Source of the DNA: an uncultured Clostridia bacterium | Lineage (GTDB): Bacteria; Bacillota_I; Bacilli_A; RF39; UBA660 | Length of the DNA: 44,113 bases | Reading direction: 5' to 3' | NCBI GenBank assembly: GCA_947165135.1 | Contig: CAMUZE010000011.1 | Location: forward strand, 1-44,113 | Part shown: piece by piece, positions 1 through 44,113 of the stretch | Position numbering within the stretch: position 1 is the first letter of the stretch | How the letters are laid out: every line of letters begins with the position of its first letter | Notes under the pieces: generated by a model | Seen by the model: the letters and a program-made list of their open reading frames with translations, nothing else | What the model was told of the DNA's origin: nothing | Databases searched by the model: none | Translations under genes and position numbers: made by a program

Positions 1-66
1 GAAAAAACAATAATATATCCATTTGATTATAAAATCAATAAAAGTCAAAATGAAATTGAAATATAA
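1..66 (+). CDS. C-terminal end of an upstream gene (partial)
   Basis: Reading frame 1 is open from the first base and ends at TAA (64-66), giving a 21-residue charged tail (ends ...SQNEIEI). A terminator begins at its stop codon, which supports this being a real gene end on the plus strand. The body of the gene lies outside the window, so no function can be given. Confidence 0.55.
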   Translation, partial: EKTIIYPFDYKINKSQNEIEI

Positions 67-86
67 GATGCTAAAAGCATCTTTTA
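65..86 (+). terminator. Intrinsic terminator of the partial upstream gene
   Basis: Seven-base-pair stem AAGATGC / GCATCTT around the loop TAAAA, followed by a short T run. It overlaps the stop codon of the partial gene. Confidence 0.7.
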
Positions 87-88
87 AT

Positions 89-117
89 TTGACTTTAGAA
101 TAAAAATATACTACAAT
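89..117 (+). promoter_or_regulatory. Sigma-A-type promoter for the gene at 148
   Basis: TTGACT (89-94), a 17-base spacer, then TACAAT (112-117). It lies between the upstream terminator and the ribosome site of the gene at 148. Confidence 0.7.
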
Positions 118-147
118 ATATCTCAATATTTGAAAGGAAAAGAACTT

Positions 148-987
148 ATGAATGCTGAATTATTAAAAAGAAAAATATATTGGGAAGTAAGATATGCAAT
201 AGATAAATATTTTCAAACTGGCAAGCCGGATATAACAGGTATTTGTCAAGATATGGAAGGATTATTATCTGGAGCAGAAGAATGTCAGAAACTGATAGAA
301 AGTAAATCTGATATTTCAGAATTAGAATTTTATAATATGTTAACTACATTTGCCTTTGTTACTAATTGGACTGAAAAAGATTTAGTTAATATCATTGAAA
401 TCCATACTGGGAAAAATTTTGTTGGTAGTACTAGAATAAGAACAAGAATGCATAAAGTAGTTAAGGAAAGAAAAGATAATAAACATTGCGCTTGCTGGTA
501 TAATGAAGTTGGAATAGATTATAGAGTATTATATACTTCTGATGCTCATCTTGATAATAAACATTTATATACTGTTGAAGAAATTAGTAAACTTATTGCT
601 GATGGGAAAATAGTAATTGTAAAAGAAATAAATAGGAAGTTATTTGGTAAAAAACAAGAAAGAGAAACATACTATCCATTTGAGTGTGCATATGACGATA
701 ATTCTGCTTTATATTCTTTTTTAAGTAAAGATGGCAAGTATTATTTATCTACTTTGAAATATATTAAAGAACAAATGACATCAAGTAAACTTAAGAAACT
801 ATTTATAGAGAACATGAAACATATTGATGGAGAAATAAGCTATGTATCTAATGGAGGAAAGTTTAATGGCTTATCATGGGATTATGTAGCTCAAGAATGT
901 GAAAGAGAATTTGAGGAAAAAGGATATACAAGAAGACTGTTAAATTTGAACACAGAGAAAGCAAAATATAGTAAAAACCATAGTTAA
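148..987 (+). CDS. Hypothetical protein, 279 aa
   Basis: I do not recognise this protein. The ATG at 148 is preferred over the in-frame TTG at 130 because an AAAGGA ribosome site (about 133-138) is well spaced for 148. The product is soluble, charged and rich in Lys/Glu, with no signal peptide or membrane segment. A mixed helical N-terminal half (about residues 1-110) is followed by a CACW motif near residue 112 and a C-terminal half rich in aromatic residues. It has its own promoter and is closed by a terminator, so it is a single-gene unit. It sits at the edge of an accessory stretch running to the tRNA-Gly genes. Confidence 0.75.
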   Translation: MNAELLKRKIYWEVRYAIDKYFQTGKPDITGICQDMEGLLSGAEECQKLIESKSDISELEFYNMLTTFAFVTNWTEKDLVNIIEIHTGKNFVGSTRIRTRMHKVVKERKDNKHCACWYNEVGIDYRVLYTSDAHLDNKHLYTVEEISKLIADGKIVIVKEINRKLFGKKQERETYYPFECAYDDNSALYSFLSKDGKYYLSTLKYIKEQMTSSKLKKLFIENMKHIDGEISYVSNGGKFNGLSWDYVAQECEREFEEKGYTRRLLNLNTEKAKYSKNHS

Positions 988-1003
988 TATTTAAAAAAAT
1001 TAA

Positions 1004-1131
1004 CAAAAAAACTTGTGATTAATCACAAGTTTTATATATTAAGTTCAGAATATTCCGAACAGATTTAACTCTGGAGCAACTGCGAGTGTCATATGAGAAA
1101 TATTGACACTACTTGAATTCACTCAATCGAT
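1004..1131 (-). ncRNA. Candidate small RNA, about 128 nt, own promoter and terminator
   Basis: The gap 988-1344 holds a complete transcription unit on the minus strand with no ORF. The promoter reads TTGACT (plus 1160-1165), a 16-base spacer and extended -10 TGATAAAAT (plus 1138-1146). The unit ends in a perfect inverted repeat (1010-1031) followed on the minus strand by seven T. In between are a strong hairpin AGTGTC / GACACT (arms 1085-1090 and 1105-1110), a small hairpin CAGA / TCTG (1060-1073) and an inverted repeat at 1043-1060. I could not match it to tmRNA, SRP RNA, RNase P or a riboswitch. The segment 1060-1079 resembles the 3' end and trailer of the tRNA-Gly at 5271, so a tRNA-derived or integration-site origin is possible. 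Confidence 0.45.
1010..1031. terminator. Bidirectional terminator between the 148 gene and the candidate sRNA
   Basis: A perfect 22-base inverted repeat (ACTTGTGAT / ATCACAAGT core) has T-rich sequence on both outer sides. On the minus strand it is followed by seven T, on the plus strand by TTTATATATT. It can close both the gene at 148 and the minus-strand unit. Confidence 0.75.
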
Positions 1132-1287
1132 AAATAGATTTTATCATAAAAGTTTATAAAGTCAAAATCATTTTTAAACTTTGTATTAGAATATGAAGTG
1201 GTTAGTTAATAGTAAAATGTAATTTAATAGAATATTTAAAAACAAGTTGCATTTACTTCTTTAAATAAACAAATTCAGAAGTTAGAC

Positions 1288-1316
1288 TTGATAAAAAGGT
1301 TATTATATGCTATCAT
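1288..1316 (+). promoter_or_regulatory. Promoter for the gene at 1345
   Basis: TTGATA (1288-1293), a 17-base spacer and extended -10 TGCTATCAT (1308-1316). It lies 28 bases upstream of the ATG, with the ribosome site AAAGAGGAG in between. Confidence 0.65.
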
Positions 1317-1344
1317 ATATGCCAATTAGAAAGAGGAGATTTAA

Positions 1345-2067
1345 ATGATAATTCAGGGTTTAAATATGGACATGTTGATGCCACCATATGATGAAGAAAA
1401 GGAAAGACAAAAAGAAGAAAAAAGACGAGAAAAATTAAAATCAGACATGGAAGAAATTATATGTGAAAAATTTTCTGACAAAGATTTGGGTGAAATACAA
1501 CGTTATAAGAGAGAAATATTTGATTATTTAGATTGTAATGGTAATTTTGAATTAATAAATAATGCTTCAAAATTAGAAATTTTTATTAAAACTTATTATA
1601 AAATATTAAGTAAAAAAGATGTTACTTTAAGTGAATATGTTTTATTACAATCTTTATCAAGAACATCTAACAATGAAGTGGCAGAGGAAATACAAAGACA
1701 ATATAAAAAAGCTAAAGATATTGTAATTTCAGTTGCAACAGAAAAATGTGTAGAACAAGGTGAAACAATTTTAGAGGAAGATTCTATTAATAAAATTGTT
1801 GATGAATTCATTGAACAATATAAAAATAGGAATTTAGAAGAAATTGGATTTAATTCTATTTATGAAAAATATAAGGATAAATCTAATGAAGCCAAGGCAC
1901 TTATTTGTAAAACTTTAGGGTTTACTTCATTCGAAGAAATTAAATCAGAAAGCAATAATTTACTTATTAATGCTATTGCAACAATTATATATTTGGAATC
2001 AAATACTGATTTAGACTTAAATTCTCATTTGAAAAGTACGAAATTACGATTACAAAAAGTTAATTAA
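1345..2067 (+). CDS. Hypothetical helical protein, 240 aa
   Basis: I do not recognise the family. The ATG follows an AAAGAGGAG site by seven bases. Residues about 15-40 are almost entirely Glu/Lys/Arg (EEKERQKEEKRREK) and probably form a charged helix or coiled coil; the rest looks all-helical and soluble. No signal peptide or membrane segment is seen. It has its own promoter and a downstream terminator (2069-2092). A role within the local accessory cluster is possible, but nothing in the sequence shows one. Confidence 0.75.
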   Translation: MIIQGLNMDMLMPPYDEEKERQKEEKRREKLKSDMEEIICEKFSDKDLGEIQRYKREIFDYLDCNGNFELINNASKLEIFIKTYYKILSKKDVTLSEYVLLQSLSRTSNNEVAEEIQRQYKKAKDIVISVATEKCVEQGETILEEDSINKIVDEFIEQYKNRNLEEIGFNSIYEKYKDKSNEAKALICKTLGFTSFEEIKSESNNLLINAIATIIYLESNTDLDLNSHLKSTKLRLQKVN

Positions 2068-2068
2068 T

Positions 2069-2100
2069 TGCTCCCATAAAAGGGGCATTTTTTATTCTTT
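2069..2100 (+). terminator. Intrinsic terminator after the 1345 gene
   Basis: GC-containing hairpin TGCTCCC / GGGGCA (2069-2086, one bulge) followed by TTTTTTATTCTTTTTTT. Confidence 0.75.
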
Positions 2101-2401
2101 TTTTATCAGGATAAGAGGGTGGTATCACATCATTAAGATTTACCCATAAATCCTAATAATTTGTGACACCATTTTTATTTTGAAAATGCTCCCTCAAACA
2201 TATAATTTGATAATCTTTGGCCTTAAATACTAATGAAAATTGCTCCCAAAATGACCTTTTTCTGAAAAAGTTGAGGGAGCGATAACAAAGGTTATTCAAA
2301 ACTCCTAATAGTAAAAGTTGATAAACAACTAATTTCTAAAAGCATTATAGCATATTTTTCTAATATTTAAACTTTTTTTGTTCAATTAATTTAAAATGTG
2401 T
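2101..2401. other. Structure-rich gap without a gene (possible degenerate T-box or RNA remnant)
   Basis: No ORF is supported here. The first part, around 2117-2128, reads AGGGTGGTATCACA, which resembles the T-box core AGGGTGGTACCGCG. It is the 5' arm of a long imperfect hairpin (2120-2171) followed by TTTTTATTTT, the layout expected of the end of a T-box leader. No specifier domain and no aminoacyl-tRNA or amino-acid gene is present. Further on, GCTCCCTCAA (2188-2197) and TTGAGGGAGC (2271-2280) form a 10-base inverted repeat around about 73 bases. The element TGCTCCC occurs three times (about 2070, 2187, 2241). This may be a decayed regulatory RNA or a small non-coding RNA. Confidence 0.35.
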
Positions 2402-2407
2402 TATAAT
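2399..2407 (+). promoter_or_regulatory. Extended -10 promoter for the gene at 2437
   Basis: TGTTATAAT lies 29 bases before the ATG. No good -35 is visible, which fits an extended -10 promoter. Confidence 0.55.
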
Positions 2408-2436
2408 AAAAAACACATTTATCAAAGGGGGATAAT

Positions 2437-5076
2437 ATGGAATCAACAAACTTTAGTATTGATTTTAAAAATATTAGAACATATAAAAATAAATATAAAG
2501 TAATTAATATTTTCAAAAGAATGACTGATAAAGATATAAATTTATTAATTGATTCTAATGTTGTTGAAGTTATATCAACTCTTAACGAAGGTACTATAAA
2601 CTCTATTTTTAGAAATTCAGGTTCTTCCTTACAAAACAAACTATGGAATAATGATATAATTCAAAGAGTTTTAATATTTGGTAAAAAAGATATTACAAAT
2701 TTACATTATGATGAACAACTTATAAGGAATCTTGAAAATTTAAATAAGATTATTAAATTACAATCAATAAAAAAGCAAGTGTACACTAATAAATATTTTA
2801 TTGCAGTACTAACATCAGATATTGAAATAGAAACAAGATTCTTCCATTCTTATGACATTAATAAAGTATTTGAAAGTATAGTTTATAGTGACCAATTTAA
2901 GTCATTACCAAGTGATAAACAATTAAGAATAATTGAAAAGTTAAATAGTTATACAAATGACATTTTACTTCCTATTGATTTTAGACAAAGATATAAAAAT
3001 ATTGAAAGAATATTATTTTCTATAGATATAAGTAAGCTTGATGAAAATATAATTTCACAACTTAATGATGATGAATTATTTTTTATAGATTATATTAGAA
3101 ATGATAAAAATAATAATCAAGCAATTAAAAAATATATAATTGAAAATATTAAATCAAAAGGAAAATCATTTGAACAATTCATGGATGAAATGAAAACAAG
3201 AGATAATCTTATAAATAGACGAATACGTGATGTTTACAGAAGAAAATATTACTATAGTTCAGTTGATTTAAAGCAAAAAGTATTTGAAATACTTTTACAT
3301 GAAATAGATGATGAATTAATAAGAGAAAAAATGTTAAGATATTTGCTACCTATTATAATGAAAGATAGTTTGGTAAATTCAGAAGCAATGTACAATACTT
3401 TAAAAAGAAATTTAAATTATAATTTATTAACATATACAGATATTAATAACCTAACAAGTCATTATGATCATTTAAACAAAGACTTAAGGTTAATGTTTTA
3501 CTTAAAGTTTAATATTTCTCTAGCAAGTGCTAGATATTTAAATGGTATAACTTTTGACCAATTATCTAAAATAAATGTAAAACATATTAATAAATTATTT
3601 AAATTTTTAGAAGATAAAACTCAAGATGAGTTGTCTTCAATATATGGAATATGTATAAAACTATATTTTATATTTGGTTATGAAAGAAGTATTGAAATAT
3701 TAAGTGGTAGATACGGAGAGTACGATAGAAGATTTTTAGATAATGTTGCTAAAACTGATGTAAGTAAAGTATTAATGGTTGAAGAAGGTAATAAATACTT
3801 ACCATCAATAGATCGAAGATTTATTAATTTTATGTTTGAAACTCCAAAAAACAATCACTTTATTGATATGCTAAATAATAAGAATTCAGAATTATATAAA
3901 AGATGGTATTATGTTTATAACAACTATGATGAGATACTTGAAAAATGCCATAATGAAATTACAATGAAAAAGATTGTTTCAATACTAGAAACTGAAAAAT
4001 ATGATATAAATAGAAAAATAATAACACCTGACTGTTATTTATTAAACAATAATGATTTTTTAGAAAACATTGTTTTAGGCAATAAAACCAGACACAGCAA
4101 TGATGATGTTTTAAAAAGTATAGTTGAAATATATAGGAAGATGAAAAGAAGAGTTGAATCTAGTATTCCATACGTAGAAGGCACATCAGTAGATGGATAC
4201 AAATTTCAAACATTAAAATTTGATGATTATAAAATATTTGAATTGGGATATAAAGCTAATTGTTGTATTAGAACATTAGATATTGCTCATAAGCATTTAT
4301 TACATGCTGCTTTATGTAGAAATGGAAGAATACTACTAATATATGATAAATTAGGTGATTTGGCGGCTTTTTGTCCTATTAAAAGAAATGGTAATGTTTT
4401 AATTGTTAATAGTATTGAATGTGTAGATAAAAGATTTGACAAAACAGGAGATTATATAAAAACTGCATTTAGCCAATGTATTCAAGAAATTGTAAATACA
4501 AGTATGTCAAGCAATGAACCGATAGAATTAGTATGCATTGGAAGAAATTCTTATTTAAAACCAAATGTTGTACAATTCCCATCAAATGTTGAAACACCAA
4601 CTATTTATGAAAAAGATGATGATACATATAAAAATACTGATATTTATCATACATCTTTAGACATAGTTTATAAAGCTGATAATTTTAATTTCGAAAGTAT
4701 TAAAAAAGGTAATCCCAATGTTTCTTATAATGATCCTAGACCATCAATTACTTCCTGTGATTTTCGACAATCATCTAAAGAAGAACAAGAAAAAGCATTA
4801 AATGTTATCAATGCTATTAGATACTCTAGTTCTGAATTAGAAGAATTAGAAAATTTTAGATTATGTGAAAGATATGGAATACAATGTTGCATATATAATA
4901 AAGATTGGTATATTTTAAAAGCGTTTGATGGTAATATTTATGGCGATTGTTTAAAAGATGATAAAAGAGCTATTACTGAATATAATATTGCTTTACAAGA
5001 ATTTCAAAATAGGTTTTATTCAGAACAACAAAATGATGAAGTAAAGCTTGTTAAAAAATTTAAACTTCCAAGATGA
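2437..5076 (+). CDS. Large hypothetical protein with a PcfJ-like region, 879 aa
   Basis: Start ATG 2437 has a strong site (AAAGGGGG). Residues 1-580 are helix-rich, charged and of unknown fold. A more conserved-looking region at about 588-670 contains a C-C-I-R motif (YKANCCIRTLD), a histidine-rich helix (AHKHLLHAALCRNGRILLIYD) and beta strands. That pattern reminds me of the catalytic-looking core of PcfJ-like proteins found on mobile elements, but I hold the match with low confidence. No signal peptide or membrane segment is present. The gene stands alone between a structured gap and two tRNA-Gly-related sites, which suits accessory or mobile DNA. No function is claimed. Confidence 0.75.
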   Translation: MESTNFSIDFKNIRTYKNKYKVINIFKRMTDKDINLLIDSNVVEVISTLNEGTINSIFRNSGSSLQNKLWNNDIIQRVLIFGKKDITNLHYDEQLIRNLENLNKIIKLQSIKKQVYTNKYFIAVLTSDIEIETRFFHSYDINKVFESIVYSDQFKSLPSDKQLRIIEKLNSYTNDILLPIDFRQRYKNIERILFSIDISKLDENIISQLNDDELFFIDYIRNDKNNNQAIKKYIIENIKSKGKSFEQFMDEMKTRDNLINRRIRDVYRRKYYYSSVDLKQKVFEILLHEIDDELIREKMLRYLLPIIMKDSLVNSEAMYNTLKRNLNYNLLTYTDINNLTSHYDHLNKDLRLMFYLKFNISLASARYLNGITFDQLSKINVKHINKLFKFLEDKTQDELSSIYGICIKLYFIFGYERSIEILSGRYGEYDRRFLDNVAKTDVSKVLMVEEGNKYLPSIDRRFINFMFETPKNNHFIDMLNNKNSELYKRWYYVYNNYDEILEKCHNEITMKKIVSILETEKYDINRKIITPDCYLLNNNDFLENIVLGNKTRHSNDDVLKSIVEIYRKMKRRVESSIPYVEGTSVDGYKFQTLKFDDYKIFELGYKANCCIRTLDIAHKHLLHAALCRNGRILLIYDKLGDLAAFCPIKRNGNVLIVNSIECVDKRFDKTGDYIKTAFSQCIQEIVNTSMSSNEPIELVCIGRNSYLKPNVVQFPSNVETPTIYEKDDDTYKNTDIYHTSLDIVYKADNFNFESIKKGNPNVSYNDPRPSITSCDFRQSSKEEQEKALNVINAIRYSSSELEELENFRLCERYGIQCCIYNKDWYILKAFDGNIYGDCLKDDKRAITEYNIALQEFQNRFYSEQQNDEVKLVKKFKLPR

Positions 5077-5100
5077 TTTATCTTTCAAAATCATCTTTTC
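5071..5100 (+). terminator. Terminator overlapping the end of the 879-aa gene
   Basis: AGATGATTT / AAAATCATCT stem (arms 5071-5079 and 5087-5096) ending in TTTTC. It overlaps the TGA stop codon. Confidence 0.7.
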
Positions 5101-5152
5101 TTTGAATTTTTCCTTAATAATATTTATCATAGTTCCATCCTTTCTTTATAAA

Positions 5153-5204
5153 GTAGGATAGTCTTTGTATTCTTCCAAGCTGATAACGCGGGAGTTCGAA
5201 ACAC
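5153..5204 (+). pseudogene. Broken tRNA-Gly(UCC) remnant
   Basis: The segment CTTCCAAGCTGATAACG (from 5172) reproduces the anticodon loop and 3' anticodon stem of a typical Firmicutes tRNA-Gly with anticodon UCC, followed by a T-arm-like GGGAGTTCGAA. The 5' anticodon stem, most of the D arm and the 3' acceptor strand are missing or mutated; upstream GTAGGATAGTCTTTGTA looks like a compressed acceptor/D arm. It cannot fold as a tRNA. It may be decay or the trace of a recombination at a tRNA gene. Confidence 0.5.
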
Positions 5205-5205
5205 A

Positions 5206-5231
5206 AAAAAACTAATCCAAATTGGATTAGT
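5206..5231 (-). terminator. Terminator of the tRNA-Gly transcript
   Basis: Read on the minus strand, CTAATCC / GGATTAG forms a hairpin followed by seven T. It lies about 40 bases past the tRNA 3' end. Confidence 0.75.
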
Positions 5232-5270
5232 TATTTATCAAAACTCGAAAAGTTCGAGCAGATTTCACTA

Positions 5271-5345
5271 TGGAGCAAGTAACCGGAATCGAACCGGCAT
5301 CTTAGCCTTGGCAAGGCCACATTCTAACCGTTGAACTATACCTGC
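5271..5345 (-). tRNA. tRNA-Gly, anticodon GCC
   Basis: The 75-nt minus-strand sequence folds as a cloverleaf. The acceptor stem GCAGGTA / TACTTGC has one G-U pair, the anticodon arm is CCTTGCCAAGG with GCC in the loop, and the T arm contains GGTTCGATTCC. The CCA end is encoded. It is preceded by a consensus promoter and followed by a small hairpin (5244-5257) and a terminator. Confidence 0.93.
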
Positions 5346-5356
5346 GTTGTATAAAT

Positions 5357-5385
5357 ATTATAAATAATTTTATAATATTTTTCAA
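5357..5385 (-). promoter_or_regulatory. Promoter of tRNA-Gly(GCC)
   Basis: On the minus strand TTGAAA (5380-5385), a 17-base spacer and a perfect TATAAT (5357-5362). The -10 lies 11 bases upstream of the mature tRNA 5' end. Confidence 0.75.
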
Positions 5386-5469
5386 CAATAAATTACTTAT
5401 CTTCATAATTTTTATATGTTTTATTATATGTGAGTGTATATTTTGATATTGTATATATAAAAATAAAAA

Positions 5470-5497
5470 ATTGCTAAGGTTCAATTTCCTTAACAAT
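5470..5497 (-). terminator. Terminator overlapping the end of alr
   Basis: Minus-strand stem ATTGTTAAGG / CCTTAGCAAT followed by TTTTTTATTTTT. The 3' arm contains the alr stop codon. Confidence 0.75.
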
Positions 5498-6664
5498 TTT
5501 TTCATTTAATGTATATACTTTTTTATTAGCATGTCCTATTGCAAGAAGTATTTCAATAGTTAATTTATTTGTAAATGAAGCTAGAGTTTTTGGAGTAAGT
5601 TTATCATTTATTAATTCTACTTTATCATTAATATTAATATCATCATCTACTATTATAGCAATCATGTTCATAGATGTTTGTCCAGCAACAAAGTATTTTT
5701 TATCTTTAATATAAACATAATGTGAATTAATACCAAATCCAATACCATTGTTATATCCTACTGGAACAATTGCAATTTTTACATTTTCTTTTGCTTTATA
5801 TGAAAGACCATATCCAATATATTCTCCTTTTTTAACCGCTTTTATTTGCAATATATTAGAATACATTTTTAATGCTGGTTTAATATCTAGTTCTACATCT
5901 GTATATACTTTACTTAGATTATATTTTTTTTGCATATACTTATTTCTAAGGTTTCTTAATTTATTTATAATTCCTTTATTACTTGTTCTAATAGTGGGAT
6001 TAAATCCATATAATATACTTCCAAGTCTAACTCCATTAGCAAATTCTATTTTATCGTGAGAAACTAGATTAGCACTACTTGTTAGATGAACAATAGGAAT
6101 ACTCTTTAAACCAATATTTTCTGTTAATTCTTTAAACTTGCTAATTTGATTGTCATATGTTTTTTCATGTAATCCAACTGTAGATAGATGTGTATATATA
6201 CCCTCTAATTCTAAATATTTATTCTCATTAATTAGTTTATATGCTTCTTCTAGTTTTTCTTTATCTTTAAATCCTAATCTATTCATTCCTGTATCTAGTT
6301 TAATATGTACTTTAATTTTTTTATTAATCTTTTTAACTAAGTATTCAAGATAAGTTAAATCAGCTATAGTAATTGTAATATTATTCTTAATAGCAGTATC
6401 CAAATCTTCTATATCAATTGGGGCAAAGCACAAAACAGGTATATCTTTATTATATTCACGGACTTTTAATGCTTCTTCTAAATATGTAACTGCAATATAA
6501 TTAATACCACCTTTTATTAATTCATTAACTATATATTCACCATGACCATATGCATTGGATTTAACTACTCCAAAATAATACTTATAATCACCATATTTAT
6601 TTATAATATATTTTGTATTTTCTCTTAGGGTATCTAAATTAATTTCTAAATATGTTTTATTCAT
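5474..6664 (-). CDS. alr: Alanine racemase
   Basis: PLP-dependent interconversion of L- and D-alanine for peptidoglycan precursors, in the cytoplasm. The PLP lysine is K35 in VVKSNAYGHG. The N-terminal barrel continues to the FANGVRLGSILYG region, and the C-terminal beta domain has the tyrosine motif GYGLSYKA and PVGY. At 396 aa the length is normal for the family. The start has a strong AGGAGG site. It lies nine bases after the sortase gene and is probably co-transcribed with it, ending at its own terminator. PVGYNNG replaces the usual PVGYADG, a mild divergence. Confidence 0.93.
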   Translation of the reverse strand: MNKTYLEINLDTLRENTKYIINKYGDYKYYFGVVKSNAYGHGEYIVNELIKGGINYIAVTYLEEALKVREYNKDIPVLCFAPIDIEDLDTAIKNNITITIADLTYLEYLVKKINKKIKVHIKLDTGMNRLGFKDKEKLEEAYKLINENKYLELEGIYTHLSTVGLHEKTYDNQISKFKELTENIGLKSIPIVHLTSSANLVSHDKIEFANGVRLGSILYGFNPTIRTSNKGIINKLRNLRNKYMQKKYNLSKVYTDVELDIKPALKMYSNILQIKAVKKGEYIGYGLSYKAKENVKIAIVPVGYNNGIGFGINSHYVYIKDKKYFVAGQTSMNMIAIIVDDDININDKVELINDKLTPKTLASFTNKLTIEILLAIGHANKKVYTLNEKIVKEIEP

Positions 6665-6673
6665 ATTATCCTC

Positions 6674-7438
6674 CTACTTATATTGAACTTTTATTAATTT
6701 TGCATGTACTACTAATTTGTTTTTACTACCACTACATGTTGATAAAGTAAGTATTTTATCATTATTGTTTACATCAATTTTAAAATTATAAGAACTTCTT
6801 TTAGTAATCATTTTTATAAATTTATTAAAATCTTCTTCTGAATTGAAATTATTTATTAAGTAATCGCTAGTTGTTTTAATTCTATAAATACTAAATACTT
6901 GAAAATTCATACTATATTTTTCAGTAGATATTTTAATAATATGATTGTCTTTATTCTTTAACCAGTTATTATCAAGTAAATTTTTAAGTGATCCAAACAT
7001 ACTTTTATCAAATCTATTATGCCCATATATAATTGTATTTTTATCTTCAAAGTCAGTATTATTCCTATAATCCATGAATATCCATCCGGCTTTGGATTTG
7101 TTTTTTTCAAAAGAGTGAGTTAAATAATAATCGTTATTTTTATATTGGACGTATGGATAGTTAATATTCGTTCCTTTTACTTGTATCCAGCCTTTAACAT
7201 CATTATTAATTTCTTTTAACGATTTAAAATCAGTATCAATAAGATTTTCTTTACTTTCACTTATTATAATTGTTTCATCATTGTCTTTTATTTCTTCAAT
7301 TGTTATTTTTTCTTCTATATTATCTATTTCTTTTTTATTTATATCATTATCTTGTTTCCATGTGATAATATTTACAAAAGAAGCAATAAATATAATTAAT
7401 AGAATTGCTATTATGATATTTATAAAGTATTTTTTCAG
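6674..7438 (-). CDS. Class B sortase, apparent CTG start
   Basis: Membrane-anchored cysteine transpeptidase family that joins proteins to the cell wall. An N-terminal hydrophobic segment (residues about 4-24) is followed by the SrtB-like pattern GWIQVKGTNINYPYVQ, KAGWIFMDYRN, YGHNR (catalytic His 140) and LSTCSG (catalytic Cys 235). No ATG, GTG or TTG occurs in frame between an upstream TAA and Met122, which is already inside the core. The only plausible start with a ribosome site (AAGGTGAG) is CTG at 7438, giving 254 aa, the usual size. The Arg that normally precedes the last strand (R-[LFY]-V-V) is Lys 241 (NKLVVHAKL). Co-directional with alr, nine bases apart. Substrates are not evident in this window. 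Confidence 0.82.
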   Translation of the reverse strand: MKKYFINIIIAILLIIFIASFVNIITWKQDNDINKKEIDNIEEKITIEEIKDNDETIIISESKENLIDTDFKSLKEINNDVKGWIQVKGTNINYPYVQYKNNDYYLTHSFEKNKSKAGWIFMDYRNNTDFEDKNTIIYGHNRFDKSMFGSLKNLLDNNWLKNKDNHIIKISTEKYSMNFQVFSIYRIKTTSDYLINNFNSEEDFNKFIKMITKRSSYNFKIDVNNNDKILTLSTCSGSKNKLVVHAKLIKVQYK

Positions 7439-7506
7439 TTAACTCACCTTCTTTCTTTAATTATAATATATATTTTTAATATTTTTAATACTTTTGATAT
7501 AAAATG

Positions 7507-7515
7507 TGTTATATT
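7507..7515 (+). promoter_or_regulatory. Extended -10 promoter for the lipoprotein gene
   Basis: TGTTATATT lies 15 bases before the ATG at 7531, with the ribosome site GGTGAG in between. Confidence 0.5.
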
Positions 7516-7530
7516 TAAGTTGGTGAGAAT

Positions 7531-7995
7531 ATGAGAAAAAATATATTTAAATTATTTATTATTATTTTTGCATTGTTCTTAGTAATTGGTTGTGATAAAA
7601 AAGTGGTGCATGATGAGGGAGATTTTAAAATAACATTGTCCAGTGAATATAAAAAAAGAATAAGTGAAACATTTCATTATTATTATCAGGATAATACAAA
7701 TGTTATAACAGTAGTAAAAGAGGAAATAGAGGATTTAGATGATATTAAAATTACTAGTGAATCTACTACTGAAGAATATTTAACTGAAGCAATGAAAATT
7801 AATAATAAAGAAGGAAAAATTATAGATGGAAATAATTATTCGTATGTAGAATATGAATCAAGCACTCATTATCATTTAGCGGTTGTGTTTAAAAGCGCCG
7901 ATTCATTTTGGACAATTAATTTCATGTGTTTAAAAGAAGATAAAGATAATAGTAAAGATAAATTTATGAATTATATTAAAAGTATTGAAGTATAG
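7531..7995 (+). CDS. Small lipoprotein, 154 aa
   Basis: A Lys/Arg start, a hydrophobic segment and the lipobox LVIGC (Cys about 21) mark a lipoprotein exported by Sec and attached to the outer face of the membrane. The mature part is a small alpha/beta-looking domain with a YYYQDNTNVITVV strand and a YSYVEYESS segment; I do not recognise a named family. It is transcribed alone, with its own promoter and a terminator directly after the stop codon. Confidence 0.8.
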   Translation: MRKNIFKLFIIIFALFLVIGCDKKVVHDEGDFKITLSSEYKKRISETFHYYYQDNTNVITVVKEEIEDLDDIKITSESTTEEYLTEAMKINNKEGKIIDGNNYSYVEYESSTHYHLAVVFKSADSFWTINFMCLKEDKDNSKDKFMNYIKSIEV

Positions 7996-8016
7996 TGCAT
8001 TTTGATGCACTTTTTA
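7994..8016 (+). terminator. Terminator after the lipoprotein gene
   Basis: AGTGCAT / ATGCACT stem with a T run; the 5' arm overlaps the stop codon. Confidence 0.75.
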
Positions 8017-8058
8017 AATGTAAACTATTAATAAAACAATTAAAAATAATGAAATATA

Positions 8059-8067
8059 TGTTAAAAT
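8059..8067 (+). promoter_or_regulatory. Extended -10 promoter for the 8085 operon
   Basis: TGTTAAAAT lies 17 bases before the ATG at 8085. No clear -35. Confidence 0.4.
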
Positions 8068-8084
8068 AATTTTAGGTGATTTTT

Positions 8085-8960
8085 ATGCTTGTTAGTAATA
8101 ATTGGAAAGATTATGAGTGTATTGATGCTGGTAATGGAGAAAAATTAGAAAGATGGGGAAGTGTAATACTTAGAAGACCTGATCCATGGGCATTATGGAC
8201 ACATGATAATACTAATGCTTGGAATAATTATCATGCTCTTTATCATAGAAGTGATAAGGGTGGTGGATATTGGGAAAATATTAAAAAATTTCCTGAGTTT
8301 TGGACTATTAATTATAAAGATTTAAAATTTAAAGTAAGTCCAACTGGTTTTAAACATACAGGATTATTTCCAGAACAAGCTGTTAATTGGGATTTTATAA
8401 TTAATAAAATTAAAAATGCTAAAAGAGAAATAAAAGTATTAAACTTATTTGCATATACTGGTGGTGCCACAATGGCTGCATCATATGCTGGAGCAGTAGA
8501 AGTGGTTCATGTTGATGCTTCAAAAGGTATGAATGATTGGGCAAAAGAAAATGCCGTATTATCAAAATTAGATAATAATAGAATTAGATATATATGTGAT
8601 GATGTATTAAAATTTGTAGAAAGAGAGAAAAAAAGAGGAAATAAATACGACGCTATAATCATGGATCCTCCTACATATGGAAGAGGACCATCTAAAGAAC
8701 TATGGAGATTTGAAGATAGTTTAAATAAATTAATAGATTCTTGTATAGATATATTAAGTGATAAACCATTGTTTTTACTTATAAGTTCCTACACCAAAGG
8801 TATTACACCAGAAATACTTAAAAACGTTATATTAACGAGTGTTGGAAAAAGATTAAGTAATGGAACAATAACTACAGATGAAATAGGTTTTAAAATTACA
8901 AATAGTAATTTAGTATTACCATGTGGAATATATGGAAGATGGGAAAGTAATGAAGATTAA
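8085..8960 (+). CDS. Class I SAM-dependent RNA methyltransferase (COG1092, RlmI/RlmK-like)
   Basis: Predicted to methylate a cytosine or guanine in rRNA. The SAM-binding motif LNLFAYTGGATMAA is at about residues 122-135, the acidic ribose contact at VHVDAS, and the catalytic-region motif MDPPTYGRGP at about 196-205. It lacks the N-terminal PUA domain of RlmI, as in the short Firmicutes members. ATG 8085 is chosen because AGGTGA immediately precedes it; the in-frame GTG at 8076 lies inside that site. The next gene overlaps its last 11 bases, so the two are translationally coupled. Confidence 0.85.
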   Translation: MLVSNNWKDYECIDAGNGEKLERWGSVILRRPDPWALWTHDNTNAWNNYHALYHRSDKGGGYWENIKKFPEFWTINYKDLKFKVSPTGFKHTGLFPEQAVNWDFIINKIKNAKREIKVLNLFAYTGGATMAASYAGAVEVVHVDASKGMNDWAKENAVLSKLDNNRIRYICDDVLKFVEREKKRGNKYDAIIMDPPTYGRGPSKELWRFEDSLNKLIDSCIDILSDKPLFLLISSYTKGITPEILKNVILTSVGKRLSNGTITTDEIGFKITNSNLVLPCGIYGRWESNED

Positions 8961-9603
8961 TATTATTTATGAAGATAATCATTTGTTAGTTGTCGAAAAA
9001 CCAATAAATATACCTGTTCAAGAAGACTCAACAAGAGATGAAAACTTACTTGATATTTTAAAAAAATATATAAAAGAAAAATATAATAAACCAGGTAATG
9101 TATATTTAGGACTTGTCCATAGATTGGATAGACCAGTAGGCGGAATAATGGTTTTTGCGCGTACTAGCAAAGCAGCATCAAGATTATCGGAACAAATTAG
9201 AAATAAATCATTTAAAAAGATTTATAATGCTGTGGTTATTGGTAATATAAATGATAAAGGTACACTAAAAGATAAATTATTAAAAGATGAAAAGAACAAT
9301 ATTGTTAAAGTAGATGAAAAGGGAAAAGAAGCAATATTAAACTATAATAAAATATTTAGTAAGGATAACATGTCATTGGTAGAAATAAATTTAGAAACAG
9401 GACGTTCTCATCAGATAAGAGTACAATTTTCTCATTATGGATATCCATTATATGGAGATAATAAATATAATAGAAATGCAAAAGCTGGTGAACAAATTGC
9501 TCTTTTTGCCAAAAGAATAGAATTTATTCATCCAACTACTAAAGAAATATTAAAGTTTGAATTAGATTTGCCAAATAGATATCCATTTAATATTTTTAAA
9601 TAA
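8950..9603 (+). CDS. RluA-family rRNA/tRNA pseudouridine synthase
   Basis: Isomerises uridine to pseudouridine in structured RNA. The catalytic motif HRLDRPVGG is at about residues 57-65, with the usual YEDNHLLVVEKP near the N terminus and TGRSHQIRVQF, the conserved core near the C terminus. At 217 aa it lacks an S4 domain, as in short RluA members. ATG 8950 is favoured over the in-frame ATG at 8923 because of the GGGAAAG site at 8941-8947 and because family members begin just before the YEDN strand. It overlaps the methyltransferase stop, so both form an RNA-modification operon with the next gene. Confidence 0.88.
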   Translation: MKINIIYEDNHLLVVEKPINIPVQEDSTRDENLLDILKKYIKEKYNKPGNVYLGLVHRLDRPVGGIMVFARTSKAASRLSEQIRNKSFKKIYNAVVIGNINDKGTLKDKLLKDEKNNIVKVDEKGKEAILNYNKIFSKDNMSLVEINLETGRSHQIRVQFSHYGYPLYGDNKYNRNAKAGEQIALFAKRIEFIHPTTKEILKFELDLPNRYPFNIFK

Positions 9604-9637
9604 TATGGTAAAATTAAATAGAGAATAGAGGGATAAT

Positions 9638-10426
9638 ATGGAATTTGAAAATGATACAAATTATTTAGATCAACATTTCTTGATTGATAAACATATCATA
9701 AATAAATTTGTTGATGAAGCAAACATTGGAACTGACGATGTTGTAGTGGAAATTGGACCTGGTAAAGGTCAAATAACTGATACTATAGCAAGAAGATGTG
9801 GACATTTAACATGTATTGAAATTGATAGAGAATTAGAACATTTTATTAGTGTATTGCAACATAAATATGATAATATTGATGTTATTTATGGAAATGCATT
9901 AAATGTTTATATTCCACCTTGTGATAAGATAATATCTGCTTTACCATATTCAATTACTGAACCCTTTATTGAAAAACTATTAAAATGTGAATTTAAAGAA
10001 TGTATGCTTATTGTTGGAAAGAGATTTGCTGATGGAGTAATTAATAAAGAATTAAATAAATTATCTTTATTAACAAATTGTTTTTTTGAAACAACTAGAA
10101 TAATGGATATTACACCAGACGCATTTGATCCTGCTCCTAGAGTAATGTCTTCTATGATAAGAATAGTTCCAATCAACAGAAATAGTTTAAAAAATAACTT
10201 TAAAATGTATGTTTTTAGAGAAATGTTCTTTCATAGAGATAAGAAACTTAAAAACAATTTAATGGAGGCATTAATTGCTTTTGCTAAAGAGCATAATCAA
10301 AAGTTAACTAAAAAAGAAAGCAAAGCTGTTATAGATAGTTATGAGATAGATAAAGACACATTAAATAAATTAATGGAAAACTTATCTAATGAAGAATATG
10401 AATTAATATATAATAAATTAAAATAG
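9638..10426 (+). CDS. KsgA/Erm-family rRNA adenine dimethyltransferase homologue, divergent active site
   Basis: The N terminus (YLDQHFLID), SAM motif VEIGPGKG (E38-G44) and ITPDAFDPAPRV near the C-terminal domain place it in the KsgA/Dim1/Erm family, whose members dimethylate adenines in rRNA. Two pocket motifs are altered: the usual GDAL is GNAL (N86), and motif IV N-[LI]-P-Y is ALPY (A101-Y104). The Asn of motif IV holds the target adenine in known enzymes, so activity is uncertain. Length (262 aa) is normal. It follows the pseudouridine synthase by 34 bases with a good AGAGGGA site. It could be the only KsgA or a second, repurposed copy; the window cannot tell. Confidence 0.8.
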   Translation: MEFENDTNYLDQHFLIDKHIINKFVDEANIGTDDVVVEIGPGKGQITDTIARRCGHLTCIEIDRELEHFISVLQHKYDNIDVIYGNALNVYIPPCDKIISALPYSITEPFIEKLLKCEFKECMLIVGKRFADGVINKELNKLSLLTNCFFETTRIMDITPDAFDPAPRVMSSMIRIVPINRNSLKNNFKMYVFREMFFHRDKKLKNNLMEALIAFAKEHNQKLTKKESKAVIDSYEIDKDTLNKLMENLSNEEYELIYNKLK

Positions 10427-10428
10427 GA

Positions 10429-10448
10429 ATAGAATATATTCTTTTTTA
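10429..10448 (+). terminator. Weak terminator after the KsgA homologue
   Basis: The AT-rich palindrome AGAATATATTCT is followed by TTTTTT. The stem is short and weak, so read-through is possible. Confidence 0.35.
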
Positions 10449-10461
10449 TTAGTTATTAATA

Positions 10462-10490
10462 TTGAAAATAATAAGCAAAGTTGTTATACT
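10462..10490 (+). promoter_or_regulatory. Promoter of the surface-protein operon
   Basis: TTGAAA (10462-10467), a 17-base spacer and extended -10 TGTTATACT (TATACT 10485-10490), 37 bases before the ATG at 10528. Confidence 0.7.
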
Positions 10491-10527
10491 ATACATAGTA
10501 TAATAAGTATATAATAATGGTGAAATT

Positions 10528-12318
10528 ATGAGCGATAAAAGTAGAAAAATAGTAATTGCAATTCTTTTGGTATTAATAATTATTTGCATTTTTTGTTATT
10601 TTTATTTTAAAGGACAAAAAACTTATACAATTTCTTTCGATACTGATGGAGGAACAGCAACTTCGGCAATAAATGTAAGAAATGGGAACAAAATTGCAAA
10701 GCCAGCAGATCCCACAAAAGAAGGATATGAATTCGTAGAATGGCAACTAAATGGAAAAACATATAATTTTGATACTCCAATTGTTGGAAATGCTACATTA
10801 ACCGCAGTATGGAGAGAAGTATCAGTTGAAGAAGAGACATTTGTTGTTAGATTTGATACTGATGGAGGAAGTATATTAGTAAATCAACATGTTAAGCCAG
10901 GTGAACAAGCAACTTTACCAGAAACTCCAACTAAAGAAGGCGATGATAAGGTTAAATATACATTTGTAGAATGGCAGTCAAATGGTAAAAAATATGATTT
11001 CTCAACTCCGGTAACAAGTAATATAACATTAACAGCAAAATGGGGTGAGGAACAAATAATAGAAAAATTTACTATAACATTTGATACTGATGGAGGCTCA
11101 GCAGTGAAATCACAGACCATAGGAACTGGTAAAAAGGTTACTAAGCCAACAAATCCAACAAAGAAAGGATATGTATTCGTTGAATGGCAATTGAATGAAG
11201 AAGCATATGATTTTTCAACTCCGGTAACAAGTGATATAACATTGACAGCAAAATGGATTGATGAAGCCTCAGTAGAAAAATTCACAGTAACATTTAATAC
11301 TAATGGTGGTTCAGTGGTAAATGTACAAACAGTTATCAAGGGAGCTAAGGCTACTAAACCAGCAGATCCAACAAAAGAAGGATATGCTTTTGTAGAATGG
11401 CAATTAAATGGAAAAACTTATAATTTCAATACAGTAGTAACAAGTAATATAACATTGACAGCAAAATGGAATCAACAAAAGTACACAGTAACATTTAATT
11501 CAAATGGTGGTTCAGCAGTAAGTTCACAAACTATAAATAGTGGGGCTAAGGCTACTAAACCAACAAATCCAACAAGAGAAGGATATATATTTGTAGAATG
11601 GCAGTTAAATGGAAGTGCATTCAACTTTAATACTGCAATAACAAGTAATATAACATTAATAGCAAAATGGAACCAAAATACAACGCCAAAGTATAAAGTA
11701 ACATTTAATTCAAATGGTGGCTCAACAATTAATGCACAATTGGTAGTTAAAGGAGCAACTGCAATAAGACCAGCAGACCCAACAAGAAGTGGCTATACAT
11801 TTGTAGAATGGCAATTAAATGGAAGTGAGTTCGACTTTAATACAGTAATAACAAATAATATTACACTAACAGCGAAATGGGAACAAAATGCTGTTCAAAA
11901 GTATACAGTAACATTTAATTCAAATGGAGGCTCATCAGTAAGTTCACAAACTGTAAATAGTGGAGCAAAGGCTACTAAGCCAACAAATCCAACAAAAGAA
12001 GGACATACATTTGTAGAATGGCAATTAAATGGTAGTGCATTCAACTTTAATACAGCTATAACTAGTAATATAACATTAACAGCAAAATGGAATCAAAAGA
12101 CATACACAATTAGAGCTGTTCCAAAGGATGATTTTTCACCATATTTAGATTTATATGTTTATGAAAATGGAACAAAAATATCAGTATATGCATTATATTA
12201 TGCATCTGATGGAGCTAAGTTAAATGGTTTCTCTGAAAATAAAAATACTTTAGAAAGTGCTTACTTAGTACAATTATCAAGTGGTGGTACAAAATTTAGA
12301 GCAAATGTTGTTCAATAG
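10528..12318 (+). CDS. Membrane-anchored surface protein with seven InlB B repeats, 596 aa
   Basis: An uncleaved-looking N-terminal membrane segment (residues about 9-28) is followed by seven tandem repeats of about 65-70 residues. Each has the InlB B-repeat (Listeria-Bacteroides repeat) signature: F-[DN]-[ST]-[DN]-GG, P-x-x-PT-[KR]-x-G, F-x-EW-x-x-NG and N-x-TL-x-A-x-W. Repeats 5 to 7 are the most alike, including at DNA level, which suggests recent duplication. A different domain of about 70 residues closes the protein (TYTIRAVPKDDFSPYLDLYVYENG). No LPxTG-type signal is present, so anchoring is by the N-terminal helix. Such repeats act as extracellular spacers or adhesion modules. The GH5 gene starts ten bases later. 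Confidence 0.88.
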   Translation: MSDKSRKIVIAILLVLIIICIFCYFYFKGQKTYTISFDTDGGTATSAINVRNGNKIAKPADPTKEGYEFVEWQLNGKTYNFDTPIVGNATLTAVWREVSVEEETFVVRFDTDGGSILVNQHVKPGEQATLPETPTKEGDDKVKYTFVEWQSNGKKYDFSTPVTSNITLTAKWGEEQIIEKFTITFDTDGGSAVKSQTIGTGKKVTKPTNPTKKGYVFVEWQLNEEAYDFSTPVTSDITLTAKWIDEASVEKFTVTFNTNGGSVVNVQTVIKGAKATKPADPTKEGYAFVEWQLNGKTYNFNTVVTSNITLTAKWNQQKYTVTFNSNGGSAVSSQTINSGAKATKPTNPTREGYIFVEWQLNGSAFNFNTAITSNITLIAKWNQNTTPKYKVTFNSNGGSTINAQLVVKGATAIRPADPTRSGYTFVEWQLNGSEFDFNTVITNNITLTAKWEQNAVQKYTVTFNSNGGSSVSSQTVNSGAKATKPTNPTKEGHTFVEWQLNGSAFNFNTAITSNITLTAKWNQKTYTIRAVPKDDFSPYLDLYVYENGTKISVYALYYASDGAKLNGFSENKNTLESAYLVQLSSGGTKFRANVVQ

Positions 12319-12328
12319 GAGAATTAAT

Positions 12329-15300
12329 GTGAAGAAGTTTAATTATATAGCATTTGTTTTAATATTTATAACAGCATTAATAGTAAGAATTAATGCAGCA
12401 ACAACATCATATAATGATATACCAAATAACAGTTATGTTATAGGTACTCATTTATATACAAATGAAGTACCTTTAACAATAAAACATATAATGTTAGCAT
12501 CAAATACAATAGAGGGAAATACTCTAAGCGATATGAAACTATATTATAAGACATCAAGAGGAAAATGGATAGATGGATTAACAGGTGAAGAAAAAACTCA
12601 CCTTTCTTCATATACAATAAATTATAGAAATTCAGAAACAACTAGTACATATTATGAAAATACTAATACAAATGAAATAGATAAAAATGATATACCAAAT
12701 AATAGTTATGTTATAGGTAGTCATTTATATACAAGTGAAATGCCATTAACAACAAATCATATAATGTTGGCATCGAGAACAATAAGCGAAAATAGACTAA
12801 GTTATATGAAAATTTATTACAAAACATCAAGAGGAAAATGGATAGATGGAGTAAGTGGAGAAGAGGTAACAGTATCAAATAGCATTAATATTAGTCATAT
12901 TAATTTAGAACAGGTTACAAAACAAGCGGGTTATATAACATTAAACGAAACAAAGAAAACAATAACATATGGAACGAATACAGTAACATTTAATGTAGTT
13001 AGTTCACATGGGGGAACAATAAGTGTAGTAGATAATAATAGTACTTCAACAATAACAAAAGATGGAAATACAATAACAGTAAGTAATTTAAGAACAATAG
13101 ATGCAGGAACAACAATAACAGTAACAGTAAGAAGTGCAGAAACCAATGCGTATACAGAAGCAAGCACTACATATTTAATAACAATAAATAAAGCAGATTC
13201 TATTTGTCCAACAGTAACTGAATATAGTGGAACATATGATGCAAAGGAACATACAGTAACGGTAAGTGGAGGATCAGGTGGAACAATAAAATATGAAAAG
13301 AGTACCAACGGTGGCACTACATATACAGACCAAGATACAACTAACCCAGTAAGAAAAAGCGCAGGAACAACATATATAAGAGTACGTATTGAGGGAGATA
13401 ATAATCACAATGATAAGACATGTGATACAAAAACTATAACGCTTGCAAAAAGAGAAGTAACAATAAAAGCAAGTGACCAAAGCAGGACATATGATGGAAC
13501 TGCTTTAGAAGCTGATTCAACATGTGAAATAACAAGTGGTATTGTAGTAAGTGGACACACATTATCATGTACAAATACAGGAAGCCAAACAGAGGTAGGA
13601 AGTAGTACTAAGACACTATCAACAATACAAGTAATGAGTGGAAGTTCTGATGTAAGTAGTAACTATACAATAACAAAAACAAATGGAACATTAACAGTTA
13701 ATCCAAAGAGCTTAGCAGTCTCTTGGGGAACTTTAACATGGACATATGATGGAAACGCACATTCAACAACAGCAAGTGTAACAACAGGAGTAAGTGGAGA
13801 AACAATGAGTGTTTCAATAAGTAATAATAGTATTACATATAAAGGAACACAGGCAGTAACAGCTTCATGTGGAAGTGTAAGTGGAGGACAAGCAAAGTGT
13901 GCAAACTATACACTAACAAATACAGGGAAGACATTAACAGTAAATGCAAAAGCAATAACAATAACAGCAAAAGCACAAGAAGTAACATATGGAACAGCAA
14001 TATCAAAGACAACGTCTGATGTAACAGTGGCAACATTAGGAAGTGGAGATTCATTAACGGCAATAACATTAACAGAGTCAACAAGTAATGCAACAACATC
14101 TGGAACAATAACACCAAGTGCAGCAACAATTAAAAAAGGAACAACAGATGTAACAAGTAATTATAGTATTACATATAACACGGGAGCATTAACAATAAAT
14201 GCAAAAGTATTAACAATACCAAGTAGTCCAGCAGAAAAGACATACACAGGAAGTAGTCAAGGAAGTGGAATAACATGTCCAGCTGGATCAACAGCAAGTG
14301 GAACACAAAGTGCGACAAATGCAAATGAAGGTAGTACAACATATACACAAACATGTACATTAGATTCAACAACAAATTATAAGTGGAGTGATAATACAAC
14401 AACAGCAAAGAATATAACATGGAAGATAAAACCAAAGAGTGTAAGTGTTTCATGGGGAAGCACAACAGAATTTACATATAACGGAAGTGCCCAAGCACCA
14501 ACAGCAAGTGTAACAACAGGAGTAGCTGGAGAGACAATGACAGTTACAAGGACTACACAGACTAATGCAAGTGCAAGCAATTATACATCAACAGCGAGTT
14601 GTTCAAGTGTAAGTGGAGGACAAGCAAAGTGTAGTAACTATACATTAACAGGAAATACAAAAACATATAAGATAAATGCAAAAGCAATAACAGTAAAAGC
14701 AAGTAATCAAAGTAAGACATATGATGGAAGTGCACTAAATGCAGATTCTACTTGTGAAGTAACAAGTGGAAGCTTAGTAAGTGGACACTCTTTAGAATGC
14801 ACAACAAGTGGAAGTCAAATAGATGCAGGAAGTAGTACAAAGACATTAAGTACAGTAAAAGTAATGAATGGAAGTACAGATGTAAGTACAAACTATACAA
14901 TAACAAAACAAAATGGAACATTAACAGTATTAGAAGCTGATATAAATGCATTATATATTCAATACAATGGTAATGGTGGAACATGGAATAATCCAGTTAA
15001 TGATACTTATGGAGTTAATGAGAATGGAATGGTAATAAAGAATGCTACTGGAAAAATATATGTCGATAGCCATAGTGCTAATGATCAAAGCATTAATTTA
15101 ATTGATTACAATGGTGAATATTTAAATTGGCGAAAAAGTAATGCGGGAGTTCCGCCTGAATCCGAATATTATGTATTAAATGAAAGTACAAATGTAAAAA
15201 CATACTTAAATCAAATGAATAATTATTCTGCAGTAGATATAGCTGCAGCTGCCGGATGTAATTTGTCAAATAATAGTTGTACGGTAATTGTTTATGTAAA

Positions 15301-17080
15301 CTGGGAACAATATTTAATTACTGATAATGATTTCTTAAAAACAAGTGGAACAAAATTTGTAAAAGCCGGAACTGATACAGGTATTGTACTAAGAGGATAT
15401 AATATTGGAGAGTGGTTAAGTAGAGCTATTTCACTTTCTCCAATGGAAAATGCGCATGTTGCTTTTGATACTTCAAATTTTCCAACTCCATACACGAATC
15501 TAAGTTCTGCTTATTGGAGAGAATATGCTGATAATGATATACAAATCAACTACATTCTTTATAAACGCTTTGGTAAAGACGGAGAATATAATCTTAATAA
15601 TATTTATTATAAAAACTTTATTACCGAATCTGATATAGAAAAAATGCAGGAAATAGGAATCAATGCTGTTAGAGTCCCTTTAGCATGGAGCTATTTTGTT
15701 GATATGACATATATCGAGCCAAGCGCTCCTATAACAATTACTTCATCTACTAAACCCTCAGATATGAACGCTTATAAATATTCATATACTATGTTAACTG
15801 GCGATAGATTGAATCAGAGATTAGAATATCTTGATTGGATTGTTCATGAGTGTAGAAAACGTGGTATATATGTAATATTTGATTTGCACGTTGTTGATGG
15901 TGGCCAAAGTGATTATGGTATTAGACCTGCTAGAGGATTTACTTTCTATGATGATCAAAATGCTCAAAATAATGCAATAGATATTTGGAAAATTGTTGCA
16001 AGAAGATTTAATGGCAATCCAGGTGTTGCGGGATATGAGTTATTAAATGAACCATCTTCTGGTATTGGGTCGGATGGTAACAAATATATTGATAGACCTA
16101 CAGATAGAAATATGTACAGAGATGAGTTAATAAGATTTTATGATATGACATATAAAGCGATAAGAGATATAGATCCTAATCATGTAATAATTATGGAGGC
16201 ACCATATCCTGATTCAAAATCACACCAAGTTTATATGGAAGATTCAAATGGTAATCCTTTATTAACATTACCAACAGAAAGCGAAAGAACAAATGGTATC
16301 ACAGATACATCTATATGCCCAGCTACACAGTGTAAATGGACTAATGTAGCATATTCTTTGCATGATTATTTCTTCTGGTCTAATAGTGTTAATATAATAA
16401 AAAATGATATTCAATCAAAAGTAGCAGCTGATGTTAGAGATATGAAAAAGTATAATGTTCCAATTTATATTGGAGAAACAAATTTTACTTATACAGGTGA
16501 TAATGAAGAATTAGATGAAGAAGTTATCAATAGTTCATGGAATTATGCATTAAAGCAGTATGATAATAATTTATTTAGTTATACTTTTTGGTCATATAAA
16601 GTTGCAAAATCATTTAGATTTGGAATGGTTTATAATTTAAGATGGAATTATAAAAATCAATCAATGGCTCTTCTTTTAACAGATGATTATGATACTATTG
16701 CAAACAAATGGTCAATGAATGAAACAGATGCACATTATGACTATGTTACAACATATGTTAATATTTTAAAAAATAATTTTATTAATAATTCTGATAAACC
16801 GATTATTAATAATTCAGCATATACTTGTACTTCTGGTCAAGAACTTATTTCTTCAATTAAAGTATTCTCAAGAGATGGAAGTGTTACAATTGATAATGTT
16901 AAAACTAATAATTCTAGCATTGCAGATGTTTCATTTATAGATCCAACAGGAGTAATATGTACAAGTTCATCATGTAAAACAATTAAAATTACATGTAAGA
17001 CTTCTGGAACTGTAACTTTGACGGCAACTGCGAGTAATGGTGCAACAGGAACGTCAACAATTACAGTTTCAAACAATTAG
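12329..17080 (+). CDS. Secreted multidomain protein with a GH5-family glycoside hydrolase domain, 1583 aa
   Basis: GTG 12329 is chosen because AGGAGA (12317-12322) fits it and a signal peptide follows directly (hydrophobic to about residue 19, AxA-like RINAA). Two copies of a 50-60 residue module (about 30-88 and 121-178) share YVIGxHLYT and YYKTSRGKWIDG. MBG/YDG-like beta modules follow to about 865. The catalytic domain (about 1000-1490) has RGYNIGEWL, INAVRVPLAWS, FDLH, LLNEP (acid/base E1241), LHDYFF and IGETNF (nucleophile E1383), the GH5 order. A bacterial Ig-like domain ends the chain. Length suggests a cell-surface beta-glucan or mannan hydrolase. Codon use shifts from A-ending in the modules to T-ending in the GH5 part. 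No sorting signal is seen. Confidence 0.88.
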   Translation: MKKFNYIAFVLIFITALIVRINAATTSYNDIPNNSYVIGTHLYTNEVPLTIKHIMLASNTIEGNTLSDMKLYYKTSRGKWIDGLTGEEKTHLSSYTINYRNSETTSTYYENTNTNEIDKNDIPNNSYVIGSHLYTSEMPLTTNHIMLASRTISENRLSYMKIYYKTSRGKWIDGVSGEEVTVSNSINISHINLEQVTKQAGYITLNETKKTITYGTNTVTFNVVSSHGGTISVVDNNSTSTITKDGNTITVSNLRTIDAGTTITVTVRSAETNAYTEASTTYLITINKADSICPTVTEYSGTYDAKEHTVTVSGGSGGTIKYEKSTNGGTTYTDQDTTNPVRKSAGTTYIRVRIEGDNNHNDKTCDTKTITLAKREVTIKASDQSRTYDGTALEADSTCEITSGIVVSGHTLSCTNTGSQTEVGSSTKTLSTIQVMSGSSDVSSNYTITKTNGTLTVNPKSLAVSWGTLTWTYDGNAHSTTASVTTGVSGETMSVSISNNSITYKGTQAVTASCGSVSGGQAKCANYTLTNTGKTLTVNAKAITITAKAQEVTYGTAISKTTSDVTVATLGSGDSLTAITLTESTSNATTSGTITPSAATIKKGTTDVTSNYSITYNTGALTINAKVLTIPSSPAEKTYTGSSQGSGITCPAGSTASGTQSATNANEGSTTYTQTCTLDSTTNYKWSDNTTTAKNITWKIKPKSVSVSWGSTTEFTYNGSAQAPTASVTTGVAGETMTVTRTTQTNASASNYTSTASCSSVSGGQAKCSNYTLTGNTKTYKINAKAITVKASNQSKTYDGSALNADSTCEVTSGSLVSGHSLECTTSGSQIDAGSSTKTLSTVKVMNGSTDVSTNYTITKQNGTLTVLEADINALYIQYNGNGGTWNNPVNDTYGVNENGMVIKNATGKIYVDSHSANDQSINLIDYNGEYLNWRKSNAGVPPESEYYVLNESTNVKTYLNQMNNYSAVDIAAAAGCNLSNNSCTVIVYVNWEQYLITDNDFLKTSGTKFVKAGTDTGIVLRGYNIGEWLSRAISLSPMENAHVAFDTSNFPTPYTNLSSAYWREYADNDIQINYILYKRFGKDGEYNLNNIYYKNFITESDIEKMQEIGINAVRVPLAWSYFVDMTYIEPSAPITITSSTKPSDMNAYKYSYTMLTGDRLNQRLEYLDWIVHECRKRGIYVIFDLHVVDGGQSDYGIRPARGFTFYDDQNAQNNAIDIWKIVARRFNGNPGVAGYELLNEPSSGIGSDGNKYIDRPTDRNMYRDELIRFYDMTYKAIRDIDPNHVIIMEAPYPDSKSHQVYMEDSNGNPLLTLPTESERTNGITDTSICPATQCKWTNVAYSLHDYFFWSNSVNIIKNDIQSKVAADVRDMKKYNVPIYIGETNFTYTGDNEELDEEVINSSWNYALKQYDNNLFSYTFWSYKVAKSFRFGMVYNLRWNYKNQSMALLLTDDYDTIANKWSMNETDAHYDYVTTYVNILKNNFINNSDKPIINNSAYTCTSGQELISSIKVFSRDGSVTIDNVKTNNSSIADVSFIDPTGVICTSSSCKTIKITCKTSGTVTLTATASNGATGTSTITVSNN

Positions 17081-17088
17081 TTTAATTA

Positions 17089-17120
17089 AAAATGATAGAT
17101 AATTATTTATCTATCATTTT
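17089..17120. terminator. Bidirectional terminator between the GH5 gene and tetR
   Basis: AAATGATAGATA / TATCTATCATTT stem with A/T runs on both sides; it closes the GH5 gene on the plus strand and overlaps the end of the TetR gene on the minus strand. Confidence 0.8.
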
Positions 17121-17714
17121 TTTAATTTCATTAAATAGGATTGGTTTATATTTGTCTATTGATAAAGGTATATCATTTAATATTGAATCATAACAAGTAC
17201 TACTTATTAATTCAATTATCATAAATAATGTAGCTTTTGCATTCTTAATTTTACTATTATATGATTTTAATTCTTTTTCAAGAATATCTCTAACATTTTT
17301 ATATTGTTCTTGATATTCATCTACTAATGAATCATTATAGATTCCTAAGGATAGATTTCTACCAATAAATTTTAATAATTCTTTATTTTCAATAAAAGCA
17401 TTAATTATATAATCAGCTATATCTAATATTTTTTCTTTAAAAGATTTAATTCTTTTATTATTTGAGTAAATCATTGCTTCATCAAATAATAAGTATGATC
17501 TTTCTATTATTAATTTTTCATATATATCCCATTTATCTATAAAATATAAATAAAATGTTCCTTTAGCAACTCCGGCATTATCTGTAATATCACTAATTGA
17601 TGTTTTGTGAATACCTTTTCTCATAAATAGATTATATGCAGATGCTAAAAGATTTTCTCTTTTTTCTAACTTATTTTCTTCTATTTTTGTCATTTCAGTA
17701 TCGAAATTATCCAT
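17103..17714 (-). CDS. TetR-family transcriptional repressor, 203 aa
   Basis: A typical N-terminal helix-turn-helix lies at about residues 20-65 (ENLLASAYNLFMRKGIHKTSISDITDNAGVAKGTFYLYF), followed by an all-helical ligand-binding half. ATG 17714 is preferred to the upstream in-frame ATG at 17768 because GAAAGGAAG lies just before it and because the family normally begins 15-20 residues before the HTH. The gene is divergent from the ABC-F-APH gene. A dyad TGACT-AAA-AGTCA overlaps its own -35, so autorepression is likely; control of the divergent gene is possible but not shown. The ligand is unknown. Confidence 0.9.
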   Translation of the reverse strand: MDNFDTEMTKIEENKLEKRENLLASAYNLFMRKGIHKTSISDITDNAGVAKGTFYLYFIDKWDIYEKLIIERSYLLFDEAMIYSNNKRIKSFKEKILDIADYIINAFIENKELLKFIGRNLSLGIYNDSLVDEYQEQYKNVRDILEKELKSYNSKIKNAKATLFMIIELISSTCYDSILNDIPLSIDKYKPILFNEIKKMIDK

Positions 17715-17739
17715 ATTATCTTCCTTTCGAATGGTCATT

Positions 17740-17768
17740 ATAATAATACTTTTATGACTAAAAGTCAA
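17740..17768 (-). promoter_or_regulatory. tetR promoter with TetR-type operator
   Basis: On the minus strand TTGACT (17763-17768), a 17-base spacer and TATTAT (17740-17745). The dyad TGACT-AAA-AGTCA (17755-17767) overlaps the -35, the standard place for an autoregulatory TetR operator. Confidence 0.65.
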
Positions 17769-17801
17769 ATAAAATGGCTTTATTATTATAAATAATTGTG
17801 C

Positions 17802-17807
17802 TATAAT
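17802..17807 (+). promoter_or_regulatory. Promoter of the ABC-F-APH leader
   Basis: Perfect TATAAT preceded by TG at the extended -10 position (TGCTATAAT, 17799-17807). The -35 region is poor. The predicted start at about 17814 leaves only a few bases before the leader ribosome site AAAGG. Confidence 0.65.
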
Positions 17808-17827
17808 CTATGGCGAAAGGTGATATT

Positions 17828-17884
17828 ATGTGTGTATATAAGCAAACCGTATTAATTTATACAAGTAATATCACACTTCGTTAG
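17828..17884 (+). CDS. Leader peptide controlling the ABC-F-APH gene, 18 aa
   Basis: Translated short ORF MCVYKQTVLIYTSNITLR with an AAAGG site at 17816-17820. Its role is read from position, not from the peptide: its 3' end lies inside the 5' arm of an intrinsic terminator that precedes the ABC-F-APH gene. The RNA around its own ribosome site and start (GTGATATTA, 17820-17828) is exactly complementary to 17866-17874 (TAATATCAC), which includes the terminator 5' arm. Stalling of the ribosome on this ORF would decide which hairpin forms, as in known antibiotic-inducible leader ORFs of the erm, cat and vmlR type. Confidence 0.7.
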   Translation: MCVYKQTVLIYTSNITLR

Positions 17885-17916
17885 TTCCTTTAAGAAATAA
17901 CAAGTGTGTTTTTTTT
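17866..17916 (+). promoter_or_regulatory. Attenuator of the ABC-F-APH gene
   Basis: Terminator stem CACACTT (17872-17878) / AAGTGTG (17902-17908), extended by TTA/TAA beyond an internal loop, followed by eight T (17909-17916). The alternative pairing 17820-17828 with 17866-17874 takes up part of the 5' arm, so the two structures exclude each other. The coding ATG lies 31 bases after the T run, behind AAAGGAG. Confidence 0.75.
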
Positions 17917-17946
17917 GACGTGCAATAAAATTAAAGGAGAATTATT

Positions 17947-20322
17947 ATGTTAGAAATTAGTTTAAATAAAATAAATAAAAATTATGGATTTAATAAAGTA
18001 TTAAATGATTTATCTTTTGATATAAAAACTGGTGAGAAAATAGCTATAATTGGAAGTAATGGGTGCGGAAAGACTACATTGCTTAGAATTGTTATGGGTT
18101 TAGAAAGTAGTGATAGTGGAAATGTTAGTATAAGAAAAGGTTCCACTATTGGTTATTTATGTCAAATTCCGCCTAAAGAAGATGATAGTGTTATTGCTAA
18201 TGACGTTTATCTAAGAGGTGTAAAAGAATTAATTGAACTTGAAAATAAAATAAACAAATATGTAAGTAATATGAGTTCTTCTAATAAAGAAATATTAGAG
18301 TTATCTAAAATGCAAGAAGAATTTAGAATTAAAGGCGGATATAATCTAAAAGAAAAAGTAGAAAAGATTAAGTATGGATTCAAAATATCAGATGATGTAC
18401 TAAATACAGAATATAATGCATTAAGTGGTGGAGAAAAAACAATTGTTAATCTTGCATCTTTAGTGTTATCTAATCCAGATATACTACTTTTAGATGAACC
18501 TACTAATCATTTAGATATTGATACTTTAGAATGGTTTGAAGATTATTTAAAGAATTACTCAGGTACAGTTTTAATAGTATCTCACGATAGATATTTCTTA
18601 GATAGAGTAGTTAATAAAATAATATGTCTCGAGAATGGCGAAGCAGATATATATCATGGAAATTATTCATATTATTTAAAGGAATCAGAAAAAAGGCTAT
18701 TGATAGAGTTTGAACAATATAAAAATCAACAAAAAAAGATTAAAGCAATGCAAGAAGCTATTGAAAGATATAAAGAATGGGGAGCTAAAAGTGATAATCC
18801 TATATTCTTTAAAAGAGCAAAAGCATTACAAACAAGACTAGATAAAATGGAGAAGATAGATAAACCTGTTGAAAAGAAAGAGCTAAAGATAAAACTAGTA
18901 ACTGATGACAGAAGTGCAAATCATGTTATCACAATTAAGAATTTGAATTTGTCTATTGGAAATAAGGAATTATTAGTATCATCTAATATGGAAGTTAATT
19001 ATAATGAAAGAGTTTGCTTGATGGGAAGAAATGGTACTGGTAAAACTACTTTAATTAAAAATATAATTAATAATCAAAGCGATAATATTATAATAGGCCC
19101 TAATGTTAAAATAGGGTATATACCTCAAGAAGTAAGATTTGAGGATGAAAATTTATCCATTTATGAGCATATGAGAAAAATATTTGTTGGTAGTGAAGGA
19201 GAATTAAGAAGTAAATTATTTCAATTCTATTTCGATTCAGAAGCTATCTTTAAAAAGCTAAAAACTTTAAGTGGTGGAGAAAAAGTTAGAATTAAACTAC
19301 TTGAATTAATATTAAAGCATGCAAATCTATTAATTTTAGATGAGCCTACTAATCATATTGATATTAATACTAGAGAAATATTAGAGTCATCTTTACTTGA
19401 ATTTGATGGAACTATATTGTTTATTTCACATGATAGATATTTTATAAATAGAATTGCTACTAAAATAGTAAGAATCGAAAATAAAAAATTAGTTACTTAT
19501 AATGGTAATTATGATGACATTAAGGATAAAATAGTAGAAAGCGTAGAAAAAATTGAAACTCCTAAAGTAATCACTATAAATGGAAGCAATAGATTAAATG
19601 AGTTTTTAAAAGATGCTAATAGAATAGAAGAAGTAGATATTGCTTGTAATTCTAAGGTATATAAAATTAGAAAGAAAAGTAAAACATTCTATCTTAAAAT
19701 AGCTGATCATTTAAGTAGTGAATCTATGAGATATGATTACCTTAAAGATAAAATAAATATTCCTGAAAAGGTATTTTATGAGAAATATAATGGTAAATCT
19801 TATATTCTTACTAAAGAATTAAGAGGAGAGATGCTATGTAGTGATTATTATATTGAAAATCCATTAAAGGGAATAGATATTATTGTTCAAGCATTTAATC
19901 ATTTATATAATATTGATTACAGTGATTGTATTTTTGATGAAACCATAGATAAGAAAATAAAAGACATTGAAAATAATTTAAGTAATATTAAAAATGAAGA
20001 TATCAACAAAGAAATATTGGGTAGATTTATTACTAAGGAAGCAATTTTAAAATATTTGAAAGGCAATAAACCAAAACAAATAATGGGTTTTATTCATGGT
20101 GATATGTCTTTACCTAATATACTTGCATTAAACAATGAATTTGCTGGATTATTAGATATAGGCTCTTGTGGAATCGGAGATATATATTTTGACTTAGTAA
20201 TATGTGAAATGTCTATCGAGAGAAACTATGGGAAAGAATATATAGACGTATTTTATGATAAACTAGGAATTGAGAAAGATATTTTTAAAAGTGAATATTA
20301 TAGAATACTTATGAGTCTATAA
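17947..20322 (+). CDS. ABC-F ATPase fused to an APH(3')-like aminoglycoside kinase, 791 aa
   Basis: Two ABC domains without membrane segments: Walker A GSNGCGKTT (36-44) and GRNGTGKTT (360-368), LSGGEK at 159 and 441, Walker B LLLDEPTNHLD around 183 and LILDEPTNHID around 465. The charged linker at about 240-320 is where ABC-F proteins contact P-site tRNA. From about residue 541 an APH domain follows: lysine strand TFYLKIA, LYNIDYSDC, the kinase motif HGDMSLPN (H717, D719, N724), GLLDIGSCGIGD (D737), FDLVICEMSI and a C terminus GKEYIDVFYDKLGIEKD, all close in pattern to APH(3')-IIIa. All kinase catalytic residues are present. The stop at 20322 precedes a terminator, so the reading frame is intact. 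Predicted role: ribosome protection plus drug phosphorylation in one chain, induced through the leader attenuator. Confidence 0.92.
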   Translation: MLEISLNKINKNYGFNKVLNDLSFDIKTGEKIAIIGSNGCGKTTLLRIVMGLESSDSGNVSIRKGSTIGYLCQIPPKEDDSVIANDVYLRGVKELIELENKINKYVSNMSSSNKEILELSKMQEEFRIKGGYNLKEKVEKIKYGFKISDDVLNTEYNALSGGEKTIVNLASLVLSNPDILLLDEPTNHLDIDTLEWFEDYLKNYSGTVLIVSHDRYFLDRVVNKIICLENGEADIYHGNYSYYLKESEKRLLIEFEQYKNQQKKIKAMQEAIERYKEWGAKSDNPIFFKRAKALQTRLDKMEKIDKPVEKKELKIKLVTDDRSANHVITIKNLNLSIGNKELLVSSNMEVNYNERVCLMGRNGTGKTTLIKNIINNQSDNIIIGPNVKIGYIPQEVRFEDENLSIYEHMRKIFVGSEGELRSKLFQFYFDSEAIFKKLKTLSGGEKVRIKLLELILKHANLLILDEPTNHIDINTREILESSLLEFDGTILFISHDRYFINRIATKIVRIENKKLVTYNGNYDDIKDKIVESVEKIETPKVITINGSNRLNEFLKDANRIEEVDIACNSKVYKIRKKSKTFYLKIADHLSSESMRYDYLKDKINIPEKVFYEKYNGKSYILTKELRGEMLCSDYYIENPLKGIDIIVQAFNHLYNIDYSDCIFDETIDKKIKDIENNLSNIKNEDINKEILGRFITKEAILKYLKGNKPKQIMGFIHGDMSLPNILALNNEFAGLLDIGSCGIGDIYFDLVICEMSIERNYGKEYIDVFYDKLGIEKDIFKSEYYRILMSL

Positions 20323-20334
20323 TAATACAAAATA

Positions 20335-20361
20335 AAAACCACAATTATTATTGTGGTTTTT
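20335..20361. terminator. Bidirectional terminator between the ABC-F-APH gene and the symporter
   Basis: AAAACCACAAT / ATTGTGGTTTT stem flanked by A and T runs; closes both convergent genes. Confidence 0.85.
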
Positions 20362-20364
20362 TAA

Positions 20365-21606
20365 TTATTTCTTTTTTTCTTTTAACCAGTTTTTACCATC
20401 AATAACTCTTGCAACTAACATACTTGATGCTGAATCACCAACAACATTTAACATAGTAGCAGGTGGGTCAATTATTGTTGCAATAATAGTTAATATTGGA
20501 AGGGCAGCTACTGGGAAACCTAACATAGTAATAATTAGCATCTCTGAAATTGTTCCACCGCCAATTGGTACAGCAGTTATTAATAATGTTGCAAGTAATG
20601 CAACTCCTAGTATTTTACCCGTTGATACATCTGAATTGAATAAATATACTAAGAACATTATTTTAAATACGCTACCAATGATTGATCCATCTTTATGAAA
20701 ACTAGTTCCAAGAGGAATTGTAGTATCTGCAATATCTTCTGATACTCCAATTTTCTTAGCACATTCAGTATTTACTGGTATAGATGCTGCAGAGGAACAA
20801 GTGGCTAGAGCAGTGAATGTCGCTGGTAAAATGTTTTTCCAATAACTTCTTACTCCATCTATTCCTGCAGAAATAAATGCATATAATGTATATACTAAGA
20901 AGTAGAATAGAACACTTACAATAGTGTAAATTACAAATGTTTTTCCATATCCGATAGCTATTTCTTTACCAAATGTACCAACTAATGCTGCGAAGTAGCA
21001 TCCTAGTCCAATTGGAGCATAATACATAATTATTTTAATGAATTTTTGTAATACTTCATTAGCACTTTCTAATACTTCTAAGAATTTCTCTCCTTTTTCT
21101 TTTGCCATATTAATGCTAAGACCTATTAATACTGAGAATACTATAAGAGCAATCATGTTATCTCTAGTTAGTATTTTACTGAAGTCATTAACACTAACTG
21201 TTTGAACAGTCCTTTCTAAGAAATTAACTTTTTCACTTTCAGCTTCTTCATTATCAATTGTTAGAGATTGTTTAATTGAATCTGCATCTTTTACATTTAC
21301 TAATCTAAATGATTTTGTTGTTACTATACCAACTAATACACTAATCAATGATGCAATAACAAATACACCAATTATTGTTGCAAGTATTTTTCCAATTCTT
21401 TTTGGTTGTTTCATCTTACCAATTGATGAAGTTATTGTTAAAAATATTAATGGAATAATAATTACAAGAAGCATATTTAAAAATAAATCTCCAAAAGGAC
21501 TTAATACAGCGGCTTTTTCTTTAAAGATTAAACCAACTATTGCCCCAATTATTATAGACCCTATTAATATTAATGTAGATCTATAATTTTTCCAAAAACT
21601 TTTCAT
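20365..21606 (-). CDS. Dicarboxylate/amino acid:cation symporter (DAACS family)
   Basis: Integral membrane carrier that takes up glutamate, aspartate, dicarboxylates or serine/threonine with Na+ or H+. About eight hydrophobic segments, the serine-rich reentrant loop ALATCSSAASIPV (about 266-278), the motif PLGTSFHKDGS (usually PxGatinmdG; here Asn-Met is replaced by His-Lys) and a second hairpin near GGGTISEMLI. The length of 413 aa is normal. Start has TAGGAGGT. The altered TSFHKDG signature means substrate cannot be assigned with confidence; SstT-like or TcyP-like roles are possible. Transcribed alone, terminator on each side. Confidence 0.88.
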   Translation of the reverse strand: MKSFWKNYRSTLILIGSIIIGAIVGLIFKEKAAVLSPFGDLFLNMLLVIIIPLIFLTITSSIGKMKQPKRIGKILATIIGVFVIASLISVLVGIVTTKSFRLVNVKDADSIKQSLTIDNEEAESEKVNFLERTVQTVSVNDFSKILTRDNMIALIVFSVLIGLSINMAKEKGEKFLEVLESANEVLQKFIKIIMYYAPIGLGCYFAALVGTFGKEIAIGYGKTFVIYTIVSVLFYFLVYTLYAFISAGIDGVRSYWKNILPATFTALATCSSAASIPVNTECAKKIGVSEDIADTTIPLGTSFHKDGSIIGSVFKIMFLVYLFNSDVSTGKILGVALLATLLITAVPIGGGTISEMLIITMLGFPVAALPILTIIATIIDPPATMLNVVGDSASSMLVARVIDGKNWLKEKKK

Positions 21607-21690
21607 AAGTTACCTCCTAATAAAATTATATAATAATTTAAATTAAATAGTCATCTTTTTTAAATCCACAACATATCCACACAAATAAAA

Positions 21691-21708
21691 AACGGATTAT
21701 TTATCCGC
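21691..21708 (-). terminator. Terminator at the end of the acyl-CoA synthetase gene
   Basis: Minus-strand CGGAT / ATCCG stem followed by TTTTTTATTT; the 5' arm overlaps the stop codon region. Confidence 0.65.
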
Positions 21709-23433
21709 TTTCTTTTGTAAACTTCTATAATCCACTTTTCCAACTGCAGTTTTTGGAATACTTTCTCTAAATTCATATTCACTAGGTAAAGCATATCTAG
21801 CAATATTTTTAAAGCAATATGATTTAATTTCATCCCTTACTTCGAATGTATCTTCTACTCCATCTTTTAACACAATAACTGCTTTTGGTGTTTGATTTTT
21901 AATTTTATGTGGGACAGCAACTACTGTGCAAGCTTCTACATATTTACATTTTAAAATTATTTCTTCTAGTTCAATTGGATAAATATTATATCCATTACTT
22001 ATTATCATTCTTTTTAATCTTGATGAATAATATACAAGGCCATCTTTAGTCATATATCCAAGATCACCTGTATGTAGCCATACTCTTCCATCACTATGAG
22101 TTATTAATGTTTTATTTGTTTCTTCTTCTTCATTAATATATCCCATCATAACAGTTGGACCAGTAATGCATATTTCTCCAATATCATCATGTACTTTTTC
22201 AATGTCTGAATTTGGCTCAAAAATTTTTAATAATGTATCAGGATTTGGGACTCCAAGAGTACCATTTACTGAGTATTTTTCATCTATTCCAGCAGTGGTG
22301 CAACTAAATCCAGTTGCTTCAGATAGTCCATATCCGATTTTAATTACTGCATCACTACCATGTTCATGCAAATATTTTTCTGTTTCTTCTTTTAATTGTG
22401 GAGATAAATAGTCTCCGCCAACAACTAGTACCTTAATATCTTTAAATGCATTGTGACCTGGATCTTTATCATTTAAAGTCATTTTAAGTAGTGATGGAAC
22501 TGCTGGATAAACACTTGGTTTATATTTTTTAAGTTCCTTATTAATTTTTTTAGTATTTAGTTTAGGAACAATTAAACTTGTCATTCCACCAATGAATCCT
22601 GAGTGAACACCAATTGAAAGACCGAATACATGGAATATTGGTAATGCGGACAATAATGTATTTCCCGGTACTGCCTTATTACATACCGTAATTGTTTGTA
22701 GTGCCATAGCATTAAAGTTCATATTTGAAAGTATAATTCCTTTTGCTTTTCCTGTTGTACCACCACTATATATAATTGCTGCTGGATCTTCATTATTTCT
22801 TTTTACATAAACATCTTCATCTAATTTATAAGATAAGAATTCATCCCAAGACATCATTCCTTCTTCTAATTTTAGATTCTTTGATGACTTAATATTATAT
22901 AATACCTTTAATAATCCAACTAAACTTGCATTAGATGGTACCATTACAAAGTGTTTTACTTTTATCTTCCTAGCTTTTGGCATTGAAACGTCAGAACAAA
23001 AAAGAACTGAACTATTTGTTTGCTTTAATGCTCTTTCTATTTCTGCAGTAGTTGATAAAGGGTGAACTATATTAGCAATAGCACCTATTTTATTAATTGC
23101 ATATATTAATGCAAAACTCTCTGGTGTATTAGGTAAGCATAAAGTAACACATTCATTTCTTACTATTTTAAATTGAGTTAAGGCATTCGCTATTTTAGCA
23201 ATTTTTCTCATAAATGCTTTATAAGTTGCTTCTGTATTATAGTATTTATATGCAATTCTTGATGAGTTTCTAAGAGCACTATCACTTAGATAATCATACA
23301 TACTGCCATTAAAATAATTTAAGTGTTCAGGCATGTCACCATAATACTTTAACCAAGGTTTTTCTTTATTTTCTTTTTTATCTTTTTTTACATAACTTAA
23401 TAATTTATTAATATAATCATTTACTATTCCCAT
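21697..23433 (-). CDS. AMP-binding acyl-CoA synthetase (long-chain fatty acid-CoA ligase-like)
   Basis: Activates a carboxylic acid, probably a fatty acid, through an acyl-AMP. Visible motifs: P-loop IYSGGTTGKAKG (221-232), GYGLSEATG (about 367-375), LHTGDLGYMTKDGLVYYSSRLKRMI, and the C-terminal catalytic lysine in PKTAVGKVDYRSL. Length 578 aa fits FadD/LcfA proteins. Start has GAAAGGAAAAG. No fatty-acid genes are adjacent, so substrate chain length is inferred from family only. It could equally be a synthetase for another acid. Confidence 0.88.
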   Translation of the reverse strand: MGIVNDYINKLLSYVKKDKKENKEKPWLKYYGDMPEHLNYFNGSMYDYLSDSALRNSSRIAYKYYNTEATYKAFMRKIAKIANALTQFKIVRNECVTLCLPNTPESFALIYAINKIGAIANIVHPLSTTAEIERALKQTNSSVLFCSDVSMPKARKIKVKHFVMVPSNASLVGLLKVLYNIKSSKNLKLEEGMMSWDEFLSYKLDEDVYVKRNNEDPAAIIYSGGTTGKAKGIILSNMNFNAMALQTITVCNKAVPGNTLLSALPIFHVFGLSIGVHSGFIGGMTSLIVPKLNTKKINKELKKYKPSVYPAVPSLLKMTLNDKDPGHNAFKDIKVLVVGGDYLSPQLKEETEKYLHEHGSDAVIKIGYGLSEATGFSCTTAGIDEKYSVNGTLGVPNPDTLLKIFEPNSDIEKVHDDIGEICITGPTVMMGYINEEEETNKTLITHSDGRVWLHTGDLGYMTKDGLVYYSSRLKRMIISNGYNIYPIELEEIILKCKYVEACTVVAVPHKIKNQTPKAVIVLKDGVEDTFEVRDEIKSYCFKNIARYALPSEYEFRESIPKTAVGKVDYRSLQKKADK

Positions 23434-23510
23434 AATCTTTTCCTTTCATACTACATGTACATAAATATTATAACATATTATAATTCTAATTTTTAAAATA
23501 TATTCGTATA

Positions 23511-23526
23511 TGTTATAATTTTATAT
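23511..23526 (+). promoter_or_regulatory. Extended -10 promoter giving a leaderless or nearly leaderless mRNA
   Basis: TGTTATAAT (TATAAT 23514-23519) ends eight bases before the ATG at 23527, so the expected transcription start falls at or one to two bases before the start codon. No ribosome site lies upstream. Confidence 0.6.
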
Positions 23527-24783
23527 ATGAAGAAAAATTATATAAAAATGAACAATGAGGATATATTATCACTTGGAAATGTGATAATTACTATAAAGAA
23601 AATAGCTAACAATAATAATGCGTCACAAAGAGAAATATTTTCTTCTATTTTTAATGTAAATAATGTTAATAATACGACAATAAATAACTATTGTATTGGT
23701 TATAGAGCGATTCCTTTAGAATATAAAAAGTATTATTCTGATTTAATGAATAATAAGAATGGTTATATAGATATTATTCTTTCTATTATGAATATTCTTG
23801 ATAATACTATATATGTTAATAATTCTAAAGCTTTAGATAAAATAAATAATAATATTAAGCTTAAAAATGTTATTATTAAATTAATTAATATAGCTAAAAA
23901 GGATAAAAGTATTAAAAATTCATTTATAAGTAAAATTAAATCATTAGATAATTATAATGCAATGATATGTATTTTAAATTATGCAGTACTAGATAATATT
24001 CAACCAGTTTATTCGCAAAAGATGAATATTAAAATTAATAAAAGTGAATTAGATGAGTATTTAAAAATTAAATTATATTATGGACAAAGTTATATTAGTT
24101 CATTAATATCACTTTCTAAAAAAGATAATATGTATGCATGCGCCGAATTAGGATCACTTGAATTTGATGGATTAGTTAGTGGTACTAAAGATTATAATAA
24201 GAGTTATGAATATTATTTAAAAGCAGCTTCAAAAAATCATCCTAAAGCTTGTTGGATGGTTGCTAATCTAATGATAACTGGTAAAGTTAAAATGGACACT
24301 AACGTAATGTGGAAGTATTTAAATAAATCAATTGAACTTAATAGTGCTGCAGGATACAATACTCTTGGTTTATGTTATCTAAAAGGTATTAATCCGGAAG
24401 GTATTATCGATATAGAGAAAGCTAAAGAATACTTTATTATTTCTAGTGAATATGGATATGTATATGCATTTAATAATTTAGGAAGTATTTATGAAAAAAA
24501 TGGAGATATTGAAAATGCATATAAATATTATAAAATAAGTGCTGATATGAATGAAAGTTGGGCTCTTAATAAAATGGGTGAATATTATAGAAAACAATCT
24601 AAATTTGATATAGCATTTATGTACTATAATAAGGCTATAGAATGTCCAATTAATGAAAGAAATAATTATGCTTATTATAATTTAGCAAAATATTATTATG
24701 AAAATGGTAATATTTGTGTTAATATTAAGAGGGATAGTAAAAAAGCTTGTGAGTATTATTTAAAATCTGGAATAAAGAAATAA
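23527..24783 (+). CDS. Sel1-repeat (TPR-like) protein, 418 aa
   Basis: From about residue 200 the protein has successive Sel1-like repeats with the A-x-x-x-LG pattern (CAELGSLEFDG, ACWMVANLMITG, GYNTLGLCYLKG, AFNNLGSIYEKNGD, ALNKMGEYY, YYNLAKYYYENG). These make a helical scaffold for protein interactions. The N-terminal 190 residues are Asn/Lys/Ile-rich and helical, with no family I recognise. No signal peptide is visible, so it is probably cytoplasmic. It appears to be translated from a leaderless message. The next gene, a NERD-HRDC protein, follows after ten bases, so they form a two-gene operon. Confidence 0.85.
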   Translation: MKKNYIKMNNEDILSLGNVIITIKKIANNNNASQREIFSSIFNVNNVNNTTINNYCIGYRAIPLEYKKYYSDLMNNKNGYIDIILSIMNILDNTIYVNNSKALDKINNNIKLKNVIIKLINIAKKDKSIKNSFISKIKSLDNYNAMICILNYAVLDNIQPVYSQKMNIKINKSELDEYLKIKLYYGQSYISSLISLSKKDNMYACAELGSLEFDGLVSGTKDYNKSYEYYLKAASKNHPKACWMVANLMITGKVKMDTNVMWKYLNKSIELNSAAGYNTLGLCYLKGINPEGIIDIEKAKEYFIISSEYGYVYAFNNLGSIYEKNGDIENAYKYYKISADMNESWALNKMGEYYRKQSKFDIAFMYYNKAIECPINERNNYAYYNLAKYYYENGNICVNIKRDSKKACEYYLKSGIKK

Positions 24784-24793
24784 AGAGGGAAAA

Positions 24794-25741
24794 ATGAAAA
24801 CAGTAGTATATTATAATGGTAAAACTTTAGAAAATAAAATTGAAAATTTAAAAGTAAAATTAAAATATGCGAGTGAAGAAGAGAAATTTTTTATAGAAAA
24901 TGATATTAAAAAATTTGAATATGGACTAAAAGGGGAAAATAAAATACTATATGAGCTTAAAAATAGTCATATTCCAATGTATATATTACATGATTTAAAT
25001 ATTGCATATAAAGATTATAAAGCTCAAATAGATTATATAGTGATAACAAGTAAAAACTGTTATGTATTTGAATGTAAAAATTATTATGGAAATATTATTA
25101 TTGATGAAGATGATAATTTTTATAGAGAACATGATAAAGTAATAACAAGTATTTATAGTCCAATAACTCAATTAAATAGGCATTTAGATATTATTAAGGA
25201 ATACATTTATGATCAAAATGGTTTTATTGGTAAAATGTTAACTAATTATGCATTTAAAAGCTATTATAGAGGTGCTGTAATAGTAGCAAATGAAAACTCA
25301 CAAATTAAGTTTAAGAATAAAGAATCTGTATTAAAAAATAAAATTATTAGAATGGATAAAATAGTAGAGTATTTAAAGAGAGAAGAGAGAAAATCACATA
25401 ATATAGCTGATAATGAAAAAGAAATTAAAGAGTTTGCCGATAAATTATTATCACTTAATATAAATGAAGAAGTACATGATGAAGTAAATGAAACAATTGC
25501 TGATATCGATAGTGATATGTATAATTTAGATGCTATACTTTCAAATAAATTAAAAAAATATAGATATAATAAAGCTAAAAAGTTAAAATATAAGCCATAC
25601 TACATATTTAATGATAGGACATTAAATGATTTGGTATTAAAGAAACCAGCCAATGAAAAAGAACTAGATAAAGTATATGGAATATCATCTATTAAAATTA
25701 AAAAGTATGGTAAAGAAATATTAAGTATTATAAACAAATAA
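24794..25741 (+). CDS. NERD-domain nuclease-like protein with C-terminal HRDC domain, 315 aa
   Basis: The NERD domain (about 44-170) has the PD-(D/E)xK-type pattern: KGENKILYEL, then QIDYIVI (D80) and FECKNYYGNI (E93, K95), so the nuclease residues look intact. Residues about 255-313 match HRDC: PYYIFNDRTLNDLVLKKPANEKELDKVYGISSIKIKKYGKEIL. HRDC binds nucleic acid in RecQ and RNase D; NERD is found in DNA-processing and defence-associated proteins. It begins ten bases after the Sel1 gene with an AGAGGG site. A role in DNA processing is likely; defence is only a suggestion. Confidence 0.88.
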   Translation: MKTVVYYNGKTLENKIENLKVKLKYASEEEKFFIENDIKKFEYGLKGENKILYELKNSHIPMYILHDLNIAYKDYKAQIDYIVITSKNCYVFECKNYYGNIIIDEDDNFYREHDKVITSIYSPITQLNRHLDIIKEYIYDQNGFIGKMLTNYAFKSYYRGAVIVANENSQIKFKNKESVLKNKIIRMDKIVEYLKREERKSHNIADNEKEIKEFADKLLSLNINEEVHDEVNETIADIDSDMYNLDAILSNKLKKYRYNKAKKLKYKPYYIFNDRTLNDLVLKKPANEKELDKVYGISSIKIKKYGKEILSIINK

Positions 25742-25770
25742 AATATGGTTAATTATTTAACCATATTTTT
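25741..25770. terminator. Bidirectional terminator between the NERD gene and murD
   Basis: AAATATGGTTAA / TTAACCATATTT stem with T run on the plus strand and A run before it; the arms overlap both stop codons. Confidence 0.85.
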
Positions 25771-27096
25771 TACTATTTCTTTAAATTCAGTACCTCTATC
25801 TTCAAAGCATTTATATTGGTCCCAAGAAGCACATGCGGGACTTAATAATACTATATCATTATTAACTGCATTATTATAAGCATTTGTTAATGCTTCTTTT
25901 AATGTTGTTGAAACAATACAAGGAATATTAATGCTTTTACAAAATTCATTAATTCTTTCATTTGTTTGACCAAAAGAACATACTAATTTAACATTCTTCA
26001 TATATTCTTTTAATCCTTCGAATGAATGTCCTCTGTCTAATCCACCAAGAAGAAGAATTGTTGATCTTTTGAAAGCTGATAATGCTATCTGTGTTGAAGT
26101 AACATTAGTTGCTTTTGAATCATTATAATAATCCACTCCATTAATAGTTTTAACATATTCTATTCTATGTTCAACACCACTAAATTCTTTTAATACATTA
26201 ATTATAATATCATTTGATATTTTTAATTCTTTTGCAACCATAATTGCACACATTATATTTTCATAATTATGTACACCTTGTAATTTAATGTCTTTTGTTT
26301 CAATTATTTTTTCATCATAATAATATATTGCATCATTTTTTAAATAACATCCGTCAATTATTTCTTTTGATGAGAAATATTTTTTAGTACTTTTAATATC
26401 TTTTGTAATTCTATATGCATCATCATTTCCTTTGTTAATAATTGCAATATTATCTTTTGTATGATTCATAAATATTCTAAGTTTATTTTCATTATAATAT
26501 TCTCGTGTTTTGAACATATCTAAGTGTGCTTCAAATATGTTAGTTAAAACTGAAATATATGGATTAAAGTCATAAAAGTCATGCAATTGAGGAACTCCTA
26601 TTTCCATAACTAAGTAATCGTTTTCTTTTATATTATCTATCACTTCACATAATGGAAATCCTATATTACCAGCTAAGTGTACTTTTTCTTTAAAGGCACT
26701 TTTTACTATTTCATATGTTAAAGTTGTAGTTGTTGTTTTTCCGTTGGTACCTGTTATTGCGATTAATTTAACTCCTTTTGGCAAGAAATGATAAGCCATC
26801 TCTATTTCATTAATTACTTTTATATTATGTTTTTCTGCGTATAGTAGATATTTATGATCAAAGTGAACACCTGGATTTTTAATAATATAATCAAAAGATT
26901 CATCTAATATATCATCTGGATGATCTCCAAGTACTACTTTAACTCCTAATTTTTCTAATTCTTTTACTCTGTCTAAGTCTTGATTTTCATTTTTGTCATT
27001 AAGCACAATTATATTATTTCTTTTTATTAGTTGTTTTGCGGCCCAATAACCGCTTCTTGCCATTCCTAAAATGAATATTTTTTTGTTTTCAAACAT
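25753..27096 (-). CDS. murD: UDP-N-acetylmuramoyl-L-alanine--D-glutamate ligase
   Basis: Adds D-glutamate to UDP-MurNAc-L-Ala in the cytoplasm. The N-terminal Rossmann part has FILGMARSGYWAAK; the ATP loop AITGTNGKTTTTT is at about 112-124; later motifs include HRIEYVKTINGVDYYNDSKATN and LLSPACASWDQYKCFEDRGTEF, which are diagnostic for MurD. Length 447 aa is normal. It is the third gene of a minus-strand operon after an HD hydrolase and a CmpB-like membrane protein. Confidence 0.95.
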   Translation of the reverse strand: MFENKKIFILGMARSGYWAAKQLIKRNNIIVLNDKNENQDLDRVKELEKLGVKVVLGDHPDDILDESFDYIIKNPGVHFDHKYLLYAEKHNIKVINEIEMAYHFLPKGVKLIAITGTNGKTTTTTLTYEIVKSAFKEKVHLAGNIGFPLCEVIDNIKENDYLVMEIGVPQLHDFYDFNPYISVLTNIFEAHLDMFKTREYYNENKLRIFMNHTKDNIAIINKGNDDAYRITKDIKSTKKYFSSKEIIDGCYLKNDAIYYYDEKIIETKDIKLQGVHNYENIMCAIMVAKELKISNDIIINVLKEFSGVEHRIEYVKTINGVDYYNDSKATNVTSTQIALSAFKRSTILLLGGLDRGHSFEGLKEYMKNVKLVCSFGQTNERINEFCKSINIPCIVSTTLKEALTNAYNNAVNNDIVLLSPACASWDQYKCFEDRGTEFKEIVKNMVK

Positions 27097-27103
27097 ACTA
27101 CAT

Positions 27104-27778
27104 CTACTTCTTTCTTTTAATTAATACTTTTATTTTATTTTTAATTGATTTACTTAAATATGGGAATGCTTTAAATAATCTTCTGTTAAGCACTTTATCT
27201 GATATGATTGCTTTTATTTTAGCAGTAATTTCTTTTGTATTGTCCAAGTTTACAAATTTTAAAGACATGTTTTTTATTTTAATTACCACATTAAATGAAA
27301 CTATTAAATCAGTTATAAATATAACTAATATAGTGTAGAATATTACATTTAATGTTAATAAATTTAAAGTATTGTATAAACCTTCAAAAAATGTATTTAC
27401 ATATTTAATCATTAAGAATCCAAGTATTCCAAATGCTAAACAGTTTTGTAAACAAATTCTACCATTTAAATTAAATTTTCTGTGTGAGTAATCCCACCAT
27501 CTTGCTTTAAATAGTTTTTCCATTATAAAACTTGTTACATATTCTCCAACACTACATATAATTATGGATAATATGAATAATAGAACTGGATTAGTTACTT
27601 TGCTTAATAAAAGAACCATTGCAATAGAACATGTTCCATATATTGGGCAATATGGTCCGATTAAAAATCCTCTATTTACAATTTCTTTATCTCCAATAAA
27701 TGTAACTATCATCTCCATTATCCATCCAAATATTGAGTATGTAATAAATAATAAAAATAATATTTTTATGTTAGTCAT
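27104..27778 (-). CDS. CmpB-like putative ABC-transporter type IV membrane protein (PF06541), 224 aa
   Basis: Multi-pass membrane protein with about five hydrophobic segments and the family pattern SIFGWIMEM near the N terminus, NRGFLIGPYCPIYG and ARWWDYSHRKFNLNGRICLQNC in the middle. The long polar C-terminal tail ends in Lys-rich sequence. Proteins of this family are annotated as putative ABC-transporter proteins, but a transport role is not established. It lies one base after the HD gene and seven bases before murD, so all three are co-transcribed. Confidence 0.85.
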   Translation of the reverse strand: MTNIKILFLLFITYSIFGWIMEMIVTFIGDKEIVNRGFLIGPYCPIYGTCSIAMVLLLSKVTNPVLLFILSIIICSVGEYVTSFIMEKLFKARWWDYSHRKFNLNGRICLQNCLAFGILGFLMIKYVNTFFEGLYNTLNLLTLNVIFYTILVIFITDLIVSFNVVIKIKNMSLKFVNLDNTKEITAKIKAIISDKVLNRRLFKAFPYLSKSIKNKIKVLIKRKK

Positions 27779-27779
27779 T

Positions 27780-28280
27780 TTATTTATCTCTTTTCTTTTT
27801 CTTTTTTAATCCCAAATAACTAGGCCATGCTGATGGGTGTTTAAGTACACTTAATGAATTTTTTTTATCCATCATTGTTACTACCCAACTTTCTTTATAT
27901 TTTGGGGGATTAATATTTAGTGGGAACATGTGTTTTACAATAATATCTGCCACTCTATCATTCATTAAATTAGGAAAATGCTTATATGCATTTTCTAATG
28001 CTTCTCTAGCGTGTACAAAACCATGCTTTTTTAAAAAGGGTTTCTTTTCTGTATCATCTTTCCATGGCTTATAATAAAAATCATGTAAAAGTCCACCAAT
28101 ACTGATATCCTTTACATTTAAATTATGCTTCTTGGCGTATAAATATGAATCATATGAAACTTTTAAAGAATGTTCATATACTGATTCACTTTCGTGATGT
28201 TCAAAATTTTTTCTTTTTTGAAATTCTTCTGAATCTAATATTTCTTTAACATATGATAAGTATTCTTCATCGAGTTTCAT
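27780..28280 (-). CDS. HD-domain hydrolase, 166 aa
   Basis: Small HD-superfamily metal-dependent phosphohydrolase. The metal ligands are in YEHSLKVS (H37), GGLLHDFYY (H66-D67) and the later HGFVHAREA and VKHMFPLN helices. The substrate is unknown; families of this size act on nucleotides or small phosphoesters. Start has AGAAGGTGA. First gene of the operon with the CmpB-like protein and MurD. The C terminus is a run of Lys (LGLKKKKKRDK). Confidence 0.85.
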   Translation of the reverse strand: MKLDEEYLSYVKEILDSEEFQKRKNFEHHESESVYEHSLKVSYDSYLYAKKHNLNVKDISIGGLLHDFYYKPWKDDTEKKPFLKKHGFVHAREALENAYKHFPNLMNDRVADIIVKHMFPLNINPPKYKESWVVTMMDKKNSLSVLKHPSAWPSYLGLKKKKKRDK

Positions 28281-28333
28281 ATAATCACCTTCTATATAAG
28301 TATATCAAATTTTTGCGATTTTTAATATAAATA

Positions 28334-28342
28334 TGATATACT
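28334..28342 (+). promoter_or_regulatory. Extended -10 promoter for the DUF362 operon
   Basis: TGATATACT lies 16 bases before the ATG at 28359, followed by AAAGGAGG. Confidence 0.55.
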
Positions 28343-28358
28343 ATGTAAAGGAGGATAT

Positions 28359-29246
28359 ATGAAATCAAAAGTTTATTTTACAAAAGAAATTACACCAGAA
28401 AGTCTTATTAAAATTTATGAAGCTTTAGGTGTTAAATTAACTGGAAATATTGGTATTAAAGTATCAACTGGTGAAAAAGGAGCAAAAGGATATTTAAAAG
28501 CAGATTTAATTGGGCCATTAGTTAATAAATTAAACGGAACAATTATTGAATGCAATACTGCATATGATGGAGCAAGAAATGATGCAGTTGAACATATGCA
28601 GGTCGCTAAAGACCATGGATTTGTAGACATGGGTAATGGCGTTGAAATAATGGATGGAATAGGAGAATTTAAAATACCCGTTCATAAAGGGAAACATTTA
28701 AAATATGACATTATAGGTGAAGGATTTAAAAAATATGATTCTATCCTTAATTTAGCACATGGAAAAGGACATATGATGGGAGGATTCGGAGCAAATCTTA
28801 AGAACCAATCAATAGGTATTGCTTCACGTAATGGGAAAGCATATATTCATTCATGTGGTCAAACTGAAGATCCTGATGAATGTTGGAATTGTAAGTACGA
28901 ACAAAAAGATTTCATAGAGTCTATGGCAGAAGCCGCTACTGCAGTAAGCGATTATTTAAAGGAAAATAATAAACCAATTGTATATATAACTGTTATGAAT
29001 GCAATATCATTAGATTGTGATTGTGATGCACATCAAGGAGATCCTGTAATGGAAGATATTGGCATTATTGGTTCACTTGATCCAGTAGCAAATGATCAAG
29101 CATTTATAGATATGATTTGGAATAGTAAAGATCCTGGAGCACCATCATTACGAGAAAGAATTGATTCTAGGGTAGGAAGACATATTACTGAATATGCTGA
29201 AAGCCTTGGACTAGGAACAACAGAGTATGAATTAATAGAGTTATAA
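28359..29246 (+). CDS. DUF362 domain protein, 295 aa
   Basis: DUF362 family of predicted iron-sulfur or metal proteins: sequence KVYFTKEITPESL at the N terminus, the glycine-rich NLAHGKGHMMGGFGANLKN (about 131-149), the cysteine cluster HSCGQTEDPDECWNCKY (C166, C175, C178) and a second cluster SLDCDCDAH (C220, C222). No classical ferredoxin CxxCxxC motif is present. The enzymatic role is unknown. A very strong AAAGGAGGA site precedes ATG. First gene of an operon with the next two. Confidence 0.85.
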   Translation: MKSKVYFTKEITPESLIKIYEALGVKLTGNIGIKVSTGEKGAKGYLKADLIGPLVNKLNGTIIECNTAYDGARNDAVEHMQVAKDHGFVDMGNGVEIMDGIGEFKIPVHKGKHLKYDIIGEGFKKYDSILNLAHGKGHMMGGFGANLKNQSIGIASRNGKAYIHSCGQTEDPDECWNCKYEQKDFIESMAEAATAVSDYLKENNKPIVYITVMNAISLDCDCDAHQGDPVMEDIGIIGSLDPVANDQAFIDMIWNSKDPGAPSLRERIDSRVGRHITEYAESLGLGTTEYELIEL

Positions 29247-29257
29247 GAGGATAAAAA

Positions 29258-30076
29258 ATGAGTGAAAATTATTATACTAAATCACAAGATGAATATAGTG
29301 CAGAAGATATTGTAAGAGATTACACAGATACATTTATTAGATTTTTATTTGATCCAGAAAATGGTTCAAGCGATGAACTATTTGAGCAACAAATGGAAAT
29401 GTTATTCAATTTTGAAAATGTAGATGCTGTTATAGTAAAGGTTATCAATATTATAGGTGAACTATTAGATGAAGTGGAAAAATACTGCAAGATAGCAAAA
29501 GAAGAAGGATCTGAATTAGATAAAGAATATACAAAAAAATGGAAAGAGGGAATTATAGCAAGAAAACAAGCATTCGATGGTTATTTAAAAGAACGCCAGG
29601 AAGAACAAGAAGAGTTTGAAGCCTTTAAAAAGAGTCAAGTTTTATTTTTACGTAATGGTGACGTTTCAGAGGTACAAAGTGATTTATCCGATATACTATC
29701 AAAAGGTGCCCACGAAGTAACATTTGATATGTTTGACAAATTAATATGTGATTTAAGAGATGGAAAGCATTATAGTGATAAAAAGAAAGAAAGAAAACTA
29801 CTAGGCAAAAAATTCAAAAACACATGGGAAAAGAAAGGTGATGGAGTTAGACTTTTCTTTAAATATGTTGATGGATATATTGTTATTATTGGGGCTGGTA
29901 TAAAAAAGAACAAGAAATTATTGGATCAAATAAAAGATAGATTGCAAGATGTTGATATGTTTATAGATTCGATTAGAAGAAATAATATTACAGCTGAAGC
30001 ACTTGCTAGAAGATCACAAGACGACTATCAAAACTTAACTGATATGGCAAATGGATTTACTCCTCATCAACCATAG
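29258..30076 (+). CDS. Hypothetical protein with a possible RelE-like C-terminal half, 272 aa
   Basis: I do not recognise the whole protein. The N-terminal 135 residues are acidic and helical with a coiled-coil-like stretch (ERQEEQEEFEAFKKS). Residues about 150-225 read HEVTFDMFDKLICDLRDGK...KGDGVRLFFKYVDGYIVIIGAGIKKNKKL, which follows the strand order of RelE/ParE-like ribonuclease toxins (G-x-R-x-x-F, then a hydrophobic strand and K-K). No antitoxin gene is adjacent, and the N-terminal half might replace it. The RelE idea is an inference. Starts eleven bases after the DUF362 gene with AGAGGA. Confidence 0.75.
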   Translation: MSENYYTKSQDEYSAEDIVRDYTDTFIRFLFDPENGSSDELFEQQMEMLFNFENVDAVIVKVINIIGELLDEVEKYCKIAKEEGSELDKEYTKKWKEGIIARKQAFDGYLKERQEEQEEFEAFKKSQVLFLRNGDVSEVQSDLSDILSKGAHEVTFDMFDKLICDLRDGKHYSDKKKERKLLGKKFKNTWEKKGDGVRLFFKYVDGYIVIIGAGIKKNKKLLDQIKDRLQDVDMFIDSIRRNNITAEALARRSQDDYQNLTDMANGFTPHQP

Positions 30077-30096
30077 AATTCGGAGAATAAATATTT

Positions 30097-30336
30097 ATGA
30101 ATAAATTAAAAATTAATGGAATATATAGACATTTTAAAGGAAATTTATATATTGTTATTGGAACTGGAAAAGATTGTGAAACATTAGAAGAACTTGTTAT
30201 CTATAGGGCGTTATATGGAAATTGTGAAGTATGGATTAGAAAAAAAGATGATTTTTTAAGTGAAGTTAATCACAAAAAATATCCAGAAGTTAAACAAAAA
30301 TATAGATTTCAATATTTAAAGAATGGAATAAAGTGA
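30097..30336 (+). CDS. DUF1653 protein, 79 aa
   Basis: Small soluble protein of the DUF1653 family: [15 protein letters not shown], then [14 protein letters not shown] and [13 protein letters not shown] are the family's conserved segments in order. Function unknown. Last gene of the DUF362 operon, with a GGAGAA site and a terminator immediately after the TGA stop. Confidence 0.88.
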
Positions 30337-30361
30337 GTGTTATTTAAACACTCTTTATTTT
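30335..30361 (+). terminator. Terminator of the DUF362 operon
   Basis: GAGTGTT / AACACTC stem followed by TTTATTTTTG. Confidence 0.75.
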
Positions 30362-30373
30362 TGTGCTTAAAAA

Positions 30374-30382
30374 TGATATCAT
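30374..30382 (+). promoter_or_regulatory. Extended -10 promoter for the pyrophosphatase gene
   Basis: TGATATCAT lies about 25 bases before the GTG at 30408. Confidence 0.45.
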
Positions 30383-30407
30383 TAATAAAGAATAAAGGGT
30401 GATAAAT

Positions 30408-32036
30408 GTGAAAGGAAATCCAACATATATTTTTGGTCATAAAAATCCAGATACAGATAGTGTTTGTGCTGCAATAAGCCTTTCGCATTTAAAGAATAAA
30501 CTTGGACTTAATACTATTCCTGCAATAATTGGAAATATAAATGAAGAAACAAAATATGTTCTTAAGGCTTTTAACGTTAAAGAGCCTTATCTTTTAAGCG
30601 ATGTAAAATTACAAATTAAAGATGTTAATTATCATAAGAATTGTTTTATAGATAAAAATGTATCAATAAAAGATGCATTTGACTTTTTAAATAAATATTC
30701 TCTTACAGGTATTCCAGTTGTTGAAGGAAAGAATAAATATTTTGGATATGTTTCATTAAAAGAAATAGCTAAAGAAATGATAGTTGGAAATTATAATGCA
30801 ATTAATACATCTTATGGAAATATCATAAGAGTTTTAAATGGAGAAAAGGTATTAAAATTTGATAAAGAAATAAATGGTAAAGTATTAGATACAACATATG
30901 CAAAAGATACATTTATGAAGGACGTTAAGCTTGATAATTCATTTATATTAATTGTAGAAGATAATATTAAAATTATAGAATATGCTATTAAATCCAAGGT
31001 TAAATTAATAGTATTAGTTTCTAATAATAAACTAAGTAAAAAACTATTTGATCTTGCATTTGAAAATAATATTAATATAATTACAACATCTCATTCTGCA
31101 TATGAAGTTGGTAAATTAATGTCACTTTCTAATTATGTTAATAATATTATTAGAAAAGAGGAAATTAATACTTTTAAAGATGTAGATTATTTATCATATT
31201 TTATGGAAGAAAGCAAGAAATTAAAACACACAAATTATCCAATATTAAATAAGAATGGAAATTGTACTGGATTACTTACTTTAACAGATTGTAATAATGT
31301 TAGTAAGAAGAAAGTTATATTAGTGGATCATAATAATTATTCTCAAAGTGTAGACGGACTTGATGAAGCTGAAATATTAGAGGTAATAGATCATCATAAT
31401 ATTGGTGATATAGTTACTAAAAAGCCAATTAATTTCAGAAATGCTCGAGTTGGAAGTGTAAATACAATTATTTATAATATGTATATTGAGAATAACATTA
31501 CTATTCCTAAAAGTATAGCTGGCATAATGGCTTCTGCAATTATATCAGATACATTATTATTGACTTCTCCTACAACAACTGATAGAGACAGAGAAGCTCT
31601 TAATAGTCTATGTAAAATTGCTGGAATTAGCATGAAAATATATGGTATTAAGATGCTAAAACAAGGTATGAGCATTAAAGGTCTAACTAATAAAGAAATA
31701 CTGTATAAAGATTTTAAATCATATAAAGTAGACAAAGTTATGTTTGGCATTGGGCAAGTATTAACTTCTGATTTTGAATTAATAAATAAAGAAGAAATGA
31801 TAAAATATCTAAATGAAGTTGCAAATTTGAGTGGTTATAGAGTATTAACATTATTTGTGATAGACATGTTTAATAATATATCTTACTGCTTATATAATAC
31901 AGATGGAGAAGATATAATTAAAGAAGCATTCAATTTAGAGAAGATATATGAGGGAATAGAACTTCATAATATTCTTTCTCGTAAAGTACAAATAGCTCCA
32001 TATATAATGGATGTTATAGAAAAAGAAAATAATTAA
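30408..32036 (+). CDS. ppaC: Manganese-dependent inorganic pyrophosphatase with regulatory CBS/DRTGG insert
   Basis: Family II PPase that hydrolyses pyrophosphate in the cytoplasm. The DHH part has GHKNPDTDS (H11, D15, D17) and VIDHHN (D328-H330); the C-terminal DHHA2 part follows. Between about residues 65 and 290 lie a CBS motif pair (NKYSLTGIPVVEGKNKYFGYVSL) and a DRTGG-like domain, as in AMP/ApnA-regulated CBS-PPases. GTG 30408 is chosen because AGGGTGA (30395-30401) is spaced correctly for it, whereas the in-frame GTG at 30399 lies within the site. At 542 aa it has the size of the regulated form. Transcribed alone. Confidence 0.92.
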   Translation: MKGNPTYIFGHKNPDTDSVCAAISLSHLKNKLGLNTIPAIIGNINEETKYVLKAFNVKEPYLLSDVKLQIKDVNYHKNCFIDKNVSIKDAFDFLNKYSLTGIPVVEGKNKYFGYVSLKEIAKEMIVGNYNAINTSYGNIIRVLNGEKVLKFDKEINGKVLDTTYAKDTFMKDVKLDNSFILIVEDNIKIIEYAIKSKVKLIVLVSNNKLSKKLFDLAFENNINIITTSHSAYEVGKLMSLSNYVNNIIRKEEINTFKDVDYLSYFMEESKKLKHTNYPILNKNGNCTGLLTLTDCNNVSKKKVILVDHNNYSQSVDGLDEAEILEVIDHHNIGDIVTKKPINFRNARVGSVNTIIYNMYIENNITIPKSIAGIMASAIISDTLLLTSPTTTDRDREALNSLCKIAGISMKIYGIKMLKQGMSIKGLTNKEILYKDFKSYKVDKVMFGIGQVLTSDFELINKEEMIKYLNEVANLSGYRVLTLFVIDMFNNISYCLYNTDGEDIIKEAFNLEKIYEGIELHNILSRKVQIAPYIMDVIEKENN

Positions 32037-32037
32037 A

Positions 32038-32069
32038 AAATACACATTACTTTTAAATAATGTGTATTT
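32038..32069. terminator. Bidirectional terminator between ppaC and the GH25 gene
   Basis: AAATACACATTA / TAATGTGTATTT stem; overlaps the stop codon of the minus-strand gene. Confidence 0.8.
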
Positions 32070-33246
32070 ATTTATATAAAACATCTAAATCTACATCTCC
32101 ATTTATTCCTGAAACTTTACCTCTGTTTGACAATTGCCACATAAAGTATTTGCCTTTATAGCTCGTTTCATTGGTATAATGAGCAAGCCATGTATTATAC
32201 TTATCTAATCCCCATATTTGCTCTAAATAATATTTACTACTATAAAGGGCACCTTTGTAGCCATTTTTTTCTACCTCATCAATAAATGTTTTAGCAATTA
32301 ATTTAATATCAGTTAAACTCATATTGTACGTATTAAAACTTCCCCAATCTTCCCAATCGAATGCAATTGGTAAATCAAGTGTTTGTCCATTTAGTTTTTT
32401 TACAATATAATTTACTTGCTCGTTTACTTTTTCTATTGTATTTGCATAACTATAAAAATATATACCTACTAAAAGCCCCGCTTCTTTAGCTTTTTTAATA
32501 TTGTTTGTAAACTTGTTATCAAGAACAAGTTCCCCTTTTTTATTGTGACCGTAGCCTAATCTAATCATTACAAATTCGACTCCAGAATTTTTAACTTTCT
32601 GGTAATCAACATCTCCTTGCCATGAAGATACATCTATTCCAATCATAGTACCTCCTTTTTTGTGTTTTGAGATTAGGTCTTCTATCTTATATTTTGGTTT
32701 ATTTTGAGTTTCTTTCTTTTTTGAAGGTTTTACTACTTTTAGTTTGAACTCTTTAGATACTGAATTTCCTGATGTGTCTACTGCATGATATTTTAAATTA
32801 TATGTCCCAATTTTATTAAAATCATAATTACCTTCTATATAACAATTAGGTCTTTTATCATAGTTATCTGCACATATTGCTTTATTAATTAGGTTTGCTT
32901 CTTTGCCTTTTTCAACGCTATATGATGAACTCATTAGTAATAATGGCTTAGTAGTATCTACAACTATATATTTTGCTTCTTGCTCATATTTTTTTCCTCT
33001 ATTAGTAAAATTAAATTTAATATTGTGTTCTCCTAAAGACATAGTATCTAATTTAATATTATCTATATCGACTTCATCTGTAGAATTAATCAAATCAAAT
33101 AGATATGCATCTGATGCATATTCAAATTGTATATTTTTATTTATTTCTAGAGAAAAAACCTCTTTGACTTCATGATTATCATAAGTAAGCTTTTCACATC
33201 CGGTAAATACAAATAATAATAAACCAATTACTAATGTCTTTTTCAT
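32068..33246 (-). CDS. Lipoprotein with Ig-like domains and GH25 muramidase domain, 392 aa
   Basis: Lipobox VFTGC (Cys about 17) marks an exported lipoprotein. Residues about 45-170 look like two beta-sandwich domains of the HYR/Ig type (TTKPLLLMSSSYSVEKGKEANL, NFNKIGTYNLKYHAVDTSGN). The catalytic GH25 domain begins at about 195 with MIGIDVSSWQGDVDYQKVK, continues with FVMIRLGYG, GIYFYSYA and the catalytic acidic pair in AFDWEDWG, and ends with DVDLDVLY. GH25 cleaves the muramyl backbone of peptidoglycan. Anchored outside the membrane, it fits cell-wall turnover. Transcribed alone. Confidence 0.93.
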   Translation of the reverse strand: MKKTLVIGLLLFVFTGCEKLTYDNHEVKEVFSLEINKNIQFEYASDAYLFDLINSTDEVDIDNIKLDTMSLGEHNIKFNFTNRGKKYEQEAKYIVVDTTKPLLLMSSSYSVEKGKEANLINKAICADNYDKRPNCYIEGNYDFNKIGTYNLKYHAVDTSGNSVSKEFKLKVVKPSKKKETQNKPKYKIEDLISKHKKGGTMIGIDVSSWQGDVDYQKVKNSGVEFVMIRLGYGHNKKGELVLDNKFTNNIKKAKEAGLLVGIYFYSYANTIEKVNEQVNYIVKKLNGQTLDLPIAFDWEDWGSFNTYNMSLTDIKLIAKTFIDEVEKNGYKGALYSSKYYLEQIWGLDKYNTWLAHYTNETSYKGKYFMWQLSNRGKVSGINGDVDLDVLYK

Positions 33247-33337
33247 AATTAAAAGTTTACCATATTATATGAAATTATTAAAGATAAAAAATGTATAATT
33301 TTAGAAATAAAACAAATAATAATATTGGTGAATATAA

Positions 33338-33775
33338 ATGAATGAAAATGCTGAATTATTAACACATATTTATGAAACTGCTGAAATGGGATCATATACT
33401 GTAACTACTTTACTAACAAAAATAAAGAAAAAAGAAAACAAAATTAAATATATTTTAGAAGAAGAAATTAAAGAATATGAAAAATATATTAAAGAAAGCG
33501 AAAAATTATTATCAAGATATGATGTAGAACCTAAAAAGTCATCATTAATGACAAAAATTAGTAGTAATATGGGAATTATGATGGAAACTATTATGGATAA
33601 TAGTGATGCTGCTTTAGCTCAAATGCTAGTAGAAGGAATAACTATGGGTATAAACGTAATAACAGCAAAAGTAAGCAGTTACAAAAAAACAGCAGATAGA
33701 AAAGTACTTAAACTTGCAAAAAAAATTGTGAAATTTCAGGAAGACGAAGTAGAAAAATTAAAAACATTTATGTGA
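33338..33775 (+). CDS. Small helical protein, ferritin-like bundle suspected, 145 aa
   Basis: All-alpha, charged, with four probable helices; the Glu/His spacing (LTHIYETAEMGSYTV, EEEIKEYEKYIKES) resembles ferritin-like or DUF2383/DUF892-like bundles, but the metal-binding pattern is not clear. The central region SNMGIMMETIMDNSDAALAQMLVEGITMG is amphipathic. No signal peptide. Start has TTGGTGA. It stands alone, ended by a terminator that overlaps its stop codon. Confidence 0.75.
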   Translation: MNENAELLTHIYETAEMGSYTVTTLLTKIKKKENKIKYILEEEIKEYEKYIKESEKLLSRYDVEPKKSSLMTKISSNMGIMMETIMDNSDAALAQMLVEGITMGINVITAKVSSYKKTADRKVLKLAKKIVKFQEDEVEKLKTFM

Positions 33776-33793
33776 GAAACATAAATGTTTTTA
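33762..33793 (+). terminator. Terminator overlapping the end of the 145-aa gene
   Basis: AAACATTTATG / CATAAATGTTT stem followed by TTT. Confidence 0.75.
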
Positions 33794-33822
33794 ATTAAAA
33801 AACTTTAAAAAAAATAATAATG

Positions 33823-33831
33823 TGATATACT
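33823..33831 (+). promoter_or_regulatory. Extended -10 promoter for the LppM-like gene
   Basis: TGATATACT lies 41 bases before the ATG at 33873. Confidence 0.5.
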
Positions 33832-33872
33832 ATTAATAGACGTATAAATATGGAATATAGAAGGGCATTGTT

Positions 33873-34994
33873 ATGAAGAAAATTAAATTATTTTTAATTA
33901 TATTTGTACTATTGTTTATGCTAACAGGATGTTATAAATCAGAAACAACTTTAACAATTAATTCTGATAGAAGTATTAATTTAGATGCTAAAATTATAGT
34001 GGATGATAGCTTTAATGAAACGCCATATTTAAATAATATGACGCAATATACAAATAGAGGTATAAAGATTCAAAGATTAACTGAATCTAGTTATAATGGA
34101 TACAAAATTTCTAAAAAATATAATAATATAGATGATATTTCTACTGAAGATGATATAAAAGTTGATATTTCAAAATACTTTGAATCAGATTTTGATGAAA
34201 AATATCTATTTAGGGTAGAAAAATCTTTTTTTAAAAATACTTATACAGCCAACTTTATTATAGATAATAATGTAATAATGAGATTTATAAATAATGAAAT
34301 AGACAAGCAAACAGAAGAAGATTTTCTTGATATAGTAAAAGAAATACATAATAATGGGTTAAATGAATTTAATAAATCAAAAACTGAAAAAGTATATTCG
34401 AGTGAAAAAAATGAACTTAATATTGATGAAGATGTTAAATATCAAGTTACAATAAATAAAAACGGAATTGTTACTAAAATAGAGGCAAGTAATAAATTAT
34501 ATAGTTATGATAAAGAACAAAAGTCAATTCAATTAAAAGATTTGGATGCTTCTGATGTTATAAAGTTAACTACAGATGATAAGAATGATAAAGTTGATAC
34601 TTCTGGAATAAAATTTATAGTTAAATTACCACATAAATCTATCAATAATAATGCATCAGAAGTAAGTGGAAGTGGAGAAACATTAACATGGACATTTAAT
34701 CAAAATAAAACAAATGACATTATTTTTTCTTTTGAACTTTCAAATAAGATGAGTTATTTAATGGTAATTGGATTTGGAGTTTTAGTAGTATTAATAATAG
34801 TTGTGTTTATCTATTTAATTATTAAATTAAAAGATAAAAAAAGAAGTAATATAGAAAACACACCTATATTTAAAAGTGATAATGAAGTTTTCTCTGGGTT
34901 AAGAGAAATAGATGAAAATAGTATACAATCTGTTGAAGATGTAGTAAACATTGAGAATGAGGATAAAATTCCAAATGTAATTAATATAGAATAA
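33873..34994 (+). CDS. LppM/DUF3153-like lipoprotein with C-terminal membrane anchor, 373 aa
   Basis: Lipobox MLTGC (Cys about 20) and a later hydrophobic helix (about 291-313, MSYLMVIGFGVLVVLIIVV) give a protein tethered at both ends, with residues 21-290 outside and about 60 acidic residues inside. The strand TTLTINSDRSINLDAKI followed by a long alpha/beta domain resembles LppM (DUF3153). LppM-like proteins are poorly understood in Firmicutes. Transcribed alone with its own terminator. Confidence 0.82.
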   Translation: MKKIKLFLIIFVLLFMLTGCYKSETTLTINSDRSINLDAKIIVDDSFNETPYLNNMTQYTNRGIKIQRLTESSYNGYKISKKYNNIDDISTEDDIKVDISKYFESDFDEKYLFRVEKSFFKNTYTANFIIDNNVIMRFINNEIDKQTEEDFLDIVKEIHNNGLNEFNKSKTEKVYSSEKNELNIDEDVKYQVTINKNGIVTKIEASNKLYSYDKEQKSIQLKDLDASDVIKLTTDDKNDKVDTSGIKFIVKLPHKSINNNASEVSGSGETLTWTFNQNKTNDIIFSFELSNKMSYLMVIGFGVLVVLIIVVFIYLIIKLKDKKRSNIENTPIFKSDNEVFSGLREIDENSIQSVEDVVNIENEDKIPNVINIE

Positions 34995-34997
34995 AGT

Positions 34998-35027
34998 AAT
35001 ATAACATTTAAGTTATATTATTTTTTT
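34998..35027 (+). terminator. Terminator after the LppM-like gene
   Basis: TAATATAAC / GTTATATTA stem followed by seven T. Confidence 0.75.
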
Positions 35028-35035
35028 GGTATAAT
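35027..35035 (+). promoter_or_regulatory. Extended -10 promoter of glyA, abutting the preceding terminator
   Basis: TGGTATAAT (TATAAT 35030-35035) lies 20 bases before the ATG at 35056 and starts in the T run of the previous terminator. Confidence 0.6.
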
Positions 35036-35055
35036 TTTTATTGGGTGATGTAAAA

Positions 35056-36273
35056 ATGGATAAAGAATTAAAAAAAGCTCTTCAGTTAGAAAAAAGAAGA
35101 CAAAGAAATAATATAGAATTAATAGCAAGTGAAAATTATGTTTCTAAAGATGTATTAAAATTACAAGGTAGTATTCTTACAAATAAATATGCTGAAGGTT
35201 ATCCTGGTAAAAGATATTATGGTGGGTGCGAATATATAGATATATTTGAAAATAAAGCAATTGAATATGCATGTAAATTATTTAATTGTAAATATGCAAA
35301 TGTTCAACCTCATAGTGGCAGTTCAGCTAATATGGCTGTTTATAGGGCATTGTTGGAAAATGGCGATAAAGTAATGGGAATGTCTCTTTCTGAAGGTGGA
35401 CATTTAACCCATGGTAGTAGTGTTAATTTTAGCGGTAAAGATTATGAAATAGTATCATATGAATTAAAAGATGAAGTATTAGATTATGATTCAATATTAA
35501 AATTAGCTCTAAAAGAAAAGCCAAAAATGATTATTGCTGGAGGAAGCGCTTATAGTAGAAGTATAGACTTTAAAAAGTTTAGAGAAATAGCCGATAAGTG
35601 TGGTGCTTATTTAATGGTTGATATGGCTCATATTGCTGGATTGGTGGCTGGCGGAGTTCATATGAATCCATGCGATTATGCCGATGTTGTAACATCTACT
35701 ACTCATAAAACTTTAAGAGGACCAAGAGGCGGCTTAATTCTTACAAATGATGAAGAAATAATAAAGAAAATAAATAAAACCATTTTCCCTGGGATTCAAG
35801 GGGGGCCTTTAATGCATGTAATTGCTGCAAAAGCACAATGCTTTTATGAAGCATTACAACCTAGTTTTAAAATATATGCTAAAAATATAATAAAAAACAC
35901 TGCTGCAATGGCAGATGAATTTATTCAAAATAATATAAGAATAATATCAGGAGGAACAGATAATCACTTAATGCTTGTTGATGTTAAAAATAGTTTTGGA
36001 ATTACTGGTGTAGTTGCTGAAACAACACTTGACAAAATATGCATTACAGTAAATAAAAATACTATTCCTAATGAAACAGAAAAACCTAGTGTTGCAAGTG
36101 GAATTAGAATAGGAACTGCCGCGATGACGACTAGAGGACTTACTGATAAAGATTTTAGAAAAGTAGCTCAAATTATTATTAAAGCATTAAATAATTATGA
36201 AAGCGAAAAAGTATTAAAAGAATGCAAAAAAGAAGTATTAGCAATAACTAATACTCATCCTTTAATTGTTTAG
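35056..36273 (+). CDS. glyA: Serine hydroxymethyltransferase
   Basis: PLP enzyme that moves the serine hydroxymethyl group to tetrahydrofolate, supplying glycine and one-carbon units. Motifs in order: [60 protein letters not shown], and the PLP-lysine motif [13 protein letters not shown] (K218). The length of 405 aa is normal. ATG 35056 follows GGGTGATG; the in-frame TTG at 35041 lies upstream of that site. Its last 26 bases overlap the convergent gene at 36248. Confidence 0.95.
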
Positions 36274-36739
36274 TTTCTTTATTATCAAAATAAATATATA
36301 CAATTAATAAAATAATAAATAGAATTACAATATTAGGTGTTGCTAAAGTACTATATATATCATAAGACTTACTGAAATTGATAATTATCTTTCCAATTAT
36401 CTGATCATTATTAACTAAATAATCATTATTTGATTCATCATATGCATTGTAATAATGGGAATATCTATCATTAATATCACCAATTTTATACGTATCAAAG
36501 TACCTAAATAAAATAGTATCACCAATATTGTAATTTTCTTTTTTTTCTAGTATTAGTCTATCATTAATATTATATTTTGTAGAAATATTTTCATCTATTT
36601 GAAAAGAAGTATAGTTAATAACATATGCAAAATCTGATTTATTAAAATTAATATAAATTCTACTATAAATTTCTAATAATACAATTACTCCAATTAATAT
36701 AGATAAAACAATTGTAATAAATTTAATTATTTTTTTCAT
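36248..36739 (-). CDS. Membrane protein resembling a degenerate SipW-type signal peptidase, 163 aa
   Basis: Two membrane segments (about 5-25 and 130-150) flank an extracellular domain with the order seen in type I signal peptidases of the SipW/ER type: [33 protein letters not shown] and later [19 protein letters not shown] (compare GDIVVF...NGD.N...D...IIGKV). The catalytic Ser motif (G-x-S-x-x-P) and the Lys or His position are not found, so it looks catalytically dead or is an unrelated fold. ATG 36739 follows AAAAGGAAG. It overlaps glyA tail to tail by 26 bases. Confidence 0.7.
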
Positions 36740-36807
36740 ATTTCTTCCTTTTTTCAAATTATTATAGCATTAATTAGTAAATAATCAAGCACGTTAACCA
36801 TAAAAGG

Positions 36808-36836
36808 TTGACATATACTTCTGCGTATGTTAGACT
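36808..36836 (+). promoter_or_regulatory. Promoter of the ABC exporter leader
   Basis: Perfect TTGACA (36808-36813), a 17-base spacer and extended -10 TGTTAGACT (TAGACT 36831-36836). An imperfect dyad GTTAACC / GGTTGAC (36793-36812) overlaps the -35 and another imperfect one (ACATA / TATGT) fills the spacer, either of which could be an operator. Confidence 0.75.
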
Positions 36837-36869
36837 ATATGTGAATTTAAAGAGAAAGGAGTGGGAAAA

Positions 36870-36956
36870 ATGATAACATTAAATTCAGAAAATTATAATA
36901 AGTGTTTTATAGTAGGAAATGAAAGAAGGGAACTTATCTTTTTCCCAACTTTCTAA
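36870..36956 (+). CDS. Leader peptide controlling the ABC exporter, 28 aa
   Basis: A short ORF (begins MITLNSENYNKC, ends ELIFFPTF) has an excellent AAAGGAG site eight bases before ATG. It lies 49 bases upstream of the exporter ATG, with a terminator between. The codons for Ile-Val-Gly (ATAGTAGG, 36909-36916) are exactly complementary to the terminator 5' region CCTACTAT (36971-36978), and codons 18-28 lie in a second hairpin (36921-36953). Ribosome position on this ORF would choose between the structures. The arrangement resembles the BmrB leader of the Bacillus subtilis bmrCD exporter operon, which is induced by translation inhibitors. Confidence 0.75.
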   Translation: MITLNSENYNKCFIVGNERRELIFFPTF

Positions 36957-36990
36957 ATAACTTTTTAGTGCCTACTATGTAGGCTTTTTA
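36909..36990 (+). promoter_or_regulatory. Attenuator with mutually exclusive hairpins before the ABC exporter
   Basis: Three elements are visible. The terminator GCCTAC (36970-36975) / GTAGGC (36979-36984) is followed by five T. The antiterminator pairs ATAGTAGG (36909-36916) with CCTACTAT (36971-36978), eight bases exact. An intermediate hairpin pairs GAAAG-GGGAA (36921-36932) with TTCCC-CTTTC (36942-36953) through a two-base internal loop. Confidence 0.75.
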
Positions 36991-37005
36991 TTTGGAGGCG
37001 ATTTT

Positions 37006-38736
37006 ATGAAGAATTTAAAAGAATTTAAGCCTCTATGGAAATTTATTAAAGAAGATAGAATTAAAATTATAATCGCAGGTATTATAATCCTTATAACCGA
37101 AATTGCAAATACAATGGGCGGTTATTTGAATGGTATGGTAGTTGAGTCTGCCACTAATTTAGATATAAAGAAAGCATTAACCTATCTTGGAATATACTTA
37201 ACTATTAACATTGTTATTGATGCGTGGTTATACATGAAAAGTTATGCTATGCTACAAAAAGTAGAAAATAAAACATCTAGAAAATTAAGTTTTAACACAT
37301 ATCAAAAAGCAATTAATTTACCTGCATATGCATTTGAAAAGGCATCTTCTGGAGAAATTATTAATAGAATTTCTTCAGATGCAGATTCGTTAAGTTTTAT
37401 ATTTGGAAGAATTATACAAACTATTTCTTCCTTAATTGGAGCTATTATTATACTAATATATATATTTGTTAATTCATATATAATTGGTATAGAAATAATA
37501 TTCTTTATGATATTACTTTATTTAGTTATTAAAAAATTTAATCCAAAAGTTATTAAATTACATAAGGAGCGTAGAAAAGAACAAGATAGATTCGCTTCTT
37601 TAGTTAATGAGTCCATAAGAGGAATAAGAGAAATTAAAACACTTGGTGTTAAGAATAATTTAATTAATAATATTAGAGACATTATTAAAACAATATTTAA
37701 TAAATCTGTAGAAGAAACAGATATTTATGCAAAATATAAAACACTTATTAAAATAATTAGATCATTACTTGAGGCAACAGTATTTGCAACTTGTGTATTT
37801 TTATTATTCAAATCGTATGTTACGCTTGCATATTTCATATCAATAACATATTATGTATATAAATTTATGTATTTAATAGATGAAATAAATGATTTAACGG
37901 AGATGTATCAAAAATTAGTTGTATCTTTAACAAGAGTAAATGAGATACTTGAAAATAGATTATATCAAGATGAAACATTTGGAGATAAAAAGATTAAGAA
38001 TATCATTGGAAAAATTGAATTTAAAAAAGTTAAGTTTAATTATCCTAATGAAAAAGCATTATTAAAAAACTTTAATCTTACAATTGAGCCAAATAAGAAG
38101 GTTGCAATTGTTGGTAAATCTGGCCAAGGCAAATCCACAATATTTAATTTACTTACAAGAATATTTGATTCTAAAAAAGGAATTATTACTATTGATGGGG
38201 TAAATATTAAAGAATTAGATGAAGATGAACTTAGAAAACAAGTATCTATTATTAGACAGGAACCATTTATCTTCAATAGAACAATTTTAGAAAACTTTAA
38301 GTTAATTAATAAGAATATTAAGTTAAAAGATGTTAGAGAATATTGCAAGATGGCATATCTAGATGATTATATTATGTCACTTCCTAAAAAGTATAATACT
38401 ATTTTAGGAGAAGGTGGAGTTAACTTGTCAGGGGGACAGAAACAAAGACTTTCTATCGCAAGAACTTTAGCTAAGAAAAGTAAAATTGTTTTGTTTGATG
38501 AAGCTACTTCTGCTCTTGATAATAATTCACAAGAGTATATTAAGAAATCAATAGATTCACTTGTAAAAGATCATACTGTAATTATTGTCGCACACAGATT
38601 ATCAACAATAATTGATGCTGACATTATATATGTAATAGATGATGGGCAAGTTGTAGGAAGTGGAACGCATAATGATTTATTATTAAATAATAGTATATAT
38701 AAGAATTTATATGAAACAGAATCTTTAAATTCATAA
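37006..38736 (+). CDS. ABC exporter, fused membrane and ATPase domains, 576 aa
   Basis: Half-transporter that works as a dimer in the membrane. About six membrane helices in residues 15-310 are followed by the nucleotide-binding domain: Walker A GKSGQGKST (370-378), signature LSGGQ (474-478), Walker B VLFDEATSALD (D498, E499) and H-loop AHRLST (H530). All ATPase residues are present, so a homodimer is possible; no partner gene is next to it. Start has TTTGGAGG. Substrate is unknown; its control by a translated leader suggests an antibiotic or peptide exporter. A terminator follows the stop codon. Confidence 0.92.
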   Translation: MKNLKEFKPLWKFIKEDRIKIIIAGIIILITEIANTMGGYLNGMVVESATNLDIKKALTYLGIYLTINIVIDAWLYMKSYAMLQKVENKTSRKLSFNTYQKAINLPAYAFEKASSGEIINRISSDADSLSFIFGRIIQTISSLIGAIIILIYIFVNSYIIGIEIIFFMILLYLVIKKFNPKVIKLHKERRKEQDRFASLVNESIRGIREIKTLGVKNNLINNIRDIIKTIFNKSVEETDIYAKYKTLIKIIRSLLEATVFATCVFLLFKSYVTLAYFISITYYVYKFMYLIDEINDLTEMYQKLVVSLTRVNEILENRLYQDETFGDKKIKNIIGKIEFKKVKFNYPNEKALLKNFNLTIEPNKKVAIVGKSGQGKSTIFNLLTRIFDSKKGIITIDGVNIKELDEDELRKQVSIIRQEPFIFNRTILENFKLINKNIKLKDVREYCKMAYLDDYIMSLPKKYNTILGEGGVNLSGGQKQRLSIARTLAKKSKIVLFDEATSALDNNSQEYIKKSIDSLVKDHTVIIVAHRLSTIIDADIIYVIDDGQVVGSGTHNDLLLNNSIYKNLYETESLNS

Positions 38737-38764
38737 GATAAGTATTGGTTACTTATCTTTTTTG
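38735..38764 (+). terminator. Terminator after the ABC exporter
   Basis: AGATAAGTA / TACTTATCT stem followed by TTTTTT. Confidence 0.8.
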
Positions 38765-38822
38765 TTAAATATTTCCATAATAATAAATAAATAATCGTAA
38801 ATATTAATATTGAGGAGGAAAT

Positions 38823-39014
38823 ATGACACAAAAAGAATTAACTTATTTAGAAGATGCTATAAAGCATGAAAAAAATATTATATGTATATGCAATAAAATG
38901 ACAGAATTAATAGAGGATGAAGAATTGATTTCTTTTTTTGAAAAGGAAACCAAATATCATGAAAAATTAAAAAGAGAATTAATGAATGCATTGGAGGAAA
39001 GATCAAATGAGTGA
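38823..39014 (+). CDS. Small helical protein next to a CotF-like gene, 63 aa
   Basis: A short all-helical protein (LTYLEDAIKHEKNIICICNKM, then EDEELISFFEKETKYHEKLKREL) whose Glu/His spacing recalls one half of a ferritin-like or CotF-like bundle. Strong GAGGAGG site. It overlaps the CotF-like gene by eight bases (ATGAGTGA), so the two are translationally coupled and may form a complex. Confidence 0.7.
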   Translation: MTQKELTYLEDAIKHEKNIICICNKMTELIEDEELISFFEKETKYHEKLKRELMNALEERSNE

Positions 39015-39261
39015 TCAATTATTAATGGATAACTATTTAATGATTTTAAAAAGTACTGTTGAAGTATATGTGCATGGTACTTTAGAAAGTTCTAATGAAA
39101 GTATAAGAAAATTATTAAAGAAAGGTTTAGACGAAACAATGGCACATCAAGCAAGCACTTACGACAAAATGACAGAATATGGTTGGTATACAATTAATAA
39201 TGTTGATGAGTCAGTTGTAAATCAAACTTTAGATAATTTAGAATGTGAATGTGAAGAATAA
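39007..39261 (+). CDS. CotF-like spore-coat family protein, 84 aa
   Basis: The sequence LLMDNYLMILKSTVEVYVHGTLESS, then MAHQASTYDKMTEYGWYTINNV, matches the Coat F (PF07875) pattern. Members are common in Firmicutes including non-sporulating ones, so its presence does not prove sporulation. ATG 39007 follows GGAGGA; the in-frame ATG at 38986 lies inside the previous gene and lacks a site. It ends in a CEC-EE tail and a terminator follows. Confidence 0.8.
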   Translation: MSDQLLMDNYLMILKSTVEVYVHGTLESSNESIRKLLKKGLDETMAHQASTYDKMTEYGWYTINNVDESVVNQTLDNLECECEE

Positions 39262-39265
39262 CAAG

Positions 39266-39288
39266 CTCTACTTTTTGTAGAGTTTTTA
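39266..39288 (+). terminator. Terminator after the CotF-like gene
   Basis: CTCTAC / GTAGAG stem followed by TTTTTAG. Confidence 0.75.
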
Positions 39289-39297
39289 GTTTATTAA

Positions 39298-39306
39298 TGA
39301 TATAAT
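39298..39306 (+). promoter_or_regulatory. Extended -10 promoter for the TtcA-like gene
   Basis: TGATATAAT (TATAAT 39301-39306), 27 bases before the ATG at 39334. Confidence 0.5.
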
Positions 39307-39333
39307 ATAATCGCTTTAAAGGCGGTGAAAAAT

Positions 39334-40164
39334 ATGGATAGATATAAAGACATTGAAAAAAGTATAATCAAGAAATATAGAAAAGAAATATGGAGTAAGT
39401 TCATAAAAGCAATAAATGAATATGAATTGATTAAAGAAAATGACAATTTGATGGTTTGCATTAGTGGAGGTAAAGATTCATTTCTGCTTGCAAAGTGTAT
39501 TCAAGAATTACAAAGACATGGAAAGATACATTTTAATGCGCATTATGTTGTAATGAATCCAGGATACAATGTTAAAAATGCAAACTTAATATTAGAAAAT
39601 GCTAGAATATTAAATATACCAGTTGAGATATTTGAAAGTGATATATTTGAAGCTGTAACAAATATAAATACTGGAAGTCCATGCTATTTGTGTGCAAGGA
39701 TGAGGAGAGGATTTCTATATAGCAAAGCAGAAGAACTTGGATGCAATAAAATAGTATTAGGGCACCATTTTAATGATGTTATTGAAACAACACTGCTATC
39801 TATGTTTTATGGTTCAGAAATTAAAACCATGATGCCAAAATTACATAGTGATAACTATAAAGGATTAGAATTAATTAGGCCATTATATTTAGTGAGAGAA
39901 AAAGACATAATAGCTTGGTCAAAATATAATAAATTAACATTTTTGAATTGTGCTTGTAAGTTTACTGAAGAATCTACAAATGTTGATCCAACGTTAAGCA
40001 AAAGAAAAGAAATTAAAGAATTAATTCAAACTCTTATGAAAAATAATAAAAATTTAGATTATAATATATTTAAATCCCTAGACAACATTAATTTAAATTG
40101 TGTACTTGGTACTAAAAAAGATGGAGAGTATAGAAGCTTTCTTAAAGATTATGATAAAGAATAG
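39334..40164 (+). CDS. TtcA-family tRNA 2-thiolation ATPase-like protein, 276 aa
   Basis: PP-loop ATP pyrophosphatase: SGGKDS at 44-49, cysteine pair PCYLCARMRRG (C117, C120) and GHHFNDVIETTLLSMFYG, with a further CACKF near residue 210. This order is typical of TtcA, which thiolates cytidine 32 of tRNA using an iron-sulfur cluster; the family also contains paralogues of other specificity. ATG 39334 is chosen because GGCGGTGA lies just before it; the in-frame GTG at 39325 is inside that site. Transcribed alone, closed by a terminator. Confidence 0.85.
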   Translation: MDRYKDIEKSIIKKYRKEIWSKFIKAINEYELIKENDNLMVCISGGKDSFLLAKCIQELQRHGKIHFNAHYVVMNPGYNVKNANLILENARILNIPVEIFESDIFEAVTNINTGSPCYLCARMRRGFLYSKAEELGCNKIVLGHHFNDVIETTLLSMFYGSEIKTMMPKLHSDNYKGLELIRPLYLVREKDIIAWSKYNKLTFLNCACKFTEESTNVDPTLSKRKEIKELIQTLMKNNKNLDYNIFKSLDNINLNCVLGTKKDGEYRSFLKDYDKE

Positions 40165-40187
40165 AGCAAAAACAGCTCTTTTATTTT
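40163..40187 (+). terminator. Terminator after the TtcA-like gene
   Basis: AGAGC / GCTCT stem, T-rich tail (TTTTATTTTG). Confidence 0.65.
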
Positions 40188-40210
40188 GCTAGTATGAAAA
40201 GTATGAAAAA

Positions 40211-40287
40211 TATAATATGTATAACACTTCAAAAAAGAATTAAAATAAAATAAATATATAAAATACGCTAATATTAGCGTTTTTTTG
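40211..40287 (+). ncRNA. Possible small RNA between the TtcA-like and AbrB-like genes
   Basis: A second terminator, the perfect palindrome ACGCTAATATTAGCGT (40265-40280) plus seven T, lies about 80 bases beyond the terminator of the TtcA-like gene. TATAAT (40211-40216) with a TTGCTA 18 bases upstream could start a transcript of about 65 nt. No ORF with a ribosome site exists there. The stronger hairpin could instead be a back-up terminator for the preceding gene. Confidence 0.3.
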
Positions 40288-40297
40288 TATATTTATA

Positions 40298-40326
40298 TTG
40301 AAAATATAATAATTAGTAGGTATAAT
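40298..40326 (+). promoter_or_regulatory. Promoter of the AbrB-like/surface protein operon
   Basis: TTGAAA (40298-40303), a 17-base spacer and perfect TATAAT (40321-40326). It leaves about 50 bases of untranslated leader before ATG 40384. Confidence 0.75.
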
Positions 40327-40383
40327 AAATATGAATAGTGTTTTATATTATAAAAATAAGAAAAGTATGACAATGAGGTGCTT

Positions 40384-40626
40384 ATGAAAAAAGAAAGATA
40401 CGTTGGAATATGCACTGTTGGTGAGAAAGGGCAAATAGTAATACCTAAAACAGCGAGAGAAATGTTTAATATTAAGCCCGGAGACTCTATTATTACAGTG
40501 TGCGATAAAGATAAAGGAATTGTTTTAATTAAGAGCGATATATTGGAAAATAATATTAGCACATTAATGTTTAATTTTAGTAATTCAGAAAACAAGCAAC
40601 AAGAAGAAAGGTTGGGTGAAGAATAA
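40384..40626 (+). CDS. AbrB/MazE/SpoVT-type DNA-binding protein, 80 aa
   Basis: Swapped-hairpin DNA-binding domain: GICTVGEKGQIVIPKTAREMFNIKPGDSIITVCDKDKGIVLIKSD is the standard SpoVT-AbrB core, and it is followed by a polar tail of about 30 residues. ATG 40384 follows GAGGTG. The stop TAATG overlaps the start of the giant surface-protein gene, so the two are coupled and the regulator probably controls its own operon. No toxin gene is present, so a MazE antitoxin role is unlikely. Confidence 0.85.
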   Translation: MKKERYVGICTVGEKGQIVIPKTAREMFNIKPGDSIITVCDKDKGIVLIKSDILENNISTLMFNFSNSENKQQEERLGEE

Positions 40627-43600
40627 TGAAAAAAACAAGGAATTATATTATAGCGTTAGTGTTTATAGCGATAACATTTGTTAGCGTATCTTTTGCGGCG
40701 TTTAATACAAGATTATATATAAGCGGAAGTGGAATGTTAAGAGCCCAAGCAGATATAAGAGTCATAGGGATAGAAAATAGTGGATATTATGGAAATGCAA
40801 TAGAGAACTATAATCCAAACTATGATGTAGATAAAACGAACACGTCAGTAGACTTGCCAACAAGCAATTCAAAAGTAGAATATGAAGTAACGATAAAGAA
40901 CTATGGAGATAGAGTATTCTTGCCAGAGATAAAAGTACTAAGTGACGTAGGGCCAAATGTAATAATAACAATAAGTGACGGAGAACATACATATACATTA
41001 CCGGATGATGATATGGCATATGAATTTGCCCCAAATGAAGAGAAGACATTTACAATAACAATAAGTAATAAGCCAGGTACAACAAATAATGACATAGTAG
41101 TAAGTTTAGATTACGAATTTGTATATGATGAAGTAACAGCACCAATAATAGAATTAACGCAAGATAGAACAAAAGTACAATTATTGCAAGCAGGGACAAG
41201 TACATTTAGTGTTGATCATTATGAATACTATGTAAGTACAAGTAGTACAGCACCAGGAGAAAATACACAAGCAAGTGGGACAACAAGTGATAAAGTAAAT
41301 ATAAGTAGTATAAATCAGGGACACTTCTATATCTGGTATAGAACAGTATCAGAGAAAAACACAAAGAGTGACTGGAGTAATAGAGTAGAAGTAACGAAAG
41401 CGTTCACATTAACGTATAATTGTGAATATACATGTAATCCAGGAAGTGTAACAAAAGATTATAATACAGCATGGGGAACATTATGTGCACCAACGAAGAC
41501 AGGAAATACATTTGAAGGATGGTATACACAACCAAATGGAAATGGAACAAAAGTAACTTCAACAAGCAAAGCATTAGCAAATATAACAGTATATTGTAAT
41601 TTTGAAGTAAATAAATATACAGTCACATTACATGGAAATGGAAATGGGGCAACATTTAGTTTAGCACAAGGCGTAACAGGATGGACATTAAGTGAATCAA
41701 ATACAAAAGCGACAAAAGAGGTATATTATAATAACCCAGTAGCGAACTTGCCAACGGCAACAAGAAATGGATATACATTTGTAAAATATAATACAAGTGC
41801 GACAGGAAATGGAACAGATGTAACAGCAGAAACAATGATGGGAACAACAGGAGTAGTAGGATATGCAATATGGCATGATTCAGCAAAGCCAACATGTACG
41901 TTTGGAAGTGTACCAAGCATCAAATATGGAGAAACTGGAACAATAGAACTAACATGTACAGATAATGATTCAATGAGTAGTCAAACACTAGCAGCAAGCG
42001 ATTTTACAACAAGCAATTCAAGTGTGATGACAATAACAGATGTAAGCGCACCAACAGCAGTAAGCGGTGGATATAAATATACAGTAACTCTAAGAGGAAC
42101 AGGCGCAGGATCATATACACTAGGATTAAAGGCAGCCACAATAGAAGATACAACAGGAAATAAGAATGAAAGTGTTAGCGTAAATGGAAATATAGCAAAG
42201 CAAACACCAACAATAAGTTTAAGTCCAAGTAGTGGAACATTAACATATCCAAATACTGGAACAAGTACAATTACTAAAACAGGAGATGGAACACTAAAAT
42301 GTACAAGTAGCGATACTACTGTAGCGACTTGTTCAATAAGTGGAACAACATTAACAATAACACCAGTAGCAAATACAAGTGATAATAAAACAACAACAAT
42401 AAAAGTAACAATGGAAGAAGGAGCAACATACTTAGCAAACACAACAGGAGCAACATACACAGTAACAGTAAATAGAGGTTCATTAAATTGTCCTTCTAGC
42501 CCAGAGGACAAGACATATAATGGAAGCTCACAAGCAAGTGGAATTACATGTCCAACAGGAAGTACACCTGGAGGAAACACAAACGAAACAAATGCAAGTG
42601 ACTTATATGCACAAACATGTACAGCGAATGCAGGATATAAATTTGAAAGTGCATGTAGTGTAAATTGGAAAATAAAGAAAAGAACAGTAACAGTAACTGC
42701 TCCAGTAGTAGTTAGTGACTCTTTAACATACAATGGAAACGGACAAAATCTACTTTCAGGAGTTGGAGGATGCACAACAGGTGGAACAATGTATTATTAC
42801 TCAAGCAATCCAACAACAAGTAGTACGGCACCAGAGTTTGATGCAAGCAGTGGCTGGACAACAACAAAGCCAAGTACGTCTTCTTATAAAGGAACAAATG
42901 CTGAAACATATTATATGTATTATTATTGTGTAGTAACAGATACAGAAAACAATGCAGGAAGCAATATAAATACAGTTAAGAGTGTAAGTAAAGCTATAGG
43001 AAAGAAATCTCTTGAAGTATCTGCCTATACTACAACGTGGGTAAGTGGATCAAATACATATGCTAGAACTTATAGTACTGGTGTAGGAAGCGAAACAATA
43101 AATTTAGTATATACACCATATTCAAATAATGCAGGCGAATATACATATGCAACATCAAGTGGAAGCGGTAAGTTCACATTAAGTCAAAGTAATAATAACT
43201 ATTCAATAAGTAGCGCAGGAAAACTAACATTAACTGAGGCACCAATAACTGCTACAGTAACAATCAGTGGAACAGCAACTTGGGGACAAACGTTAACTGC
43301 AAATCCTACATGTACAGTACCAAGTGCAGGATGCTCATTTACTTATCAATGGTATTCGAATGGAACAGCAATAAGTGGAGCTACAAGTTCAACTTATACA
43401 ATACCAAAAGAACAAGTAGGAAGGACTATTACTGTGTCAGTAGTAGCTAGTGCAACAAACTATGAAAGCAAAACAGTAACAAGCAGCGCAACTGGTGCAA
43501 TAGCAAAACAAAATTTAAGTGTAACAAGAACAAATTATAGTGGAACTTATGATGGAAATGCACATGGAGTAATAGTAAAAGTAACAAGTGCAGAATGGAA

Positions 43601-44113
43601 CGGAGCGACAATAGTATCTGGAACAAATACAAATTATGGAACAACAGTCACGAGTAGTGGCGTTAAAAATACTAATTACACATTGAGCCCAACGTATACA
43701 AATGTTACAAATGGAACAAAGACAGTTTATTATAAGGTAACTGGAGGAGATTACTATAATGATGCAACTGGAAGCGGAACAGTTACAATTGAACCTATAC
43801 CTATTGAAGGAAGCGTAACAATAAGTGGAACAGCAACATGGGGACAAACTTTAACAGCAAATGCAAGTTGCTCAACTCCAAGCACAGGATGTACATTCAC
43901 ATATCAATGGTATTCAAATGGAACAGCAATAAGTGGCGCAACAAGTAGTACATATACAATACCAAAAGAACAAGTAGGAAAGACAATAACAGTTTCTGTA
44001 GTGGCAAGTGCAGCAAACTATTCTAGTGATACATTTACAAGTAGTGCGACTAGTGCAATAGCAAAACAAAACTTAAGTGTAACCGCAACGCCATATAGTG
44101 CTGTATACGATGG
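40626..44113 (+). CDS. Giant repetitive surface protein (partial, runs off the window)
   Basis: The frame is open from ATG 40626 to the last base (1162 codons so far). A signal peptide begins the chain (MKKTRNYIIALVFIAITFV, then SFAA). A domain of about 140 residues with alternating strands follows, then two InlB/Flg_new-like repeats (LTYNCEY...FEGWYTQPNGNGT; TVTLHGNG...FVKYNTSATGNGT), MBG/YDG-like modules (SSPEDKTYNGSSQASGITCP) and Ig-like modules (ISGTATWGQTLTA...QWYSNGTAISGATSSTYTIPKEQVG) that recur nearly unchanged 556 bases apart. A-ending codons dominate. The ATG overlaps the AbrB-like stop codon. Probably a cell-surface adhesin or stalk; the C-terminal anchor is outside the window. Confidence 0.85.
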   Translation, partial: MKKTRNYIIALVFIAITFVSVSFAAFNTRLYISGSGMLRAQADIRVIGIENSGYYGNAIENYNPNYDVDKTNTSVDLPTSNSKVEYEVTIKNYGDRVFLPEIKVLSDVGPNVIITISDGEHTYTLPDDDMAYEFAPNEEKTFTITISNKPGTTNNDIVVSLDYEFVYDEVTAPIIELTQDRTKVQLLQAGTSTFSVDHYEYYVSTSSTAPGENTQASGTTSDKVNISSINQGHFYIWYRTVSEKNTKSDWSNRVEVTKAFTLTYNCEYTCNPGSVTKDYNTAWGTLCAPTKTGNTFEGWYTQPNGNGTKVTSTSKALANITVYCNFEVNKYTVTLHGNGNGATFSLAQGVTGWTLSESNTKATKEVYYNNPVANLPTATRNGYTFVKYNTSATGNGTDVTAETMMGTTGVVGYAIWHDSAKPTCTFGSVPSIKYGETGTIELTCTDNDSMSSQTLAASDFTTSNSSVMTITDVSAPTAVSGGYKYTVTLRGTGAGSYTLGLKAATIEDTTGNKNESVSVNGNIAKQTPTISLSPSSGTLTYPNTGTSTITKTGDGTLKCTSSDTTVATCSISGTTLTITPVANTSDNKTTTIKVTMEEGATYLANTTGATYTVTVNRGSLNCPSSPEDKTYNGSSQASGITCPTGSTPGGNTNETNASDLYAQTCTANAGYKFESACSVNWKIKKRTVTVTAPVVVSDSLTYNGNGQNLLSGVGGCTTGGTMYYYSSNPTTSSTAPEFDASSGWTTTKPSTSSYKGTNAETYYMYYYCVVTDTENNAGSNINTVKSVSKAIGKKSLEVSAYTTTWVSGSNTYARTYSTGVGSETINLVYTPYSNNAGEYTYATSSGSGKFTLSQSNNNYSISSAGKLTLTEAPITATVTISGTATWGQTLTANPTCTVPSAGCSFTYQWYSNGTAISGATSSTYTIPKEQVGRTITVSVVASATNYESKTVTSSATGAIAKQNLSVTRTNYSGTYDGNAHGVIVKVTSAEWNGATIVSGTNTNYGTTVTSSGVKNTNYTLSPTYTNVTNGTKTVYYKVTGGDYYNDATGSGTVTIEPIPIEGSVTISGTATWGQTLTANASCSTPSTGCTFTYQWYSNGTAISGATSSTYTIPKEQVGKTITVSVVASAANYSSDTFTSSATSAIAKQNLSVTATPYSAVYD
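43262..44113 (+). repeat. Tandem coding repeat in the surface-protein gene, period about 556 bp
   Basis: The sequence starting ATAAGTGGAACAGCAAC at 43262 recurs at 43818 and continues with high identity through YQWYSNGTAISGATSSTYTIPKEQVG and AKQNLSVT. The second copy reaches the window end. It shows recent duplication and possible variation in repeat number between strains. Confidence 0.8.

Follow-up and report, generated by a model that had tools for sequence, protein, structure and literature searches.

A putative two-lock, ribosome-controlled attenuator upstream of an ABC-F-APH fusion gene in gut and rumen Bacilli

The window (the whole 44,113-nucleotide stretch of DNA analysed here) carries a putative antibiotic-resistance gene, the product of which joins an ABC-F ATPase to an APH(3')-like phosphotransferase domain, and we consider it likely that this gene is governed by a ribosome-controlled attenuator with two locks. 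The parts of this device, namely a leader open reading frame (ORF), a hairpin (H1), an intrinsic terminator hairpin (T), and a complementarity between the loop of T and the Shine-Dalgarno sequence (SD) of the main gene, are evident from sequence and conservation, whereas we infer how they act. At the transcription lock, a ribosome in the first part of the nascent leader, or one clearing the leader fast, would hold H1 open, T would form, and transcription would stop at the U-tract. A ribosome pausing past Tyr11 would instead cover the 5' arm of T and transcription would go on; if initiation were absent, H1 would form first and likewise block T. At the translation lock, the loop of T would pair with the main SD in the read-through RNA, and a ribosome on the last leader codons would cover the loop and free the SD. 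It follows from the two locks together that full expression would need a ribosome lingering in the second half of the leader. We infer drug sensing by the attenuator, the likeliest trigger being an antibiotic that would arrest the ribosome after the conserved VIIYT, whether by acting in the exit tunnel or by slowing elongation or termination.

The promoter, AAAGG, 18-codon ORF, and terminator with eight T named in the original prediction all lie at the bases given for them (Table 1). Transcription is expected to start at about 17813-17815, and in six homologues a spacing of 18-20 nt, the same as in the window, separates TATAAT from the leader ATG. An upstream ATG at 17810 (a 24-codon frame that joins the leader) was rejected as the leader start, as it lies 5' of the expected transcription start. 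The exact complementarity of GTGATATTA (17820-17828) to TAATATCAC (17866-17874) is present in the sequence, as is the overlap with the 5' arm of the terminator (17872-17878), so that H1 and T share bases and are mutually exclusive. This pairing is real but had been understated, since it belongs to a longer hairpin with a predicted energy of about -19 to -21 kcal/mol. The terminator had been understated as well: in addition to its outer arms (5' CACACTT, 17872-17878; 3' AAGTGTG, 17902-17908) it has a previously missed inner stem (GTTA/TAAC and TTC/GAA), for a total of 14 bp and -11.9 kcal/mol by folding. A simple terminator scan did not detect the T hairpin, because the scan permits no bulges or long loops.

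Table 1. Features of the leader region and its surroundings in the window
Feature	Position	Strand	Basis or remark
Divergent TetR-family regulator	17103-17714	-	candidate extra control layer, outside the attenuator
Palindrome TGACTAAAAGTCA	17755-17767		lies upstream of the ABC-F promoter; probably the operator of the TetR gene
Extended -10 promoter element TGCTATAAT	17799-17807	+	sequence
Hairpin H1	17813-17881	+	17820-17829 paired to 17865-17874, with further stems outside and inside
Leader-ORF SD, AAAGG	17816-17820	+	sequence
Leader ORF MCVYKQTVLIYTSNITLR plus TAG, 18 codons	17828-17884	+	same ORF in 10 genus genomes
Conserved codons V8 L9 I10 Y11 T12	17849-17863	+	consensus VIIYT; Tyr11 = 17858-17860
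Intrinsic terminator hairpin T (CACACTT/AAGTGTG plus inner stem)	17872-17908	+	kept in all nine distinct fused-type leaders
Terminator-loop sequence TTCCTTTAA, complement of main-gene SD	17885-17893	+	9/9 fused-type leaders
Terminator U-tract, eight T	17909-17916	+	sequence; 6-8 T in homologues
TTAAAGGAG, ABC-F-APH gene SD and flank	17931-17939	+	sequence
ABC-F ATPase with C-terminal APH(3')-like phosphotransferase domain, 791 aa	17947-20322	+	NCBIfam ribo_prot_ABC_F, APH PF01636

A key result of the comparative analysis is that 10 genomes of the genus have the leader, H1, and terminator together in front of the orthologous gene. The fused ABC-F-APH gene was found in 14 of 18 genus genomes, and the leader pattern in 10 of the 18, each time as a single match directly upstream of this gene; a reversed control of the pattern gave no match among the same 18. 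Lack of conservation in relatives, which the original prediction had named as grounds against itself, was looked for and does not hold. The peptides in the genus include MCIYKDTVIIYTNSITLC, MCIYKQTVIIYTNDITLC, MCIYCKTVIIYTNGITLC, MCIYKQTVIIYTSNITLA, MCIYVKTVIIYTGNITLC, and MCIYVKRVIIYTNNITLA, together with a divergent form, MKYIGTKIMYSSDITLQLFLAE. A short ORF with its own SD thus precedes the ABC-F gene and is conserved as coding, its core TVIIYT being preserved despite synonymous codon changes. Synonymous codon differences number 41 in the ORF frame versus 20 and 15 in the other two frames, and codon 14 is only N, S, D, or G, purine changes that retain pairing with UU of H1. Because of this frame excess and of the pairing-neutral variation at codon 14, the peptide as well as the RNA appears constrained.

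The evidence from folding alone is modest, with z = -2.7 for the leader against shuffles and 1 of 200 shuffles equally good. In predicted folds, H1 sequesters the leader-ORF start and competes with T, and the arms of H1 covary across 20 leaders: pairing with their own partner gives -10.0 kcal/mol, versus -6.8 kcal/mol with the partner from another leader, and none of 20,000 permutations was as good. Chance hairpins were ruled out by the conservation of leader, H1, and terminator across the genus. One subclade includes four genus genomes in which the gene lacks the leader, and the leader is, judged from this distribution, dispensable. The leaderless loci L058, L060, and L063 have the same upstream gene as the leader-bearing loci L034 and L036, so the leader was lost (or replaced) at the same locus. 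Searches of Rfam with the window leader and with the homologous loci gave, tRNA aside, no match at the gathering score, and at a permissive threshold returned only unrelated matches far under gathering scores; plasmid sequences held no DNA match to the leader.

How the folds would respond to translation was modelled by masking the ribosome footprint codon by codon and computing equilibrium folds, without kinetics, pausing, or protein factors. In the ribosome-free window, H1 blocks the terminator (P(T) 0.05). With the P-site at codons 1-5 the mask model opens H1 and the terminator forms (P(T) about 1); at codons 6-8 H1 blocks the terminator in part or in full, at codons 9-10 the terminator forms, and from Tyr11 onward the full-length terminator cannot form. 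This switch falls at Tyr in all nine fused-type leaders, including L035, in which Tyr is codon 10, and assumed footprint edges from +11 to +17 move it by one or two codons around Tyr11. An intrinsic terminator conserved in homologues stands between the upstream ORF (uORF) and the gene, together with an exclusive structure that is predicted by computation to respond to ribosome position. The strength of H1 would make read-through the default in ribosome-free folds, and the device would be leaky unless early ribosome loading or the SD lock holds.

Since a ribosome at codons 1-5 opens H1 in the mask model and lets the terminator form, stalls at or near the start codon should enforce termination and not induce. 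Stalling at or near the start codon is the usual mode of cplR- and tiaA-type uORFs (PMC10201436, PMC12421871). Of the proposal that the fusion gene is induced by ribosome-targeting antibiotics, we therefore support the attenuator but not induction by such drugs in general.

The original prediction was also sound in placing a terminator under the control of a leader ORF before the ABC-F-APH gene, but it missed the pairing of the terminator loop with the main SD, which is probably a translational lock. In the predicted fold of the read-through RNA these two segments pair, and without a ribosome the main SD is predicted to be 73-98% paired. The pairing occurs in 9/9 fused-type leaders, was equalled by 0-34 of 1000 shuffled loops, and is retained in L035 using different sequence. 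In most homologues, the mask model frees the main SD once the P-site is at about Tyr+5 or +6 onward.

Related, longer leaders were detected elsewhere in the order. The DNA pattern AGGTRTGAN{4,10}TCRTGCCTRCATC matched in 17 of 385 genomes, always directly upstream of an ABC-F start (17/17), and its reversed form matched in none of the 385. Four IMG/VR matches to the same pattern, without leader, SD, or ABC-F, were set aside as chance. The longer leaders precede unfused ABC-F genes of the same family (L016, L019, L021, L023, L025-L028, L084-L086, L092, L093, L095, L096, and L103) and encode peptides such as MLNYFERTIMYVLA, MYTINHVIMYIYDNHACNY, MYINKVIGYTK, and MKNYVGKKIMYTTDITLAS. All leaders, fused-type and longer, have the motif [IV][MIG][YF] in common, and across 25 leaders the aromatic codon lies 12-15 nt before the terminator 5' arm (13.4 nt, sd 0.9 nt), as against 9-39 nt from the stop codon (sd 7.5 nt). 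A tree of the ABC-F genes unites all those with a leader, fused as well as unfused, in a single group without strong support (SH-aLRT 83), and leader presence requires three changes of state on it. In three of the unfused loci (L085, L095, and L096) the main-gene SD region, GGAGTGATTACT, is nearly identical to the SD region of the leader itself, so the 3' arm of H1 could hide either start. A different leader ORF, with a conserved DVLR[TA]xxMD end (for example, MVLEKQGRFYFRVGSDVLRTNLMDAE), was seen in the clostridial ABC-F relatives L039, L041, L044, and L046, some 190 nt ahead of the ABC-F start (locus position 3001); its GTGCTCCGTAC codons are able to pair with a downstream GTACGGAGC, and it looks like another attenuator absent from Rfam.

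The longer leaders resemble that of the window in motif, Tyr-to-arm spacing, and H1, and differ in having five pairing segments (A:B, B:C, C:D, D:E) and a separate terminator. In the fused type H1 and A:B remain, A:B having there a longer U-tract as well as a loop complementary to the SD, and the window terminator is the counterpart of A:B. In the longer relatives A:B excludes B:C and thereby favours the antiterminator C:D, although the equilibrium coupling is clear in only about 4/11; there, A:B appears to be the ON form and not a terminator. Compared with these relatives, either the arrest would have shifted downstream by at least one codon or the sign of regulation would have changed. Tentatively, and with rather less confidence than we place in the attenuator as such, the window may hold a streamlined five-segment attenuator, in which the ON-making helix became a terminator through a longer U-tract and the loss of downstream helices, and gained an SD-hiding loop. 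The same stall motif at the same distance would then serve the opposite RNA logic, and expression would need a ribosome at the leader end for both transcription and translation.

Other explanations of the same parts have to be weighed. Perhaps the peptide is incidental and the leader reports on initiation, the H1 antiterminator forming only if few ribosomes initiate on the leader (as in starvation, or with initiation inhibitors or damaged ribosomes), while active leader translation opens H1 and brings termination. H1 does hide the leader start, precedes T in transcription, and out-competes T in the window, and its pairing is conserved with compensatory changes. We nevertheless regard this account as unlikely, for synonymous changes leave the peptide core intact, Tyr keeps a set distance from the terminator arm, and a read-through RNA whose main SD is sequestered in the H1 form would be poorly translated. 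Somewhat less probable again is that a ribosome arrested with its P-site no further than codon 10 holds H1 open and favours T, such that a stall represses the gene and its release or absence allows expression. Repression of a resistance-type gene by a drug stall would make little biological sense, an arrest shifted by one or two codons restores induction in the mask model, and the loop-SD lock of the fused type would serve no purpose if a stall merely terminated. What speaks for such an inversion is that the same geometry yields the antiterminator-favouring A:B in the longer relatives, and that the fused type has lost the downstream helices, whereupon an unchanged stall codon would flip the sign.

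Control may also be sought at the promoter. A TGAC(C/T)AAAAGTCA palindrome and a divergent tetR homologue co-occur in exactly four fused loci among the loci examined (the window, L040, L065, and L066) and nowhere else, and they form a clean candidate for a repressor-operator pair. That this pair is the main control, with the leader minor or decayed, is nonetheless highly improbable: among the nine distinct loci with the leader, five (L034, L035, L036, L037, and L061) have it intact and show no tetR match in the flank examined, and the palindrome lies upstream of the expected ABC-F -35 region, overlapping the tetR promoter.

The proposed ribosome-controlled attenuator would be a new variant of the leader attenuators of ARE-ABCF genes (vmlR, cplR, and msrD). 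In the msrD leader MsrDL (MYLIFM), induction comes about when the ribosome stalls and covers the terminator's 5' half (Nat Commun 2023, PMC10314930); the window likewise has a leader ORF before an ABC-F gene, in a layout that would let a stalled ribosome cover the 5' half of an intrinsic terminator. A hydrophobic-hydrophobic-aromatic run is also common to both, L3 I4 F5 in MsrDL (L3 and I4 essential; PMC10314930) and L9 I10 Y11 in the window, LIYT resembling LIFM without homology. The window leader has 18 codons, however, versus six in MsrDL, and we found no description for msrD of a start-hiding antiterminator hairpin or a loop-SD lock. It is not of the MsrDL type, defined by MYLIFM and arrest at the stop codon by cladinose macrolides, as peptide length and sequence differ and only the geometry is alike.

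With vmlR (uORF MIN; NAR 2022, PMC9226507) the window shares a uORF within the first hairpin, exclusive hairpins, an intrinsic terminator, and an SD-sequestering hairpin. The first hairpin of vmlR is an anti-antiterminator, so that a stall on its 3-codon uORF induces (PMC9226507), whereas H1 of the window itself excludes the terminator in the folds; the longer relatives fit the vmlR type better. With cplR (uORF MR[I/M]; NAR 2023, PMC10201436) it has in common an ABC-F gene, attenuation of both transcription and translation, and a terminator stem-loop that sequesters the main SD, but the three-codon cplR uORF, unlike the window leader, is without a long conserved peptide (PMC10201436). Nor is the window of the purely translational erm/cat type: its main SD is sequestered, but a U8 terminator is present.

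The fused protein scores 440 bits against NCBIfam ribo_prot_ABC_F (cut-off 380), yet in comparisons with solved structures its sequence is at least as close to EttA-type chains, and its NCBIfam CplR score of 321.6 is under the cut-off of 780. Structures of APH(3') match residues 550-788, and the translated kinase domain retains the HGDxxxxN and DxG...D motifs. We found no mention of an ABC-F/APH fusion in the open-access papers searched, which is not proof of absence, and no plasmid record covering 80% of the fused protein. Fusions also occur, without the leader, in a sister clade (L010, L011, L012, and L069; 48-51% identity), and as they are interspersed with unfused ABC-F genes, the APH domain was lost or gained several times. 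The source genome (1.24 Mb) holds another ABC-F-like gene (a 35% identity match), and a near-identical locus, L033, comes from a Bacilli bacterium from goat omasum. Elsewhere in the window, 10528-17080 encodes two large surface-type proteins, one of 596 aa with Listeria-Bacteroides repeats and one of 1599 aa with repeats and a segment resembling a glycosyl hydrolase.

The leaders described here represent a new family, absent from Rfam, before an ABC-F clade in hardly studied small-genome Bacilli of the gut and rumen. The uORFs described for VmlR, VmlR2, LsaA, and CplR are of 3-4 codons. The leaders of the new family, unlike these, have a conserved internal motif at a fixed spacing to the terminator, and this points to an arrest specific to the nascent chain, which would offer a direct route to the inducing drug. 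Fused and unfused forms, side by side, provide a test of whether an attenuator keeps or reverses its sign upon the loss of helices. The gene itself combines, in one protein, a ribosome-protection-type ATPase and an aminoglycoside-type kinase.

Follow-up and report, generated by a model that had tools for sequence, protein, structure and literature searches.

Expression of the stand-alone ABC exporter encoded at positions 37006 to 38736 is most probably (we put the probability at roughly 0.84) controlled by a ribosome-mediated transcription attenuator, which would turn on exporter transcription once ribosomes stall during initiation on a short leader ORF or shortly afterwards. The DNA under study, in the following called the window, is the whole stretch of 44,113 nucleotides that was analysed; it is contig 11 of an AT-rich genome of 1.24 Mb. 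The leader (36808-37006) carries a single sigma-70 promoter and, together with its surroundings, comprises the following elements:

36793-36812, plus strand: inverted repeat GTTAACCATAAAAGGTTGAC, overlapping the -35 box; candidate repressor operator
36808-36836, plus strand: promoter of the sigma-70 type, TTGACA-17-TAGACT (-35 box TTGACA 36808-36813, 17-nt spacer, -10 box TAGACT 36831-36836), extended -10 with TG before the box; sequence scan
36843-36850, plus strand: S, conserved 5' segment GAATTTAA, complementary to 36879-36886; tentative
36855-36861, plus strand: Shine-Dalgarno sequence of the leader ORF, AAAGGAG, as read from the sequence
36862-36870, plus strand: A, leader start region TGGGAAAAA, pairing with C as anti-antiterminator (OFF clamp); MFE fold and covariation
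36870-36956, plus strand: leader ORF of 28 codons, MITLNSENYNKCFIVGNERRELIFFPTF and a stop codon; conserved open in frame 0
36879-36886, plus strand: S', TTAAATTC, complementary to S; tentative
36909-36916, plus strand: D, 5' strand of the antiterminator, ATAGTAGG, at leader codons 14-16; pairs with 36971-36978
36921-36932, plus strand: B, GAAAGAAGGGAA, decoy of the start region, forming a local hairpin with C inside the antiterminator
36939-36954, plus strand: C, TTTTTCCCAACTTTCT, 3' end of the ORF, whose partner is A (OFF) or B (ON)
36970-36989, plus strand: E:F, intrinsic terminator GCCTAC-TAT-GTAGGC + TTTTT, with the stem-loop at 36970-36984 followed by the T-run
36994-36998, plus strand: Shine-Dalgarno sequence of the exporter, GGAGG, 3' of the terminator, as read from the sequence
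37006-38736, plus strand: stand-alone ABC exporter of 576 amino acids with ABC_membrane and ABC_tran domains (Pfam), P-glycoprotein/MsbA type

A preliminary description of this region had already listed the promoter, the 28-codon ORF with AAAGGAG, the antiterminator pair and the terminator, all of which were found in place when the sequence was re-examined. It did not contain the clamp, in which 36862-36870 and the extending segment 36853-36858 pair with 36939-36947 and 36949-36954, respectively, and which is part of the MFE fold, nor the inverted repeat at 36793-36812 across the -35 box. D is complementary to CCTACTAT at 36971-36978, which is the 3' strand of the antiterminator and lies within E. 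The terminator begins 13 nt past the stop codon of the leader ORF, and no other terminator-like site occurs in 36700-37100, where shuffled sequences would give 0.1. A promoter scan of the window yielded no candidate in the interval from the terminator to the start of the exporter gene; such a promoter had been put forward as counter-evidence to the attenuator.

According to the model, transcription would start just 5' of the leader ORF. In the OFF state, A would pair with C, or a closely following ribosome would cover D; in either case, E:F could form and RNA polymerase would terminate ahead of the exporter gene. If a ribosome is halted on the start codon or within the first approximately eight codons, it would cover A and leave D free, so that C would pair locally with B, D would pair with E around the B:C hairpin, the terminator would be blocked and the exporter would be transcribed. 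The sensed quantity would thus be the position of the ribosome, with no particular peptide being needed. The leader possesses the class features of uORF transcription attenuators: a terminator lies between the ORF and the target gene, and the D:E pairing is mutually exclusive with the terminator and covaries. Furthermore, the ORF is conserved in frame, is preceded by a Shine-Dalgarno sequence and is presumably translated, and the fold is predicted to change with ribosome position.

The leader is not confined to the window. A DNA search within the genus turned up six more genomes with this leader, and a degenerate pattern for the 5' block had matches in 10 of 291 family genomes and in 8 of 150 genera; the genomes drawn in a separate order-level pattern search all came from within the family. 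When 84,980 GTDB species were scanned with a stricter pattern, 58 stretches were obtained, 36 of which are true leaders with an ORF of 21-36 codons. The other approximately 22 matches were rejected as chance matches, since most of them open long unrelated genes. The 36 true leaders and the window form the set of 37 leaders analysed here. Nearly all of the 36 further hosts are uncultured gut or rumen Bacilli, and many isolate names point to rumen or gut; the deposited taxa are Bacilli, Erysipelotrichaceae, Erysipelotrichales and Tenericutes and, less often, Clostridia, Bacillales, Lactobacillales and other Firmicutes. Wherever the downstream gene can be read, it encodes the same stand-alone ABC exporter, with 42-95% identity to that of the window. 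Within the genus, the leader precedes every one of the eight exporter orthologues with at least 45% identity and none of the inspected exporters that are more distant (38% identity or less), an association that also supports the attenuator. A covariance model of the leader (R1), which relies mostly on sequence, matched the window alone in its own genome, thus no paralogous leader was found there.

The terminator is present in 36 of the 37 leaders and overlaps the end of the ORF in a few relatives only. The pairings were assessed with an alignment-free partner-swap test, in which each segment is scored by its best ungapped helix with its own partner or with the partners of other leaders over 5000 permutations. 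Not one of the 5000 permutations was as good as the true partners for D:E (own 18.95 versus swapped 13.67; 37 leaders), A:C (26.97 versus 21.25; 37 leaders) and B:C (16.7 versus 14.2; 35 leaders). The same holds for S:S', albeit with a small effect (15.5 versus 14.7; 35 leaders), and this pairing is regarded as tentative. These results argue for the attenuator, S:S' contributing weakly, and the paired segments proposed in the preliminary description have thus strongly passed the covariation check. D:E is made up of 34 distinct helices among 35 leaders and has at least seven contiguous pairs in 32 of the 35, as in GATAAGAGT:ACTCTTATT (L073), ATTATGTAGT:ACTACATAAT (L075), ACAAGTGGTTT:AAGCCATTTGT (L055) and AGCAGTAA:TTACTGCT (L026). 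It is weak in L047, L054 and L060; in L051, which was set aside by the script, ATTGGTAGC and GCTACCAAT pair by eye. Where the sequence first varies past GGAGTG, the A:C helix has an A-U pair in 16 leaders, G-C in 13 and G-U in four; the count leans towards pairing because the register was picked by the best helix. RNAalifold reported no pairs on a MAFFT alignment of 35 leaders, since the elements shift in register and are left unaligned by MAFFT. The one leader lacking the terminator, L033 (JAQXHG010000054.1, 7033-7132, minus strand), has also lost the D segment and kept A:C and the local hairpin; such a joint loss is expected if D and the terminator work as a unit, and L033 is perhaps under translational control only.

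The reading frame of the leader is conserved as well. Between the ATG and the end of C, frame 0 is free of stop codons in 35 of 35 leaders, as opposed to none for frame +1 and one for frame +2, and C ends 2-12 nt (once 24 nt) before the end of the stop codon. Judged by these patterns, the leader ORF is a real coding sequence, and the fixing of its end on C is a further argument for the attenuator. A 5' UTR that binds a ligand or protein in the manner of a riboswitch, with the ORF being fortuitous, would account for the conserved GAATTTAAAGAGAAAGGAGTG block and the S:S' stem; however, it would leave the openness of this one frame unexplained, the conserved residues are mainly those of the Shine-Dalgarno sequence and the AUG, and no match to the leader RNA was found in Rfam at gathering or relaxed thresholds, so that we regard this possibility as very remote. 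The motif AGGAGTG is invariant across all leaders, although this invariance is partly imposed by the search pattern.

In contrast to the frame, the leader peptides are not conserved beyond what the RNA pairings impose. The early codons vary freely (ITLNSEN, KNLNFKQ, VKFKFNS, SNKIQFK and NNLYVFD), no shared arrest motif was found among the peptides of the 37 leaders, and the F(F/S/P) that recurs near the end of the peptide results from the complementarity of the RNA to the start region. This makes it improbable that the nascent peptide and a drug together stall the ribosome at one codon, as in ErmCL or the RLR/RYR leaders, even though the ORF is real and stalling by some drugs needs context (PMC9226507). 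An attenuator of the trp/ilv type, in which scarcity of a charged tRNA at the early codons acts as the switch, would have a terminator/antiterminator architecture that is identical in kind; however, codons 1-8, where the stall is predicted, show no conserved amino acid by eye, and the gene under control is one for an exporter rather than for biosynthesis, which leaves this explanation with next to no probability.

The dependence on ribosome position was analysed with thermodynamic folding models, in which ribosome bulk and folding kinetics are ignored. Without a ribosome, the MFE structure of the window leader consists of A:C and the terminator (-30.5 kcal/mol, z = -2.1). When the footprint of a ribosome with its P site at the AUG or at codon 5 is masked, D:E enclosing B:C is predicted and no terminator, whereas the terminator is predicted to form with the P site at codon 14. 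In nascent RNAs of 35 leaders ending before the last terminator arm, D:E reaches a probability above 0.5 in all leaders for codons 1-4, in 86% for codon 7, 49% for codon 9, 3% for codon 12 and none for codons 15-18. Furthermore, a ribosome on the start codon lowers the mean terminator probability by 0.37 when the leaders carry their own terminators and by 0.08 with foreign ones, and none of 10,000 random assignments gave an effect as large. Both the position dependence of D:E and the difference between own and foreign terminators support an attenuator. Replacement of the 5' head by that of another leader raised D:E from 0.07 to 0.22 in the absence of a ribosome, as would fit an A:C helix that is matched to each leader. 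Other model results count against the attenuator, as do the weak D:E pairings of L047, L054 and L060 and the missing terminator of L033. In ribosome-free nascent RNA ending before F, the D:E probability exceeds 0.5 in 69% of the leaders (0.03 in the window), and these leaders would need a rearrangement to terminate. D:E is frequently predicted for a ribosome on the stop codon as well, unless the pairing is prevented by ribosome bulk, and approximately seven leaders (L034, L052, L055, L058, L066, L073 and L077) retain the terminator in equilibrium folding with the start masked.

The preliminary description had stated that the exporter is switched on when ribosomes slow on the leader. A ribosome-dependent switch is supported; however, the models predict a narrower trigger, comprising only codons 1 to approximately 8, since a ribosome on codons 10-20 masks the antiterminator and termination is favoured. 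If ribosome position is what is sensed, natural inducers should freeze ribosomes at initiation or during the first peptide bonds. Predicted inducers would therefore be lincosamides, pleuromutilins, streptogramin A and phenicols, and perhaps macrolides.

Control could also be exerted at the promoter, which is recognizable as TTGAC and a -10-like box in 35 of the 37 leaders. The inverted repeat at the -35 box, GTYAACC-N-GGTTGAC (or GTYAAC-N-GTTGAC), occurs in the window and in 15 other leaders when a loose pattern is applied, and it is likely a repressor operator. That such a repressor provides the main control at initiation, with the leader being secondary, seems very unlikely all the same: more than half of the leaders lack the repeat and keep the attenuator, and no regulator gene was seen adjoining the exporter gene in the window. 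With a presence in only 16 of 37 leaders, the repeat rather qualifies as an accessory element to the attenuator. A similar repeat, TGTCAACCTTTTTTGGTTAACAT, was also seen at another site, near 1500-1525 of L015 in genome G006.

The relatives of the exporter in the PDB are ABCB1 and MsbA. No second ABC gene was found 3' of the exporter gene in the window or in any relative with readable downstream DNA, which suggests that the exporter probably works as a homodimer.

Elsewhere in the window, a leader at 17810-17922 precedes a gene at 17947-20322 for a protein of 791 amino acids of the ABC-F ribosomal-protection type (NCBIfam NF000355, above cut-off), which is divergent from a TetR gene at 17103-17768. 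The protein also has a C-terminal domain resembling APH-type phosphotransferases (APH(3') model, below cut-off), which makes it an unusual fusion. This leader (fold z = -3.05) encodes the ORF MCVYKQTVLIYTSNITLR, followed by a stop codon, whose start region GGTGATATTATG and 3' end AATATCAC pair with each other. It is unrelated in sequence to the exporter leader and shares the start-to-end clamp logic, but its wiring may differ, as a terminator arm (CACACTT) overlaps the clamp. Two large adjoining surface-type proteins, recognized by eye, are encoded at 10528-17080; the first has 596 amino acids with many repeats of the FDTDGG...FVEWQLNGK type, and the second has 1599 amino acids with repeats and a glycosyl-hydrolase-like region.

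The leader RNA is a new family of an already known type of mechanism, given the precedents of vmlR, bmrCD and cplR and the fact that no description of it was found in the accessible parts of two motif surveys. The chances are about even that the more specific description is correct as well, namely that this undescribed RNA family of uncultured gut Bacilli senses initiation-frozen ribosomes independently of peptide sequence, that the 3' end of the leader ORF clamps the start region, with a decoy inside the ORF taking over the clamp when the start is occupied, and that the switch stays OFF when translation is absent or proceeds normally and is turned ON by an early stall alone. With this attenuator, ribosome sensing of the antibiotic type would also cover a stand-alone ABC exporter of gut and rumen Bacilli, which are largely uncultured. 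In addition, the 37 naturally varied leaders, in which the helices change and the function is presumably kept, provide material for studying how an RNA reads ribosome position. If induction were confirmed, the exporters would be probable antibiotic or toxin pumps, and the leader structure could serve as a route to inducible resistance in metagenomes.

The closest parallels are found among known attenuators of resistance genes. In vmlR of Bacillus subtilis, the Shine-Dalgarno sequence of the uORF is part of an anti-antiterminator, which is disrupted by an initiation-stalled ribosome, whereupon an antiterminator with a small apical hairpin forms and the intrinsic terminator is prevented (PMC9226507). 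On paper, the leaders described here follow the same logic, their A:C helix being an anti-antiterminator made with the Shine-Dalgarno sequence of the uORF; the likeness is one of described mechanism and implies no RNA homology. That this logic operates experimentally in vmlR (PMC9226507) lends further weight to the attenuator. However, the uORF of vmlR has three codons (MIN) and its target is an ABC-F ribosome-protection protein (PMC9226507), whereas the ORFs of the present leaders have 21-36 codons, extend over every regulatory strand ahead of the terminator and precede a membrane ABC exporter. In cplR and lmo0919 (vgaL), an anti-SD element likewise pairs with the start of the uORF and stalled ribosomes relieve termination; the uORFs are short (MRI), the targets are ABC-F proteins, and the cplR terminator also sequesters the Shine-Dalgarno sequence of the main gene (PMC10201436), unlike the exporter Shine-Dalgarno sequence here, which lies 3' of the terminator. 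The likeness to bmrCD drawn in the preliminary description is fair as to mechanism, although vmlR and cplR are nearer in RNA logic. In the bmrB-bmrCD system of B. subtilis, a translated leader ORF holds both anti-antiterminator and antiterminator strands upstream of a multidrug-type ABC exporter, and ribosome inhibitors cause transcriptional read-through (PMC4191407). In contrast to the single exporter gene described here, BmrCD is a heterodimeric exporter encoded by two genes, and in bmrB, which is 162 nt long, the terminator lies within the ORF (PMC4191407), whereas the terminator lies past the stop codon in nearly all of the present leaders; a start-region clamp is not described for bmrB (PMC4191407). 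The rli80-hflXr system of Listeria also combines a small ORF over an anti-antiterminator with a terminator ahead of a resistance gene; however, it encodes a 14-amino-acid peptide with an RLR arrest motif and targets a ribosome-splitting factor (PMC6310831). An earlier survey also reported attenuators ahead of ABC transporters, among them an operon for multidrug export in Lactobacillus (PMC2965389).
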